DNA from: Limnobacter litoralis
GTDB lineage: Bacteria; Pseudomonadota; Gammaproteobacteria; Burkholderiales; Burkholderiaceae_B
Length of the DNA: 64,000 nt
Assembly: GCF_030160455.1 (NCBI RefSeq)
Contig: NZ_BSOJ01000012.1
Span: forward strand, 1-64,000
Direction of reading: 5' to 3'
Made by a program: the position numbers and the translations under genes. Below, piece after piece: positions 1 to 64,000 of this stretch (position 1 is the first letter of the stretch; each line of letters starts with the position of its first letter). The notes below the pieces were generated by a model. That model worked only from the letters and a program-made list of their open reading frames with translations. It had not been told where the DNA came from and ran no database searches.

Positions 1-1
1 T

Positions 2-130
2 GACGTGGAGCCCTTTGCCTATCTTCGAGCCGTGTTGGAACGAATTGCAGATCACCCGATTAACACTATTGAGAAGTTGCTGCCATGGCATCTGGACCTG
101 ACCAACGAAGCCCCGTCAAAGGCAGCGTAA
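2..130 (+). CDS. tnpC: IS66-family transposase (TnpC), C-terminal fragment
   Basis: Only the last 42 codons and the TAA stop at 128-130 are present; the gene starts upstream of the window. The peptide has the order DVEPFAYLR, then ERIADHP, then LLPWHLDLTN. This follows the conserved tail of IS66 transposases, where a 'VEPYAYLRDVL..LP.HP..RI..LLPHRW' type ending is usual. The DDE catalytic residues would lie in the missing part. It overlaps the next small reading frame by 46 bases in another frame. The assignment rests on the short tail plus the matching IS66 terminus downstream. Confidence 0.75.
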   Translation, partial: DVEPFAYLRAVLERIADHPINTIEKLLPWHLDLTNEAPSKAA

Positions 131-393
131 AAACCCTGACCAAATCCCACCCCCACATCGAGGCCATAGTGCACGGTGGGGGACAAATCATGATCGGCTC
201 AATCAAGCCCATACGCCACGCCGCCGTGGCTCACGATGGAAAAAAGACACTGGCAATGCTGCGCTGTAAAGCAGGCGAGTCTTTGGAGCAAATCCTGCAC
301 CGGTTGGAGCTTGCAATCGCACAGGCACAACTTGATGGCCAGTGTGTAGACGAACTCAACAACCCAGATTCAGACAAGACTTACAAGTTCTGA
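85..393 (+). CDS. Small IS66-associated protein of unknown function
   Basis: A 102-residue protein whose ATG lies inside the 3' end of the transposase gene, in a different frame, and whose stop falls just before the IS terminus. It therefore belongs to the element. It has no recognisable catalytic motif. The middle carries a glycine-rich HGGGQIMIGS segment, followed by a helix-rich LEQILHRLELAIAQAQ stretch and an acidic, asparagine-rich tail. I recall similar small proteins sitting directly after IS66 transposases in proteobacteria, but this is memory rather than a search. Function is unknown; a passenger or accessory protein of the IS is the simplest reading. Confidence 0.6.
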   Translation: MASGPDQRSPVKGSVKTLTKSHPHIEAIVHGGGQIMIGSIKPIRHAAVAHDGKKTLAMLRCKAGESLEQILHRLELAIAQAQLDGQCVDELNNPDSDKTYKF

Positions 394-410
394 TACATCA
401 CCGCAAGGCG

Positions 411-429
411 GTAATGGCGTGACGCTTAC
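411..429 (+). repeat. Right terminal inverted repeat of the IS66 element
   Basis: The terminus read inward is GTAAGCGTCACGCC followed by ATTACC, matching the GTAAGCG start typical of IS66-family ends. The exact inner limit cannot be fixed without the left end. The eight bases just outside, TCTGATAC at 430-437, are the predicted target-site duplicate. Confidence 0.7.
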
Positions 430-1296
430 TCTGATACACGTCATCTGCTGTCTTATCTTCTAAAGCCAGCACATAGCGACTATGAGAAGGTGCGACTTGT
501 CTACAGTTGGTTGATCTCGCATGTTGCGTATGCGCACGGCGCACATCTTGGTGACGATTTCTTTTCACGTGGAAGCTTGACTGGTTTGACGCATCAGGGC
601 TTGGCCTGTGATGGCTATGGCCTGATATTTCAGCGTCTGGCTGCTGAGGCTGGCCTTGAGGTCAAAGTAATCGAAGGTTTTGCAAGGGATGGAGAGAAGC
701 GTCCCGTTGCAAAACCAAATCACCTTTGGGACGCCGTGAAAGTCAACGGGAGCTGGTGGTTGGTTGATCCGACTTGGGCGGCTGGCAGTGTGAACGGGAG
801 TACATTCAAAAGCGACCCGGATGATTATTTCTTTTTGGCTCCGTTGGACGCTTTTTCCCTAAGCCATTTTGATTTTAAGGACGAGTTTGGTACTCAGCAA
901 CGTCTTGGGCTGTCATGGCGCGATTTTGAGGCCCTGCCCGCAGATGCCCCGGATCTCGTTTATGCCGGTTTTTCAGTTCGGCAAATCTTGAGCTATGTAG
1001 ATTCACACAAGCACCAAAATACAGTCAGAACATTTAATCAACCTGCCGGGCTGTTTGATGCCCACCTCATGCCACTTGGATCAACGGTTAATAGGTCGCA
1101 AAAGGTGCACTTTTCAATAGCCTCTGATTATTACTCGGATCTCGCAATTGTTCAGGGTAAACAATGGACTCCAATGACAAGAAACGGATCAAAATTTGAA
1201 ATCAATCCCGAATTGCGACCCGGCAATTTGATGATTATGGGGCGTCCAAAACACGGGAGCGAATACGAAGCACTGCTGGAATACTACGTCCAATAA
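430..1296 (+). pseudogene. Transglutaminase-like (KY-type) protein, 5' end lost to IS66 insertion
   Basis: The frame is open from the IS boundary at 430 through to the stop at 1296, and the peptide before the first usable start (GTG at 490) already reads as family sequence (YLLKPAHSDYEKV). The N-terminus has therefore been separated by the insertion. The core is a papain-like transglutaminase fold. Counted from the GTG at 490, Cys40 lies in GLACDGYG, His78 in NHLWDAV and Asp93 in LVDPTW, which form the expected Cys-His-Asp triad. The part after the core (about residues 150-268) resembles the extra domain of kyphoscoliosis-peptidase-type proteins. The proteins are usually exported; a signal peptide would have been in the lost part. 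Translation from the GTG at 490 could still give a shortened protein with the triad, so loss of function is inferred, not shown. Confidence 0.75.
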
Positions 1297-1306
1297 GTGG
1301 TGATGA

Positions 1307-2548
1307 CTATTCAAAAAATGCATTCACAATGGCCAGCCACGCTTTTACACCGATTGGCAGTATCTTGTCATTGAAGTCGTAACTGGGATTGTGGAGCATA
1401 CAAGGCCCCAAACCGTGACCTTGGTCACGATGCCCGCCGTGTCCATTTCCAATCCACAAGTATGCGCCGGGTTTCTGCATCAACATAAACGCAAAATCTT
1501 CTGCGCCCATTGTTGGCGGTAAATTGTCGTGGACGCACTTTGTCTCGGGTAGCCTTTCTATTGCTGCCTTTGCAAGCTTTGACATCTCTGGCGTGTTGAT
1601 TGTGGGCGGGTATGAACGTTGAAACTCAAAGTCTGCCGATGCTCCAAACGCTCGGCAAATCTGATCGGTCAGTTGTTTGAGTTGCGACTCAATCAAGTCG
1701 AGTGCTTCCAGGCTGAAAGTACGCACAGTTCCTTTCAACACGGCGCGGTCGGGAATTACATTAATCGCCTCGCCAGCGTGTATTTGCGTGACTGACACCA
1801 CTGCGGGTTCAACGGGCTTGACTGTCCTGCTTACGATGGTTTGGAACGCTTGAATGAGTTGTGCGGCAATGACAACCGGATCAATACCAAGGTCGGGCAT
1901 GGCGGCATGTGCGCCTTTGGCCCTGATGTGGATTGCAAATTCATTGCTGGACGCCATGACAGGACCTGGATGAGCTGCAAATTCACCTTCCGCAAGTCCA
2001 GGCCAATTGTGCATGGCGAAGACGGCGTCAACAGGATAACGCTCAAACAATCCGTCCTTGATCATTTGTTCCGCACCCGCCCCACCTTCCTCGGCGGGTT
2101 GGAAGATCAGCACCACTTCACCGCTGAAGTCCCGATTCTCGGCAAGTTCCTGTGCAGCACCGAGCAACATGGCCACATGACCGTCGTGGCCGCAGGCGTG
2201 CATTTTTCCTTCGCTTTGCGATCGGTGATCGAATTGGTTGTGTTCCTGGATAGGCAGGGCGTCCATGTCCGCCCTGAGGCCGATTCGCTTGACTGGATTG
2301 CCTGCTGGTCTCGACCCCCTTAGTACGCCGACCACACCTGTTTTACCCAGTCCTTCCTCGACCCGGTAGCCCAATTCCTTCAGTCGGTTGGCCACCAGGC
2401 TTGCCGTGCGATGCTCTTCGAATCGCAATTCAGGATGGGCGTGGATGTCTCGGCGGGTTTTAACCCAAGTCTCAATTTTTTCAGGATTCACAGCTACACT
2501 TTGTCTGATTTGATGCTCAAGCTTTAGGATCGCAGTTTTTTGTTGCAT
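1307..2548 (-). CDS. M20-family metallo-amidohydrolase (hippurate/N-acyl-amino-acid hydrolase type)
   Basis: This protein of 413 residues should remove an acyl group from an N-acyl amino acid or related amide in the cytoplasm; the substrate cannot be read from the sequence. Family landmarks are in order: HPEL near residue 38, RADMDALP near 92, HACGHDGH with Cys119 and His121 as metal ligands, Glu153-Glu154 in PAEEGGAG, His180 in MHNWPG, and GAEDFAF near the C-terminus. This is the layout of the AbgB/hippuricase branch of M20 with its Cys ligand. I chose the ATG at 2548 because the 18 codons before it are not family-like and would run into the divergent gene that starts 32 bases away. An indole-3-acetyl-amino-acid hydrolase role is an equally possible member of this branch. 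Confidence 0.85.
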   Translation of the reverse strand: MQQKTAILKLEHQIRQSVAVNPEKIETWVKTRRDIHAHPELRFEEHRTASLVANRLKELGYRVEEGLGKTGVVGVLRGSRPAGNPVKRIGLRADMDALPIQEHNQFDHRSQSEGKMHACGHDGHVAMLLGAAQELAENRDFSGEVVLIFQPAEEGGAGAEQMIKDGLFERYPVDAVFAMHNWPGLAEGEFAAHPGPVMASSNEFAIHIRAKGAHAAMPDLGIDPVVIAAQLIQAFQTIVSRTVKPVEPAVVSVTQIHAGEAINVIPDRAVLKGTVRTFSLEALDLIESQLKQLTDQICRAFGASADFEFQRSYPPTINTPEMSKLAKAAIERLPETKCVHDNLPPTMGAEDFAFMLMQKPGAYLWIGNGHGGHRDQGHGLGPCMLHNPSYDFNDKILPIGVKAWLAIVNAFFE

Positions 2549-2580
2549 CCGCAATCCGTGCTGTCGTACAGGGGGTTTTG

Positions 2581-3675
2581 ATGTCCAGTTTTTTTCGAAC
2601 ATGCATTGGGATTGTGACTGCTGTCGTGCTGTCGGGCTGTTCGACTACGTCTTATTTCTGGCAGGCGGCGACTGGTCATTTGAAAATTTTGTCTGAAGCG
2701 AGAAACATTGACGAAGTGATTGACGCGTCTGCAACTGACCCCACGCTGCGAGAGAAACTGGAGTATGTCAAAGACATTCGAGCTTTTTCGGTGAAAGCCC
2801 TTGGATTGCCAGACAATGGCAGCTACAAAAAATTTGCGGATTTGCATCGACGTTTTGCGGTTTGGAACGTGGTGGCCGCGCCGGTGGACAGCCTGGAGTT
2901 GAAAAAATGGTGTTTTCCTTTTACGGGTTGTGTCTCATACAAGGGCTTTTATGACAAGGCCATGGCGGAATCTCTTGTGGAGAGCTTGCGCAAATCTGGA
3001 ATGGATGTTGCGCTAATGGGGGTGCCTGCCTATTCAACGCTCGGATACACCAATGATCCAGTGCTCAGTACATTTATTCGCTACCCTCCTGGAGAATTGG
3101 CTCGTCTGATTTTTCACGAATTGGCGCATCAAGAGGTATATGTCTCCGGGGACACCACATTCAATGAAAGTTTTGCAACCGCAGTTGAAGAGTTGGGTGT
3201 GGCTCAGTGGCTTGACCAACCCGGCAAAGCGGCGTTGAAGTCACAGTATCTGGAGTTCGATGCACGCCGAAAGGCGTTTCAAGACTTGATCAAGCAGGCA
3301 AGGATTGACCTAAAGACTATCTACAACGATGAGCATTTGTCAGAATCTGCCAAGTTGATTGAAAAGGCGGCAAGAATCGAGAGATTGAAGGGCGATTATG
3401 AAAGGCTTAAAGCGACAGCTTGGCATGGCTGGTCTGGTTATGATCTTTATTTTGGGTCTGATTTAAACAATGCAAAGCTGGGGGTTTCGGGCCTTTACAA
3501 CGACGACGTTGCGGCTTTCAAGGCCCTGTTTGACCGATGTGGTCATCAATATCCACGCTTTTACCAGGCTGTCAAAAGAATTGGAGATTTGTCGGATTCT
3601 GCCAGAAAGCGGGCCATTGACTCATTGGTTAGCCACCTGCCCTTGTCTCCAGAATTGGAATGCGGGAAGGCGTGA
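2581..3675 (+). CDS. Predicted lipoprotein aminopeptidase (PF10023 type)
   Basis: A 364-residue exported lipoprotein. The N-terminus is a short signal peptide with a lipobox, LSGC, placing the lipidated cysteine at residue 20. The segment after it, YFWQAATGHLKIL, is characteristic of the proteobacterial 'predicted aminopeptidase' family (COG4324). A zinc-peptidase motif HELAH lies at residues 179-183, followed by NESFATAVEE, which supplies the likely third ligand. The C-terminal part is long-helical. The ATG at 2581 is preferred to the TTG just before it, with a GGGGG ribosome site at 2571-2575. The gene is divergent from the M20 hydrolase and nearly abuts the convergent amidotransferase gene. 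The true substrate is not known for the family. Confidence 0.82.
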   Translation: MSSFFRTCIGIVTAVVLSGCSTTSYFWQAATGHLKILSEARNIDEVIDASATDPTLREKLEYVKDIRAFSVKALGLPDNGSYKKFADLHRRFAVWNVVAAPVDSLELKKWCFPFTGCVSYKGFYDKAMAESLVESLRKSGMDVALMGVPAYSTLGYTNDPVLSTFIRYPPGELARLIFHELAHQEVYVSGDTTFNESFATAVEELGVAQWLDQPGKAALKSQYLEFDARRKAFQDLIKQARIDLKTIYNDEHLSESAKLIEKAARIERLKGDYERLKATAWHGWSGYDLYFGSDLNNAKLGVSGLYNDDVAAFKALFDRCGHQYPRFYQAVKRIGDLSDSARKRAIDSLVSHLPLSPELECGKA

Positions 3676-3681
3676 CTGCAA

Positions 3682-4470
3682 TTATGCAAACTCACTCACG
3701 GGTTGACCGTCCTGAAACATCAGAAAGGATTGCGGCTGAAAGGCAGTCCACACTTCGTCGTCGGTCAAAGCGGTTGTGGCAATCACGGCGACCCGATCGT
3801 TTTGGGTGGTGACTTGACCGAAGTCGACCTGCAGGTCGCAGTCCACCAAGTGGGCTGTTTTGAAAGGGTGCTGCCTGACGATGTACTCCAGCTTGGTCGA
3901 ACAGTAAGCGAACAAGGCTTCGCCGTTGCTGATCAGCATGTTGAAGGTGCCGTAAGCAGCGATCTCGCCCGAGATTTTTTTCAGGATCTGTCCGATTTCT
4001 TGTGGCTTCGGGGCCTGGCCTTTGGGTCGGGTGCCAAAGGTCTGTTTCAGGGTTTGCAAAAGCAGACAAAAAGCCTGTTCGCTGTCGGTGTCGCCTATGG
4101 GTAGAAAGTCGCCGGTCAGGCTGGGTGTAAAATTCTTTAGATCGCCATTGTGGGCGAACACCCAGGTTTGCCCCCACAGTTCTCGGGTGAATGGATGGCA
4201 ATTTTGGAGTTTGACTTCGCCAATGGTCGCCTTGCGGATGTGTGAAATGACGTTGCAGGATCGAATCGGATACTGCCGAATAAACTCCGCAATTTGGGAG
4301 TCTGAGGCAGGTCGGTGATCAATGAAACAGCGTGCGGCAGGCCCCTCGAAAAACGCGATGCCCCAACCGTCCGCATGTTCATCGGTCAAGCCGCCCCGTT
4401 TCGTAAATCCTTCGAACGAGAATTGAATGTCGGTTGGCGTATTGCAGTTCATTCCAAGCAATTGGCACAT
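3682..4470 (-). CDS. Class II glutamine amidotransferase, YafJ type
   Basis: A 262-residue single-domain Ntn-type amidotransferase. The start MCQLLGMN places the nucleophile Cys at position 2, exposed after removal of Met1. Further family features are the HADGWGIAFF segment, SHIRKATIG, and FAHNGDL, which form the glutamine pocket. Proteins of this size lack a synthase domain, so they are glutaminase-like enzymes of unsettled substrate; related family members include the EgtC-type hydrolases. Nothing nearby suggests ergothioneine synthesis. The gene stands alone, convergent with the lipoprotein gene with 6 bases between stops. Confidence 0.88.
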   Translation of the reverse strand: MCQLLGMNCNTPTDIQFSFEGFTKRGGLTDEHADGWGIAFFEGPAARCFIDHRPASDSQIAEFIRQYPIRSCNVISHIRKATIGEVKLQNCHPFTRELWGQTWVFAHNGDLKNFTPSLTGDFLPIGDTDSEQAFCLLLQTLKQTFGTRPKGQAPKPQEIGQILKKISGEIAAYGTFNMLISNGEALFAYCSTKLEYIVRQHPFKTAHLVDCDLQVDFGQVTTQNDRVAVIATTALTDDEVWTAFQPQSFLMFQDGQPVSEFA

Positions 4471-4519
4471 GGTTTAATGACGACTTGAATAATCAAGCAA
4501 TGATTTTAAGAGACTTTTG

Positions 4520-5878
4520 ATGAATGGCAACCCCGAATTTTTTGAACGATTGTTGACTGAGGCCTTTGAAGTCGGGGTCAATGCCGCGAAGCCTTTGATG
4601 GGTGTTCAGCAGTGCTGGCAAGGCGAGATTCGACAGTGGCTGGATACAGTGGCGCCTGAACGGAAGGCGGTCTGGGTGTACGGTGCGGGCAAGGCGGCTG
4701 CTTCCATGGCAAGTGCGTTGGAGTTTGCCAGTTCAGATGCCGAGCAGCTGAAAGGATTTGTCGTTACCCGTCGAGGTCATGAAGTACCCACACGTTGCAT
4801 CGAGGTTGTTCAGGCCGCTCACCCGGTTCCAGACGAGGAGGGGCAGAGGGCGGCCTTGCGTTTGATTCGGGAATTGTCTGCGGTGCCCCAGGGGGATGCG
4901 GTTATCGCACTGGTTTCGGGTGGCGGCTCCAGTTTGTTGAGTGTGACGGTGCCTTCGATTCCATTTTTGGACCTGCAGCAGCTTAACCGGGCTTTGCTGG
5001 CCAGTGGTGCTCCCATTCAGGAAATGAATGTGGTGCGCAAGCATGTGACCCGCAGTTTGGGGGGGCAGCTTGCGGCGTGTTGTAGCGTGCCGGTGTTTCA
5101 GTTGCTTATTTCGGATGTGCCGGGGGATGCGCCTGAGTTCATCGCGTCTGGGCCTTTTGTGGCCGATGACAGTACGTTTCGCGACGCCATGGATGTGCTG
5201 GATCGGTGGGAAATTTCAGCCCCTCAGTCCGTGATTTCACATCTGGAAGCGGGTATTCGGGGTGATGTGCCTGAAACGCCGGGGCGCGACTCTGCTGTGT
5301 TCAAACAGGTGAGCACCAGGCTGCTTGCCAGCAATGCGCTGACTCTGGATGCGGTTGCTTTGTATTTGCAGAATGCGGGCTACACCGTCTTGAGCTTGGG
5401 TGATTCGATTGAGGGAGAGTCCAGAGATGTGGCGGGTGTGACCGCCGCCATGGTGGCGCAGATTGCGCAGGGCAGGCCCAATTGGCCCAGGCTACCTGTG
5501 GCTTTAATCAGCGGTGGGGAGTGCACGGTGACCCTGACTGAAAAAGATCTGGAAAGCGCCAAGGGTGGCCGCAACTCCGAGTTCCTGCTTGCGCTGTTTC
5601 ATGCCCTGGGTTCAATGGAGATTCCGTGTTCCGTTTCTGCGCTGGCAGCAGACACCGATGGCATCGACGGGGTCGGTGGGCATGCGGGTGCGCTGCTTTT
5701 GCCAGGTGACCTTGATCGGGCGGCTACCTTGGGTTTATCAACGAAGCGACATCTGGACCAACACAACAGTTACGATTTTTTTGATGCCATGGGCCGTCTG
5801 CTGATGACAGGCCCCACGACGACGAATGTGAACGATCTCAGGATCGTTTTGATAGGACAACCCGCAGAAGCGGTTTAG
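4520..5878 (+). CDS. Glycerate 2-kinase, MOFRL family (hydroxypyruvate/glycerate pathway)
   Basis: A protein of 452 residues matching the GckA/TtuD family. These enzymes phosphorylate D-glycerate at position 2 with ATP in glyoxylate and tartrate breakdown; older annotations call them hydroxypyruvate reductase. Visible features: GAGKAAASMA near residue 56, VSGGGSSLL near 133, GAPIQEMNVVRKHVT near 165, and a C-terminal MOFRL domain with ISGGECTVTL and GGRNSEFLLAL. The ATG at 4520 follows a TTG in the same frame; AAGAGA upstream is a modest ribosome site. It lies 20 bases before pyrC and may be co-transcribed with it, though no metabolic link is evident. Exact substrate is inferred. Confidence 0.85.
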   Translation: MNGNPEFFERLLTEAFEVGVNAAKPLMGVQQCWQGEIRQWLDTVAPERKAVWVYGAGKAAASMASALEFASSDAEQLKGFVVTRRGHEVPTRCIEVVQAAHPVPDEEGQRAALRLIRELSAVPQGDAVIALVSGGGSSLLSVTVPSIPFLDLQQLNRALLASGAPIQEMNVVRKHVTRSLGGQLAACCSVPVFQLLISDVPGDAPEFIASGPFVADDSTFRDAMDVLDRWEISAPQSVISHLEAGIRGDVPETPGRDSAVFKQVSTRLLASNALTLDAVALYLQNAGYTVLSLGDSIEGESRDVAGVTAAMVAQIAQGRPNWPRLPVALISGGECTVTLTEKDLESAKGGRNSEFLLALFHALGSMEIPCSVSALAADTDGIDGVGGHAGALLLPGDLDRAATLGLSTKRHLDQHNSYDFFDAMGRLLMTGPTTTNVNDLRIVLIGQPAEAV

Positions 5879-5898
5879 ATGGACACGGAATACGAAGA

Positions 5899-7026
5899 AT
5901 GAGCAACTTGAGTCAGTTTTCAATTCGAACACCGGATGATTTGCACTTGCACCTGCGCGATGGCGAGGTGCTGGATTTTGTGGTGCCAGCGACCGCGCGG
6001 CGATTCAGGCGGGCCATTGTCATGCCGAATCTGAAACCACCAGTGACCACCGTGGATCAGGCCGGGGCTTATCGACAGCGTGTTTTGGATGCGGTGCAGC
6101 GGGCGTGTTTGTCTGGGAGTTATGAGGCCAGCGATTGCGACATCATGCAGCATTTTGAGCCATTGATGGTGTTGTATCTCACGGGCTCCACGGTGGTGTC
6201 TGAAATCGAGAAGGCCAGCGCGAGCGGGTTTGTCCATGCTGTGAAGTTGTATCCGGCGGGTGCTACAACCAATTCAGATGCGGGTGTGTCGGATTTGCTG
6301 GGGCAGTGTGGGTCGGTGCTGGCAGCGATGGAAGCCTGTGGATTGCCATTGCTGGTGCATGGTGAGGTCACCGACCCGGAGGTGGATGTGTTTGATCGGG
6401 AGGCCCAGTTCGTTGAAAGGGTGATGAAGCCGCTTCGTGACCGGTTTCCAGCGCTGCGGGTTGTGTTTGAGCACATCACGACACGACAGGCGGCCGATTT
6501 TGTGACGACCCATTGCACGCTGGATGCTCAGGGACGACCTTTGCTGGCTGCGACCATTACGCCTCAGCACCTGCTGTATAACCGCAATGCCCTGTTTAAA
6601 GGGGGGCTGCAGCCGCACTGGTATTGTTTGCCTGTGTTAAAGCGTGAAGAGCATCGGGCAGCCCTGGCAAGTGCGGCCACCAGTGGCTTGCCGCAGTTTT
6701 TCCTGGGCACGGACAGCGCACCGCATGCCCGACATTTGAAAGAGATGGCTTGTGGATGCGCTGGTTGTTATTCCGCGCCCTATGCGCTTGAGATGTACGC
6801 CGAGGCCTTCGAGATGGCATCTGGACAGATTGATGTCAAGCAGTTTGAGGCCTTTTGTAGTGAGAACGGTGCCCGGTTTTATGGCTTGCCTTTGAACACA
6901 GGCGCTGTGTTTTTCGAACGCAAGCCCTGCACGATTGAGCCGCTGCTGCCGTTTGCGGCTGATTCCGGCATTGTGCCCTTTCGATCCGGTGAGACCCTGC
7001 AGTGGACAGTCCGAACCAAGGCTTGA
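5899..7026 (+). CDS. pyrC: Dihydroorotase
   Basis: Cyclises N-carbamoyl-L-aspartate to L-dihydroorotate, the third step of pyrimidine synthesis. It is a class II, E. coli PyrC-type enzyme of 375 residues, slightly longer than the usual 345-350. The metal site is readable: His16 and His18 in DDLHLHLR, Lys116 in AVKLYPAG (the lysine that is carboxylated to bridge the two zincs), His in LVHGEV and in FEHITT, and Asp in LGTDSAPH near the C-terminal third. The last 25 bases overlap the following DUF3025 gene, so the two are probably translated from one message. Confidence 0.94.
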   Translation: MSNLSQFSIRTPDDLHLHLRDGEVLDFVVPATARRFRRAIVMPNLKPPVTTVDQAGAYRQRVLDAVQRACLSGSYEASDCDIMQHFEPLMVLYLTGSTVVSEIEKASASGFVHAVKLYPAGATTNSDAGVSDLLGQCGSVLAAMEACGLPLLVHGEVTDPEVDVFDREAQFVERVMKPLRDRFPALRVVFEHITTRQAADFVTTHCTLDAQGRPLLAATITPQHLLYNRNALFKGGLQPHWYCLPVLKREEHRAALASAATSGLPQFFLGTDSAPHARHLKEMACGCAGCYSAPYALEMYAEAFEMASGQIDVKQFEAFCSENGARFYGLPLNTGAVFFERKPCTIEPLLPFAADSGIVPFRSGETLQWTVRTKA

Positions 7027-7775
7027 GGATTGCACCCTGGTTGCTGGGTTTTGATGACGCTCGTGCGATGTACCTTGAGCAGCCTCAGTCAACGGGCTGG
7101 GTGGCCCGGCAGATGAATGAGTTGGCCGATTCATTGGGGCAGTCGGTTCGTTTTGAGTATTCTCAGGATTCCTTGGGCGCCCTGGATTACGAGAAGTGCG
7201 TTGCATCAGGCAGGATTCCAACGCGCGATTGCGCACACGACTGGTACAACGCCTGGGTCTGGCTGCGCTACCCTGCGTTTAAGCGGGCTTTGAATTTGAG
7301 ACACATGGCAGAGGCGGGAAAGCCTGCTGGTGCGAACGGACGAAACCGGTGCCGCGATGCAATGACCCTGTTTGATGAAAATGGACTGCTGTTGTTGACG
7401 CATCGGTCGGAGTTGATTGGGGCACTTCACGCGTTTGACTGGAAGGCCCTGTTTTGCGACATGCGGCCTTGGTGGTTTGGTGATGTGCGGGTTGTGGTGG
7501 TTGGCCATGGGTTGTTGGAGGCGCTGCATCGGCCTTACAAAGGTTTGTGCGCCAAGGTGCGTTGCGTGTTGCTTGATCCGGTGGCTAACCAAGTACGGAC
7601 CGACGATGAGAGGCTGTGCATTGAGGTTGAATCTTTGCGCACACCCGCCGAATTGTTGCCGCTGCCTGTCATGGGAATTCCGGGTTGGTTCAGTGAATCA
7701 GCTGCCCCTGGGTTTTACGACGATCCCCGAGTTTTTCGTTCAAAGCCAACACGCCGCATCGAAAGTCGGGATTGA
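7002..7775 (+). CDS. DUF3025 domain protein
   Basis: A 257-residue soluble protein of the DUF3025 family (PF11227), which is widespread in beta- and gammaproteobacteria and has no known function. Family-like features are IPTRDCAHDWYNAWVWLRYP around residues 67-86, ALNLRHM, a run RNRCRDAMTLFDENG, and a C-terminal LPVMGIPGW followed by FYDDPRVFR. The start is a GTG at 7002 inside the end of pyrC. No signal peptide or membrane segment is visible. The coupling to pyrC is positional only. Confidence 0.78.
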   Translation: MDSPNQGLRIAPWLLGFDDARAMYLEQPQSTGWVARQMNELADSLGQSVRFEYSQDSLGALDYEKCVASGRIPTRDCAHDWYNAWVWLRYPAFKRALNLRHMAEAGKPAGANGRNRCRDAMTLFDENGLLLLTHRSELIGALHAFDWKALFCDMRPWWFGDVRVVVVGHGLLEALHRPYKGLCAKVRCVLLDPVANQVRTDDERLCIEVESLRTPAELLPLPVMGIPGWFSESAAPGFYDDPRVFRSKPTRRIESRD

Positions 7776-7778
7776 TCC

Positions 7779-7807
7779 TTGGCGTTTCAAAGTCTCCGAG
7801 ATACACT
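7779..7807 (+). promoter_or_regulatory. Probable sigma-70 promoter of rnpB
   Basis: TTGGCG at 7779-7784 and TACACT at 7802-7807 are separated by 17 bases and each match the consensus at four of six positions. The predicted start of transcription, near 7814, falls almost exactly at the 5' end of the RNase P RNA, which supports the call. Confidence 0.55.
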
Positions 7808-7815
7808 GCCGGTGA

Positions 7816-8225
7816 GAAGTGCGTCAGGCAATCGCTGTTTCGGTTTTATCCGGAAGAGAGGAAAGTCTGGACTCCAGGAGCAAAGATGCTGGCTAACGGC
7901 CAGGCGCTATAAGTCTTTACAGACCCAAGGCGACGGAAAGTGCAACAGAAAACAAACCGCCGATGGTTCACCGCAAGGTGAGTACAGGCAAGGGCGAACC
8001 GGTGGTGTAAGAGACCACCGCAGTGTTGGTGACAACGCTGGCTAGGTAAACCCCATCTGGAGCAACATCAAATAGGCACGCCTGCACCCTTTGTTGAGGT
8101 GCACCAGAGCTCCCTGTGCGTGTGGGTAGATGGCTTGAGCGACTCAGTAATGGGTCGCCTAGAGGAATGATTGCCACTGCGGTGTTTCACCAAGGTACAG
8201 AATCCGGCTTATCGACGCGCTTTTC
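7816..8225 (+). ncRNA. rnpB: RNase P RNA, bacterial class A
   Basis: The catalytic RNA that trims tRNA 5' leaders. The conserved core is easily seen: GAGGAAAGTC near 7858, the ACAGAAAACAAACCGCC stretch near 7943, AGGTAAACCCCA near 8045, AAATAGGCA, and CCGGCTTATCG near the 3' end. The closing helix P1 forms between GTGCGTC at 7819-7825 and GACGCGC at 8214-8220, extended by A-T pairs on the outside; this defines the ends to within a few bases. The length of about 410 nt is normal for betaproteobacteria. It lies between the DUF3025 gene and mraZ on the same strand. Short reading frames predicted through it are spurious. Confidence 0.95.
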
Positions 8226-8395
8226 AAACCCCCTTACCTTGATCCCCAGCCTTAAAATTCCCAGATTTTCATTTCTTCACAATTTACTTTCAAAGTGCAT
8301 TCTAGTGCATTCTTTTTTTTCAATTTTTCTCACAAAATTTATCTCGATTAACGCGCTAAGTATTTGGTCTTAAAGCGCTTTTTCTCAAACCCCCA

Positions 8396-8424
8396 TTGAC
8401 CCCGCATTTCATAATGCGTAAAGT
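8396..8424 (+). promoter_or_regulatory. Candidate promoter of the mraZ/dcw operon
   Basis: TTGACC (8396-8401, five of six to consensus) and TAAAGT (8419-8424, four of six) are separated by 17 bases. The predicted transcript start, about 8431, lies inside the MraZ repeats, which is the position expected for autorepression. The region between rnpB and this promoter (8226-8395) is AT-rich with T-runs and no gene that I can see. Confidence 0.5.
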
Positions 8425-8462
8425 GGCGATTAGTGGGGATTTGTGTAAATTTGTGGGGATTT
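8423..8462 (+). promoter_or_regulatory. MraZ operator: four 10-bp direct repeats
   Basis: Four head-to-tail 10-bp units run without a gap: GTGGCGATTA (8423), GTGGGGATTT (8433), GTGTAAATTT (8443) and GTGGGGATTT (8453). The GTGGG core with a 10-bp period is the known MraZ recognition pattern (TGGGN units separated by five bases in E. coli). The block starts at the -10 region and ends five bases before the mraZ start codon, so its last GGGG also serves as the likely ribosome-binding site. Confidence 0.85.
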
Positions 8463-8467
8463 TGAGC

Positions 8468-8896
8468 GTGTTTCAAGGAAGCTCTTCATTGTCGATGGAT
8501 GCCAAGGGGCGCATGAATGTGCCCCAGAAGCACCGTGACGCATTGCTTTTGCAATGTGAAGGCGCTTTAACGCTGACCAAGCATCCCAACGGCTGCCTTT
8601 TGATGTTTCCCAGACCCGTTTGGGAGCAGCATCGCGAGAAAATCGCGGCCTGGCCAATGTCCGCTCGTCCCTGGCAGCGTATTTTTCTTGGTTTTGCCAC
8701 GGATGTGGAAATCGATGGTTCTGGTCGAATTCTGGTGTCTCCCGAATTGCGTGAGGCCGCCAGCCTGAACAAGGACGTCATGTTGCTGGGTATGGGCAGC
8801 CATTTCGAAATATGGGATGCCACCCAACTGAAGATCGAAGAAGAAAAGGCGATTGCGGCGGGAATGCCCGATTCATTAAGCGACTTTTCTTTCTGA
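8468..8896 (+). CDS. mraZ: Transcriptional regulator MraZ
   Basis: A 142-residue DNA-binding protein that forms rings of SpoVT-AbrB domains and represses the dcw operon. The protein begins [19 protein letters not shown], the usual MraZ start, so I place the start at the GTG at 8468 rather than at codons further upstream. The two AbrB halves are recognisable: DAKGRM near residue 11 and DGSGRILV near 81. The start codon sits directly behind the repeat operator. The stop overlaps the start of rsmH (TGATG). Confidence 0.95.
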
Positions 8897-9846
8897 TGGT
8901 GGCGGATTTGGAACACATTCCGGTGCTGTTGCGCCCCACGATTGATGGCTTGTGCGTGTCTGAAAAGCCCGACGGCGTATTTCTCGATTGCACCTTCGGG
9001 CGCGGTGGGCACTCTCGGTTGTTGTTGTCTTGCTTGGGGCAGGGTGGTCGCTTGTATGCCTTGGACAGAGATCCCCAGGCTGTAAGTGCCATGTCAATGA
9101 TTGAGGATTCGCGCTTTGCCGGACGCCAATGTGCGTTTGCGGATCTGGAGCAGGCTCTGGATCAATGGGGCCTTGATCAGGTGGATGGCGTGATGATGGA
9201 TATTGGTGTGTCCTCGCCACAAATTGATCAGGCCGAGAGAGGTTTTAGTTTCAGGCGGGATGGCCCGTTGGACATGCGGATGGACCCCAGTGTGGGCGAA
9301 TCGGCTGCCGAGTTCCTAAACCGGGCAGATGCCCGGGACATCAAAGAGGTTATTAAAAATTATGGGGAAGAACGGTTTGCTGTTCAGATTGCAGCAGCGA
9401 TTGTTGCTCGCCGCCAGGAGCGGCCGCTCACTACAACACTCGACCTTGCCCAGATCGTGGCAGGGGCAGTTCGGACGCGCGAGCCGGGCCAGGACCCTGC
9501 AACGCGCACCTTTCAGGCTTTACGGATTCACGTCAACCAGGAGCTTGCGCAGCTCAAACAGGGTTTAGCGGCCGCATTTAAACGTTTGAAAATCGGGGGG
9601 AGGCTGGCTGTGATCAGTTTTCATTCGCTGGAAGACAGAATCACGAAGCAGTTTATTGAAGGCTTGGCCAATCCCAAGTCTTTGCAGGACGCCCGTCTGC
9701 GCAAATTGCCGATTGCAGAGCCTTCTCCCTGTCTGAAAAAAATCGCTCGAATCAAACCCAGCGCAGAAGAAATTGCAGCCAATCCGCGCTCCCGTTCATC
9801 GGTTCTTCGCGTGGCCGAAAAGCTGGCTGAGGTGGCCCATGGGTAG
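8896..9846 (+). CDS. rsmH: 16S rRNA m4C1402 methyltransferase RsmH
   Basis: Methylates N4 of C1402 in 16S rRNA using S-adenosylmethionine. Its 316 residues are the usual family length. The protein opens with EHIPVLL, then the SAM-binding DCTFGRGGHS near residue 33, ALDRDP, MDIGVSSPQID, RGFSFRRDGPLDMRMD, and ends with AVISFHSLEDR and the NPRSRSS tail motif; all are hallmark segments. The ATG at 8896 overlaps the mraZ stop, and the stop at 9846 overlaps the ftsL start. Confidence 0.96.
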   Translation: MVADLEHIPVLLRPTIDGLCVSEKPDGVFLDCTFGRGGHSRLLLSCLGQGGRLYALDRDPQAVSAMSMIEDSRFAGRQCAFADLEQALDQWGLDQVDGVMMDIGVSSPQIDQAERGFSFRRDGPLDMRMDPSVGESAAEFLNRADARDIKEVIKNYGEERFAVQIAAAIVARRQERPLTTTLDLAQIVAGAVRTREPGQDPATRTFQALRIHVNQELAQLKQGLAAAFKRLKIGGRLAVISFHSLEDRITKQFIEGLANPKSLQDARLRKLPIAEPSPCLKKIARIKPSAEEIAANPRSRSSVLRVAEKLAEVAHG

Positions 9847-10120
9847 GCTGAATATTCTGTTGCTGCTTCTGGTGGTCGGTTGTGCAATTCGCCTGGTCGA
9901 CGCGCAACACACGGCAAGAACGCTGTTTGTCGAATTGGGGCGTGAACGTCAGGTTGAGCGACAACTGGAGGTGGCTTACACCCGCTTGCAGGTCGAGCAG
10001 ACATCCCTGTCAAAAGGTGAGCGGGTTGTTGAGCTCGCCAAATCCAAACTGAAAATGGTGTACCCCGCGCCCAACGATGTGGTGTTCATGAATCTGGATT
10101 CCGGAGGGGGCCATGAGTAA
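9839..10120 (+). CDS. ftsL: Cell division protein FtsL
   Basis: A 93-residue bitopic inner-membrane protein of the FtsQLB complex. A single transmembrane segment, LNILLLLLVVGCAIRLV, follows a very short cytoplasmic tail, and the periplasmic part is a coiled coil (RERQVERQLEVAYTRLQVEQ). The sequence is poorly conserved in the family, so the call relies on topology, size and place between rsmH and ftsI. The ATG at 9839 overlaps rsmH by 8 bases, and the stop overlaps ftsI by 8. Confidence 0.92.
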   Translation: MGRLNILLLLLVVGCAIRLVDAQHTARTLFVELGRERQVERQLEVAYTRLQVEQTSLSKGERVVELAKSKLKMVYPAPNDVVFMNLDSGGGHE

Positions 10121-11873
10121 AGGGGTGCGCTTCGGACGAACCACCGACTTGCTTGAAACGCGACTGCCTGCCTGGCGGTCGCGCTTCGTTTTGCTCTGTA
10201 TTTTGTTGGCGTTTGGGGGGCTCATTCTTCGGGCTGCCTATCTGCAAATTGTGTCGGATGACTTTTTGCAGCAACAGGGTGCCAAACGAATGGAACGCAC
10301 TTTGCCTTTGCATGCAAGCAGGGGCACGCTGTTTGATCGCAACAATGTGGTGTTGGCGCAGAGCATTCCCGCGCAGGCCATTTGGTATGACGGCCGCAAA
10401 ACCAAAGATGCCACGGATGCCGAGTTGACCCAATTGGCCAAATTGCTGGGTATGAATTCGTCTCGGTTGATTCAGCAGGTCCGAGGGGACGAAAAGCGGG
10501 CATTTGTGTATCTTGAGCGCCAGGTTGAGCCTGATTTGGCCAAGCAGGTAAAGGCCCTGAAAGTGCCTGGGGTCGGATTTCTGACTGAGAACAAGCGGTA
10601 TTACCCGCTGGGTGAAACAACGGCTCATTTGGTCGGATTTACCAATCTGGAAGACTCGGGTCAGGAAGGTCTTGAGTTGGCCTTCAACGACAGATTGACT
10701 GGGGAAGACGGTGAACGCAGTGTACTGCGGGATCGACTGGGTAACATTATTGAAGACGTCAGGGAGATCCGTCCGCCAGTGAACGGCCAGGACATGGTGC
10801 TGTCCGTGGATTCCGACATCCAATACATTGTGTCAGCCGCGCTTAAAAAGGCCGTTGAGTACCACGCGGCAGACGCAGGTGCTGCTGTGGTTCTTGATGC
10901 CAAAACTGGCGAGGTGCTTGCTTTGGCAAGCGTGCCCACCTATGACCCCAATGACCGATCTGATTTGCATGGCCCGGATCTGCGGAACCGTGTTTTCACA
11001 GACACCTTTGAGCCCGGGTCAACTTTAAAGCCGTTCACGGTGTCGCTGGCGCTGGACAAGGGGTTCGTAAAACCCGACAGCATGATTGACACCGGCAAGG
11101 GTTACTTCAGCATCGGCCCGGCGACCATTCATGACACCCATGCGCATGGCTTGATCACTGTCGGCCAGGTGATTCAGTTTTCCAGCAACATCGGTTCCTC
11201 AAAAATTGCACTGAGCATGCCCAGCAAATACATGTGGGACAACTTCCACTTGTTGGGCTTCGGGCAAGCGCCCAACGTACATTTTCCGGGCGCTGTGGCT
11301 GGTCGTGTAAGGCCCTGGAATTCGTGGAGGCCAATCGAGCAGGCCACGATGTCTTACGGGCACGGCATTGCTGTTTCCTTGATTCAACTGGCGCAGGCTT
11401 ACACCGTGTTTGCCAATCAGGGGTATTTTGTACCGGTCAGTTTGCTCAAGCGCAAGCCGGGCGAGGAGCCCCGGACACATCAGGTGTTCAGCGAGAAAAC
11501 CGCCGCAGAAATGTTGCACATGCTTGAACTGGCAGCGGGGCCAGACGGCACTGCGCCCAAGTCTCAGGTTGCCGGCTATCGAGTGGCAGGCAAAACCGGA
11601 ACAGCGCACAAAGATTTGAATGGCCGATACGTCGACAAGTATGTGGCGTCTTTTGTGGGCTTGGCGCCAGTGTCCAATCCGCGAATTATTGTGGCTGTCA
11701 TGGTGGATAACCCCACCAAAAACGGCTACTACGGCGGTGAGGTGGCTGCACCCGTGTTTTCAGTCATCACCAAAAACGTGCTGACCAAAATGGATGTGCA
11801 GCCTGATGCCATCCAGAACACCCAGTCGCTGAAAAAATACGTTCAGGCACCCAGCGGGAGGGCGGCATTGTGA
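10113..11873 (+). CDS. ftsI: Peptidoglycan transpeptidase FtsI (PBP3)
   Basis: The septal class B penicillin-binding protein that cross-links new wall material at the division site. It has 586 residues: a cytoplasmic stub, one transmembrane helix near residues 25-47, a pedestal domain starting at RGTLFDRN, and the transpeptidase domain. Catalytic motifs are Ser303-Thr-Leu-Lys306, Ser357-Ser-Asn359 and Lys494-Thr-Gly-Thr. It works with FtsW, encoded six genes later. Both ends overlap neighbouring genes, and the stop TGA shares bases with the murE start. Confidence 0.96.
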   Translation: MSKGVRFGRTTDLLETRLPAWRSRFVLLCILLAFGGLILRAAYLQIVSDDFLQQQGAKRMERTLPLHASRGTLFDRNNVVLAQSIPAQAIWYDGRKTKDATDAELTQLAKLLGMNSSRLIQQVRGDEKRAFVYLERQVEPDLAKQVKALKVPGVGFLTENKRYYPLGETTAHLVGFTNLEDSGQEGLELAFNDRLTGEDGERSVLRDRLGNIIEDVREIRPPVNGQDMVLSVDSDIQYIVSAALKKAVEYHAADAGAAVVLDAKTGEVLALASVPTYDPNDRSDLHGPDLRNRVFTDTFEPGSTLKPFTVSLALDKGFVKPDSMIDTGKGYFSIGPATIHDTHAHGLITVGQVIQFSSNIGSSKIALSMPSKYMWDNFHLLGFGQAPNVHFPGAVAGRVRPWNSWRPIEQATMSYGHGIAVSLIQLAQAYTVFANQGYFVPVSLLKRKPGEEPRTHQVFSEKTAAEMLHMLELAAGPDGTAPKSQVAGYRVAGKTGTAHKDLNGRYVDKYVASFVGLAPVSNPRIIVAVMVDNPTKNGYYGGEVAAPVFSVITKNVLTKMDVQPDAIQNTQSLKKYVQAPSGRAAL

Positions 11874-13363
11874 TGAGCGCATACCTTCACACAGCGTCTG
11901 AGGTACTGGCCGAGTTGCACGAACGAGGTTTCTTTGCCGATTGTTCCGCCTTGGTGTCAGACAGCCGTCAGTTGCGAGGCTCGCAGGATGTGTTTGTCGC
12001 CATGCCTGGCGCACGATTTGATCCGCGTACCATTGCGGATTCGCTGATTCACGAGAACAAGGCTGGCTTGGTGCTGGTTGAATACGATGAAAAGCGGGTC
12101 TATGAAAGCGCAGCTGTGGTGCCTGTTCTCGGCCTGCAAGCCTTGCTGGGCCAACTGGCGCATGCTTATTACGACAAACCCAGCGAACGCCTGAAGATCA
12201 TCGCAGTCACTGGCACCAACGGCAAAACGACGGTGACCCGCTGGTTGGCTCAGTCCATTCTATGGATGGGGGGCCGAGCAGCTGTGATTGGTACCCTGGG
12301 TTATGGCGAGCCGGATGCGCTGAGAAAGCATTCCGGATTGACCACGCCCGATGTACTTGGTATGCACAACCTGCTGTACACACTCGATCGTGAAGGCTAT
12401 GAGTGGGTTTGCCTGGAGGCCTCTTCAATTGGTTTGGAGCAAGGACGCTTGGCTGGCGTGCATATTCATTGTGCCGCATTCACCAACTTGACTCAGGATC
12501 ACCTGGATTATCACCAAAGCATGCAGGCGTATGCAGACGCGAAGATGCTGCTGGCCAGTTGGCAGGGCTTGGGTTGTGCTGTGTCGTTCGTGCAGGACGA
12601 ACATGGCCTGAATTTCCTGAGTCGAGCCACTGCAGTGGGTGCGAAGGTGGCCTCTGTGGGCCGCTCAGAGACGGATTCTGTTTACCTGAAGTCTGTCAAA
12701 CCCATGAAAGCCGGGCTTTTGCTCGAGTTTCAGGAAGGCGATGAGTCGTTTCGCATGTCTGTGCCGGTGATTGGTGCTTTCAATGCTGAAAACATCGCTG
12801 TGGTGTACGGCATTTTGCGGTCTATTGGTTTTGACACCGACGCAATTGTTGCTGCACTGCAGCGGGTTAGCCCTGCCCCTGGCCGGATGGAATTGATTTC
12901 CGAATCACCGTGTGTGGTTGTTGACTATGCGCACACCCCGGATGCTCTGGGCAAGGTGTTGACTACACTGCGTGAGCTGGTCGACACGCGTGCCGGTCAA
13001 CTGGCGGTTGTGTTTGGCTGTGGGGGTGATCGCGACAAGGGCAAACGTCCCCAGATGGGACGAATTGCCGCCGAGCTGGCTGACAAGGTTTATGTCACTT
13101 CGGACAACCCTCGCAGTGAATCACCGGTGGCCATTATCGAGGCTGTACTGGAAGGGGTGCCGGAGAACTGCCTGAACAAGGTTCAAGTTGAGGAAGAACG
13201 GGGTCGAGCGATTGAACGCTCCATTCAGGAGTCTGCCGACGAGGATGTTGTGTTGCTGGCGGGCAAAGGCCATGAAGACCAGCAAATCATCGGCGGGCAG
13301 GTGATTTCGTTCTCGGATGCACAAGAAGCCAGGCGGGCACTCGACAAAAGGGGTGAGCGATGA
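11873..13363 (+). CDS. murE: UDP-MurNAc-tripeptide synthetase (meso-DAP adding)
   Basis: Adds the third residue of the stem peptide to UDP-MurNAc-L-Ala-D-Glu in the cytoplasm. The protein has 496 residues in three Mur-ligase domains, with the ATP loop TGTNGKTT at 113-120. The specificity motif DNPR at 411-414 marks meso-diaminopimelate rather than lysine as the substrate, which fits a Gram-negative wall. The ATG at 11873 overlaps the ftsI stop (TGATG); a GTG immediately before it is possible but less likely. The end overlaps murF as ATGA. Confidence 0.95.
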   Translation: MSAYLHTASEVLAELHERGFFADCSALVSDSRQLRGSQDVFVAMPGARFDPRTIADSLIHENKAGLVLVEYDEKRVYESAAVVPVLGLQALLGQLAHAYYDKPSERLKIIAVTGTNGKTTVTRWLAQSILWMGGRAAVIGTLGYGEPDALRKHSGLTTPDVLGMHNLLYTLDREGYEWVCLEASSIGLEQGRLAGVHIHCAAFTNLTQDHLDYHQSMQAYADAKMLLASWQGLGCAVSFVQDEHGLNFLSRATAVGAKVASVGRSETDSVYLKSVKPMKAGLLLEFQEGDESFRMSVPVIGAFNAENIAVVYGILRSIGFDTDAIVAALQRVSPAPGRMELISESPCVVVDYAHTPDALGKVLTTLRELVDTRAGQLAVVFGCGGDRDKGKRPQMGRIAAELADKVYVTSDNPRSESPVAIIEAVLEGVPENCLNKVQVEEERGRAIERSIQESADEDVVLLAGKGHEDQQIIGGQVISFSDAQEARRALDKRGER

Positions 13364-14757
13364 CTTCGATGAATTGGTCATTTCAGGCGATTAATCAAGC
13401 CTTGCAGCCCCATTTGATTTCAGCAGAAGTCAGCGACCAAGGCGTGATCACGCACATTCAGACCGACAGTCGACAGGTCAAGGCCGGTGATCTTTTTGTC
13501 TGCCTGCGGGGTGAACGCTTTGACGCGCACGAATTTGCGCCGGCAGTAATTGAGGCGGGAGCCGCGGGGCTGGTCGTGGAACGCCCGCTGGATATTCCGG
13601 TTCCGCAGTGGATCGTGAAGGACACCCGCCTGGCTCTTGGCGCACTGGCTGCTGAATGGCGTCGGGGTTTTGATTTGCCGGTTTTGGGCGTGGTTGGCAG
13701 CAATGGAAAGACCACCAGCAAGGAAATGCTGGCTGCAATCTGTTCGGCGCATTGTGGTACCGACCATGTGTTGGTGACCCAGGGCAATCTCAACAATGAG
13801 ATAGGTGTACCACTAACGTTGTTTCGCCTTCGGGCCAATCATCAGATGGCAGTGGTGGAGATGGGCATGAACCACCCCGGGGAAATTGAATATCTGGCTT
13901 CTCTGGTACAACCGGACGTGGTCCTGTTGACCAATGCACAGCGTGAGCACCAGGAATTCATGAAGTCTGTCAAGGCCGTTGCCGAGGAAAACGGGCAGGC
14001 CTTTGGTGCGCTGCCTGAGGAAGGTTGTGCCGTTTTTCCGGCAGGCACCGACTTCGATTCTCTCTGGCTTGGCATGAACAAAGGCAGTCGTTTTTACCGG
14101 TTTGGTCGGGGTGGTGACTGCTGGTTCAATGCCGGCCAGGCGCCCGACGGCAGTTTGGTGCTTGAAAGCCCGCTGGGGAGTGTGGACATTCGTCCTTCTT
14201 TCGTGGGTGAACACAATCGAAGCAATGCCAGTGGTGCAGCGGCAGCTGCCATTGCGGCAGGTTGCACCATTGATGACGTTCGACAGGGGCTGGAAGCGTT
14301 CCAGCCGGTGTGGGGGCGTATGCAGGTTGTCAAAAACGACGGCGAAATGTTGTTGATCAATGACGCTTACAACGCCAATCCGGACTCAGTGAATGCAGCC
14401 ATTCAGGTGTTGTCGACTCTGCCTTCGCCCACACTCCTTGTACTTGGAGACATGGGTGAAGTGGGTGAGCAATCCGTTGCCTTTCATCAAGAGGTGGGGG
14501 AAAACGCGCGCAACAGCGGCATCAACAAGCTGTTTGCCTTGGGCGCTGCCACTGAGGCAAGCGTGAAGTCTTTTGGCGCAGACGGGCGGCACTTTTCAGA
14601 GCTGGATGAATTGTTGACAGAAATAAAGCTTTTGACCTCGCAGCAGCGTTGGTCTGTTTTGGTGAAGGGTTCAAGGTTTATGAAAATGGAGCGCGTGGTA
14701 GACGCATTTGCTTCGCAGAAGACAGTCAATCACGGAGGGGCCGCACATGTTGCTTGA
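13360..14757 (+). CDS. murF: UDP-MurNAc-tripeptide:D-Ala-D-Ala ligase
   Basis: Completes the pentapeptide by attaching D-Ala-D-Ala. It has 465 residues with the ATP loop GSNGKTT at 113-119, MGMNHPGE of the central domain, and [10 protein letters not shown] near residue 331, which is diagnostic for MurF. It overlaps murE by four bases and mraY by eleven. Normal length, nothing unusual. Confidence 0.95.
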
Positions 14758-15901
14758 ACTTGCAAATTGGCTTGCAACTGACATTCGTGCCTTTGCGGTA
14801 TTCAATTATTTGACTTTGCGAGCCGTTTTGGCCTGCGGCACTGCCTTGTTGGTGGGTTTGATGGCGGGCCCCATGGTCATTCGCAAATTGACTCAATACA
14901 AAATTGGTCAGGCTGTTCGCACCGACGGACCACAGACCCATTTGGTGAAGGCAGGTACGCCGACCATGGGTGGCGCACTGGTTTTGCTGAGTATTGGAAT
15001 TTCCACTTTGTTGTGGGCGGACCTGTCCAATCGGTTTGTGTGGGTCGTGATGATTGTCACTTTCGGATTTGGCTGGATTGGTTGGGTGGATGACTATCGC
15101 AAGGTGGTTTATAAAAACCCACGCGGTTTGCCGGGCAAGTGGAAGTACTTTTGGCAAAGCGTGGTGGGCATTATTGCCGCGTTCTACCTGGCGTTTGCCG
15201 TGTCAGCCCAGAACGGCGACAAGGTGTTTGACCTGTTTACTCAGTGGGTGCACAGCGGCTTTTCCATGTATCTGCCAAACAAGGCCGATCTGATTGTTCC
15301 ATTTTTCAAGTCGGTGTCCTATCCGCTCGGCGTTTGGGGTTTTATTGCCCTGACTTATTTCGTCATTGTTGGCACCAGCAACGCAGTCAATTTGACGGAC
15401 GGCCTGGATGGGCTGGCCATTATGCCCACGGTGTTGGTGGCCGCTGCACTTGCCATTTTCGCCTATGTGGCGGGTAACGCCGTCTATTCCAAGTATCTGT
15501 TGCTGCCCTACATTCCCGGGGCCGGTGAACTGGCCGTGTTTCTGGCTGCGATCGGTGGTGCAGGGTTGGCATTTCTCTGGTTCAACGCGTATCCAGCCCA
15601 GGTGTTCATGGGCGATGTAGGGGCTCTGGCACTGGGCGGTGCCCTTGGCTGTGTGGCGGTAATCGTGCGCCAGGAAGTGGTGCTGTTCATCATGGGGGGC
15701 GTGTTCGTGGCAGAAACGCTCTCGGTCATGATTCAGGTGCTCTACTTCAAGGCCAGCGGTGGCAAGCGTGTGTTTCGAATGGCGCCGCTGCACCACCATT
15801 ACGAGTTAAGTGGCTGGAAAGAAACCCAGGTTGTGGTGCGATTCTGGATCATCACCATGATGTTGGTGTTGGCTGGGTTGTCGACTTTGAAACTAAGATA
15901 A
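14747..15901 (+). CDS. mraY: Phospho-MurNAc-pentapeptide translocase MraY
   Basis: Transfers phospho-MurNAc-pentapeptide to undecaprenyl phosphate, making lipid I at the inner membrane. The 384 residues contain about ten hydrophobic segments. Conserved loops are [11 protein letters not shown] near residue 74, the acidic WVDDYRK near 114, [10 protein letters not shown] near 215, GDVGALALG near 287, and the histidine-rich APLHHHYE near 346. A GGAGGGG ribosome site (14734-14740) fixes the ATG at 14747 inside the end of murF. Confidence 0.96.
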
Positions 15902-15905
15902 GACG

Positions 15906-17396
15906 ATGAATTTGTTTGCTCAACAGTCGGTGTTGTTGGTGGGGCTCGGGGAATCCGGCCTGGCCTGCGCTCGCTGGGCCTTGGCCCAGGGGGCGACATT
16001 GACCATCGTCGACAGCAGGCTTGAACCCCCCGGCCTGACTGCACTGAGGGCTGAAGCGGCCGAGGTGAATTGTTTGCAAAGTGTGGCCGGCGTGCCCTGG
16101 AGTTTTCAGCGCGTTGTGGTCTCGCCCGGACTGCCACCTTCTCACCCGGTGATGGTTGAAGTGATTGAGTTGGCAAACCAACACAACACACCTGTGGAGT
16201 CGGAGCTGGACTGGTTCGCTGACGCACTGGAGGCCCTTGGACGAGAACAGGGGTATCACCCCAAAGTGATTGGTGTGACCGGCACCAATGGGAAAACCAC
16301 GACGGTCAGGATGGTTGAGTGTTTGGCCCGGTACGCCGGTTTGAACACCCGTGCTGCCGGCAACATCAGCCCTGCCGCCTTGGCGAGTTTGCTGGATGCG
16401 TTAAACAGCGAGGACCTGCCAGCAGTGTGGGTGCTTGAGTTGTCGAGTTTTCAATTGCACTGGACTTCCCGCTTGGCACTGGATGCATCCGTGGTTTTAA
16501 ACCTGACACAGGATCATCTGGACTGGCACAAAGACCAGGCTGAATACGCCAACGACAAGGCACGTATTTTTACCCATTCAAAAGTGGCCGTGCTGAACCG
16601 TGATGACTCAGTCGTAAAAAACATGTCGGTGCCCGGCACTGCCAAAGCCCTGACCTTCGGATTGAATGCGCCGACATCGCCTGGTGATTTCGGGCTGATT
16701 CGGGAAGGCGGGATGTTGTGGTTAAGCAATATGCCAGCCGGTACCGAGGCCACTACACCCAAACGTCGCAAAGACGCAGATGCAGAGGTGACCACTGCTC
16801 AATTGCTGATGCCTGCCGACGCCCTGCAGGTGGTGGGCCTTCACAACGCAGGCAATGCGTTGGCCGCGTTGGCGCTGTGCCAAGCGATTGATTTGCCCAT
16901 GGCCAAACTACTCCATGGTCTGCGCACCTACAAAGGCGAGCCTCATCGGGTGGAATGGGTGGCTCAGGTGGAAGGGGTTGATTATTTCGACGACAGCAAG
17001 GGCACCAATGTGGGCGCAACAGTTGCAGCCCTGCAGGGCTTGCAACGCACCTGCGTGCTGATCGCCGGGGGCGAAGGCAAAGGGCAGGATTTCCGGGAAT
17101 TGATCGGCCCAGTGAGTTCTTTTGCGTGCGCTGTGTTGTTAATTGGAAAGGCTGCTGCCGAGTTGCAAGTTCTATTTGCCGGTCTCGGGGTACCTACAGA
17201 AGTTTGTGCGAGTCTGGAAGAGACAGTGCCAAAGGCGCACCAGAGGGCCCTTGAACATGCGGGCGGCGCGACGCCGTGCGTTCTATTGAGCCCGGCCTGC
17301 GCCAGCCTGGACATGTTCAGGAATTACGCACATCGGGCGGACGTGTTTGTTTCTGCCGTACACGAGTTGGCTGCAGACAGGGGGCAACCATGCTGA
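15906..17396 (+). CDS. murD: UDP-MurNAc-L-alanine:D-glutamate ligase
   Basis: Adds D-glutamate to UDP-MurNAc-L-Ala. The 496 residues begin with a Rossmann-like LVGLGESGLA and carry the ATP loop GTNGKTTT at 126-133, the LELSSFQLH and NLTQDHLDWH segments, and DSKGTNVGAT in the C-terminal half. An insertion rich in charged residues around residues 280-290 (PKRRKDADAEV) makes it a little longer than the E. coli enzyme of about 440. The last 7 bases overlap ftsW. Confidence 0.94.
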   Translation: MNLFAQQSVLLVGLGESGLACARWALAQGATLTIVDSRLEPPGLTALRAEAAEVNCLQSVAGVPWSFQRVVVSPGLPPSHPVMVEVIELANQHNTPVESELDWFADALEALGREQGYHPKVIGVTGTNGKTTTVRMVECLARYAGLNTRAAGNISPAALASLLDALNSEDLPAVWVLELSSFQLHWTSRLALDASVVLNLTQDHLDWHKDQAEYANDKARIFTHSKVAVLNRDDSVVKNMSVPGTAKALTFGLNAPTSPGDFGLIREGGMLWLSNMPAGTEATTPKRRKDADAEVTTAQLLMPADALQVVGLHNAGNALAALALCQAIDLPMAKLLHGLRTYKGEPHRVEWVAQVEGVDYFDDSKGTNVGATVAALQGLQRTCVLIAGGEGKGQDFRELIGPVSSFACAVLLIGKAAAELQVLFAGLGVPTEVCASLEETVPKAHQRALEHAGGATPCVLLSPACASLDMFRNYAHRADVFVSAVHELAADRGQPC

Positions 17397-18658
17397 AGTG
17401 GTTCAAGCGCCCAGCCCGCAGTGAGGCTACTTACACGCAAAACCTGATTCCGGCGGCGGTGTCGTCGATGGGGGCGGGTGGACAGTCGGTGGGTTCGCGG
17501 GGTTTCAGGATCCTTTCAGCGCAGGATTCTCTGGATCAGGGCTTTATCTGGGCGATTCTGGCCCTGTTGTGCTTGGGCCTTGTCATGGTTTATTCAGCCA
17601 CGGTCGCGCTGCCTGATGCCAATCGTTATTCCGGGTATGAAACGACGTATTTTCTGGTCAGGCATGCCTTTTCAATCGGCTTTGCCTTTGTGGTGTCGTT
17701 TTTCGTCTTCCAGATTCCCATGAAAACCTGGCAGCAGTTGTCGCCCCTGATTTTCCTGTGTTGCCTGGTGCTGTTGATGATCGTTCTGATTCCAGGCATT
17801 GGCAGAGATGTGAACGGGTCGCGCAGATGGCTGTCCCTGTACCTTATGAATATTCAGCCCTCCGAGCTGGCAAAGGTAGCAGCCGTGCTGTACGCGGCCG
17901 ATTACGCGGTTCGCAAACAACAATACATGCAACGCATTGGGAAAGTGCTGATCCCGATGGTCATCGCCATGTTTCTGGTTGGCATGTTGCTGCTGCTTGA
18001 GCCCGACATGGGCGCATTCATCGTGATCGTGACTGCAGTATTTGGCATTTTGTTTCTGGCTGGAATCAACGCACGTGTGTTTTTCGGGGTGCTGGTCATG
18101 CTGTCCACGGCATTTGCTGCCTTGATTGCTTTCAGCAGCTACCGTCGTGCACGGCTTTTGGCTTACCTCGATCCTTGGAGTGGTGACAACGCCATGAACA
18201 AGGCCTATCAACTGTCTCATTCCCTGATCGCCTTTGGTCGAGGTGAAATTTGGGGGGTCGGTCTGGGTGGCAGCATTGAAAAATTGCATTACCTGCCCGA
18301 AGCGCACACCGATTTTTTGTTGGCCGTGGTGGGTGAAGAGCTCGGCTTTGTTGGGGTGGCTGTCGTGATCCTGCTGTTTGGCTACGTGGTCAAAAAGTGC
18401 TTTTCGATTGGCGCCCAGGCGGCTGCCCTGGAAAAGACCTACTCCGCATTGGTCGCCAAAGGCATGGGCATCTGGCTTGGCGTGCAGTGCTTCATCAATG
18501 CCGGTGTGAACTTGGGCGTATTGCCGACCAAGGGTTTGACATTGCCCCTGATGAGCTACGGTGGTTCGGCCATTTTGATGAACTGTGTAGGCCTAGCCCT
18601 TGTGCTTCGCGTTGACTATGAAAACCGCTGCATGATGCAGGGAAAGGCGGTTTCATGA
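17390..18658 (+). CDS. ftsW: Septal peptidoglycan polymerase FtsW (SEDS family)
   Basis: Integral membrane glycosyltransferase that polymerises lipid II at the septum together with FtsI. The protein has 422 residues: a cytoplasmic N-terminal tail of about 55 residues, then about ten transmembrane helices. Signature regions are GSRRWL near residue 140, NIQPSELAK near 152, LLEPDMGAF near 203, and the large periplasmic loop with SHSLIAFGRGEIWGVGLG and LPEAHTDF. The start is the ATG at 17390, which overlaps murD by 7; the reading frame is open far upstream, but that part lacks family character. Confidence 0.95.
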   Translation: MLKWFKRPARSEATYTQNLIPAAVSSMGAGGQSVGSRGFRILSAQDSLDQGFIWAILALLCLGLVMVYSATVALPDANRYSGYETTYFLVRHAFSIGFAFVVSFFVFQIPMKTWQQLSPLIFLCCLVLLMIVLIPGIGRDVNGSRRWLSLYLMNIQPSELAKVAAVLYAADYAVRKQQYMQRIGKVLIPMVIAMFLVGMLLLLEPDMGAFIVIVTAVFGILFLAGINARVFFGVLVMLSTAFAALIAFSSYRRARLLAYLDPWSGDNAMNKAYQLSHSLIAFGRGEIWGVGLGGSIEKLHYLPEAHTDFLLAVVGEELGFVGVAVVILLFGYVVKKCFSIGAQAAALEKTYSALVAKGMGIWLGVQCFINAGVNLGVLPTKGLTLPLMSYGGSAILMNCVGLALVLRVDYENRCMMQGKAVS

Positions 18659-19722
18659 CCGGACAACTCGCCTTGATTGTGGCTGGTGGAACAGGTGGGC
18701 ATATTTTCCCGGGGCTAAGTGTTGCGCAGGTGCTTCTCGAGAACGGATGGCGTGTGTGCTGGGCCGGTAACCCCGATGCCATGGAAGGCAAACTGGTACC
18801 GAAACACCACATTGAAATGTACCCATTGGTCTTTGCAGGTTTCCGTGGCAAAGGTCTTCTGTCGCAGATGGCCATGCCTTTCAGGCTAGTGCGTGCCTTG
18901 TGGCAAGCCCGGCAAATTCTGTTGAGGAACAAGCCGACCGTGGTTTTGGGGATGGGTGGCTATGTGGCTTTTCCGATGGGACTTGCCGCCCGTTTTGCAC
19001 ACATTCCAGTGGTGGTGCACGAGCAGAATTCGGTGGCTGGGTTAACCAACAAGTTGCTGGCGAAGGTGGCTGCGCAAACCCTCGTTGCCTTCCCCAACGC
19101 TTTGCCCAAGGCCCAATGGGTGGGCAATCCTGTGCGGTCCGATATTTCTTCCCAGGCCGCGCCTGTCGCGCGATTCGAGGGTCGTACCGGTCCGCTGAAA
19201 TTGCTGGTCGTGGGCGGGAGCCTGGGGGCGCAGGCGCTGAACGAAACCGTACCGAAGGCCTTGGCATTGATGGCAGGTGACAAGCGCCCGGAAGTGACTC
19301 ACCAAGCGGGTGCCAAACACATCGACGCGTTGAATGCCCATTACAAAACAGCCGGAGTCAACGCGCGGGTGGTGGATTTCATTGAGGACATGGCACTTGA
19401 GTTTGCCAAAGCGGATGTTGTCATTTGCCGTGCAGGCGCGATGACAGTGTCTGAGGTGGCCGTTATCGGCGTGGCTGCATTGTTTGTGCCATTTCCACAT
19501 GCGGTGGACGACCATCAAACCACCAATGCCGCTTTCCTGGTTCGGGAGGGGGGCGGCTGGATGAGGCAGCAAAAGGAACTGGACGCCGACTGGCTGAGTG
19601 CATGGCTCGGCAAACTGGACAGGACTGAATGTCTGAGGGTGGCCAGTCGAGCAAGGGAATTGGCAAAACCGGAAGCCGCGCAGGCGGTGGTCAAGGTTAT
19701 AGAACAGGTCAGCTTGAAATGA
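18655..19722 (+). CDS. murG: Lipid II synthase MurG (GlcNAc transferase)
   Basis: Adds GlcNAc to lipid I on the cytoplasmic face of the inner membrane. The 355 residues form a GT-B fold with the two glycine-rich loops of the family, [11 protein letters not shown] near residue 11 and MGGYVAFP near 103, and [11 protein letters not shown] near 186. The donor site is [17 protein letters not shown] and [10 protein letters not shown]. It overlaps ftsW and murC by four bases at each side (ATGA). Confidence 0.96.
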
Positions 19723-21119
19723 AACACAAGGTCAAACACGTCCATTTTGTGGGTATAGGTGGATCAGGCATGAGTGGCATCGCCGAGGTGTTGCTCAATC
19801 TGGGTTATCAGGTCAGCGGTTCTGACCTGTCTGACACTGCTGTCACAAAGCGGCTGTCTGGGCTGGGCGCCACCATTCACAAAGGTCACGAAGCCGGCCA
19901 CATTCAGGGTGCAGATGCGGTGGTCACCAGCACTGCCGTGGGTCCAAGCAATCCGGAAGTTTTGGCAGCCCGTGCCGCGCGTATTCCGATTGTGCCCCGA
20001 GCCGTCATGTTGGCTGAGTTGATGCGGCTGAAACAAGGCATAGCCGTGGCAGGCACGCACGGCAAGACTACTACAACCAGTCTGATTGCCAGCATTCTGG
20101 CTGAGGGCCATCTGGACCCTACTTTTGTGATTGGCGGTCGTCTGAATTCAGCCGGGGCCAATGCAAAGCTGGGCACAGGCGAATTCATGGTGGTTGAGGC
20201 CGATGAATCCGACGCGTCATTTTTAAATTTGATGCCTGTGATGGCGGTGATTACCAACATTGACGCAGACCACATGGAAACCTATGGGCATGATTTTGCC
20301 CGCCTGAAGCAGGCCTTTGTCGAGTTCACTCAGCGCCTGCCGTTTTATGGCATGGCTGCCGTGTGTATCGATGACCCTTGTGTGCGCGAGATTCTGCCCT
20401 TTGTGTCCAAACCCCTCACAACGTATGGCCTGAGTGAGCAGGCCCAGGTGCGTGCCGTGAATGTTCAGCCCCATCAGGGTCAGATGAAATTCACAGTGCA
20501 GCGCGAAGGTGAGGCAGACCTCAACATCACGTTGAATCTGCCAGGAGATCACAACGTCCGAAACGCCTTGGCTGCCATTGCTGTGGCCACGGAAGTGGGC
20601 GTTGAGGACGAGGCCATCGTCAGCGCGCTCGCGCGATTCAATGGCGTGGGTCGACGGTTCCAGCACTATGGCAATTTGCCCTGTCCGTCGGGCGGCGAGT
20701 TCATGCTTGTTGATGACTATGGGCACCACCCCGTCGAGATGACCGCGACGCTGGCTGCTGCACGCGGTGCATACCCCGACAAACGCCTGGTGTTGGCATT
20801 TCAGCCACATCGGTACACCCGCACACGTGACTGCTTCGAAGATTTTGTGAAGGTACTGGGTACGGCAGATGTGTTGGTGCTCGCAGAAGTGTATTCCGCG
20901 GGGGAAGCCCCCATTGTTGCAGCAGACGGTCGTTCCCTGGCTCGAGCCCTTCGGGTTGCGGGGCGTATCGAACCAATTTTTGTAGAAGACATGAAAGAAA
21001 TGGAAGGCGCAATTTTGAATGTGGTTCGGGATGGTGACCTGGTCATCACGATGGGAGCGGGCTCAATCGGCGGTTTGCCGTCCCAGCTCGTCGATCAGGC
21101 TGGTGGAGCAAGTGCATGA
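19719..21119 (+). CDS. murC: UDP-MurNAc:L-alanine ligase
   Basis: First amino-acid ligase of the stem-peptide pathway. Its 466 residues begin [20 protein letters not shown], the typical UDP-sugar-binding start, then carry the ATP loop GTHGKTTT at 112-119, EADESDASF and DDYGHHP in the C-terminal half. The frame is open 90 bases upstream, but the ATG at 19719, overlapping the murG stop, gives the family N-terminus. The end overlaps ddl by four. Confidence 0.96.
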
Positions 21120-22081
21120 AAGTCACTGCTGAATCGCTTGGCAAGGTCGTGGTCCTGTTCGGTGGCAAGTCTGCCGAGCGTGAGGTGTCCCTGAAATCAG
21201 GAAGCATGGTGCTTGCTGCCCTGAAGCGTCAGGGTGTGGATGCACACGCATTCGACCCGGCTGAACAGTCACTCGTCGAGTTGGCGCAGGGCAATTTTGA
21301 CCGCGCTGTCATTTCCCTGCATGGCCGGTTCGGCGAAGACGGCACCATTCAGGGCGCGCTGGAATACCTCGGAATTCCCTACACAGGCAGTGGCGTGATG
21401 GCGTCGGCTGTCGCCATGGACAAAATCATGACCAAAGCCGTCTGGTCTGCAGAGGGACTGGCCACACCAGATCATGTTCGCTTGCAGCCCGGGTTTGACG
21501 AGGCCGCAGTCATTAACCGTCTTGGCCTGCCTTTGATCGTAAAGCCCGCCCAGGAAGGCTCGACCCTTGGCCTGACGAAGGTCAAAAGCGCCGCCGATTT
21601 GAAGGCCGCTTTTGAGTTGGCCTATCGTTACGACCCCAATGTGTTGGCGGAGAAATTTGTGAAAGGGCAAGAGCTTACCGTGCCTTTGATGGGTGAGGGT
21701 GAACAAGCCATTGCCCTGCCCGTGATTCGAATTCAGGCCCCAGACGGCAACTACGACTATCACAACAAGTACGTCGGCAACGACACCCAGTATTTCTGTC
21801 CAAGTGGTCTTGATCCCGCTTTTGAGCGCGAGGTGCAGGCACTGTGCCTGAAAGCCTATCGCTCGCTGGGCTGTGCCGGTTGGGGAAGGGCTGATGTGCT
21901 GGTGGATGAATCCGGCAAACCCTGGTTGCTTGAAATGAACACTTCACCGGGCATGACAGATCATTCACTGGTACCGATGAGTGCAAGGGCCAGCGGTATT
22001 GAATACGACGATCTTGTGATGCGGATCGCTGCCAGCGCCGCGTTGAAAGGCAACGGTCAACGGGCTGACGGGAAGGTTTGA
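21116..22081 (+). CDS. ddl: D-alanine--D-alanine ligase
   Basis: Joins two D-alanines for MurF, with an ATP-grasp fold of 321 residues. Visible features are the N-terminal [28 protein letters not shown] near residue 70, [12 protein letters not shown] near 145, and the metal-binding [15 protein letters not shown] near 277. Position inside the dcw block and the length match DdlB. It overlaps both neighbours. Confidence 0.95.
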
Positions 22082-22863
22082 TGCTGGGCGCAATTTGGCA
22101 GGACAGCAAATTGATGAGCATCATGGCGGGTTTTTTCTCTGCCATGGCGTTCGCCTTGCTGGGGTATGCGGGTTTGCAATGGTTGATACACAGGCCCTTG
22201 TTTGAGCTCCAGAAAGTGGAGCTCACTGGTGAGGTGGATCGGATCAATCTGGTCAGTTTTCGGGCCAATGTGTTGCCAGAAGTGCAAGGCAGTTTTTTTT
22301 CGGTGAATTTATCGGATGTGCGTGAGCAGGTGGAAGACCAACCCTGGGTCCGGAAGGCGGTGATTCAAAGAATGTGGCCAAACGGTTTAAGGATAAGGAT
22401 CCAAAGTCAAAAGCCTTTGGCCTATTGGGGCGACAACTTGCTGATCAACACCTACGGCGAAGTGTTTTCAGCCAACCCGGCCGAGGTGGGCGACAACGTG
22501 CTTCAGGCCACATTGAATGGCCCGCCCGGCAGTGAATTGCTGGTCGCCAAGATGTATGTGAACGCATCCAAGGTGCTGAGAAAGCTGGGGTTGCAATTGA
22601 AGGACGTGAATCTGTCAGACCGCTACGGATGGAGTTTCAAGACCGAAAGCGGTTTGAACATTGAATTGGGACGTGAACAGGAGAATTTCACCATCAACCA
22701 GAAGCTGGACCGGTTGGTGGCGATTTATCCAAAAATAAAAGAACAACTCATGCAAACCGTGGACAGCATTGATTTGCGGTATCCACGTGGAGTGGCGGTG
22801 AAAGGTGAGCGACTGGCGGGTGCAAATGCAAAACCGGTCGCTTTGAAAACAAGTTTGAACTAA
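22081..22863 (+). CDS. ftsQ: Cell division protein FtsQ
   Basis: Bitopic divisome protein of 260 residues that scaffolds FtsL and FtsB. A short cytoplasmic N-terminus leads into one membrane helix near residues 14-33, followed by a POTRA domain (FELQKVELTGEVDRI, then the conserved QPWVRKAVIQRMWPN segment) and the FtsQ beta domain. The ATG at 22081 overlaps the ddl stop; a TTG one codon earlier is less likely. It is followed after 24 bases by ftsA. Confidence 0.94.
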   Translation: MLGAIWQDSKLMSIMAGFFSAMAFALLGYAGLQWLIHRPLFELQKVELTGEVDRINLVSFRANVLPEVQGSFFSVNLSDVREQVEDQPWVRKAVIQRMWPNGLRIRIQSQKPLAYWGDNLLINTYGEVFSANPAEVGDNVLQATLNGPPGSELLVAKMYVNASKVLRKLGLQLKDVNLSDRYGWSFKTESGLNIELGREQENFTINQKLDRLVAIYPKIKEQLMQTVDSIDLRYPRGVAVKGERLAGANAKPVALKTSLN

Positions 22864-22887
22864 AGAGAAAGACACAAATTGGGCACC

Positions 22888-24120
22888 ATGAGCAAAGAGT
22901 CAAAAGACTTGATCGTCGGTTTGGACATCGGCACTTCTAAAGTGGTGGTGATGGTCGCGGAGTTGCTGTCAGACGGCCGCTTTGAAGTCATCGGCATCGC
23001 GCAGCACGATTCGAAAGGCCTGAAGAAAGGTGTGGTCGTGAACATAGAGGCGACCGTCCATTCCATTCAGCAGGCCCTCGAAGAAGCCGAATTGATGGCC
23101 GATTGCAAGATCAAGACAGTGTTTACCGGCATTGCAGGAAGCCACATCCGCAGCTTCAATTCCTCAGGGATGGTGGCCATCAAAGAGCGCGAGGTCAGCC
23201 AGGCCGATGTAGCCAGGGTGATCGAGACCGCCAAGGCTGTGAACATACCGACCGACCAGCAGATTCTCCATGTGCTGCCACAAGAGTTCATTGTGGACGG
23301 TCAGGAAGATGTGCGCGAGCCCCTTGGCATGAGCGGCGTCAGACTTGAAACCCGTGTTCACATTGTCACCGGGGCTGTGTCTGCTGCACAGAACATCGTC
23401 AAATGCGTGCGACGCTGCGGGCTTGAGGTTCAGGATCTCATGCTGCAACCCCTGGCCAGCAGCATGGCGGTACTGACCGAGGACGAAAAAGAACTGGGCG
23501 TTGTCTTGATCGACATTGGCGGTGGCACCACCGACATTGCCGTGTTCACAGGCGGTGCCATTCGTCACACAGCGGTCATTCCGATTGCGGGTGATCAAAT
23601 CACCAACGACATCGCCATGGCCTTGAGGACACCCACCCCCGATGCAGAAGAAATCAAGCTTCAGCACGGCGTGGGCAAACAGATTCTGGCTGATCCGCAC
23701 GCCAAGATTGACGTGCCGGGCATCGGTGAAAGAGAACCCAGAACACTGTCCAAACAGGCCTTGGCTGCGGTTATCGAGCCCCGCGTGGAAGAACTGTTCC
23801 TGATGGTGCAGCAGGTGTTGCGTGAGTCAGGTTACGAAGAGCTGCTTTCCTCAGGCGTGGTGTTGACCGGGGGCACCAGCCTTATGCCGGGTATTGCAGA
23901 ACTGGGTGAAGACATCTTCATGAAGCCGGTTCGGATCGGTGTGCCTGAATATTCGGGTGGACTGGCCGACATGGTTCGCACCCCCCGCCTGGCGACCGTC
24001 ATGGGGCTGTTGCACGAAGCCCGTGCGCAGCATCTGCGAGGTCGGCGTGTGGCGTCTCAGACTGGCGGCATGAAGCAGACGATTCAGAAGATGAAAGAGT
24101 GGTTTTTAGGCAATTTTTGA
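22888..24120 (+). CDS. ftsA: Cell division protein FtsA
   Basis: Actin-like ATPase that tethers FtsZ to the membrane. It has 410 residues with the actin phosphate loops (IVGLDIGTSKVVV at the start and DIGGGTTDIAVF near residue 208), the extra 1C subdomain between residues about 80 and 160, and the C-terminal amphipathic helix (MKEWFLGNF) that binds the membrane. The ribosome site before the ATG at 22888 is weak. Confidence 0.96.
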   Translation: MSKESKDLIVGLDIGTSKVVVMVAELLSDGRFEVIGIAQHDSKGLKKGVVVNIEATVHSIQQALEEAELMADCKIKTVFTGIAGSHIRSFNSSGMVAIKEREVSQADVARVIETAKAVNIPTDQQILHVLPQEFIVDGQEDVREPLGMSGVRLETRVHIVTGAVSAAQNIVKCVRRCGLEVQDLMLQPLASSMAVLTEDEKELGVVLIDIGGGTTDIAVFTGGAIRHTAVIPIAGDQITNDIAMALRTPTPDAEEIKLQHGVGKQILADPHAKIDVPGIGEREPRTLSKQALAAVIEPRVEELFLMVQQVLRESGYEELLSSGVVLTGGTSLMPGIAELGEDIFMKPVRIGVPEYSGGLADMVRTPRLATVMGLLHEARAQHLRGRRVASQTGGMKQTIQKMKEWFLGNF

Positions 24121-24162
24121 TTTTTTCGGCGTTTTAACTTTAGTAGATAGGAGGCAGTACTC

Positions 24163-25332
24163 ATGTCATTCGAAATTTTGGAAACAGAAACCAACGGAAC
24201 CGTCATCAAGGTGGTTGGTGTAGGTGGCGCTGGCGGCAACGCAGTGGCCCACATGATCGCCCAAGGCGTTCAAAACGTGGATTTCATCTGTGCAAACACG
24301 GACGCACAGGCGCTGGCTCGCACTGGTGCACCCACATTGATCCAGTTGGGCAAGACCGGTTTGGGTGCGGGTGCCAAGCCTGAAGCGGGCCGCCAGGCCG
24401 CTGAAGAAGACCGCGACCGCATTCGCGATGCGCTGCGTGGCGCCCACATGGTGTTTATCACCGCGGGCATGGGCGGTGGCACTGGCACAGGCGCCGCACC
24501 TGTGGTGGCTGAAGTGGCACAGGAATTGGGTATTCTTACCGTGGCAGTGGTGACAAAGCCATTCGACTTTGAAGGCAACAAGCGTTGCAAAGTGGCCGAA
24601 GACGGTCTGGATCAACTGTCAGCCAAGGTCAATTCCCTGATCGTGGTGCTGAACGAAAAGCTGCTGGACGTGGTGGGCGACGACGCCACCCAAGAGGATT
24701 GCTTTGAGGCCGCTGACGACGTGCTGCACAACGCTTGCGCAGGCATTGCCGAAATCATCAACGTAGACGGTAACGTCAACGTCGACTTCGAAGACGTGAA
24801 GACCATCATGTCCGAAGTGGGCAAGGCCATGATGGGCACCGCCACTGCCAACGGGCCAGACCGTGCTCGCGAAGCAGCCGAACAGGCCATCGCTTCGCCA
24901 TTGCTGGACGGTGTAGATCTGTCTGGTGCACGTGGCGTGCTGGTCAATATCACCTCCAGCAAGAGCCTGAAGCTGAAAGAAACCAAAGAAATCATGAACA
25001 TCATTCGCGCTTACGCAGCCGAAGATGCGACTGTGATTTTCGGAACGGCTTATGACGAAACCATGGGTGACGACCTGCGCGTAACCGTTGTTGCTACAGG
25101 CCTTGGCCGACGCACTGCCAAGCCAAAGTTGGTGCAGAACGACCAATACGCTCAGCAGCAGCGCACGGGCACTTACGATGCAATCGGCGGCGTGAGCCCC
25201 GCCACGGACTACGACACACCCGCTGTGTTCCGTAATCCGCGGGATCAGGCGGCCAATCGTGTTCAGGCTTTGCAGGACAGTGGCATGGAACGTTTCGACA
25301 TTCCAGCGTTTTTGCGTCGTCAGGCTGACTGA
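24163..25332 (+). CDS. ftsZ: Cell division GTPase FtsZ
   Basis: Tubulin-like GTPase that forms the Z ring. The protein has 389 residues. The tubulin signature GGGTGTG is at 104-110, the nucleotide-binding GVGGAGGNA near residue 19, and the T7-loop region NVDFEDVKTIM near 207. A variable linker of about 60 residues leads to the conserved C-terminal peptide DIPAFLRRQ that binds FtsA and ZapD. A strong AGGAGG ribosome site lies at 24150-24155. The 42-base gap from ftsA is the widest gap in this part of the cluster, consistent with separate tuning of FtsZ level. Confidence 0.97.
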   Translation: MSFEILETETNGTVIKVVGVGGAGGNAVAHMIAQGVQNVDFICANTDAQALARTGAPTLIQLGKTGLGAGAKPEAGRQAAEEDRDRIRDALRGAHMVFITAGMGGGTGTGAAPVVAEVAQELGILTVAVVTKPFDFEGNKRCKVAEDGLDQLSAKVNSLIVVLNEKLLDVVGDDATQEDCFEAADDVLHNACAGIAEIINVDGNVNVDFEDVKTIMSEVGKAMMGTATANGPDRAREAAEQAIASPLLDGVDLSGARGVLVNITSSKSLKLKETKEIMNIIRAYAAEDATVIFGTAYDETMGDDLRVTVVATGLGRRTAKPKLVQNDQYAQQQRTGTYDAIGGVSPATDYDTPAVFRNPRDQAANRVQALQDSGMERFDIPAFLRRQAD

Positions 25333-25370
25333 TCGACCAGCCTCGCTGAACATTTGCGTCCTATCTGGCA

Positions 25371-25434
25371 TGGCAGGCAGGGGTTTTTTACACGCAGTTT
25401 TGCCGAAGACTGCGAAACCCCCGCTTGCCAGGCC
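25371..25434 (+). terminator. Long imperfect hairpin after ftsZ, possible terminator
   Basis: TGGCAGGCAGGGGTTT at the left pairs with AAACCCCCGCTTGCCA at the right with only two mismatches, and an inner helix forms between CGCAGT and ACTGCG around TTTGCCGAAG. The whole structure spans about 64 bases. It sits between ftsZ and the peroxiredoxin gene and would end the dcw transcript, but it has no T-run on its 3' side, so a factor-dependent terminator, RNA-stabilising hairpin or other role is possible. Confidence 0.5.
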
Positions 25435-25520
25435 TGAACGTGTTGATCGTCACTTCAATCGGGTTACACTGGCATGTCCTTGAGACACACTTGTAGAACA
25501 TTTCGAAGCAGGAGCATGAA

Positions 25521-26024
25521 ATGACCATTCAGATTGGGGAAAAGTTGCCTGACGCAACACTGTACGAATTCATTCACAAAGAAAGTGAAGGCTGCTCACT
25601 TGGGCCCAACGCTTTCAAGGTGGCCGATCTGGTCGCCAACAAGAAAATTGCGATACTCGCCTTGCCTGGCGCCTACACGCCAACTTGCTCGGCCAAGCAT
25701 TTGCCTGGCTTCGTACAGCATGCTGCTGAATTCAAGGCCAAGGGTGTCGACGAAATCTGGTGCATATCCGTTAATGATGCATTCGTGATGGGAGCCTGGG
25801 GGCAATCACAAGGTGCAGACGGTGTTGTCCGCATGATGGCCGATGGCTCTGCCGAGTTCACCCAAAAAATTGGCATGGAGCTCGAACTGACTGCACGTGG
25901 TTTGGGATTGCGTTCACAGCGCTATTCCATGCTGGTTGAAAACGGCGTTGTCAAGCAGATCAACCTGGATCCTGCGGGCGCCTTTGAAAACAGCACGGCC
26001 GAGAAGCTGTTGAGCCAACTTTAA
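25521..26024 (+). CDS. Peroxiredoxin of the Prx5 type
   Basis: A thiol peroxidase of 167 residues. The peroxidatic cysteine lies in PGAYTPTCSAKHLPGF near residue 54, the hallmark of the Prx5 group that reduces hydrogen peroxide and organic peroxides with glutathione/glutaredoxin. Other markers are ISVNDAFVM and RSQRYSMLVENG. No second conserved resolving cysteine is obvious. It has its own AGGAG site (25509-25513) and probably its own promoter after the ftsZ hairpin. A peroxiredoxin between ftsZ and lpxC is a pattern I associate with Burkholderiales. Confidence 0.9.
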   Translation: MTIQIGEKLPDATLYEFIHKESEGCSLGPNAFKVADLVANKKIAILALPGAYTPTCSAKHLPGFVQHAAEFKAKGVDEIWCISVNDAFVMGAWGQSQGADGVVRMMADGSAEFTQKIGMELELTARGLGLRSQRYSMLVENGVVKQINLDPAGAFENSTAEKLLSQL

Positions 26025-26060
26025 ACTTGAGGCATGCAAACCACACAATGCCTGTGCATA

Positions 26061-26094
26061 GGGCTTGATTGGAGTAAAAGCTCGATCAATGCCC
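26061..26094 (+). terminator. Inverted repeat between the peroxiredoxin gene and lpxC
   Basis: GGGCTTGAT (26061-26069) pairs with ATCAATGCCC (26085-26094) with one bulged base, loop of 15. It is followed by TTGGG rather than a long T-run, so its role as a terminator is tentative. Confidence 0.35.
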
Positions 26095-26147
26095 TTGGGT
26101 CCCCAGATTGGCTGTTGTTACACTTCAATTAAATTGAGGACACCGAT

Positions 26148-27068
26148 TTGAGACAGAGAACCCTGAAACAGGTGCTAAGCGCCACAGGCATAGGTTTGCA
26201 TTCCGGCAAGCGGGTAACGTTGACCTTGCGCCCCGCACCCCCTGACACCGGCATCGTCTTCCGCCGGGTAGATCTCAACCCACCTGTTGATTTTCTGGTT
26301 GGTGCCACAGCCATCGGAGACACGCGCATGGCCTCCACACTGGAGCGCGACGGTGCAAAAATTTCGACCATCGAACACCTGATGTCGGCCCTGTGCGGCC
26401 TTGGTGTCGACAATGCCTACATTGATCTGGACGCGGTGGAAGTGCCGATCATGGACGGAAGCGCGATCTCCTTTGTTTTTCTCATTCAACAGGCTGGACT
26501 CATTGAGCAGTCCGCCCTTAAAAAATTCATTCGGGTCAAAAAATCGGTAGAAATTCGCGAAGGCGACGGCGCACATCTCAAATACGCGAGATTGAAACCG
26601 TTCAATGGATTTCGTCTGTGTTTTGAAATTGATTTCGGTCACCCTGCCATCGACAAAACAGGCCAAAAGGTTGAAATTGACTTTGCCAGAACATCCTTTG
26701 TTCATGACATTGCCCGAGCCCGGACATTTGGATTTACTCAGGACGTTGAAACCCTGCGCAACCTAGGGCTTGCCTTGGGGGGTAACCTGGACAACGCCAT
26801 CGTCATGGATGAATACCGAATTCTCAATGCCGATGGATTGCGCTACGACGACGAGTTTGTCAAACACAAGGTGCTGGATGCCATTGGCGACTTGTATGTC
26901 ATCGGACATCCCATCATTGGTGAATACCATGCTTACCGATCTGGTCACGGTTTGAACAACCAGTTGATTCGTGCGCTGGTGGCTGATCCAGACGCGTTTG
27001 AGATTGTGACTTTTGAAAGCGTGCGAGAGACCCCGACGGTGTTTCGAAGCGATTGGGCCGTCGCCTAA
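26148..27068 (+). CDS. lpxC: UDP-3-O-acyl-GlcNAc deacetylase LpxC
   Basis: Zinc hydrolase catalysing the first committed step of lipid A synthesis. It has 306 residues: [18 protein letters not shown] at the start, the zinc-ligand region [10 protein letters not shown] near residue 75, [11 protein letters not shown] near 104, and the second zinc region [18 protein letters not shown] near 238-255. No ATG or GTG gives this N-terminus. A TTG at 26148 does, eight bases behind a good TGAGGA site, so translation from TTG is likely. Confidence 0.95.
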
Positions 27069-27128
27069 TCCGATCGATACGCTTTACAAAATGCATATAA
27101 ACAAGTAGTTTACGGAAAAACTCGGAAA

Positions 27129-27536
27129 TCACTTGAGTTTGTGATGCCGGTACAATGCCCGCGTCGCCTCCAGAATTTCCGGGTTGTCGAGGTTTTTTTC
27201 GAGGTCAAGCCAGGCTTTTTTGGCCGCCTCTGAGAAAACCGCCCTTTTCGGCCTGTTTCGGGCCGACATCGCAATGTCCTGTTTGGTTTGAATCTGCAGC
27301 TGAACTTGCTGCACAGGCCACCCCTGTGACTGCAAGTGCTGGATCAGGCTGGGGACAATTTGTTTAATTCGGGTCAACGCGGCTGGCGTGCCCAAAAACA
27401 ATTTCAGCTTGTCGCCTTTCAAAGGGCCAATGCTGAAGGACACACCGCGAAGTTGAGGCCAACGCGCAATCGTTTCCTCAAGCTTTCGAGACTGCTGTGC
27501 TTGTGCAATCAGTGAACCCGTTGATTGCTCGGCCAA
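27129..27536 (-). CDS. DUF721 protein, DciA-like helicase operator
   Basis: DUF721 proteins include DciA, which loads the replicative helicase DnaB in bacteria that lack DnaC. This one shows a domain starting IAQAQQSRKLEETIARWPQL and a basic C-terminal part (RNRPKRAVFSEAAKKAWL). The sequence is more divergent than the mur genes around it. The coordinates start at a TTG (27536), but the frame stays open upstream to beyond 27610 and the peptide there (LNKRYSKSSASSPIASLL) looks like genuine N-terminus, so the true start is probably a non-ATG codon such as the CTG at 27587. It is convergent to lpxC and divergent from the M23 peptidase gene. Confidence 0.7.
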   Translation of the reverse strand: MAEQSTGSLIAQAQQSRKLEETIARWPQLRGVSFSIGPLKGDKLKLFLGTPAALTRIKQIVPSLIQHLQSQGWPVQQVQLQIQTKQDIAMSARNRPKRAVFSEAAKKAWLDLEKNLDNPEILEATRALYRHHKLK

Positions 27537-27673
27537 CAGACTGGCGATCGGTGAAGAAGCAGAAGACTTTGAATATCGTTTATTCAGGGTCGTCTCTCCA
27601 AGCAGTATGACATTGATCTGGCGCTGCCAGACAAGATTACGGGGCTGCCAGTGCGGGGCCGCAGGAGTTAAGT

Positions 27674-28654
27674 ATGCAGTTGATTTTCATGCGGGGCGCA
27701 CACTCGCAGATTAAGACGCTCAGTATAAAGCGAACCCACCTGATTCTCTTGGGGTTGCTGCTTGTATCCAGCGTGTTTGCCCTGTTTGCCAGCGGCTTTT
27801 ACATTGCAGCCCGTTACGGGCATGAAATACCGCTGGCCAACGACCTTGCCCAGGATCGGCAGGTTGAACTGCAAATCCAGGCGACGCAAAACACCGGCCC
27901 ACTGGACGCCATGGCCATTCGACTTGCCGAAATGCGCGCCCAACTGGCCCGTCTGGACGCCATTAGCCTGCGTTTGCTGAAAACCAACGGAATGGACTCC
28001 AAGTTGCCGACGCCAGACCAGGTGGGGCAGGGCGGTCTGGAGCAAAAAGATGAGCGTTCGCTGACATTCTCCGAGTTGCGCCACGAATTCAAGACCATCA
28101 ATGCCATGATCGAACGTCAGTCTGACGTATTCAGCATCATTGACACAGACATGCAGACCGCTCGGGTCAAATTCCAGAGCATTCCCAATGAAGCCCCACT
28201 GGACGATCCCATCTCCGTCAGTAAATACGGCTACCGAATCGACCCCTTCACCGGCAAAAAATCAATTCACGAGGGCATTGATTTCATGGCCCCAGTGGGA
28301 ACGCCTATTCTGGCTGCTGCCGCAGGCGTTGTGGTGACTGCCGGCTGGCACACAGGTTACGGCAACATGATCGAGATTGAACACAAAAACCACACCACCA
28401 CCCGGTATGCGCATGCCTCCAAGTTACTGGTTAAACCGGGTGATATCGTGCGGCTTGGTCAGAAAATCGGGTTGGTGGGAACGACCGGCCGTTCGACCGG
28501 TCCACACCTTCATTTTGAAGTGCGTGTCAACGGCGAGCCCACCGACCCCACGCCTTTTCTGGCCAAAAATGGCCTGCCCCGGCCTGGCCCCTCCACTGTG
28601 GCGGCTCTCAATGGCTTGTTATCATCGGAAAGCGACGAACCTCCGCGAGACTAA
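27674..28654 (+). CDS. M23-family peptidoglycan endopeptidase, membrane anchored
   Basis: A 326-residue protein likely to cut peptide cross-bridges or act as an amidase activator in the periplasm. A transmembrane anchor lies near residues 23-46, followed by an alpha-helical stretch (about 60-170) and the LytM/M23 domain. The zinc site is His199-x3-Asp203 (HEGID) and His278-x-His280 (HLHFE), so the domain looks catalytically complete. The segment YGYRIDPFTGKK just before the first ligand is typical. A gene of this type upstream of secA is common in betaproteobacteria. Confidence 0.92.
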   Translation: MQLIFMRGAHSQIKTLSIKRTHLILLGLLLVSSVFALFASGFYIAARYGHEIPLANDLAQDRQVELQIQATQNTGPLDAMAIRLAEMRAQLARLDAISLRLLKTNGMDSKLPTPDQVGQGGLEQKDERSLTFSELRHEFKTINAMIERQSDVFSIIDTDMQTARVKFQSIPNEAPLDDPISVSKYGYRIDPFTGKKSIHEGIDFMAPVGTPILAAAAGVVVTAGWHTGYGNMIEIEHKNHTTTRYAHASKLLVKPGDIVRLGQKIGLVGTTGRSTGPHLHFEVRVNGEPTDPTPFLAKNGLPRPGPSTVAALNGLLSSESDEPPRD

Positions 28655-28660
28655 TTCCGC

Positions 28661-28725
28661 CGTGCTAAACTTCTAGGCTATTTAGAAGACTTGGCCTTGA
28701 TGGGCGTCGGTTCTTTCCGGCGCCA
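28661..28725 (+). promoter_or_regulatory. secA leader with two predicted hairpins
   Basis: The 85-base gap before secA can fold twice. CTTCTA pairs with TAGAAG (about 28669-28687), and GGCGTCGG (28703-28710) pairs with CCGGCGCC (28717-28724) through one G-T pair, ending 15 bases before the start codon. SecA autoregulates its translation in E. coli through a different arrangement (secM), so a role here is only a suggestion. Confidence 0.35.
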
Positions 28726-28739
28726 ACACCCCTGGAATT

Positions 28740-31511
28740 ATGATCACAACCACGCTCAAGAAAATTTTCGGCAGCCGCAACGACCGCCTGCTGAAGGCAT
28801 ATCGCAAACAAGTGTTGAAAATCAACGCGCTTGAACCTGCAATTTCAGCACTCAGCGACGAGCAGTTGCGCGCGAAAACGGACGAATTCAAAGCGCGCGT
28901 CCAAAAGGGCGAAACGCTGGAAGATCTGTTGCCTGAAGCCTTTGCCGTTGTTCGTGAAGCCGGCAAGCGCGTCTACGGAATGCGCCACTTTGACGTGCAG
29001 TTGATCGGCGGCATTGCCCTGCATGAAGGCAAAATTCCGGAAATGCGAACGGGTGAGGGCAAAACCCTGGTGGCCACGCTTGCTGCCTACCTGAATGCCC
29101 TGTCGGGTCTCGGGGTGCATGTCATCACCGTGAACGATTACCTGGCCTCTCGCGACGCCGCCTGGATGGGCAAGCTCTACGGATTCCTGGGGCTGACCGT
29201 TGGCTGCAACCTGTCGCGCATGCCCCACGATGAAAAGCAAAAGGCCTATGCTGCAGACATCACCTACGGCACCAACAACGAATTCGGTTTCGATTACTTG
29301 CGCGACAACATGGTGTACTCCACCACAGAGCGCGTTCAGCGAAGCCTGAATTACGCCATCGTCGACGAAGTGGACTCCATTTTGATCGATGAGGCGCGCA
29401 CGCCCCTGATTATTTCGGGTCAGGCGGACGATCACACCGACTTGTACCGTCAGCTTAACAGCGTGCCAAAAATGCTCACCCGCATGACTGAAGAGCCAAA
29501 GCCGACCGAGCCTGAGCCCGAGGGTGATTTTTATGTGGATGAAAAAGGCCACCAGATCCAGCTCGGAGAGCGGGGGCACGAAAAGGCCGAAGACATTCTG
29601 ACCCAGATGGGCTTGCTGCCCGAAGGCGCCAGCCTGTACGACCCGGCCAACATCTCCCTGATGCATCATTTGATGGCGGCCCTGCGCGCTCACAACCTGT
29701 TCCACAAAGACCAGCATTACGTCGTTCAAAACGGCGAGGTCATTATCGTGGATGAGTTCACAGGACGATTGATGCCCGGTCGCCGCTGGTCTGACGGCCT
29801 GCATCAAGCCGTAGAAGCCAAAGAAGGCGTGAAAATTCAGGCCGAAAACCAGACGCTTGCTTCCATTACATTCCAGAATTACTTCCGGATGTACAAAAAG
29901 CTGTCCGGCATGACCGGCACGGCTGACACTGAGGCTTTTGAATTCCAGTCGATTTACGGGCTTGAAACGGTGCTGATTCCCACGCACAGGCCTGTTCAGC
30001 GGAAAGACTATCAAGACAAGATATACAAGAGCGCGCGCGAGAAATACAACGCCATCGTCTTGGACATCAAAGACTGCTTTGAGCGTGGCCAGCCGGTGTT
30101 GGTCGGCACCACCTCCATTGAAAATTCGGAATTGCTGGCCGGTATTCTCAGTCAGCACAAGCTTCCGCACAACGTGTTGAACGCCAAGCAGCACGAGCGC
30201 GAGGCCGAAATTGTGGCCCAAGCCGGTCGCCCGAAGGCGATCACCATTGCGACCAACATGGCCGGTCGTGGAACCGACATTGTATTGGGCGGCAACCTCG
30301 AGCGCGAATTGCAAGCGATTTCAGCGGACGAGTCACTGGATGAAGCGGCTCGTGCACAGGCCCTCGAAAAGGCCAAGGCCGAGTGGGCCATCCGCAACAA
30401 GGCCGTGCTGGACAGCGGTGGTTTGCACATCATCGGCAGTGAAAGGCACGAATCACGGCGAATTGACAACCAATTGCGTGGCCGCGCTGGCCGACAGGGT
30501 GATCCGGGTTCTTCACGTTTTTACCTGTCCATGGAAGATTCCCTGCTCCGTATTTTTGCCGGGGACCGGGTTCGCGCCATCATGGAGCGCCTCAAGCTTC
30601 CAGAGGGCGAAGCCATTGAAGCGGGCATCGTGTCCCGTTCCATTGAATCGGCGCAGCGCAAGGTTGAAGGTCGAAACTTCGACATCCGCAAGCAATTGCT
30701 GGAATACGACGATGTGTCCAATGATCAACGCAAGATCATCTATGCGCAACGCAATGAGATTCTGGAGTCCGATGTCATTTCCGGAACCATTGAAAACCTG
30801 CGGCACGGCGCGCTTGAAGGCATCTTCCGAGCCCACATTCCCGAAGAATCTGTGGAAGAGCAATGGGACCTGGTTGGTCTTGAGCGCACCTTGAAAAATG
30901 AATTCGAGCTGGATGCGCCAGTGGGCCGCTGGCTTGAGGAGTCACCAAAGAGCACCGACGACGACTTCCTCAAGAAAATTGTCGAAATGGCAGACGAAAT
31001 CTACAACACCAAGGTGCAGCAAGTGGGTACCGATTCGTTTGCCCGCTTTGAAAAAACCCTGCTGTTGCAGAGCATTGACACACATTGGCGCGAGCATTTG
31101 TCCGCCCTTGATTACCTGCGTCAGGGCATTCACCTGCGCGGTTACGCCCAAAAAGACCCCAAGCAAGAGTACAAGCGCGAGTCCTTCGAATTGTTTGCCA
31201 ACTTGCTCAACCGGGTGCGGGATGAGGTTACGCGTGTTTTGTTGACCGTCCGTGTGCAGTCTGCTGACCAAGTGGACGAGGCGCAGCAGCGCTTGGGTGA
31301 GCAAGCCTCTCATCTGGAAAATCTGGAGTTTCGCCATGACGAAACGGGTTCTGGCCTGGCTGAAGAGGATTCGCCAGAATCGGCTGCTGACAATACACCT
31401 CAGCCAGTGGCGGCTCAGCCGCGTCGGGTCAGTGACAAAGTGGGGCGCAACGATCCTTGTCCTTGCGGATCCGGCAAGAAATTCAAACACTGCCATGGCA
31501 GTTTGAGCTAA
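28740..31511 (+). CDS. secA: Preprotein translocase ATPase SecA
   Basis: Motor of the Sec pathway that drives unfolded preproteins through SecYEG. The 923 residues are the normal proteobacterial length. Visible are MRTGEGKT (Walker A) near residue 102, [14 protein letters not shown] (Walker B region) near 207, [19 protein letters not shown], and [13 protein letters not shown]-like helicase motif VI. The C-terminal linker ends in a zinc-binding [14 protein letters not shown] that binds SecB and ribosomes. It is followed 17 bases on by argJ. Confidence 0.97.
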
Positions 31512-31528
31512 GAATAAGGGGGTACATG

Positions 31529-32758
31529 ATGGCAGTGAACCTGCAAGTGCCACAGGAATCTAAATTGAGCCCTGTGAACGGGGTGGACCTTGGCTTTGCC
31601 ATGGCGCACATTCGCAAGCCCAATCGCAAAGACGTTTTGATTGCCCGAATTTGCGAGGGCGCGTCGGTTGCCGGTGTGTTTACGCAGAACCGCTTTTGCG
31701 CCGCGCCGGTGCAGGTCTGTCAAGCCAATCTGGCGAAGGGCAAAGGCATCCGGGCGCTGGTCGTTAACACCGGTTGTGCCAACGCGGGTACGGGTGAGCG
31801 AGGCCTTTCCGATGCTCGCCAGACTACGGCAAGTGTTGCCAATTTGTTGGCCGTAGACCCCGAGCAGGTGCTGGTTTTTTCGACAGGCGTCATTCTTGAA
31901 AACCTGCCTATGGACCGTCTGCTTGCAGGTGTCGACCAGGCCGTTTCCCAGCTGGGCCAAGCCTCATGGCTGGATGCCGCACATGCCATCATGACCACAG
32001 ACACGCTGCCCAAGGCGCGTTCACGCGTTGCCGAAGTGTTGGGCCAGCCGGTTACATTCACGGGTGTCTCCAAAGGAGCTGGCATGATTCGTCCCAACAT
32101 GGCCACCATGTTGGGATTTCTGGCCACAGACGCGAGCATTGCGCCCAAGGTGCTGGAACGATGGACCAAAGCAATCGCTGATGCCTCGTTCAACCGAATC
32201 ACCATCGATGGCGACACGTCCACCAACGACAGTTTCATCATTATTGCCACTGGCAAGCAGTCCGCTGTTGCAGTAGAAACGGGCGATGAGCCCCACGCTG
32301 CCGCAGTATTTGACGCTTTGAAAGCCACCAGCATCGAACTGGCCCAAGCCATTGTTCGCGATGGCGAAGGCGCCACCAAATTCATCACTGTGCAAGTAGA
32401 ACAGGCCGCCAGTGTGGATGAAGCGGCCAAAGTGGCCTACGCCATTGCGCATTCGCCTTTGGTCAAGACCGCGTTTTTTGCATCCGACCCCAACCTGGGG
32501 CGAATCCTGGCTGCAGTCGGCTACGCCGGCATTGCCGATCTGGATCAAACCCGCATTCAGTTGTATTTGGGGGATGTCTGGGTTGCGAAAGACGGGGGGC
32601 GTCATCCAGACTACCTCGAAGAGCAGGGTCAGGCTGTCATGAATGAGGCCGAAATTACTGTCCGGGTTCAACTTGGGCGCGGATCAGAGGCCACCACGGT
32701 CTGGACAACCGACCTGTCTCATGACTACGTGTCGATCAATGCAGACTACCGCAGCTGA
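31529..32758 (+). CDS. argJ: Bifunctional glutamate N-acetyltransferase / amino-acid acetyltransferase ArgJ
   Basis: Transfers the acetyl group between N-acetylornithine and glutamate, recycling it in arginine synthesis; many members also use acetyl-CoA. The precursor of 409 residues cleaves itself before the nucleophilic Thr193, in the conserved NMATMLGF. Other family segments are [13 protein letters not shown] near residue 50 and GDTSTNDSF near 231. Of two adjacent ATG codons I prefer the second, which gives the MAVN start and proper spacing to the AAGGGGG ribosome site at 31516-31522. Confidence 0.95.
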
Positions 32759-32777
32759 CCAGACACAGGAGTTGAAA

Positions 32778-33644
32778 GTGAGCGACATGCAGGCCGTTGT
32801 TGATCAACTGACCCGAATTGCACAGGCACTTGAGCAAGGTGTCATGCGGCCTCCGCAAGACTGGAATGCGTCGGTCGCTTTTCGTCTGCATCATCGCGCG
32901 GGGCAGCTTCGCCTTGAGCCGGTTCGCACAGTAGAAAAGCTGAGTCGTGAAAGCCTGAAAAATGTAGACAGGCAACTTCAGGCGATTGAAACCAACACCC
33001 GTCAGTTCGTCAACCACCTGCCTGCCAACAATGTGCTTTTGACAGGGGCGCGTGGCACGGGCAAGTCGTCGCTGGTGCGCGCCATGCTGACCCACTATGC
33101 CGATCAGGGTCTTCGCTTGATCGAAGTGGACAAATCCGACCTTTTGTTTCTTCAGGATGTGGTGGATTTGGTCAGCGACAGGCCCGAGCGATTCATCGTA
33201 TTTTGCGATGATCTCTCTTTTGAGGAAGGTGAGGCCGGTTACAAAGCCCTCAAAAGCGTACTGGATGGTTCGATTGCCGGCACCTCAGACAATGTGCTGG
33301 TGTATGCCACCTCCAATCGGCGGCACATGCTGCCGCAGATGATGAAGGACAATCTGCAAACCCAGCATGTGGACAATGGCGAGGTTCGCCCGGCCGAGGC
33401 CATCGAAGAAAAGGTCTCTCTGTCGGACCGGTTTGGCCTTTGGATTTCCTTCCACTCCTTCAATCAGGATGAATACCTGGAGGCTGTCAAGGTGTGGTTG
33501 ACTCATTTTGACATGCCATTCACAGACGAAGCCCGCTTGATCGCACTGCGATGGACCATAGAGCGAGGCAGCAAGAGTGGTCGACTGGCCTATCAGTTTG
33601 CCAAGCACTGGGCTGGCACCGCCAAGCTATCTCCGAAATCATGA
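32778..33644 (+). CDS. AAA ATPase of the DUF815 family
   Basis: A 288-residue P-loop ATPase. Walker A is GARGTGKSS near residue 90 and Walker B is FCDDLSF near 140; later come YATSNRRHMLP (sensor 1) and a C-terminal lid. The family (PF05673) is widespread in betaproteobacteria and its role is not settled. The start is a GTG at 32778 with AGGAG at 32767-32771; an ATG at 32739 lies inside argJ and lacks a ribosome site. It overlaps the Nudix-ThiE gene by four bases, so the two are translationally coupled. Confidence 0.87.
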   Translation: MSDMQAVVDQLTRIAQALEQGVMRPPQDWNASVAFRLHHRAGQLRLEPVRTVEKLSRESLKNVDRQLQAIETNTRQFVNHLPANNVLLTGARGTGKSSLVRAMLTHYADQGLRLIEVDKSDLLFLQDVVDLVSDRPERFIVFCDDLSFEEGEAGYKALKSVLDGSIAGTSDNVLVYATSNRRHMLPQMMKDNLQTQHVDNGEVRPAEAIEEKVSLSDRFGLWISFHSFNQDEYLEAVKVWLTHFDMPFTDEARLIALRWTIERGSKSGRLAYQFAKHWAGTAKLSPKS

Positions 33645-34633
33645 CGAAACGGGTAGACGTAGCGGTTGGCGTGGTTTGTCGACCCGACGGCACCGTACTC
33701 TGGGGGTCCAGGCCAGAAGGCAAACCCTATGCGGGTTACTGGGAATTTCCGGGGGGCAAGGTAGAGCCTGGCGAGTCAGTCTGGCAGGCCCTGGTGCGTG
33801 AGTTGCGGGAAGAGCTTGGAATAGAGGCCCTGCAGGGCGGCCCCTGGTTCATCATTGAACACGATTATGAGCACGCCAAGGTGCGACTGCATTTGTACCG
33901 TATCTGGGAGTTCAAGGGAGAGCCCGCTTCGCTTGAAAATCAGCATTTTTGTTGGGCTGGTTTGCAGCCCGACAGTATTTCTCCCATCCTGCCAGCCACC
34001 GCGCCCATGTTGCCGGTGTTGAATCAGCCCACGTTCATGGCGATCACCGGCTTTCAGCAAATGGGTACCGACTATGCCCATCGCCTTGAGGCCGGGTTGA
34101 AAGCGCATGCCGCAATCGTTCAATTCCGTGAAACAGGGCTGTCTGATGAGGCGCTCGTGGAGTCTTACCGACTGACCGTCGCACTGTGTGAACGTTATCG
34201 GGCTCCTTTGTGCATCAATTCCGCCACTTACCGAGTGTTGCTGGATCTAGCTGAAAAGTATTCCGATTTTGAATTTGAGGACCATGCGTCAAATCGTGTG
34301 CATCTGACCCATTCCGATCTGTTGAAAGGCAATGCATTCAATGCCCGGGCGGTGGGTGCCTCCGTGCATTGTCCTGAAAGCCTCGCCCTGGCATTTGATC
34401 AAGGTCTTCAGTATGCAGTGCTGGGTGCTGTGAAGGAAACTGGGTCACATCCGGGGCAGAAGGGCATTGGCTGGCAAGGTTTCGCGCAAATGGTAGAAGA
34501 GGCCAGATTGCCTGTTTATGCAGTGGGTGGCCTGTCTTCAGCCGACTTAAACGACGCATGGCGGCATGGTGCGCATGGTGTGGCCATGATCTCCGCCTGG
34601 GGGGCTTCTACAAGTTGCACAGTCGCATCTTGA
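33641..34633 (+). CDS. Nudix hydrolase fused to a ThiE-like domain
   Basis: The first ~130 residues are a MutT-type Nudix domain with a complete catalytic box (GGKVEPGES, then RELREELG), suggesting 8-oxo-dGTP clean-up. The second half, from about residue 135, resembles thiamine-phosphate synthase: QFRETG, a LCINSATYRVLLDLA segment, VHLTHSDL, GASVHCPESLALA, LGAVKETGSHPG and AVGGLSSADL. This fusion is known in proteobacteria and its ThiE part has no proven function. In true ThiE the INS position is normally an aspartate that binds magnesium-pyrophosphate, so this half may not be an active synthase. The gene is convergent with zapD and overlaps it by 26 bases. Confidence 0.86.
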   Translation: MTKRVDVAVGVVCRPDGTVLWGSRPEGKPYAGYWEFPGGKVEPGESVWQALVRELREELGIEALQGGPWFIIEHDYEHAKVRLHLYRIWEFKGEPASLENQHFCWAGLQPDSISPILPATAPMLPVLNQPTFMAITGFQQMGTDYAHRLEAGLKAHAAIVQFRETGLSDEALVESYRLTVALCERYRAPLCINSATYRVLLDLAEKYSDFEFEDHASNRVHLTHSDLLKGNAFNARAVGASVHCPESLALAFDQGLQYAVLGAVKETGSHPGQKGIGWQGFAQMVEEARLPVYAVGGLSSADLNDAWRHGAHGVAMISAWGASTSCTVAS

Positions 34634-35393
34634 ACTCAAAGTTCTCTTCGACGGGGTTGTTCTTGCCAACACCCTGTTCGTTGGGCATGTTGAATCGAAT
34701 CCAGATCATGTACTTGTTGGCGCTGAACTCGGGCACTACCGGCAAATGCGCAGGAATGTCTACCCTTAACATCTGAAACGTTTTTCCGCTGGTTTGCTGC
34801 GTGAAGCTGCCTTTCTCGGCAAGCGTCGTTAACAACTCACCGCTGTGTCGAAGAATTTTCAATACCAGGTCGATGGCTTTGGCCAGAGGTCTCATAGGCT
34901 CAAACCATTTTTCGATGTCTGCCCGGCGCACCGGTGCTGCTTGGGACTGCCAGCGGTGGTAGCTCGGCAGATCAAATTCGCAAACGCCGCCCGGAATACT
35001 GCAGCGGCTGCGAATGATCATCAGAAACTCGTTGTCGCGTAGGTGGTGCCCCAACCGGCCACTGCACTGCGCCAAATTGTACGACACCTTGTCGATGCTC
35101 CGCAGTGTTTCTTCCAGCACGTCACGGTCTACTCCGGGGTGCTCTCGGAATTGCGACAGTTGTTGACCCTGGCGCTCAAGTTCCTGCAACAGATCACTTT
35201 TAAGGTCCGCGCGAGAACCGACCTCGATGATCTCAAACAGGGTCAGCAGTGCACTGTGGTGATCCAGTCGGTGGTCTTGTACCAAGAAGAAATCAAATTT
35301 GTGAAAGAGGTCCTCAAGACGCAGCAGGGTGCGAATTCTCTCATTCAGTGGAAACTCGTAGGTGGTGTACTGCACCACTTCAGTTTCAAGCAT
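34608..35393 (-). CDS. zapD: Z-ring stabilising protein ZapD
   Basis: A 261-residue cytoplasmic dimer that bundles FtsZ filaments by binding the FtsZ C-terminal peptide. Family sequence is clear: YEFPLNERIRTLLRLEDLF at the start, RSIDKVSYNLAQCSGRLG-type helical core, and the CEFDLPSYHRW segment in the beta domain. The ATG at 35393 is taken as the start; a GTG eight codons earlier is possible, and neither has a clear ribosome site. It ends the reverse-strand pilBCD-coaE-zapD run. The small zinc protein YacG that often follows zapD is not present here. Confidence 0.92.
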   Translation of the reverse strand: MLETEVVQYTTYEFPLNERIRTLLRLEDLFHKFDFFLVQDHRLDHHSALLTLFEIIEVGSRADLKSDLLQELERQGQQLSQFREHPGVDRDVLEETLRSIDKVSYNLAQCSGRLGHHLRDNEFLMIIRSRCSIPGGVCEFDLPSYHRWQSQAAPVRRADIEKWFEPMRPLAKAIDLVLKILRHSGELLTTLAEKGSFTQQTSGKTFQMLRVDIPAHLPVVPEFSANKYMIWIRFNMPNEQGVGKNNPVEENFEFKMRLCNL

Positions 35394-35492
35394 TTGATCG
35401 TCTGGCAAAGGTGTCACTGCAAATTCAGGTGTGTGTAAGAAAGGCCTATTCGGATTGTGGCCTACCTTGGGCTTTGGTGCAAATTATTGCGC

Positions 35493-36107
35493 TCAGTTTA
35501 AGCGCAATTTCAAAATTTCCCCGTGCGCCCAATCTGTTTTCTCGATTAATTCCGACAGACTTGAATTGTTTTCAATCACCAGGTCAGCCCTGCTCAAACG
35601 GGCCTGCCGATCGGTTTGGGTTTTCAGTATGGCAATCACCTGTTCACGCGTAAAACCATTTCTGTCCATCACGCGTTTAATTTGAGTTTCGGTGTCGCAG
35701 TCCACCACAACAATGTGGTCCAACAGGTGCATCCATCCGCCTTTCTCGATTAGCAGAGGAATGACCAACACCGAATACAAGCCCGTGTCTTTCTGAAGCT
35801 GGGCCCCCACCTCATCCCGAATCAAGGGATGCAAAATGCCCTCCAGTTGCTTGCGTTCATCTGGATTGTCGAAGACCCGTTGGCGCATATAGGCTCGGTT
35901 CATGGCGCCGTCCTGTTGGATGCATTGAGGGCCGAATGTGGCAATGAGCGCCGGAATGGCCAGCCCCCCCGGTGCGGTCAGCTGATGCGCGATCAAATCG
36001 GTGTCAATGACATGGGCTCCCAGTTCAGCCATTCTGTTGGACACCGCTGTTTTTCCTGAGCCGATTCCTCCGGTCAGGCCGACGACAGGTTTGCGTAAAT
36101 GATTCAT
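35493..36107 (-). CDS. coaE: Dephospho-CoA kinase
   Basis: Phosphorylates dephospho-CoA in the last step of coenzyme A synthesis. It has 204 residues, with the P-loop GGIGSGKT at 13-20, the acidic IDTDLIAHQL segment near 34-43, the LEGILHPLIRDE motif near residue 88 and the VVDCDTETQ core. The ATG overlaps the pilD stop by four bases (ATGA), so the two are coupled, as in many proteobacteria. Confidence 0.95.
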   Translation of the reverse strand: MNHLRKPVVGLTGGIGSGKTAVSNRMAELGAHVIDTDLIAHQLTAPGGLAIPALIATFGPQCIQQDGAMNRAYMRQRVFDNPDERKQLEGILHPLIRDEVGAQLQKDTGLYSVLVIPLLIEKGGWMHLLDHIVVVDCDTETQIKRVMDRNGFTREQVIAILKTQTDRQARLSRADLVIENNSSLSELIEKTDWAHGEILKLRLN

Positions 36108-36943
36108 ATCCAGTGAGCAAGGTCGAGCCCGGCCATCCAGGCAAATGCACCCAAGACCAGTGATGGCCCAAACGGGAACGGCTCTGACTGGCTGGTGTTG
36201 CGCAGGGCTTTAAGCGACAGGCCCAGCAAGATACCGCTCACCGAGGCCACCAAAACTATGGTCATTAATGAGAGGGGGCCAAACCAGGCCCCCAGTGCTG
36301 CAAGCAATTTGAAGTCACCGTAACCCATGCCCTCTTTGCCAGTGAAGGCCTTGAACAGCTTGTAGATTGACCACAGCATCAGGTAGCCAAGCATGGCACC
36401 AAACACCGCTTGTTCCAGGGGTACTGATTTGAACAGCATATTGAACGCGAGGCCAGCCCAGAGTAGCGGTTGGGTAATGCTGTCAGGCAACAGAAAAGTG
36501 TCGAAGTCAATCAAGGCAAGCACCAAGAGGCTTGCACTCAGTACCATGTAACACAGCGCTGCCAAGCCAGGTGCGTGTTGTACGGCGATCCAGCCAAAAA
36601 GAAGCCCTGTGCACATTTCGACAACAGGGTATCGAATGGACACAGAACATCCACAAAAGGCGCATCGTCCACGAAGCAGCAAGTAGGACACAACCGGAAT
36701 GTTGTGATAAAACCTGAGGCGATTTTGGCAGGATGGGCAGTGCGAGGCTGGCAAGGCCAAATTAAAAGGCGTTGCCGATTCGGGCGGCGTTTGTCCGTTG
36801 GCCAAAGCCAATTCAGTGTCCCATTCGCGTTGCATCATTTTTGGCAATCGGTAGGCGACCACGTTCAGAAAGGAACCCACACACAGACCAAGCACCACGC
36901 TGAAGGCCAGCCACTCCGGCAGACTAATTGGCACCGCAATCAA
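36104..36943 (-). CDS. pilD: Type IV prepilin peptidase / N-methylase PilD
   Basis: Inner-membrane aspartic protease that removes the leader of type IV prepilins and methylates the new N-terminus. The 279 residues include an N-terminal domain with a cysteine pair of pairs (CPSC and CAFC) that binds zinc, and about seven transmembrane helices. The two catalytic aspartates lie in ALIDFDTFLLPD and in GYGDFKLL. The start is a TTG at 36943 that overlaps the pilC stop as TTGA and lies six bases behind a GGAGG site; a GTG three codons later is possible. Confidence 0.93.
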   Translation of the reverse strand: MIAVPISLPEWLAFSVVLGLCVGSFLNVVAYRLPKMMQREWDTELALANGQTPPESATPFNLALPASHCPSCQNRLRFYHNIPVVSYLLLRGRCAFCGCSVSIRYPVVEMCTGLLFGWIAVQHAPGLAALCYMVLSASLLVLALIDFDTFLLPDSITQPLLWAGLAFNMLFKSVPLEQAVFGAMLGYLMLWSIYKLFKAFTGKEGMGYGDFKLLAALGAWFGPLSLMTIVLVASVSGILLGLSLKALRNTSQSEPFPFGPSLVLGAFAWMAGLDLAHWI

Positions 36944-38181
36944 ACAACGCCTCCGATTTTGAAGATGGGCAGATACATGCCGATGATCAACGTGCCCACC
37001 AGGCTTCCAATTACACACATGATCATGGGTTCCATGACCGTTGACAGATTGTCCACAATGTCATCCAGGCGGGTTTCGTATTGTGTGGCCAGCCGATCCA
37101 GCATTTGATCAAGACGGCCCGACTCCTCCCCGATTCTGATCATTTGAACCGCATCGGCAGGAAACACCCGAGATTGCTCCATGCTATCAGAAACCCTCTG
37201 GCCAGACGCAACAGCCTGGCGAATACCAATGGTGGCCAATTGATAGGATTTGTTGTTGGCCACACCAGCAACGGATTCCAAAGCGCTCACGATAGGAACA
37301 CCCGAGGCACTCAAAGTCGAAAATGTCCGTGTCCAGCGCGCGTAGATCGCAGTGCGCATCAATTCCCCAAAGATCGGCAGTTTCAGTAAACCGGCGTCGA
37401 CCGCATCCGTGAAACGCGGGCGCTTTTTGTAGAGTTGCCTGAACACGTAAACTGCAACAGCCACTGCGGCCGCGACAACAAGCCCGTGGTCTCTCAGAAG
37501 ATGAGAGGCATCCAGAAGGCTCTGGGTCAGGCCTGGCAGCTTGCCACCAAATTGCCGAAATACCGTTTCAAATGTGGGAAGAACGAACACCAGCATGCTG
37601 ATGGACACTACGATTGCCACCACAATCACGATGCTTGGGTAAAGCATCGCTTTCTTGACCCGTTGCCGCGTTCTTTGTGCTTTCTCCATGTAGTTGGCCA
37701 GTCTCATCAGCACGGAATCGAGTTCACCCGAATCCTCTCCGGCAGACAAAATGTTGCAGAAGAGATTGTCGAAGCAGTTTGGATGCTTTCGCATGGCCTC
37801 GCTCAGTCGCAGGCCGCTTTCAATGTCCGCCCTGATTTCCCGAACGATGCGTCGAATTTCGGTTTTTTTTCGACCCTGCAGATTGCCAGCGATTAATCCC
37901 AAACTCTGACCCAATGGCACGCCCGATTGGGTCATTACAGCCAGTTGCCGAACAAACGCCGCAAGAATAGGCAATTTGACTTTGCCGCTGTGGTGGGTGC
38001 GTTGCTGTCTAAGGGCCGCCAGTTGAATGCCCTGTTTTTTCAGCAAATGGCGAGCCTGTTCAGCTGATTTTGCTTTGATCTCACCCGTTCTGGGCGCAAG
38101 ACCGCGGCTGCGACGTTTTTCGGTCCAGACGAACAGTTTTTCTCCTTTTCCGGGAGAGGGTGATCTAGTGGCGGTATTCAT
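36940..38181 (-). CDS. pilC: Type IV pilus inner-membrane platform protein PilC
   Basis: Inner-membrane core of the pilus machine, on which the PilB and PilT motors act. It has 413 residues with two repeats of the T2SSF domain (around 75-197 and 278-400) and three transmembrane helices. Typical segments are FVRQLAVMTQSGVPL, SAGEDSGELDSVL and, in the second repeat, RTFSTLSASGVPIVSAL and IRIGEESGRL. It lies 20 bases after pilB. Confidence 0.94.
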   Translation of the reverse strand: MNTATRSPSPGKGEKLFVWTEKRRSRGLAPRTGEIKAKSAEQARHLLKKQGIQLAALRQQRTHHSGKVKLPILAAFVRQLAVMTQSGVPLGQSLGLIAGNLQGRKKTEIRRIVREIRADIESGLRLSEAMRKHPNCFDNLFCNILSAGEDSGELDSVLMRLANYMEKAQRTRQRVKKAMLYPSIVIVVAIVVSISMLVFVLPTFETVFRQFGGKLPGLTQSLLDASHLLRDHGLVVAAAVAVAVYVFRQLYKKRPRFTDAVDAGLLKLPIFGELMRTAIYARWTRTFSTLSASGVPIVSALESVAGVANNKSYQLATIGIRQAVASGQRVSDSMEQSRVFPADAVQMIRIGEESGRLDQMLDRLATQYETRLDDIVDNLSTVMEPMIMCVIGSLVGTLIIGMYLPIFKIGGVV

Positions 38182-38201
38182 TGAAAATACCCTTCAGAGA
38201 G

Positions 38202-39896
38202 TCAGTCGGTTTTTGTAGCCGCCAGAATCTCATCAATGCTGGTGATGCCTGCCCTGATTTTCTCCAGACCAGATTCCCGCATGGACAGCGTTCCTTCTGA
38301 TCTGGCCAGTTTTTCCATTTCAAGGGCACTGGCATTTGCAATGATCAGGTCTTTCATGGCATCTGAAATTTTCAACACTTCGTAAATTCCGGTGCGGCCC
38401 ATGTATCCTGTGCCATTGCAGGCCTCGCAGCCAACCGCACAGAAGGGTGTCCAATCCTCCTGGGTGACCTCTTTGATCAGTCCGGCATTGACCAACCCCC
38501 TCTGGCCCTCTGGCAATGGCGACTTGCACTGGCAAAGCTTCCTGACCAGCCTTTGAGCGATCACCAAGTTGACCGAGGAGGCAATGTTGTAAGTCTCGAC
38601 CCCCATGTTTTTGAGGCGCACGATCGTGCTGACCGCATCGTTGGTGTGCAGTGTAGACAACACTTTGTGGCCAGTTTGAGAAGCCTTGATCGAGATGTCG
38701 GCTGTTTCAATGTCACGAATTTCGCCGACCATAATGACATCTGGATCTTGACGCAACAGTGAACGAAGGGCCTTGGCAAAGGTAAGGCCGATCTTCTCGT
38801 TGATATTGACCTGGTTAATGCCAGGAATATTGATTTCTGCGGGATCCTCAACCGTGCTGATATTAATGGTCTCTTTGTTCAGCACATTCAGGAACGTGTA
38901 AAGAGACACCGTTTTACCGCTGCCCGTCGGACCTGTCACAAGAAGCATGCCGTGAGGGCTGTCGAGTGCATCCAGCAGGTCCTTTTTCTGTCTGGCATTG
39001 AATCCCAATTGATCGATGCCCAACACAGATCGGGTCGAATCCAGCAAGCGAAGCACGATTTTTTCACCGAAGAGCGTGGGCAGAGTGCTCACGCGAAAGT
39101 CCACCTTTTGGAGATCAGGGCCGAGGCTGATCCGCATTCGGCCATCTTGGGGAATCCGTGTTTCTGTGGTGTTCAACAGACTCATGATTTTGATGCGGGC
39201 CGCAATTTTGGCCCGTGCTGACAGCGGTGGCTGCGAGGTCTCCTGAAGCAGGCCATCAATCCGGTATCGAACACGGTACATTTTTTCGTAAGGCTCGAAA
39301 TGGATGTCGGAGGCCTGACGCTTCAGGGCTTCACTCAGAATTCGTTGCACGTACCTGACAATCGGGGCGTCGTCGACATCCAGTGTGTCATCCTGTTGAT
39401 CGGCAGATGCAACTTCGTTGACATTTTCCAGCGCAAGGCTGTCTGCTTCAGGGGTTTGATTGTCGCTGAGGAGTCGCCCAAGCTTGTCGTATTCAACGAC
39501 CACCGGTTCGACCTGCAGGTGGGTTCTGAATTTCAGCTGTTGCAAGGTGCTCAGGTCTGTTGGGTCTGCCATGCCAACGAACAGGGTGTTGTTACGCCTT
39601 CCGAGAATGATTGCCTCCAGGCCCTTTGTTGCCTGCATGATGTCAGCGTCAATTTCACCCAGAGACTCGGGTTCAAACTGCGCAACGTCCAGAAGGGGAT
39701 AGCCGAAGTGAGTGGCCACCGCCTTTGCCAAACTGGTCGCGTCAGTCAAGCCGCTTGAGATCAACCAGTCTGCCACCGACTTGCCGGCAGGGGACTCCAC
39801 TCCTGAGGAATCTATCTTCTCCAGGGTTACTGCATTTTGAGCAGTCAATGCCCTGACCAGGCCCGAGTTTTTGATGGTTGCCGCGGTGATCGTCAT
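38202..39896 (-). CDS. pilB: Type IV pilus assembly ATPase PilB
   Basis: Hexameric motor that powers pilus extension. The protein has 564 residues: an N-terminal GSPII_E domain, then the ATPase core with GPTGSGKT (Walker A), the Asp-box, the Walker B region VGEIRDIETAD and a tetracysteine zinc motif (CQC, then CAVGCEAC). The ATG at 39896 has an AGGGGA site nine bases ahead; an ATG three codons earlier lies right against that site, and a GTG further up has none. No pilin or pilT gene lies in the window, so the pilus system is spread over several loci. Confidence 0.94.
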   Translation of the reverse strand: MTITAATIKNSGLVRALTAQNAVTLEKIDSSGVESPAGKSVADWLISSGLTDATSLAKAVATHFGYPLLDVAQFEPESLGEIDADIMQATKGLEAIILGRRNNTLFVGMADPTDLSTLQQLKFRTHLQVEPVVVEYDKLGRLLSDNQTPEADSLALENVNEVASADQQDDTLDVDDAPIVRYVQRILSEALKRQASDIHFEPYEKMYRVRYRIDGLLQETSQPPLSARAKIAARIKIMSLLNTTETRIPQDGRMRISLGPDLQKVDFRVSTLPTLFGEKIVLRLLDSTRSVLGIDQLGFNARQKKDLLDALDSPHGMLLVTGPTGSGKTVSLYTFLNVLNKETINISTVEDPAEINIPGINQVNINEKIGLTFAKALRSLLRQDPDVIMVGEIRDIETADISIKASQTGHKVLSTLHTNDAVSTIVRLKNMGVETYNIASSVNLVIAQRLVRKLCQCKSPLPEGQRGLVNAGLIKEVTQEDWTPFCAVGCEACNGTGYMGRTGIYEVLKISDAMKDLIIANASALEMEKLARSEGTLSMRESGLEKIRAGITSIDEILAATKTD

Positions 39897-39974
39897 GCTT
39901 GCCATTCCCCTGTGTGTTTGGCTTTGTACTGAATTCACATCACTATCTTTGATTTTTTAATCTTGCTCAATCAC

Positions 39975-41249
39975 CTAGGCGGATGCGTCTGGGTCTTTTT
40001 TGAATATTTTGGCTGTTTTAACGCTTCGGTCGGCAACCTGCACGATTTCAATGATGGTACCCCCGACTTTTACGCTCAAACCGGTCTCCGGGATGTCCTG
40101 CAGAATTTCCAGCAGTAGCCCGTTCAAAGTGCGTGGGCCATCTTGTGGAAGGTCGAGCTTGTATCGCCTGTTCAAGTCACGCAAATCGGTGTATCCGTCC
40201 ACGGTGATCACCTGCTCCGACTGGCTGTTCCCGCTGTTCAAACCCTGGGCAGTGGGTGCGTGTGAGGTGAATTCACCAATTAATTCTTCGAGAATGTCCT
40301 CCGGTGTAATCAGGCCCAGCACCTCGCCATATTCATCCACCACCAAGCCGAGGCGTTCTTTGTTTTCCTGAAAGTTTTGAAGCTGCAAAGTCACCGGAGT
40401 GCCGCTCGGAATGAAATAGGCGGGGTGCAGAAGTCGCGTCAGTTCAGCCTTGTCAAATTCTTCAGCGTAAAACAGGGACAAGGCACGGCGGACGTGAAGA
40501 ATGCCGACTACCTTTCGCCAGTCGTCTTCAATGACTGGCAGCTTGTTGTGGTGCGCAGTCGAAATTTGATGCCCCAGCTCGTCCTCATCCCGAGAAACGT
40601 CCAAATGCTCCATTCGCATGCGCGGTGTCATCACATCGTCAACTGTCAGACGTTCCAGTTCAAACAGGTTCATCAGGATCGCCCTGGGTTTGTGGGGCAG
40701 AAAATGCCCGCTTTCCAACACAAGCGACCTCAGTTCATTCAAATTCAGGGAGTTTTGTTCCGTTTGGGTCGACGATAGGCCGAGCCTTCGAATCAGGCCG
40801 TTGACGAAAATATTGATGATCCACACAAAGGGCGTAAACAGGCGCACAAAAAATGCGATGGGATAACTTGCGGGAAGCGCCACCTTTTCTGGATAAGCTG
40901 CGCCGATCACTTTGGGCGTAATTTCAGAAAAAATGATGATGGCAAACGCCACCAAACCCGTGGCAATCGACAGCGCAATCTGGTTATTGCCGTACCAGGA
41001 GATGGTCAATGAGGTCACCACGGTTGTGGCTGCGGTGTTCAGCAGGTTGTTGCTTAGCAACAGGGTGGACAGTAGCTGGTCTGTGCGGTCCAGCAACTTT
41101 TTGGCAAGGATGGCACTGCGAACCCCTTGTTCAGCCAGGGCTTGAAGCCGGTATTTGTTGATGGCCATCATGCTGGTTTCCACAATCGAAAAGAAACCAG
41201 AGAGGAAGAGAAGGGTACACAGCAGGGCGATTTGCGCCCACAAAGGCAT
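39975..41249 (-). CDS. CNNM/CorC-type membrane protein with CBS pair
   Basis: A 424-residue HlyC/CorC-family protein, related to magnesium/cobalt efflux proteins. The N-terminal DUF21 (CNNM) domain has three to four membrane helices (FFSIVETSMMAINKYRL and SEITPKVIGAAYPE are family hallmarks). Then come two CBS domains (VDDVMTPRM and RLGLVVDEYGEVLGLITPEDILEEL) and the C-terminal CorC_HlyC domain (LNRRYKLDLP). The older name haemolysin is misleading. I use the ATG at 41249; a TTG three codons earlier is possible. Transport function is inferred from the family. Confidence 0.88.
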   Translation of the reverse strand: MPLWAQIALLCTLLFLSGFFSIVETSMMAINKYRLQALAEQGVRSAILAKKLLDRTDQLLSTLLLSNNLLNTAATTVVTSLTISWYGNNQIALSIATGLVAFAIIIFSEITPKVIGAAYPEKVALPASYPIAFFVRLFTPFVWIINIFVNGLIRRLGLSSTQTEQNSLNLNELRSLVLESGHFLPHKPRAILMNLFELERLTVDDVMTPRMRMEHLDVSRDEDELGHQISTAHHNKLPVIEDDWRKVVGILHVRRALSLFYAEEFDKAELTRLLHPAYFIPSGTPVTLQLQNFQENKERLGLVVDEYGEVLGLITPEDILEELIGEFTSHAPTAQGLNSGNSQSEQVITVDGYTDLRDLNRRYKLDLPQDGPRTLNGLLLEILQDIPETGLSVKVGGTIIEIVQVADRSVKTAKIFKKDPDASA

Positions 41250-41309
41250 GTCGTTCAAGTGTTGGTTTGCTAAAGCCTAAAACCGTAGTGTAACGCCAAA
41301 CGAGTTCTC

Positions 41310-42305
41310 TTAGCTTTCACGCTCAACGGCCACTTCGCAAAGCGCAGCAAGGCTTGCGCGAAATGGGCTGTCTGGTAGTGCTTCAAGGCGGACGGTGGCT
41401 TGCTTGGCCAGCGTTTTTGCCTTCTCCCGTGTGTAGTCGATTGAACCGCTGGACTCGATGGCTTGTAAAATCACGTCGACTTCCTGGGTTCCGCCCTGTT
41501 CGATGGCACTTCGAATCAATTCGACAACCCTGGGGTCGCTGGCGTGTTGCATGGCGTGAATCAGGGGCAGTGTTGGCTTGCCTTCGCGCAGGTCGTCGCC
41601 CACATTTTTACCCAGAGCACCACTTTCACCCGCGTAATCCAGCACATCATCAATCAGCTGAAAAGCGCTGCCAAGCTCGGCGCCGAATCGACCCAAGGAT
41701 TCCGTGATTTCAGCGTCTTGCCCGGTAACAATTGCAGCAAGCCTGCAAGAGGCCTCAAACAGTTTGGCGGTTTTGAAATCAATGACCTGCATGTAACGCT
41801 GCTCGGTGACGTCCGGGTCTTTGCAGTTCAGCAACTGCAACACTTCGCCTTCCGCAATGGTATTGGTCGCCTCGGACAACACATCCATCACGGCCATTTC
41901 CCCGATTCTGACCATCATCTGGAAGGATCTGGAATACAGAAAATCGCCGACCAGAACTGCGGCGGAGTTCCCGTACTCGGCGTTTGCGGTCAGTCTTCCC
42001 CGTCGCATGCTGGACTCGTCCACCACGTCGTCGTGAAGCAGTGTGGCTGTGTGAATGAATTCCACGATGGCTGCCAGATCGACGGCGTGTCGCATTTGCT
42101 GCCCGGTCGCCCCAAGGGCTCGGGCCACCAAAATAACCAGGGCTGGGCGCAGTCGCTTTCCGCCCGCCTGAATAATGTAGTCGCTGATCTGGTTGATCAG
42201 GCTGACCTTGGAGTGCAGGCTTGACCGAATAACCTCATTGAGATTTTCCATGTCAGTGGCAATCGGGGCCAAAACACTTTTCACGCTTCGGGACTGGGGC
42301 GACAT
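41310..42305 (-). CDS. ispB: Polyprenyl (octaprenyl) diphosphate synthase
   Basis: Makes the long isoprenoid side chain of ubiquinone from farnesyl diphosphate and isopentenyl diphosphate. It has 332 residues, with the first Asp-rich motif DDVVDESSMRRG near residue 88, the second LIDDVLDYAG near 216, and GGKRLRPALV near 45. The chain length (eight units) is expected for betaproteobacteria but not readable from the sequence alone. Placed next to rplU-rpmA in divergent orientation, as in E. coli. Confidence 0.93.
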   Translation of the reverse strand: MSPQSRSVKSVLAPIATDMENLNEVIRSSLHSKVSLINQISDYIIQAGGKRLRPALVILVARALGATGQQMRHAVDLAAIVEFIHTATLLHDDVVDESSMRRGRLTANAEYGNSAAVLVGDFLYSRSFQMMVRIGEMAVMDVLSEATNTIAEGEVLQLLNCKDPDVTEQRYMQVIDFKTAKLFEASCRLAAIVTGQDAEITESLGRFGAELGSAFQLIDDVLDYAGESGALGKNVGDDLREGKPTLPLIHAMQHASDPRVVELIRSAIEQGGTQEVDVILQAIESSGSIDYTREKAKTLAKQATVRLEALPDSPFRASLAALCEVAVERES

Positions 42306-42426
42306 AAGGGTGTGAAACACGGGCAAGGGGTTGGTTTGGTTGGGTATTGTACTTGACCTCAATGACCGCTTGTGCGGCTTTGCATCGTTTTTGCCGCTGC
42401 TCAGCCAGTATTCCGGTCATAAGGCT

Positions 42427-42456
42427 TTGACAAAGCAGCTTGTTTTCATGGATAAT
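42427..42456 (+). promoter_or_regulatory. Strong sigma-70 promoter of rplU-rpmA
   Basis: A perfect TTGACA at 42427-42432 and GATAAT (five of six) at 42451-42456 are 18 bases apart. Transcription would begin near 42463 and give a 5' leader of about 48 bases. Confidence 0.75.
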
Positions 42457-42463
42457 TACGGGC

Positions 42464-42485
42464 TTACCTGAATATTCACAGGTAA
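42464..42485 (+). promoter_or_regulatory. Hairpin at the 5' end of the rplU leader
   Basis: TTACCTG (42464-42470) pairs perfectly with CAGGTAA (42479-42485) across an 8-base loop. It would lie at the very start of the rplU message, where ribosomal-protein autoregulation or mRNA stabilisation acts in other bacteria. Its function here is not known. Confidence 0.45.
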
Positions 42486-42510
42486 CAATTCGATAATTTA
42501 GAGGTCAACT

Positions 42511-42822
42511 ATGTACGCGGTCATAAAAACTGGCGGTAAACAATACAAGGTTACTGCTGGCGAAAAACTCAAAGTAGAACAGATACCTGCTGACATTGGC
42601 CAAGAAATCTCTTTGAATGAAGTGCTGGCCGTGGGTAGCGGTGAGCAGGTCAAAGTGGGTACTCCGCTTGTTGAAGGGGCTTCGGTCAAGGCAGTTGTTG
42701 TGGCGCACGGCCGTCACGACAAAGTGAAAATTTTCAAGATGCGTCGTCGCAAGCATTATCAAAAGCGTCAAGGTCATCGCCAAAATTTCACGCAAATCCA
42801 GATCCAGTCCATCGACGCTTAA
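42511..42822 (+). CDS. rplU: Ribosomal protein L21
   Basis: A 103-residue protein of the large ribosomal subunit that binds 23S rRNA with L20. Begins [14 protein letters not shown] and has the [14 protein letters not shown] basic segment near the C-terminus, both diagnostic. First gene of a two-gene operon with rpmA, with GAGG before the ATG and its own promoter and short leader. Confidence 0.98.
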
Positions 42823-42844
42823 TTGGCGGTAAGGAGAAAGTCTC

Positions 42845-43108
42845 ATGGCAAGTAAGAAAGGCGGCGGCTCCACGCGCAACGGACGAGATTCAGAAGCCAA
42901 ACGACTGGGTGTAAAAGTCTATGGCGGTCAGTCCATTAACGCTGGCGGCATCATCATTCGCCAGCGCGGTACACGTTTTCATGCTGGCGACAACGTCGGC
43001 ATGGGCAAAGACCACACTCTGTTTGCGCTGACCGACGGTCAGGTGCAGTTTTCGGTCAAGGGCGCCCTGCGTCGCAAAACCGTTTCTGTGGTGTCTGGCG
43101 AAGGTTAA
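42845..43108 (+). CDS. rpmA: Ribosomal protein L27
   Basis: An 87-residue protein whose N-terminal tail ([15 protein letters not shown]) reaches toward the peptidyl-transferase centre. The [10 protein letters not shown] and [11 protein letters not shown] segments are standard. The start follows rplU by 22 bases with an AAGGAG site. The operon ends at a clear hairpin at 43142. Confidence 0.98.
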
Positions 43109-43141
43109 GCTTCCAGGCAAGCAACAGCAATGTTGTGTTTC

Positions 43142-43170
43142 AATAGCCCTGCAACGTGCAGGGCTATTTT
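43142..43170 (+). terminator. Rho-independent terminator after rplU-rpmA
   Basis: A perfect 12-bp stem (43142-43153 with 43157-43168), closed by a 3-base loop ACG and followed by TTTTCGTTTT. It separates the ribosomal operon from obgE. Confidence 0.92.
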
Positions 43171-43188
43171 CGTTTTCAGGGTTCCTAA

Positions 43189-45403
<2,215 letters not shown>

Positions 45404-45432
45404 TAAAAAATTGGGCCCATATTGGGCCCAAT
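45404..45432. terminator. Bidirectional terminator between proB and rppH
   Basis: The stem ATTGGGCCC (45410-45418) pairs with GGGCCCAAT (45424-45432) around the loop ATATT. An A-run precedes it and CTATTT follows, so it can stop transcription from both convergent genes. It fills nearly the entire 29-base gap. Confidence 0.88.
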
Positions 45433-45999
45433 CTATTTAAATGACTCGTTGTCGCCCAGTGTCTCCTGGCTTTTAAGATTGACAGGTTCCCAGAGTTCTC
45501 CTTTCGGAATTCTGCGGGCGTCCTTTTTTGAAAATAAAAATTTAGCCAATTCATTGAGTGCCATTCGGTAGACGTCTCGTTTGAAGTCGATGACGTTTTC
45601 CAAAGGGACCCAATAGTCGTTCCAACGCCAGGCATCAAATTCCGGGTGATCTGTGGCCCTAAGGCTTACATCACTGTCCCGACCAACCAGCCTCAACAGA
45701 AACCAGATCTGCTTTTGGCCTTTGTAGCTTCCACGCCATTCACGGCGAATCCAGTGTTCTGGCACGGTGTATCTCAGCCAGTTCTTGGTTCGACCGATAA
45801 TTTCAATGTGTTCTGGCAATAAGCCCACTTCCTCGTGTAACTCCCGGTACATGGCCTGTTCCGGTGATTCGCCGTGTTTGATGCCCCCTTGCGGAAACTG
45901 CCAGGAATGTTCACGAATTCGTTTGCCCCAAAACACCTGTTTTCGGGCGTTGGTCAAAATAATGCCTACGTTGGGTCGGTAGCCTTCTTTATCAAGCAT
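45433..45999 (-). CDS. rppH: RNA pyrophosphohydrolase RppH
   Basis: Nudix hydrolase that removes pyrophosphate from mRNA 5' ends and so starts decay by RNase E. The start [15 protein letters not shown] is family-typical, so I use the ATG at 45999 rather than codons upstream. The Nudix box spans about residues 38-60 ([20 protein letters not shown], then VGL). The 188-residue length is close to the E. coli protein (176). It is divergent from proS. Confidence 0.94.
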
Positions 46000-46137
46000 A
46001 CGCGCCCCATAGTTTTCTTTACAATTCGACTCCATTATAAGCACCCGCTTGCGTTTGTCACCACTGGCACAGCATCGCGGGCGATATAAAAGTAAAATGA
46101 CGCATTCTTAATTCACACCGCCCTGCGAGTTTTCCCT

Positions 46138-47883
46138 ATGCGTGCCAGCCAGTTTTTTCTGAACACCCTGAAAGAAGCCCCGGCCGATGCCGAAATCGTC
46201 AGCCATCAACTCATGATGCGTGCAGGCATGATTAAAAAACTGGCCGGTGGCATTTACACCTACATGCCCATGGGCCTGCGCAGCATCCGAAAGGTTGAGC
46301 AGATCGTTCGAGAGGAAATGAACCGGGCTGGTGCAATCGAGCTGTTGATGCCTGCTGTACAACCCGCGGAACTTTGGCAGGAAAGCGGTCGTTGGGAAAA
46401 GTACGGCCCTGAATTGTTGCGCCTCAAAGACCGCCATCAGCGTGATTTCGTGATTGGGCCAACACACGAGGAAGTCATCACGGATGTGGTGCGCAAGGAA
46501 GTGAAAAGTTACCGTCAACTTCCGCTGAACCTCTATCAGATTCAGTCCAAGTTCCGCGATGAAATCAGACCCCGCTTTGGTGTTATGCGTGGCCGCGAAT
46601 TCATCATGAAAGACGCGTATTCCTTCGATCGCAACCAAGAAGCTGCGCTGAAAACCTACGACATTATGTACGAGGCTTATCAGCGTATTTTCACCCGTTT
46701 GGGATTGAATTTCAGGGCTGTAGCCGCAGACACCGGTTCGATTGGTGGCAATCGCAGTCATGAATTTCATGTCATTGCAGACACTGGCGAAGACGCCATT
46801 GCTTATTGCCCGGCGTCCGACTACGCCGCCAACGTCGAATTGGCGGAGGCCGTATGCAACTTTTCACGTCCTGATGCCACTCAAAATCTTCAAAAGGTGA
46901 GTACCCCCAACGTGACTGCCTGTGTGGACGTGGCCAGCTTGCTGGGTTGTGAATTGAACAAAACCGTCAAATCGGTTGTGTTTGCCAATCGCACAGAAAC
47001 CGAAGAAGGCGTGATGGTCCAATTGATCTTAGCCTTGGTGCGGGGGGATCATGAGGTCAATGACATTAAATTGGGCAAATTGGCCGGTGTGGTTGAACTG
47101 AGCCTGGCCAGTGATGAACAGATTCAGGCTGCATTTGGGTGCACACCGGGCTATTTGGGACCAGTGGGAGTTTCCTCTCAGATCCGTGTGGTGGCGGACA
47201 GAACCGTTGCCGCAATGGGTGATTTTGTGTGCGGTGCAAATGAAGCACACTTTCACTTGAAAGGGGTTAACTGGGGGCGCGATTTGCCTGAGCCCGAAGT
47301 GGCCGATATTCGCAATGTTGTAGAGGGAGACGTGTCTCCCGATGGCAAGGGAACGCTCGCAATTTGTCGTGGAATTGAAGTGGGGCATGTGTTTTATCTC
47401 GGAACGAAATATTCCAAGGCGCTACAAGCCACATTCCTGGATGAAACGGGCAAGCCTGCAGTAATCGAAATGGGCTGCTACGGCATTGGGGTGACCCGTA
47501 TTTTGGGCGCTGCGATTGAGCAGAACTTTGACGACCGAGGCATTGTTTGGCCGATGAGTATTGCCCCTTTTGAGGCGGTTTTGTGCCCGATTGGTTACAA
47601 AAAATCTGAGATGGTTCGTGAGGCGGCCGATACCCTCTATTCAGCGCTGAAAGCGGCGGGGGTAGACGTGATGCTGGACGACCGAGACGAAAGGCCCGGC
47701 GTGATGTTTGCCGACTGGGAACTGATTGGTGTCCCGCTGCGTGTCACGCTGGGTGACCGTGGGTTGAAAGAGGGCAAGGTTGAATTTCAGTCTCGGGATG
47801 GTCGGATTGAAAAATGCGATCTGGCACTGAGCGAAGTGGCTGCCCGCATTGTAAAAGAGACGAAGGAAAGTGTTGACGCGTAA
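46138..47883 (+). CDS. proS: Prolyl-tRNA synthetase
   Basis: Class II aminoacyl-tRNA synthetase of 581 residues, of the bacterial type with an editing (YbaK-like) insertion between motifs 2 and 3 (about residues 225-385). The N-terminal [21 protein letters not shown] and [16 protein letters not shown]-type motif 2, and [10 protein letters not shown] (motif 3) are clear. The gene overlaps the following transglycosylase gene by 14 bases. Confidence 0.97.
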
Positions 47884-48568
47884 ATTTGGCTTATTCAGTG
47901 CAACGTTTTTGATCTGGTTTGTTTCTTCAAACCCGGCTGTTGCTGCACGCCAAATGTACGAGCCCATGGCAGAAAGTGTTCGATTGGCCATGCGCACAAG
48001 TCTGGAAGGGGCTCGCGATCCTTATCCGATTTTTGACTCAGCAGCCCAGCGAATCGATTGGTTGAGCACGATGTCAGGCCGGTTGGTTCGCAAAGTTCCC
48101 AATTTTGGTCAGCGTTTAACTTTGATCAAAACCATTCGTTATGAGGCTCAGCGCGCAGGGCTTGACCCGCAGCTCGTTTTTGCGGTGATTCAGGTTGAAA
48201 GCGGATTTCAACCCCGCATTGTCAGCTCCGCGGGTGCGATGGGATTGATGCAGGTGATGCCATTCTGGACGGATCTGCTTGGGGATGGCGACAGTCGGGT
48301 TTTGCTCGACCCACGAATTAACATCCGATATGGGTGTGTCATTCTTCGGCACTATCTGGATACGGAACGTGGCGATGTGAATCGGGCACTGCAGCGTTAC
48401 AACGGAAGCCTCGGTAAAAATGATTATTCCGATCTGGTGCTTGCAACGCTGCAAAGGCGTTGGGCGTACCATCAGCCTGATTTAGGGCGCAGGGCCAAAC
48501 ATGCCGAGCTTCAGGCGCAATCGTCAGGAAACAGTTTGCCAGCAGTCGCTTCGGCAGGTCGACCCTAG
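47870..48568 (+). CDS. Lytic transglycosylase, SLT domain, exported
   Basis: A murein-cleaving enzyme of 232 residues. A signal peptide (about 26 residues, ending AVAA) is followed by the SLT catalytic domain: [16 protein letters not shown] with the catalytic Glu, then [10 protein letters not shown] and the [10 protein letters not shown] substrate groove. The start is a GTG at 47870 inside proS, with a GAAGGAAA site. The C-terminal region after residue 200 is low in complexity. It ends at a CTAG shared with ffh on the other strand. Confidence 0.9.
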
Positions 48569-49968
48569 AATTTGAACCCGCCGCCCGGTGGCAGTCCGCC
48601 TGGTGGCATACCGCCTGGGGGCATGCCCTTCATGCCGCCCATTTTTTTCATCAGCTTGGCCAAGCCGCCTTTCTGCATTTGCTTCATCATGCCGCGCATT
48701 TGGTCAAACTGGTTCAGCAGGCGGTTGACTTCTTGAACCTGAACGCCTGCACCAGCGGCAATGCGACGTTTGCGTGACGCCTTCAGAATGTCGGGCTTGC
48801 TGCGTTCTTCAAGCGTCATCGACAAAATGATGGCCTCTGTTCGGCGCATCTGCTTCTCGGCCAGGTTGGCGTCTACCTGCCCAGCGCCTTTGGTCAATTG
48901 GGTGGGCAATTTGTCCATCAAGCCCTGCAGGCCGCCCATGTTTTTCATCTGGGCCAACTGGGATAGAAAGTCATTCAGGTCGAAACTCTTGCCCGATTTC
49001 AGCTTTTTGGCCAATTTCATGGCTTCGGCCTGATCCACCCCTTTTTGGGCTTCTTCGACCAAAGACACGATGTCGCCCATGCCGAGGATACGGCTGGCAA
49101 CCCGGTCTGGGTGGAACTTTTCAAAGCCAGTCAGTTTTTCGCCCACACCCATGAACTTGATCGGCTTGCCCGTGATGTGTCGGACAGACAGTGCTGCACC
49201 ACCGCGGGAATCGCCATCCATTTTGGTCAGCACAACCCCGGTCAGCGGCAGCGCGTCATTGAATGCTTTGGCCGTGTTTGCGGCGTCCTGGCCCAGCATG
49301 GCGTCAATGACAAACAGAGTTTCGGTGGGTTTGACTGCCGCATGCAGCGCGGCAATTTCATCCATCATCGCCTGGTCGATACCCAATCGGCCCGCAGTGT
49401 CCAGAATGAGGACATCAAAGAACTGCCGCTTGGCGTGGCCGAGCGCTGCGCGCGCAATGTCCAACGGTTTTTGCTCGGCGCTGGATGGAAAAAATTCAGC
49501 GCCCGCCTGTTCGGTTACGGTGCGCAACTGTTCAATCGCAGCGGGTCGGTAGACGTCGGCCGACACGGTGAGCACTTTCTTCTTCAGGGTGTCTTTCAGG
49601 TATTTGGCCAGCTTGCCCGTGGTGGTCGTTTTACCGGCACCTTGCAGGCCGGCCATCAGGATAACCACCGGGGGTTGTGCCGCAAGGTTCAGTTCAACCG
49701 TTTTGTCGCCGATCAACTGGACCAGTTGCTCTTGTACGATACCCACCAAGGCCTGCCCAGGTGTAAGGCTGTTTAACACCTCTTCGCCCAGCGCACGGTC
49801 TTTGACCCGCGTGATGAATTCTTTGACCACAGGCAGCGCTACGTCGGCCTCAAGCAGTGCCAGTCGAACTTCCCGAAGCATTTCCTGGGTGTTGCTTTCT
49901 GTGATTCGGGCTTCGCCCTTGATATTTTTGACAACCCGCGTCAAACGATCAGAAAGGTTTTCAAACAT
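48565..49968 (-). CDS. ffh: Signal recognition particle protein Ffh
   Basis: GTPase component of SRP that brings inner-membrane proteins to FtsY. It has 467 residues: N domain (ENLSDRLTRVVKNIKG), G domain with AGLQGAGKTTT (G1), LDTAGRLG (G3) and TKMDGDSRGGA (G4), and a methionine-rich M domain for signal peptides and 4.5S RNA. The C-terminus is an unusual repeat of PPGG units (MPPGGMPPGGLPPGGG). The frame is open upstream, but the ATG at 49968 gives the family start. Confidence 0.97.
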   Translation of the reverse strand: MFENLSDRLTRVVKNIKGEARITESNTQEMLREVRLALLEADVALPVVKEFITRVKDRALGEEVLNSLTPGQALVGIVQEQLVQLIGDKTVELNLAAQPPVVILMAGLQGAGKTTTTGKLAKYLKDTLKKKVLTVSADVYRPAAIEQLRTVTEQAGAEFFPSSAEQKPLDIARAALGHAKRQFFDVLILDTAGRLGIDQAMMDEIAALHAAVKPTETLFVIDAMLGQDAANTAKAFNDALPLTGVVLTKMDGDSRGGAALSVRHITGKPIKFMGVGEKLTGFEKFHPDRVASRILGMGDIVSLVEEAQKGVDQAEAMKLAKKLKSGKSFDLNDFLSQLAQMKNMGGLQGLMDKLPTQLTKGAGQVDANLAEKQMRRTEAIILSMTLEERSKPDILKASRKRRIAAGAGVQVQEVNRLLNQFDQMRGMMKQMQKGGLAKLMKKMGGMKGMPPGGMPPGGLPPGGGFKF

Positions 49969-50018
49969 CTTGTATCTGCCAAACGTGTAGGAATTGGATA
50001 TCGAGTAAACTTGGAACC

Positions 50019-50858
50019 ATGAACGAGACTCTATTGTACGCCTTTGCTGTAACCGTGCTGCTGGCCTCTGGTGGTTTGGCAGCCCTGTGTGTTTTCGGGT
50101 CTGCACGGGTGCCTTTCTGGCTCGACCGCAGTGTTTTTGCATTGGGCTTGGTCACGGCCGGCGTGTTGTTGTATTCCACGCTTTTTCAAATCGATGGCAT
50201 GCATTTTGGTTTTGCAGTCGGCTTGATGTGTGTCGTCTGGGTGGCAGCCGTGGTGGCCTTTGTCGAAGGGTTTGTAGACCGAGTGCCCTTTCTGGAAATG
50301 TTCATTTTTCCGCTGTGTGCGCTTGTATTTCTGCTTGAGTTGTTGGTGGGCGAAGAATCCCATGTGCCGATGGCCATGGACTGGTTGTTCCAGGCCCATC
50401 TCTTGATTGCAATTTCTGCCTACAGCCTGCTGGGTCTCGCCGCAGTGCATTCCATTGTGATGGCCTACCAAGAGAAAATGCTTCATCAGCCGCTTCGCAT
50501 GGGCAGGGAAGGTCAGGCCAAGCGCGAGCGCATGCTGGACCATTTGCCTTCCCTGATTTCCATGGAGTCCATTCTGTTCAGGCAGCTATGGGCTGGTTTC
50601 GTCCTGCTCTCCCTGACTCTGATTTCGGGCTTTCTGTTTTCCGAGCAGTGGAGCGGTCACGCGTTCCGCTTTGATCACAAAACCCTGTTTTCGGTCATTT
50701 CCTGGGTGTCTTTTGCGGTCCTTTTGGGGGGACGTCTGCTACTGGGCTGGCGTGGCAAGGTGGCTTTGCGTTGGTGCCTGGGCAGCTACGTCATGTTGTT
50801 TCTGGCCTACTTTGGCACGCAGTTTGTGCTTGAGTTCATCTTGAAAAGAGCGGTCTAA
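50019..50858 (+). CDS. CcsA/HemX-like cytochrome c assembly membrane protein
   Basis: An inner-membrane protein of 279 residues with about eight hydrophobic segments, similar to the YpjD/HemX branch of the cytochrome c assembly family (PF01578). QAHLLIAISAYSLLGLAAVHSI contains a conserved His used for haem or metal handling in relatives. It is divergent from ffh, a neighbourhood seen in many proteobacteria. The specific role is not known; no other cytochrome c maturation genes lie close by. Confidence 0.8.
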   Translation: MNETLLYAFAVTVLLASGGLAALCVFGSARVPFWLDRSVFALGLVTAGVLLYSTLFQIDGMHFGFAVGLMCVVWVAAVVAFVEGFVDRVPFLEMFIFPLCALVFLLELLVGEESHVPMAMDWLFQAHLLIAISAYSLLGLAAVHSIVMAYQEKMLHQPLRMGREGQAKRERMLDHLPSLISMESILFRQLWAGFVLLSLTLISGFLFSEQWSGHAFRFDHKTLFSVISWVSFAVLLGGRLLLGWRGKVALRWCLGSYVMLFLAYFGTQFVLEFILKRAV

Positions 50859-51112
50859 TGGGGCGCATATTGTTCTTTTTGATTCTTGCTGGCGTGGCTT
50901 ATATTGTTTTCAAAAGCTGGCAAAGAAAGCAGGTTTCGGGCGCTGGGGGCATGTCCTCCCGGGAAAAGGTTTCTCACAATCCCCGTGAGGTGATCTATCC
51001 CTGTAAGCATTGCGGTGCCTACAGCCCCCTGTCTGAGGGAGTGATGCTGCAAGGGCGTTTTTACTGCAGCGCAGACCATGCCAAATTGGCCGGCGAAAAA
51101 ATGGTCAATTAG
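50858..51112 (+). CDS. Small membrane-anchored PP0621-like zinc-ribbon protein
   Basis: An 84-residue protein with an N-terminal membrane helix (ILFFLILAGVAYIVF) and a soluble end bearing CKHCG and a later YCSADH, a likely Cys3-His or Cys4-type metal site. Proteins of this kind (called PP0621 family) sit after hemX/ypjD and before ampD in many betaproteobacteria. The start overlaps the preceding stop (TAATG). Function unknown. Confidence 0.75.
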   Translation: MGRILFFLILAGVAYIVFKSWQRKQVSGAGGMSSREKVSHNPREVIYPCKHCGAYSPLSEGVMLQGRFYCSADHAKLAGEKMVN

Positions 51113-51138
51113 GCGGTTTGACGCACAGGAGTACGGGT

Positions 51139-51702
51139 ATGTGGCTGGATGAAGATGGATGGATCGATCAACCCTGGGTTCACAGAATTCCCTGTTCCAA
51201 CCACGACCCCAGACCCCTGGGTACCCAGATTGACTCGCTGGTCATTCATTGCATCAGTCTTCCCGAGCGGGTGCACGACTTTGAGCCCGTCAAAGCCCTT
51301 TTTCTGAACCAACTCGATTGCACGGCCCACCCGGAGTACGCGGCGCTTGAGGGCTTGCATGTGTCGTCGCATTTTGTGATTGACAGGCAGGGCGGGGTGT
51401 ACCAGTTCGTGTCCTGCGATCGGCGAGCCTGGCACGCGGGTGTATCGGGTGCGATGGACCGACAGAACTTCAATCATTTTTCGCTGGGCATCGAGCTGCT
51501 TGGTGATGTGTATTGCCCGTTTGAGCAAGCTCAATACGACAGCCTTTACAAGTTGATTGCCGAGTTGCGCGATCGTTATCCACTGAAATATGCATTCGCC
51601 CATTCAGAGATTGCGCCCACCCGCAAAACCGATCCTGGTCCCTTCTTTGACTGGAAAAGAATCCGTAAATCCTACACTTACGATTTGTTGCCCAAAGCCT
51701 GA
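51139..51702 (+). CDS. ampD: 1,6-anhydro-MurNAc-L-alanine amidase AmpD
   Basis: Cytoplasmic zinc amidase that cleaves the peptide from anhydromuropeptides during wall recycling; loss induces AmpC beta-lactamase in other bacteria. The 187 residues hold the zinc ligands His37 (LVIHC), His155 (AHSEIAP) and Asp165 (TDPGP), with Lys163 as catalytic helper. The ATG at 51139 has AGGAG at 51127-51131; the earlier TTG is not needed. Confidence 0.93.
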   Translation: MWLDEDGWIDQPWVHRIPCSNHDPRPLGTQIDSLVIHCISLPERVHDFEPVKALFLNQLDCTAHPEYAALEGLHVSSHFVIDRQGGVYQFVSCDRRAWHAGVSGAMDRQNFNHFSLGIELLGDVYCPFEQAQYDSLYKLIAELRDRYPLKYAFAHSEIAPTRKTDPGPFFDWKRIRKSYTYDLLPKA

Positions 51703-51733
51703 TTTGCGGTAGCCCCCTCGGCCCTCGTTCTAT

Positions 51734-51783
51734 TTGTCCACCACTTGTCCAGATCTTGTCCACATTCTCTGAAATGTGGACAA
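51734..51783. promoter_or_regulatory. Cluster of four DnaA-box-like sites upstream of nrdA
   Basis: TTGTCCACC (51734), TTGTCCAGA (51745) and TTGTCCACA (51756) lie on the same strand exactly 11 bases apart, and an inverted copy TGTGGACAA lies at 51775-51783. The core TTGTCCACA differs from the E. coli consensus TTATCCACA at one base and is the preferred form in high-GC bacteria. The third and fourth copies also make a perfect hairpin with 11-bp arms. Confidence 0.65.
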
Positions 51784-51814
51784 CTTTGTGCATGGTTCGT
51801 GGAAAAGAAAAGCG

Positions 51815-51843
51815 TTGCAAATTTGAATTGCGACCACTACAAT
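51815..51843 (+). promoter_or_regulatory. Candidate nrdA promoter
   Basis: TTGCAA at 51815-51820 (four of six) and TACAAT at 51838-51843 (five of six) are separated by 17 bases. A transcript start near 51850 would place both NrdR boxes across the promoter and start site. Confidence 0.55.
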
Positions 51844-51880
51844 TAGTTTCAGACCTCGCACAAAACACAACATATAGTGG
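51834..51880. promoter_or_regulatory. Two NrdR boxes controlling nrdA
   Basis: The site at 51865-51880 matches the 16-bp NrdR consensus (aCaCwAtATaTwGtgt) at about 14 positions. A weaker copy at 51834-51849 matches at about 11 and overlaps the predicted -10 element. The starts are 31 bases apart, three turns of DNA, which is the spacing NrdR tetramers need. NrdR represses ribonucleotide reductase genes when dATP is abundant. Confidence 0.75.
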
Positions 51881-51942
51881 TCTGTCATTCAAACCAACAA
51901 CAATGTAAATTCTTCAACGCGCGCTTTCCAGGAGATATGTGC

Positions 51943-54867
51943 ATGCAAACCAGCCATGAATCTGCCGCCATACAGACCAAGGCCCCAGCCTTCGACATCG
52001 ACGGCCAGGCCTCCAGCAAGCAGGCAGACAGCACCTATGCCAATTACAAAATCATTCGCAGAAACGGTGCGGTGGTGGGTTTCGAGCCCAGCAAGATCGC
52101 GATCGCAATGACCAAAGCGTTTCTGGCCGTCAATGGTGGCCAGGGCGCGGCTTCCGCGCGCGTGCGTGAGCTGGTCGAACAACTGACTGCCCAGGTGGTT
52201 TCAGCCCTGGTGCGTCGTCAACCGTCCGGCGGCATCTTCCACATTGAAGACATTCAGGATCAGGTTGAGCTGGCCTTGATGCGTTCAGGCGAAGCCGAAG
52301 TGGCGCGTGCCTACGTGCTTTACCGTGAGCGCCGCGCACAAGAGCGCGCGCAGCAGAAAGTCGAGCAGGCCCAAACGCATGCCTTGAACGTGGTGGACGG
52401 CGATGTAACCCGCCCACTGGATGTGGACAGTCTGAAAAGCCTGATTGAGGCTGCGGCCGTTGGACTGGAAGGCATTGACACCGACCACATTCTGAAAGAG
52501 ACCCTGAAAAACCTGTACGACGGCGTGAAAGTGGCCGAGGTGTACAAGTCAGCCATTCTGGCCTCACGCGCCATGATCGAAAACGAGCCCAGTTACACGC
52601 TGGTGACTTCGCGTCTGTTGTTGCACACCATCCGCCGTGAAATCATTGGTCGGGAAATTGCGCAAGACGAAATGGCGCAGGTGTACCCAGAATATTTCCC
52701 CCAGTTCATCAAGAAGGGCATTGAAGCCGGTCTGCTGGACAACCGCCTGGCCCAGTTCGACATGAAGAAGCTGGGCGCTGCGCTGAACTACAAGCGCGAC
52801 CTGCAATTCGATTATCTGGGCCTGCAAACTCTGTATGACCGCTATTTCCTGCACGTTGATGGCACCCGCATTGAAATGCCTCAGGCTTTCTACATGCGCG
52901 TTGCGATGGGCCTGGCGCTGAACGAAGTGGATCGCGAGGCGCGCGCAATCGAGTTTTACGAAGTGCTGTCTACCTTTGACTTCATGAGCTCTACGCCCAC
53001 ACTGTTCAACAGCGGCACCATTCGTTCTCAACTGTCCTCTTGCTACCTCACCACCATCGGTGACGACCTCGACGACATCTATGAAGGCATCAAGGAAAAC
53101 GCGTTGCTGTCCAAGTACGCAGGCGGCCTGGGCAACGACTGGACACCCGTTCGCGCATTGGGCAGCCACATCAAGGGCACCAACGGCAAATCCCAAGGTG
53201 TTGTGCCTTTCCTGAAAGTGGTAAACGACACAGCCGTGGCTGTGAACCAAGGCGGCAAGCGCAAAGGCGCGGTGTGTGCCTACCTAGAGACTTGGCACCT
53301 GGACATCGAAGAGTTTCTGGAACTGCGCAAGAACACCGGTGACGATCGCCGTCGCACCCACGACATGAACACAGCGAACTGGATTCCCGACCTGTTCATG
53401 AAGCGTGTGATGGAAAATGGCGAATGGACCCTGTTTAGCCCGGCCGACACACCCGATCTGCATGATCTGTACGGCAAGGCTTTTGAAAAGGCCTATGTGG
53501 GCTACGAAGAAAAGGCCGCACGTGGCGAGCTGAAGCTGCATAAAAAAGTGGACGCCAACAAACTGTGGCGCAAAATCCTGTCTATGCTGTTCGAAACAGG
53601 CCACCCCTGGATCACTTTCAAGGACCCTTGCAACATTCGCAGCCCCCAGCAACACGTTGGTGTGGTTCACTCGTCCAACCTGTGTACAGAAATTACACTG
53701 AACACCAGCGCCACTGAAATTGCAGTGTGTAACCTGGGTTCTGTGAACATGACTGCGCACCTGAAAAAGGGCGAGAACGGCGAATACACGCTGGACCATG
53801 ACAAACTGCGCAGCACGGTGCGCGTTGCCATGCGCATGCTCGACAACGTGATTGACATCAACTACTACGCCGTGGGCAAGGCGCGCAATTCAAACCTGCG
53901 TCACCGCCCAGTGGGCATGGGCATGATGGGCTTCCAGGATGCGCTGCACATGATGCGCAAGCCTTACGCCTCTCGCGACGCCGTAGAATTCGCTGACGAA
54001 AGCATGGAAGCCATTTGCTACTACGCTTACGAGGCCTCCTCTGACTTGGCCGCAGAGCGTGGTGTGTACAGCACGTACAAGGGCTCCCTGTGGGACAAGG
54101 GCATTCTGCCGCTGGACAGCATCAAGCTGCTGGAAGAAGAACGTGGCGGTTACCTTGAAGTGGACACTTCGTCCACCATGGACTGGGACAGCCTGCGGGC
54201 CAAAATCAAGGCTCAGGGCATGCGCAACTCCAATTGCGTGGCCATTGCCCCAACCGCGACCATTTCCAACATCATTGGCGTGGCCGCGTCGATTGAGCCC
54301 ACATTCCAGAACCTGTACGTGAAGTCGAACCTCAGCGGCGAGTTCACCATCGTCAACGAACACCTGGTGCGCGACCTGAAGCGCCTGGGCATCTGGGACG
54401 AAGTGATGATTTCTGACCTGAAATACTTCGATGGTTCAGTCATGAAGATCGACCGCATTCCGGAAGACCTGAAGCGTTTGTACGCCACGGCTTTCGAGAT
54501 GGACCCACGCTGGCTGGTTGAAGCCGCCGCGCGTCGCCAAAAGTGGATCGATCAGGCCCAGAGCTTGAACATCTACATGGCGGGTGTGTCGGGCAAACGT
54601 CTGGACGACACCTACAAGCTGGCTTGGACACGCGGTTTGAAAACCACGTACTACCTGCGCACCATTGGTGCAACCCACGCCGAGAAATCCACGCTGAAAG
54701 GTGGTGAATTGAACGCCGTGAACGCCGATGGTGGTGCCTCTGTAGCCTTTACTTCTGCGCCGGCAACGGGCCTTGTGCCCAACCTGCCAGAGCAGGAGGT
54801 GGAGGGCAAGGTGTGTACACTTCGACCCGGCGACGATGGCTTTGAAGAATGCGAGGCCTGCCAGTAA
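51943..54867 (+). CDS. nrdA: Class Ia ribonucleotide reductase, large subunit
   Basis: Reduces ribonucleoside diphosphates to deoxyribonucleotides. It has 974 residues: an N-terminal ATP cone for allosteric dATP/ATP sensing (around residues 35-125), then the ten-stranded barrel. Active-site residues are Cys367 in SSCYLTT, Asn579, Cys581 and Glu583 in NLCTEI, and the C-terminal redox cysteines in ECEAC. This is longer than E. coli NrdA (761), the extra length lying mainly in the N-terminal region. Two ATG codons precede; the one at 51943 has AGGAG eight bases ahead. Confidence 0.95.
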   Translation: MQTSHESAAIQTKAPAFDIDGQASSKQADSTYANYKIIRRNGAVVGFEPSKIAIAMTKAFLAVNGGQGAASARVRELVEQLTAQVVSALVRRQPSGGIFHIEDIQDQVELALMRSGEAEVARAYVLYRERRAQERAQQKVEQAQTHALNVVDGDVTRPLDVDSLKSLIEAAAVGLEGIDTDHILKETLKNLYDGVKVAEVYKSAILASRAMIENEPSYTLVTSRLLLHTIRREIIGREIAQDEMAQVYPEYFPQFIKKGIEAGLLDNRLAQFDMKKLGAALNYKRDLQFDYLGLQTLYDRYFLHVDGTRIEMPQAFYMRVAMGLALNEVDREARAIEFYEVLSTFDFMSSTPTLFNSGTIRSQLSSCYLTTIGDDLDDIYEGIKENALLSKYAGGLGNDWTPVRALGSHIKGTNGKSQGVVPFLKVVNDTAVAVNQGGKRKGAVCAYLETWHLDIEEFLELRKNTGDDRRRTHDMNTANWIPDLFMKRVMENGEWTLFSPADTPDLHDLYGKAFEKAYVGYEEKAARGELKLHKKVDANKLWRKILSMLFETGHPWITFKDPCNIRSPQQHVGVVHSSNLCTEITLNTSATEIAVCNLGSVNMTAHLKKGENGEYTLDHDKLRSTVRVAMRMLDNVIDINYYAVGKARNSNLRHRPVGMGMMGFQDALHMMRKPYASRDAVEFADESMEAICYYAYEASSDLAAERGVYSTYKGSLWDKGILPLDSIKLLEEERGGYLEVDTSSTMDWDSLRAKIKAQGMRNSNCVAIAPTATISNIIGVAASIEPTFQNLYVKSNLSGEFTIVNEHLVRDLKRLGIWDEVMISDLKYFDGSVMKIDRIPEDLKRLYATAFEMDPRWLVEAAARRQKWIDQAQSLNIYMAGVSGKRLDDTYKLAWTRGLKTTYYLRTIGATHAEKSTLKGGELNAVNADGGASVAFTSAPATGLVPNLPEQEVEGKVCTLRPGDDGFEECEACQ

Positions 54868-54901
54868 GGCTTGCCCCTCGGTTAATAATTGAACATAATG
54901 A

Positions 54902-54921
54902 CACTGTGATTTTGTACAGTG
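54902..54921. promoter_or_regulatory. LexA-type SOS box upstream of nrdB
   Basis: CTGT (54904-54907), eight bases, ACAG (54916-54919), extended to a 7-bp inverted repeat ACACTGT / ACAGTGT. This fits the LexA consensus CTGT-N8-ACAG used in beta- and gammaproteobacteria. It lies between nrdA and nrdB, about 20 bases before the nrdB start. A weak promoter may surround it (ATGACA at 54898, TATTAT at 54922), but that would leave a very short leader. Confidence 0.65.
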
Positions 54922-54942
54922 TATTATTTGGGAGTAAAAAGT

Positions 54943-56109
54943 ATGCTGTCTTGGGAAGACGAATTCGAGCAAAGCATGGGAACCACCACCGCTGCTGCAC
55001 CTGCCGCAGTGAAGATGCCAACCATGCCTGAAGTGGCACCCAGCCTGTATCAAAAGGCCGCCCAGCCCGTCGCCAAATCAGAGGGTTCTGCCGCACGTGT
55101 GCGCGCCGCTGACAAGCGCGTCATCAATGGCACCACCGATGTCAACCAGCTGGTGCCATTCAAGTACAAGTGGGCCTGGGAAAAGTACCTCAGCGGTTGT
55201 GCCAACCACTGGATGCCCCAGGAAATCAACATGGACCGCGACATCGCTTTGTGGAAAAGCCAAGATGGCTTGACCGAAGATGAGCGCCTGCTGGTCAAGC
55301 GCAATTTGGGCTTCTTTGTCACGGCCGATTCACTGGCAGCCAACAACATCGTGCTGGGCACCTACCGCCACATCACTGCACCTGAGTGCCGTCAGTTCCT
55401 GTTGCGTCAGGCTTTTGAAGAGGCCATTCACACCCACGCCTACCAGTACATCGTAGAAAGCCTGGGCATTGATGAGGCAGAAACCTTCAACGCTTACAAC
55501 GAAGTGCCCTGCATCAAGGCCAAAGACGAGTTTCTGATTCCTTTCATCGACGTGCTGACCGACCCTGAGTTCAAAACCGGCACCCCTGAAGCAGACCAGA
55601 AGCTGTTGAAGTCATTGATCGCTTTTGCCTGCATCATGGAAGGCATGTTCTTTTATGTGGGCTTTGTCCAGATTCTGGCCCTGGGTCGCCAGAACAAGAT
55701 GATTGGCGCTGCCGAGCAGTTCCAGTACATCCTGCGTGACGAGTCCATGCACTGCAACTTCGGTATCGATCTGATCAACACCGTGAAGCTGGAAAACCCA
55801 CACCTGTGGACCCCAGAGTTCAAGGAAGAGATCAAGGCCATGTTCTACAAAGCCGTTGAGCTTGAACACGCCTACGCCGTGGACACCATGCCACGCGGTG
55901 TGTTGGGTTTGAATTCCGCCCAGTTCATGGAATACATGCGTTTCATCGCCAACCGCCGTTCCAATCAGATTGGTTTGGGCACATTGTTTGAAGGCGCCAG
56001 CAATCCCTTCCCATGGATGAGCGAGATGATGGACCTGAAGAAGGAAACCAACTTCTTCGAGCGTCGTGTGACCGAGTACCAGACTGGTGGTGCGCTGAGC
56101 TGGGATTGA
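54943..56109 (+). CDS. nrdB: Class Ia ribonucleotide reductase, small subunit
   Basis: Provides the tyrosyl radical from a diiron centre for NrdA. It has 388 residues, with a helical ferritin-like fold; metal ligands are seen in [11 protein letters not shown] and [10 protein letters not shown]. The extended N-terminal tail (about 60 residues, alanine- and proline-rich) precedes the core. The ATG at 54943 has a GGGAG site. It follows nrdA by 75 bases that hold an inverted repeat, so it can be transcribed with nrdA and perhaps also on its own. Confidence 0.95.
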
Positions 56110-56112
56110 CAT

Positions 56113-56154
56113 TTCAGAATGGTTGCCGCCCACAAGGGCGACGACCATTCTGAA
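56113..56154. terminator. Hairpin between convergent nrdB and the GST gene
   Basis: TTCAGAATGGT (56113-56123) pairs perfectly with ACCATTCTGAA (56144-56154), with an inner GCCC/GGGC helix (56028-free loop ACAA, at 56128-56139). No long T-run follows, but the position between two stop codons suggests transcription ends here. Confidence 0.65.
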
Positions 56155-56157
56155 TAT

Positions 56158-56850
56158 TCAGGACGCAGCGTCTAGGCGTGCGTTCTGTGGAAACATCACG
56201 CGTCGTGCGTCCTCATCCATTTCGGTTTTGAAGGTATGGCGCGATTTTAGCGCTTCAGCGCGCTGTGCTGCTGGTCGAGCGTTGATTTCATCAAGCAGCC
56301 TTTTCACATTTGGAAGATTATCCCAAGCCTTGTCGCCCAAGATAAAAGGGACAGCGCGCGCCCAACCCCACACTGCCATATCGACGAGACTGTAACTGTC
56401 TCCCAACATATATTGATGTTTGCTGAGTTGTGCATCGATCAGGCCCCAATGACGCTGTGCTTCAAAGTCGTAACGGTTTACTGCATAGGTCTTGGGTTCG
56501 GGGGCGAAGTGCTTGAAATGCACAGCCTGACCCGAGTATGGTCCGATCCCGGTGGCCACAAACATTAGCCACGAAAGCATCTGCGCGCGTTGCTCTGGTG
56601 TGTTTTTGGGTAAGAATTTGCCGGTTTTTTCAGCCAGGTACAGAAGAATCGCATTACTGTCAAACACTACAGCACTGCCATCCACAATCGCAGGCGTTTT
56701 GGCATTCGGGTTGATCGCGGTGTACTCAGGTGAGTGCTGCTCTCCTTTACGCGTGTCTACAGGAATCAATTCATAGGGAAGGTTAGCCTCTTCGAGGAAA
56801 AGGGCCACCTTGGCTGGATTCGGGGAAGGGTGGTAATAAAATTTGATCAT
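56158..56850 (-). CDS. Glutathione S-transferase family protein
   Basis: A 230-residue cytoplasmic enzyme of the type close to E. coli YfcG/YghU. Thioredoxin-like N-terminal domain: FYYHPSPNPAKVALFLEE, then NPNAKTPAIVD and the glutathione-binding FDSNAILLYLAE. The C-terminal helical domain begins near residue 88. Likely role: glutathione-dependent conjugation or disulfide reduction; the substrate cannot be told. It is divergent from a TetR regulator that may control it. Confidence 0.88.
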   Translation of the reverse strand: MIKFYYHPSPNPAKVALFLEEANLPYELIPVDTRKGEQHSPEYTAINPNAKTPAIVDGSAVVFDSNAILLYLAEKTGKFLPKNTPEQRAQMLSWLMFVATGIGPYSGQAVHFKHFAPEPKTYAVNRYDFEAQRHWGLIDAQLSKHQYMLGDSYSLVDMAVWGWARAVPFILGDKAWDNLPNVKRLLDEINARPAAQRAEALKSRHTFKTEMDEDARRVMFPQNARLDAAS

Positions 56851-57043
56851 GATTGGCCTTTAAAAGCGGGTTTAAAAATCATCGTTTCCAAATTTGAAGA
56901 AAGGGGTCGAGTCGGCATTCTGTTTAATTGCTGAAGTGATTTGACTCGTAGGGCTCTATCGATGAGTTTCACTTCAAAATCTAGAGTGTCATTTCGACAG
57001 CTGACCTAACCCTGTGATGCCAACTTTCATGGCGAAGAGGTCA

Positions 57044-57083
57044 GGTTGGTTTTGTTCGACCTTGTTCCTACCAACCAATGGTA
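57044..57083. promoter_or_regulatory. Inverted repeats in the GST-tetR intergenic region
   Basis: The 283-base gap (56851-57133) between the divergent genes holds TACCA-ACCAA-TGGTA (57069-57083) and GGTTGGT (57044-57050) with ACCAACC (57070-57076), 19 bases apart. One of these is a plausible TetR operator, close to the tetR start. The remainder of the gap shows no gene. Confidence 0.4.
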
Positions 57084-57133
57084 ACAAAATTCTGGTACGA
57101 TCGGTCCAAAATTTATTGTAAGGCATATTGCTT

Positions 57134-57706
57134 ATGGCTCGACATCTGGAGTTTGATCCCACCGAGGCTATCGCTTTTGCGGTAGAGGCATTTTGGCAGT
57201 TTGGTTATGGGCAGCTGTCTGCTGGTAAAATAGCTGAGGCGATGGCGGTTGCAAAATCATCGCTGTACAACACCTATGGATCGAAGCGAGAACTTTTTCT
57301 TGAATCGATTGATCACTATGCCAGCAACCAGCGTTCGAAGTTGCTCCAGCGCGCTAGCGGAGAGAATGTTGGAACTGTGTTACGTCAGTTGTTGCTAGAG
57401 GTCGTTTCTGATAACCATGCAGGCAGGGGCTGCTTGTTGGCAAACACCGCTTCTGAATTCGGGTCGAGTGACGACGAAGTTCGTCAACGCGTTAAAGCGG
57501 GATTTGACGGAATGATTGAGGCGTTTGCTAATCTAGTTCAGGTAGGTCAAATGACTGGTCAGTTCTCATCAATGGTTGACGCGCGTCGGTATGCCGCTGT
57601 GCTGGTTACCGGTGTTTCAGGGCTGCGTACCCTGGTTAAATGCGGTTACTCCGCCGATGAGCTTGAATGTGTCGTTGAAAGCTTGCTTGCTGGACTGGTC
57701 GATTGA
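57134..57706 (+). CDS. TetR-family transcriptional regulator
   Basis: A 190-residue repressor-type protein. The helix-turn-helix is at about residues 22-49 (GYGQLSAGKIAEAMAVAKSS followed by LYNTYGSKRELF), as in the AcrR/TetR group. The remaining helices form a ligand domain of the TetR_C_16-like class, with CLLANTASEFGSSDD near residue 99. The effector is unknown. It is divergent from the glutathione transferase gene, which is its most likely target. The ATG at 57134 is preferred over the TTG two codons earlier. Confidence 0.85.
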   Translation: MARHLEFDPTEAIAFAVEAFWQFGYGQLSAGKIAEAMAVAKSSLYNTYGSKRELFLESIDHYASNQRSKLLQRASGENVGTVLRQLLLEVVSDNHAGRGCLLANTASEFGSSDDEVRQRVKAGFDGMIEAFANLVQVGQMTGQFSSMVDARRYAAVLVTGVSGLRTLVKCGYSADELECVVESLLAGLVD

Positions 57707-57812
57707 CCAGCCGAAGGCTGCCCAACAACGCAAACCAGCAGATCGAAGTCGATTTTGTTCCGTGGTCAGCTATGATGAATGGTTAAAGTGATTTAGAAAA
57801 ATCGGCTGAGGT

Positions 57813-58043
57813 ATGACCCAACAAATCATTCACATTCATCGCGAGCCGGTGGAACTGTACAAAATACTGAAATTTACGGGCATGGCCGACAGTGGCGGAG
57901 GTGCCAAGAATGTGATCGCCGACGGCCAGGTGAAGGTCAACGGCGCTGTGGAATTGCAAAAGCGCAAGAAAATCATGTCGGGCGACTCGATTGAATTTGC
58001 CGGTGTGAAATACACCGTCAAGCTGGAAGACAGCGCGCCTTGA
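57813..58043 (+). CDS. S4-domain RNA-binding protein, YbcJ type
   Basis: A 76-residue protein that consists of nearly one S4 RNA-binding domain: LYKILKFTGMADSGGGAKNVI, then GQVKVNGAVELQKRKKI and GDSIEF. Similar small proteins (E. coli YbcJ) are thought to bind structured RNA, perhaps rRNA. It follows the tetR gene by 106 bases, without evident coupling. Confidence 0.88.
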   Translation: MTQQIIHIHREPVELYKILKFTGMADSGGGAKNVIADGQVKVNGAVELQKRKKIMSGDSIEFAGVKYTVKLEDSAP

Positions 58044-58068
58044 TTGTGGCTAGGCGCGCCGCCTTTCC

Positions 58069-59526
58069 TTATTTCCAGGCGCCGTTGGTCACCCGAACTG
58101 CATAAAACCCACTGTAGCCATCGGTGTACCAGATCTCTTTTCGCTCCGGCACAAAGGCCGGGCTGGACATGGCCCAGTCGCTGGCAGGGGCAGGCACCGT
58201 CAAAACCCGAGGCTGAACCGGTGCATTGAAGTAGGCCACTTCCTTGGGGTTTGCTGGGTCGCGAATGTCAAACACACGCAAGCCGGACAAAATCATGCTG
58301 CAGGCCACAATCGTCGGGTCGGTGCGGGTAGGTACATTGCAGTAGTGCCCTGCATAGCCGCCTGCCGGGTTGCTTGCACCGGGGTCGTTGGCGATGGTGG
58401 CGCGGTTTTCTTTGTTGTGCACAGCCAGCCGCATGTTTGAGATCACCTTGGGGTGCTTTTCATCGGAGATGTCAATCATCCGGGCCGCACCCACCACGGG
58501 GCCGTTGGATGACACCACTGGGCTGCCGTCGCCGTTCGAGTATTCGTCAATTTCAACCAGGTAAGGCTTGCCTTTGATGGTGATAGGAATCGCATTCTGA
58601 GGAATTGTCACCAGGTCCCAGGTGACCCGGGAAATTTCTTTCACTTGCGGATTGGGCTTTCTGGCCTGAATTTCTGACACATCCAGAATGATCACGCCAG
58701 CCGGGCCACTGATGCCAGCCACATAAGCCCGATTGCCATCCGCACTGATCGACAAGCCGTGGGAAGGGTAGTAACCCGCCCAAATCGGCTTTGGCAGCGA
58801 AGGGTTGGAAATGTCCAAGGCCACGATGGTGGAGGTGGATGGCGAAGCGGAATAGAAGGTTTTGCCATCGGGCGACATACCACTTTCATGACCAAACACG
58901 CCCAGCGGGGTGGATGATTTAAACACGGGGTGACGACAGTCTTTCGAAATGTCGTACACGTCGACCACACCTGGGCCGAATGCCGGGTTGCCCAGCACTG
59001 CGGCAAGAACACCGCCTTGCTGACTGACCACCAGGCTTTCGTGGGGGGACAACATCGCCGGGGTAACCAATGAGTCGGTTTTGACCGGGTGCGTGGGGTC
59101 GCTCATGTCAATGACGGCGACGCCCTGTTGTTTGTCAGCCAGGTTTGTGGGGTAAAGCAAGGTGCTGTCGTAGTAGGCGCAATCGTGCCCACTGGCGTCC
59201 ACATAACGTTCCACTTTGAACCCGCCCACCGTGCCGATGGCATTGGCCGTCACCAGTGAGCCCACCAGTTGCGTGTTACAGGTAAAGCCCAAAGCGGCCG
59301 CTCCAGAGTCGTGGTCAGCCTGCGACACTCGGCCCTGCATGCCTGTTTCAGGATGAGAGCCTGGACCGCATGTGCCTTGAGGCGTGGCAGGAATGAGTGC
59401 ACCGTCCGCCGCTGCTGCCTGCACGGTGCCGCCTCCGCTACTGCCTGTTGTAAAAGCGTCTTTGTTGCCCATGCAGCCCGTGGCCGCCAGGCAGGCGATG
59501 CACAGTATTGACCATGCTTGTTTCAT
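58069..59526 (-). CDS. LVIVD-repeat lipoprotein, beta-propeller type
   Basis: A lipoprotein of 485 residues with the lipobox LAATGC (Cys18), placing it at a membrane surface. After a linker rich in Gly, Thr and Ala come propeller-like repeats with the LVIVD-type pattern: GVAVIDMSDPTHPVKT, GVVDVYDISKDCRHP, IVALDISNPSLPKP, VIILDVSEI, RMIDISDEKHPKV and LRVFDIRDPANPKE. This arrangement, seen in surface lipoproteins and some metal-related exported proteins, gives no enzymatic function. It overlaps the preceding DUF305 gene by four bases (ATGA), so the two are made together. Confidence 0.8.
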   Translation of the reverse strand: MKQAWSILCIACLAATGCMGNKDAFTTGSSGGGTVQAAAADGALIPATPQGTCGPGSHPETGMQGRVSQADHDSGAAALGFTCNTQLVGSLVTANAIGTVGGFKVERYVDASGHDCAYYDSTLLYPTNLADKQQGVAVIDMSDPTHPVKTDSLVTPAMLSPHESLVVSQQGGVLAAVLGNPAFGPGVVDVYDISKDCRHPVFKSSTPLGVFGHESGMSPDGKTFYSASPSTSTIVALDISNPSLPKPIWAGYYPSHGLSISADGNRAYVAGISGPAGVIILDVSEIQARKPNPQVKEISRVTWDLVTIPQNAIPITIKGKPYLVEIDEYSNGDGSPVVSSNGPVVGAARMIDISDEKHPKVISNMRLAVHNKENRATIANDPGASNPAGGYAGHYCNVPTRTDPTIVACSMILSGLRVFDIRDPANPKEVAYFNAPVQPRVLTVPAPASDWAMSSPAFVPERKEIWYTDGYSGFYAVRVTNGAWK

Positions 59527-60164
59527 GGATTGTCTCCAGTTTGGTTAAGGCTTGCCAGCCGGTTTTGCATCCAGCCTATTTCACTGGTTTGCTCCGCAAT
59601 GACGTTTTTTGCGAAGGCTCGAACCAGATTTGTGTGGGCGTTGTGTTCAGTAAAGCGAGCCATCTCAAGCGCTGCCTGATGGTGCCGCATCATGAGTTCA
59701 AGAAAGAACCGCTCTTTGGCGGTGCCTTTCAAATTTTGCAGTGATGTCAGTTGCGCTGGCGTAGCCAGCCCTTCCATGGCACCGTCCAGACCATTGCAGC
59801 GTGACACGTACAACAGGTCGTCCAACCGCGTGATTCCTTGGGCATGTTGTACCCATTGCATGGGCGGGCCGACCATGACAACCGGCTTTCCCCATGCGCC
59901 CAGCCAGCCTTGCATCTGCCCAATTTCAAGCAGTTGGCTGTTGTAGATGGTGCTGGCCAGCCCCTGTGCTTCAGCCGAGTTGTCACTGCGCAACATCTGG
60001 GCCATTTGCAAGGCCTGGTTGTGGTGGATGATCATGCTTTGTGCAAACCCGATGTCCACGTCCCCAGGCCGGATGGTTGGCGACACGGCCAAACCGCCGA
60101 GTCCCAACAGGAATGCGGTTGCCAGCAGTGTCAGTCCCGCGCGTTTGAGCAGGGGGGTTAGCAT
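59523..60164 (-). CDS. DUF305 protein, exported or membrane anchored
   Basis: A 213-residue protein with an N-terminal signal-anchor (LLATAFLLGLGGLAV) and two copies of a DUF305/ferritin-like helical motif: FAQSMIIHHNQALQMAQ near residue 40 and LELMMRHHQAALEMARF near residue 156. The HH pairs and nearby Met residues are the pattern seen in CopM-like copper-binding proteins. Good GGAG site before the ATG. It is upstream of, and coupled to, the LVIVD lipoprotein gene, suggesting a joint function in the periplasm or envelope. Metal binding is inference. Confidence 0.82.
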   Translation of the reverse strand: MLTPLLKRAGLTLLATAFLLGLGGLAVSPTIRPGDVDIGFAQSMIIHHNQALQMAQMLRSDNSAEAQGLASTIYNSQLLEIGQMQGWLGAWGKPVVMVGPPMQWVQHAQGITRLDDLLYVSRCNGLDGAMEGLATPAQLTSLQNLKGTAKERFFLELMMRHHQAALEMARFTEHNAHTNLVRAFAKNVIAEQTSEIGWMQNRLASLNQTGDNP

Positions 60165-60281
60165 GAAATCTCCAGGTGCGAATTGTGTGGTGTGTAGGAC
60201 TTGTACTTGCCTGTGTGGATATTGGATTAAACCGCGTTGAGCCTGCTTTCATGCGTGGGCGTTTTACCGGATAATCGCGAC

Positions 60282-62183
60282 ATGCAGACATTTTCGACAC
60301 GGGTGCTGGCGCTGATCCCGCCCATGACCCAGCTCAACACGCCCTATCCGTCCACCGCCTACCTGACCGGTTTTCTGCGTTCGCAGGGGGTGTCGGCCAC
60401 GCAAGCAGACATTGCGCTGGATCTGGTTCTCAGCCTGTTTTCTGCAGAGGGCATGGACGCCATTGCCGATGAAATCGAGCAGCAAGAAGAGGTGACCGAG
60501 CGTGTCGCCTTGTTTATGTCTCAGTTGGATCGTTACCGGCAAACCATTGAGCCGACCATTCACTTTTTGCAAGGCAAAGATTCCACGCTGGCCCATCGCA
60601 TCAATTCGGGGCGATTTCTTCCCGAGGGTCCACGGTTTGAACAACTGAATGCCTATCTGGAGGAAGAGGGGGAAGATCCCCTGGCTTGGGCATTTGGTGC
60701 TTTGGGCGCGCAAGACCGGGCGCGACACCTTGCAACCCTTTATCTCAATGACATCTCGGATGTCATCAAAGACGCCATCGACCCACGTTTTGAGTTTGTG
60801 CGTTATGCAGAAAGCCTGGCCGCCAGTCAGCCGAGTTTTGAGCCCTTGGCGCAGGCCTTGGCTCAGCCATTTACCTTGATTGACGAAGTGTTGGTCAGCC
60901 TGACCTTGCAGGTGGTTCGCGATGAAGCGCCCGAGCTGGTGCTGCTTTCGGTGCCCTTCCCTGGTGCGGTTTATGCTGCGCTCAGAATGGCCCAAGCCAT
61001 TCGTCAGGAATTCCCGGCCGTGCGCATCAGCTTGGGGGGCGGCTATGTGAACACGGAGTTGCGAGAGTTGAAAGAGCCCCGGCTGTTCGATTTTGTGGAC
61101 TTTGTGACACTGGACGGCGGGGAGAAGCCCTTGTTGGCCCTGCTGGAATACCTTGAAGGCCGAAGAGGCCTGAAGAGGTTGGTTCGCACCTTTGTGCGCA
61201 ACGAAGAGGGCGAGGTGCAGTACATCAACCTCAATGAGCCGGACGTTCCCTTTTCCGATGTGGGCACCCCCACCTGGGACGGTCTGCCGCTGGGCGACTA
61301 TCTCAGCTTGCTCGACATGCTCAACCCGATGCATCGGCTTTGGAGCGATGGCCGCTGGAACAAGCTGACCGTGGCGCATGGCTGTTACTGGAAGAAGTGC
61401 AGCTTTTGTGACGTCAGTCTGGACTACATTTCCAGATATGAAACCACCACCGCTGAAACCCTGGTGGACCGGATTGAAACCATTGTGGCTGAAACGGGGC
61501 AGACTGGCTTTCATTTTGTGGATGAAGCCGCGCCGCCCAAGGCGCTCAAAACCCTGTCAGCCGAGTTGATCAAACGCAATGTGGCCATTTCGTGGTGGGG
61601 CAATATCCGATTCGAAAAGTCATTTGATGCAGAGCTGTGCCAGCAAATGGCTGAAGCGGGTTGCATCGCGGTGAGTGGCGGGCTGGAGGTTGCCTCGGAC
61701 CGCTTGCTCCAGCTGATGAAGAAGGGGGTGTCGGTGGCGCAGGTTGCGCGTGTGACCAAAGATTTTTCCGATGCAGGCATTCTGGTGCATGCCTACTTGA
61801 TGTACGGTTTTCCCACGCAGACTGTGCAAGACACGGTGGATGCTCTTGAATACGTGCGCCAGTTGTTTGCTGCGGGTTGTATTCAGTCCGGGTTTTTTCA
61901 CCGATTCACCTGCACGGTTCATTCACCGGTCGGGAAAAATCCCGAAGAGTACGGTGTGGAATTGCTGCCTTTACCAGAAGGCACCTTTGCCAAAAATGAC
62001 ATTGGTTTTGTAGACCCAACCGGTGTGGACCATGAGGCCATGGGGCGCGCTCTCAACAAGGCACTTTACAATTACATGCACGGCATTGGGCTTGATGCAG
62101 ACGTGCGAAGCTGGTTTGAAGAAAAAGTGCCCCTGCCAACCGTTCACCGTGACTTTATCGAGATTGCACTGGGGAACTCTTGA
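60282..62183 (+). CDS. Radical SAM protein of the B12-binding-like group
   Basis: A 633-residue cytoplasmic protein. The middle (about 210-315) looks like a B12-binding-type fold (VLLSVPFPGAVYAALRMA, ISLGGGYVNTEL, DFVTLDGGEKPLLALLEYL), but I see no DxHxxG cobalamin ligand. The radical SAM domain follows, with the cluster cysteines Cys368, Cys373 and Cys376 in the pattern C-x4-C-x2-C instead of the standard C-x3-C-x2-C. Further on are ISWWGNIRFE, SGGLEVASDRLL and AYLMYGFPTQT, which match radical SAM barrel motifs. The substrate is unknown. Start: ATG at 60282; the frame is open before it without family character. Confidence 0.82.
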   Translation: MQTFSTRVLALIPPMTQLNTPYPSTAYLTGFLRSQGVSATQADIALDLVLSLFSAEGMDAIADEIEQQEEVTERVALFMSQLDRYRQTIEPTIHFLQGKDSTLAHRINSGRFLPEGPRFEQLNAYLEEEGEDPLAWAFGALGAQDRARHLATLYLNDISDVIKDAIDPRFEFVRYAESLAASQPSFEPLAQALAQPFTLIDEVLVSLTLQVVRDEAPELVLLSVPFPGAVYAALRMAQAIRQEFPAVRISLGGGYVNTELRELKEPRLFDFVDFVTLDGGEKPLLALLEYLEGRRGLKRLVRTFVRNEEGEVQYINLNEPDVPFSDVGTPTWDGLPLGDYLSLLDMLNPMHRLWSDGRWNKLTVAHGCYWKKCSFCDVSLDYISRYETTTAETLVDRIETIVAETGQTGFHFVDEAAPPKALKTLSAELIKRNVAISWWGNIRFEKSFDAELCQQMAEAGCIAVSGGLEVASDRLLQLMKKGVSVAQVARVTKDFSDAGILVHAYLMYGFPTQTVQDTVDALEYVRQLFAAGCIQSGFFHRFTCTVHSPVGKNPEEYGVELLPLPEGTFAKNDIGFVDPTGVDHEAMGRALNKALYNYMHGIGLDADVRSWFEEKVPLPTVHRDFIEIALGNS

Positions 62184-62222
62184 GTGGCTTGTAGCTACTC
62201 ACTGCATTTTAGAGGCATGGCG

Positions 62223-62624
62223 ATGAGCGATTTTTCGGGGTCGATGGGGTCTTTGTCAATTGGAGATGATCATCATCCAGACTTTGACGTGGCTGAATGG
62301 ATGGGTTACGGCGCTGCTCACCATGCCATGGAAGTTCAACAAGCTGAGCAATTTAACAATGGCGCACAGGCAACAGCGCAAAGGCCCGCTTATGTTCCGC
62401 CGAGTCCCCAGGTGCTGCATCAAAGAGGACGTTTCATTTGCAGCGCAATCGGCCTGGTGCTTTCGGGTTTGCTGGGGGTTGCGGGCGGGTACACATTGAG
62501 CGCTCACAGGGAGGTCGTCGGTGGCGTGTTGATTGGATTGGCCGGATTGGGCTTGGGATGTTCGGCCGCCCTGTGTTGTCTAGGCGGGCAAAACGGGTCA
62601 ATTGCGGGGTCTTCCCCTGTTTAG
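62223..62624 (+). CDS. Hypothetical protein with two C-terminal membrane segments
   Basis: A 133-residue protein that I do not recognise. The N-terminal half is hydrophilic and rich in Ser, His, Asp, Ala and Gln, without a motif. Two hydrophobic stretches follow near residues 74-95 (ICSAIGLVLSGLLGVAGGYTL) and 103-122 (VVGGVLIGLAGLGLGCSAAL), each with small-residue faces as in glycine-zipper helices. The ATG at 62223 is chosen because AGAGG at 62211-62215 lies seven bases ahead. It follows the radical SAM gene by 40 bases on the same strand. Confidence 0.6.
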   Translation: MSDFSGSMGSLSIGDDHHPDFDVAEWMGYGAAHHAMEVQQAEQFNNGAQATAQRPAYVPPSPQVLHQRGRFICSAIGLVLSGLLGVAGGYTLSAHREVVGGVLIGLAGLGLGCSAALCCLGGQNGSIAGSSPV

Positions 62625-62706
62625 TTCGCTTTAATTTAATTGAGTATTTGTTGCTAAAACGCTAAACTGACAGGCTGTTCAAGTTTTGTCATGAAGGAGT
62701 TTCGAC

Positions 62707-62928
62707 ATGCCTGCGACCAAGACAGTGAGTCAAGCGCCGTCAAAAGGCCGAGCGGCGGCGCCGTCCCGCAAGCCTTCTAAAACAGCATTGTCGCCAGCCG
62801 AGGTGACTCCTCTGGAGCTTCTGGCTCCAACCAAGCCCGTTCGTCGCCGCCGCTCAGGCGCGGCAAAGCCCCGCAAGCTCAAGGGTGCCACCACTACATG
62901 GCCGTTTCCAACTGGCTCTCGCCCCTGA
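62707..62928 (+). CDS. Small basic Pro/Lys/Ala-rich hypothetical protein
   Basis: A 73-residue, strongly basic protein (RKPSKTALS, KPVRRRRSGAAKPRK) with a C-terminal GATTTWPFPTGSRP. It has no folded-domain look and could bind nucleic acid, in the manner of histone-H1-like proteins, but nothing else supports this. A good AAGGAG site (62695-62700) seven bases before the ATG makes it likely to be real. It stands between the hypothetical membrane protein and the YggT gene. Confidence 0.6.
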   Translation: MPATKTVSQAPSKGRAAAPSRKPSKTALSPAEVTPLELLAPTKPVRRRRSGAAKPRKLKGATTTWPFPTGSRP

Positions 62929-62946
62929 TCGAAGGACTTTTTTCTG

Positions 62947-63519
62947 ATGTTGCTCATCAATATTGTCAGGTTGTTGCTTGAGACTGCAGCAAGCCTGTTG
63001 ACGTTTTGCCTGTTGTTGCGCGCCTTGATGCAGTGGGTTCGCATACACCCCAGTAATCCGCTGTCGCCCTTTATCTTCTCGATGACCGATTGGTTGGTCA
63101 AACCCTTGAGAAAAGGTATTCCGGGTTACGGTGGTCTGGACTGGGCGTCCATCTTCGGCGCCTTTCTGGTGGGTTTTTTGCTTCAGGTGCTTACGGTTTT
63201 GCTGTCGATTGCATTTTCCGGAATGAGCGGGCCTGGGCTGGTTGCGCTGGTCACTTTGACAATCCCGCTGGCCATTTTCTGGTTGGTGCGCAACATCGCT
63301 TATTTGTTGATGGGCATTGTTCTAATTCAAGTGCTGCTCAGCTGGGTCAATCCGTTTTCACCGATCGCCTCGATTTTAAGCGAATTGTCGAATCCGTTCT
63401 TGCAGCCTTTGCGACGCATTCTGCCGCAAGTGGGCAACGTGGATTTGTCTCCGCTGGTGTTTTTCTTGCTGCTACAGATTGTGATGATGGTGCTGCAAAG
63501 CCTGATGCCCGGTATGTAA
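62947..63519 (+). CDS. YggT-family membrane protein
   Basis: A 190-residue inner-membrane protein with two YGGT repeats. Each repeat has a pair of helices and a conserved loop: first LLRALMQWVRIHPSNPLSPFI then, in the second half, VLLSWVNPFSPIASIL with NPFLQPLRRILP. Family members are linked to osmotic tolerance and division-plane proteins but the function is not settled. It lies 18 bases after the small basic protein. Confidence 0.9.
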   Translation: MLLINIVRLLLETAASLLTFCLLLRALMQWVRIHPSNPLSPFIFSMTDWLVKPLRKGIPGYGGLDWASIFGAFLVGFLLQVLTVLLSIAFSGMSGPGLVALVTLTIPLAIFWLVRNIAYLLMGIVLIQVLLSWVNPFSPIASILSELSNPFLQPLRRILPQVGNVDLSPLVFFLLLQIVMMVLQSLMPGM

Positions 63520-63544
63520 CAACCGGGCAGGGCTTCTGAACAGC

Positions 63545-64000
63545 TTAGTGGCTGACTCGTGAGGTGCCGCCTGAAGTAATGATTCGCACTCGATCACCTG
63601 GGCGGAAGGCTTCGTCGGCGTCTTGAACATAAGCCCGTAGCGAGCCGTTGTCCATCTTGACTGTAATCTCCAGACCTTGGCGGGTTGACGCGTTTTTCTC
63701 GATGGCTTGACCAGCAACTCCACCTGCCAGTGCGCCCAGCACCGCCCCGATTGTGCTGCCTTTGCCACCACCCACGTTGCTACCAGCCACACCGCCCACA
63801 ATGGCGCCCGCTGCGGTGCCTACATTGTTGGTGTCGCCTTGGATGGTGACTGTGCGCACACTCTCAACCACACCCTGTTCAATGTACTGGGCGCGACGTG
63901 CCTCACCTTCGCGATAGACCGAGCCCGATGTGCTTTGTGAGGCACAGCCAGTGAGTGCGCCCAGGGTAATCAAACCAATGGCACCGATTGCTTTCCAAGA
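63545..64000 (-). CDS. Glycine-zipper 2TM outer-membrane lipoprotein (5' end outside window)
   Basis: A SlyB/17-kDa-antigen-like lipoprotein. The lipobox LGALTGC lies close to the window edge. The coding frame is open through base 64000 (the signal peptide reads KAIGAIGLITLG) with no start codon of the usual type, so the true start is beyond the window. The centre holds repeated GxxxG-type segments (GTAAGAIVGGVAGSNVGGG and GAVLGALAGGVAGQAIEK), the glycine-zipper domain. The C-terminal part is a small SH3-like or OB-type strand-rich tail (GDRVRIIT). Confidence 0.85.
   Translation of the reverse strand, partial: SWKAIGAIGLITLGALTGCASQSTSGSVYREGEARRAQYIEQGVVESVRTVTIQGDTNNVGTAAGAIVGGVAGSNVGGGKGSTIGAVLGALAGGVAGQAIEKNASTRQGLEITVKMDNGSLRAYVQDADEAFRPGDRVRIITSGGTSRVSH

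Follow-up and report, generated by a model that had tools for sequence, protein, structure and literature searches.

The 75-nt spacer between the two ribonucleotide reductase genes of Limnobacter litoralis contains a short dyad, CTGTGATTTTGTACAG, which is very probably a LexA operator set on a promoter serving only nrdB, and which would uncouple nrdB from nrdA. We identified this arrangement in a window of 64,000 nucleotides, the whole stretch of DNA analyzed here (Table 1). The box had been proposed in an earlier sequence-only reading of the same DNA, and a LexA box is still the best-supported interpretation of the dyad. The argument draws on the box and its conservation within the genus, on conserved promoter-like hexamers in front of nrdB, on the presence of genes for LexA and NrdR, and on the lack of such a box at nrdA.

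Table 1. Position of the genes and of the putative control elements of the nrdA-nrdB region in the window.
Feature	Position	Strand	Basis or remark
NrdR-like box ACACAACATATAGTGG before nrdA	51865..51880	+	14 of 16 to an assumed consensus
nrdA, large (catalytic) subunit with ATP cone	51943..54867	+	Pfam; only PF02867 match found in the genome
-35-like hexamer TTGCCC, putative nrdB promoter P1	54871..54876	+	First four bases invariant in 12/12
-10-like hexamer CATAAT of P1, 17 nt after the -35	54894..54899	+	Five of six bases invariant in 12/12
Alternative overlapping promoter P2, ATGACA-18-TATTAT, box as spacer	54898..54927	+	Consensus match
Extended 7-bp inverted repeat ACACTGT/ACAGTGT	54901..54922	.	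In part of the genus, the three outer pairs are altered or disrupted
Putative LexA box CTGT-N8-ACAG (CTGTGATTTTGTACAG)	54904..54919	.	Exact match; half-sites invariant in 12 Limnobacter spacers
nrdB ribosome-binding site GGGAG	54930..54934	+	Read from the sequence
nrdB, class I ribonucleotide reductase small (radical) subunit, 388 aa	54943..56109	+	Pfam PF00268 (Ribonuc_red_sm)

The sequence-only reading had described a CTGT-N8-ACAG motif with a 7-bp inverted extension about 20 bases 5' of nrdB, and this description is accurate. The dyad matches the motif exactly, perfect 7-bp arms (54901-54907 and 54916-54922) enclose it, and 23 bases separate its end from the ATG of nrdB (at 54943), whose product begins MLSWEDEF. 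The number of boxes across the whole window is nothing special (3 exact matches against 1.01 expected, a count reached by 8 of 100 shuffles). The whole genome has 52 exact matches, compared with 38 for the reversed control pattern, and an exact box arises in 121 of 200,000 single-base shuffles of the spacer. Since the motif by itself is weak evidence, the case must rest on position and conservation. We also scored the sites with a small matrix trained on the boxes of recA, lexA, uvrD, and ruvA. The nrdB box obtains 14.4 bits, the best value in the window, with an unrelated site at 7907 close behind (14.2). The corresponding values in the same genome are 22.2 for recA, 19.4 for ruvA, 17.1 for uvrD, and 15.3 bits for lexA, all of them in the training set. 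Among the 50 of the 52 exact sites that were listed and read, the nrdB box ranks tenth, and we regard it as a site of middling strength. Several sites without a known SOS role score higher, including L085 (17.8) and L123 (16.7). Both of these boxes (each at 1501-1516 of its locus) lie outside long frames; the first is at the start of a transposase-like frame, as judged by eye, and the second has no frame start within 250 nt.

What exceeds chance is conservation in place. Our genus sample consisted of the own genome and 15 further Limnobacter genomes (16 in all), and the nearest named relatives of the NrdB of the window are those of Limnobacter parvus and Limnobacter sp. 130 (83 and 86% identity). 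We found nrdB in 15 of the 16 genomes, the exception being G009. The earlier reading had proposed to look for the box at the same place in relatives, and it is indeed there: 12 of the 15 genomes with nrdB, the own one included, have an exact box 5' of the gene (11 by pattern, plus G013, which was read directly), beginning 39-44 nt before the nrdB start. When only the genomes where nrdA and nrdB are directly adjacent are considered, the box is present in 12 of 13. Some members of the genus live without it, since G008 has adjacent genes and no box (its assembly is 65% complete), while in G007 and G011, whose nrdA and nrdB are separated by inserted genes, the spacer lacks an exact box.

The way in which the box varies is informative as well. 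There are nine distinct box sequences in the 12 genomes. In these spacers all eight half-site bases are invariant, compared with one of eight in the box centre and 22 of 64 for the remaining columns, counted from the -35 onward and including the centre (Fisher p = 0.0005, with genomes counted without regard to shared ancestry and G008 left out for having no box). Fixed half-sites around a varying centre are what one would expect if the dyad is an operator. Owing to the close kinship of the genomes, the conservation represents fewer events than genomes.

The box is placed on promoter-like sequence, as judged by consensus. A pair of hexamers, TTGC-N19-CAYAAT, is conserved, with a constant spacing of 17 nt in all 12 spacers, and the box starts four bases after it. 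Transcription from this putative promoter P1 would begin at about 54906, inside the box. The box also lies between the ATGACA and TATTAT of the alternative promoter P2, and the span given by the earlier reading (54898-54927) coincides exactly with this second pair. The -10 of P2 varies in relatives, where it reads TATTAG, TATTGG, or TATTGT, and is different in G013.

An inverted repeat in an intergenic spacer may also act as RNA, and a hairpin between nrdA and nrdB could slow, process, or partly terminate the nrdAB transcript. We consider this unlikely. The repeat would form a stem of 7 bp closing a loop of 8 nt, with a tail rich in A and T, which a simple scan calls terminator-like on both strands, but no T run directly follows the stem, the regional fold barely beats shuffled sequences (z -0.91; 33 of 200 fold as well), there is no match in Rfam, and a transcript from P1 would miss most of the left arm. 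We also compared the arms, with identical sequences merged (G004/G005 and G012/G015): among the 10 distinct sequences, 95.7% of the cells are paired (the value for shuffles is 93.5%, and 25 of 500 are as high), and one pair has one two-sided change, from A-U to G-C in G013 (50 of 500 shuffles reach this). However, further standard pair types number 2, for a shuffled mean of 2.0, the four core pairs never vary and are thus uninformative for a stem, and the outer pairs break in 3 of the 12 genomes (G012/G015 and G013) while the core stays. Some other Limnobacter spacers seem, by eye, to carry a separate and longer hairpin upstream. Given the fold z, the near absence of compensatory change and the lack of a T-run, we rejected the hairpin or terminator reading, although the repeat may still affect read-through to a small extent.

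A LexA operator presupposes LexA, and the earlier reading had named the lack of a lexA gene as an objection to its proposal. The own genome has one LexA match, which aligns over its full length, DNA-binding region included, with structurally characterized LexA repressors (E 7.7e-71), the best of which is presumably that of E. coli. We did not find lexA in G007 (85% complete) or in G008, which both lack the nrdB box and are too incomplete to call a loss. The motif CTGT-N8-ACAG is the LexA motif of most beta-proteobacteria, according to the available text of two studies (PMC3323433, PMC6595937). In Limnobacter, an exact box precedes recA in all 14 readable loci (16 were searched; upstream of recA, L166 is masked and L176 partial), and the box before lexA is exact in 12 of 14 cases and has one mismatch in the two others, the own genome and G002. 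The own genome has further exact boxes before a UvrD-family helicase and before ruvA, which are, like recA, classical SOS targets. The ruvA box (L135, at 1501-1516) is directly 3' of a RuvC-like frame, by eye, which makes it the second box of this genome to lie inside a gene cluster.

The nrdB box thus resembles the LexA (SOS) boxes of beta- and gamma-Proteobacteria, such as those at recA and lexA, in its half-sites, its spacing, and its position across a promoter-like stretch. It is unlike the known ones in its target, nrdB alone, inside the nrdA-nrdB pair. A different dyad-binding repressor, for example of a prophage or another LexA-like protein, could occupy the box in place of the chromosomal LexA, which we find, if anything, less probable than the hairpin. 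In most of the 12 genomes the ACA/TGT flanks do extend the dyad past the LexA core, and where the recA and lexA boxes begin their centre with A, seven of the nine distinct nrdB boxes have G. However, the flanks fail in 3 of the 12 genomes while the core is kept, and the letters that never vary coincide exactly with the LexA half-sites that these genomes have at recA and lexA. Least probable of all is a chance match preserved by general spacer conservation among close relatives: exact matches are common in the genome and most of the 50 sites read fall inside frames of 150 aa or more, but the spacers differ in sequence and in length (75 to 129 nt across the 13 adjacent pairs) while the half-sites are fixed and the centre varies, and the 11-kb loci of two named Limnobacter (taken as G003 and G014, and not counted twice) contain no other exact box.

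The control region of nrdA looks different. There is no LexA box, at one mismatch or less, in up to 300 nt before the nrdA match in any of the 16 Limnobacter genomes, and no exact box at nrdA in the 75 named loci (0/75). Together with the promoter-like stretch before nrdB, this bears out the initial claim that the box stands apart from the nrdA controls. The region before nrdA contains an NrdR-like site, which scores 14-15 of 16 in 15 of the 16 genomes and 12 in G007, relative to a consensus that we took to be acaCwAtATaTwGtgt-like. An nrdR gene is present in the own genome. We also considered an NrdR site at nrdB and rejected it, as the best scores in the 13 nrdA-nrdB spacers were 9-12 of 16 with the same assumed consensus. 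Since the own genome has one large subunit of the PF02867 family, NrdB seems to be without another partner of that family.

Under the LexA reading, RNA polymerase would use TTGCCC-17-CATAAT (54871-54899) and start near 54906, and a LexA dimer bound to 54904-54919 would block this start; transcription running on from nrdA might be impeded too. Upon DNA damage, RecA would trigger the self-cleavage of LexA and the nrdB promoter would open, with nrdA staying under its own NrdR-type control. As nrdB appears to have its own promoter with a LexA box and nrdA has no such box, damage could raise one half of the enzyme without the other. We infer that the outcome of the SOS response would be more NrdB relative to NrdA, for example to replace subunits whose radical has been destroyed. 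On this sequence evidence, a known regulator would have acquired nrdB as a new target, at an unusual site. If LexA holds only the radical subunit, Limnobacter offers a clean experiment of nature on the question whether, during repair, the amount of small subunit sets the limit for ribonucleotide reductase and, if true, the arrangement would show the SOS regulon gaining a target by the placement of a box on an existing internal promoter. In mammals, damage induces an additional supply of the small, radical-bearing subunit alone, in the form of p53R2, which is a separate gene with an unrelated regulator, so that the likeness to nrdB of Limnobacter is one of analogy only. We lean slightly towards a broader view in which Limnobacter has split the control of the enzyme, with NrdR governing the catalytic subunit and LexA the radical one, damage specifically raising the latter. 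This would be a bacterial counterpart of the small-subunit supply of animals, gained by one genus via a LexA box on an older nrdB promoter.

The box seems to be confined to Limnobacter within the genomes searched. A scan of the family with a pattern that depends on the nrdB start gave an exact box at nrdB in 11 of 268 genomes, all of them Limnobacter. In an evenly drawn sample of the order (399 genomes, of which 12 are other genomes of the same family) the only genome with the box was the own one, and the reversed control pattern also had one match. The start required by the pattern is present in only 35 of 80 named loci, hence these scans miss about half of the cases, and within the genus they missed G013. 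A start-independent scan covered the 75 of the 80 named loci in which an nrdA frame is present, and an exact spacer box was found in two of them, both from Limnobacter. Boxes with one mismatch were found in L064, 28 nt before nrdB, and in L039, within the coding region. The -10-like hexamer has a much wider distribution: outside Limnobacter, 21 of 66 loci (L004-L081; 12 of the 78 loci of this set were left out because the match does not start at residue 1) have CATAAT at 23-35 nt 5' of nrdB, against 1.24 expected from shuffles. Records of Polaromonas, Variovorax, and Rhodoferax are among these loci. The recurrence of the hexamer suggests a widespread separate promoter of nrdB. This promoter would be older and more widespread than the box, which Limnobacter would have placed on it.

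We found no report of a LexA box at nrdB in the portions of the open-access literature searched. In the available running text of a survey of the SOS response in Burkholderia and relatives, figures aside, the terms nrd and ribonucle are absent (PMC3323433). The sequence-only reading had considered SOS control of whole nrd operons as known, but the best-studied cases make this doubtful, since the available text of the sources describes the damage induction of nrdAB in E. coli and V. cholerae as LexA-independent. In E. coli, the induction of nrdA by UV is LexA-independent (PMC3009722, PMC2500167), and replication arrest or damage increases nrdAB independently of LexA, through a mechanism called unknown in one of these studies, which also names NrdR among the nrdAB regulators (PMC2500167). 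A motif search lists a separate element upstream of E. coli nrdB (PMC3009722), which means that a separate control of nrdB has been suggested before, without LexA. In V. cholerae, nrdAB is induced by mitomycin C, its start is upstream of nrdA, and LexA fails to bind the nrdAB promoter despite a LexA-like sequence near nrdA (PMC5963079). The V. cholerae case directly cautions against relying on a box by itself; the putative Limnobacter box differs in being exact, conserved, and located on nrdB. Both species have the same gene pair as Limnobacter, and the pair is damage-induced in both, but this induction is reported to be LexA-independent, unlike what we propose for Limnobacter. In Acinetobacter baylyi, which lacks LexA, nrdA increases 7.0 fold and nrdB 5.4 fold, independently of both RecA and UmuDAb, as given in the available text (PMC3978071).

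A few other features of the nrd loci were noticed during the comparison. The spacers of G004, G005, and G006 have a stem like TTGGGCAAGT/ACTTGCCCAA after nrdA, which is without a T-run and overlaps the -35 of the nrdB promoter; by eye, such a stem is not seen in the shorter spacer of the window. G012 encodes a second NrdB (L221/L112, in G012:C149) that is 64% identical and has no nrdA frame in the 2.5 kb before it; as this assembly is listed as 6% contaminated, the second NrdB may be foreign. In G011, about 3.5 kb with small genes separate nrdA from nrdB (L217, G011:C39:137500-141700), one of the genes having a Tlde1 domain (PF10908) and three other frames having no Pfam match. In G007, the spacer is about 1.26 kb long and contains an abortive-infection-like gene, Abi_2 (PF07751; L218, G007:C86:6700-8400). 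The nrdA-nrdB spacer may be an insertion spot in Limnobacter.
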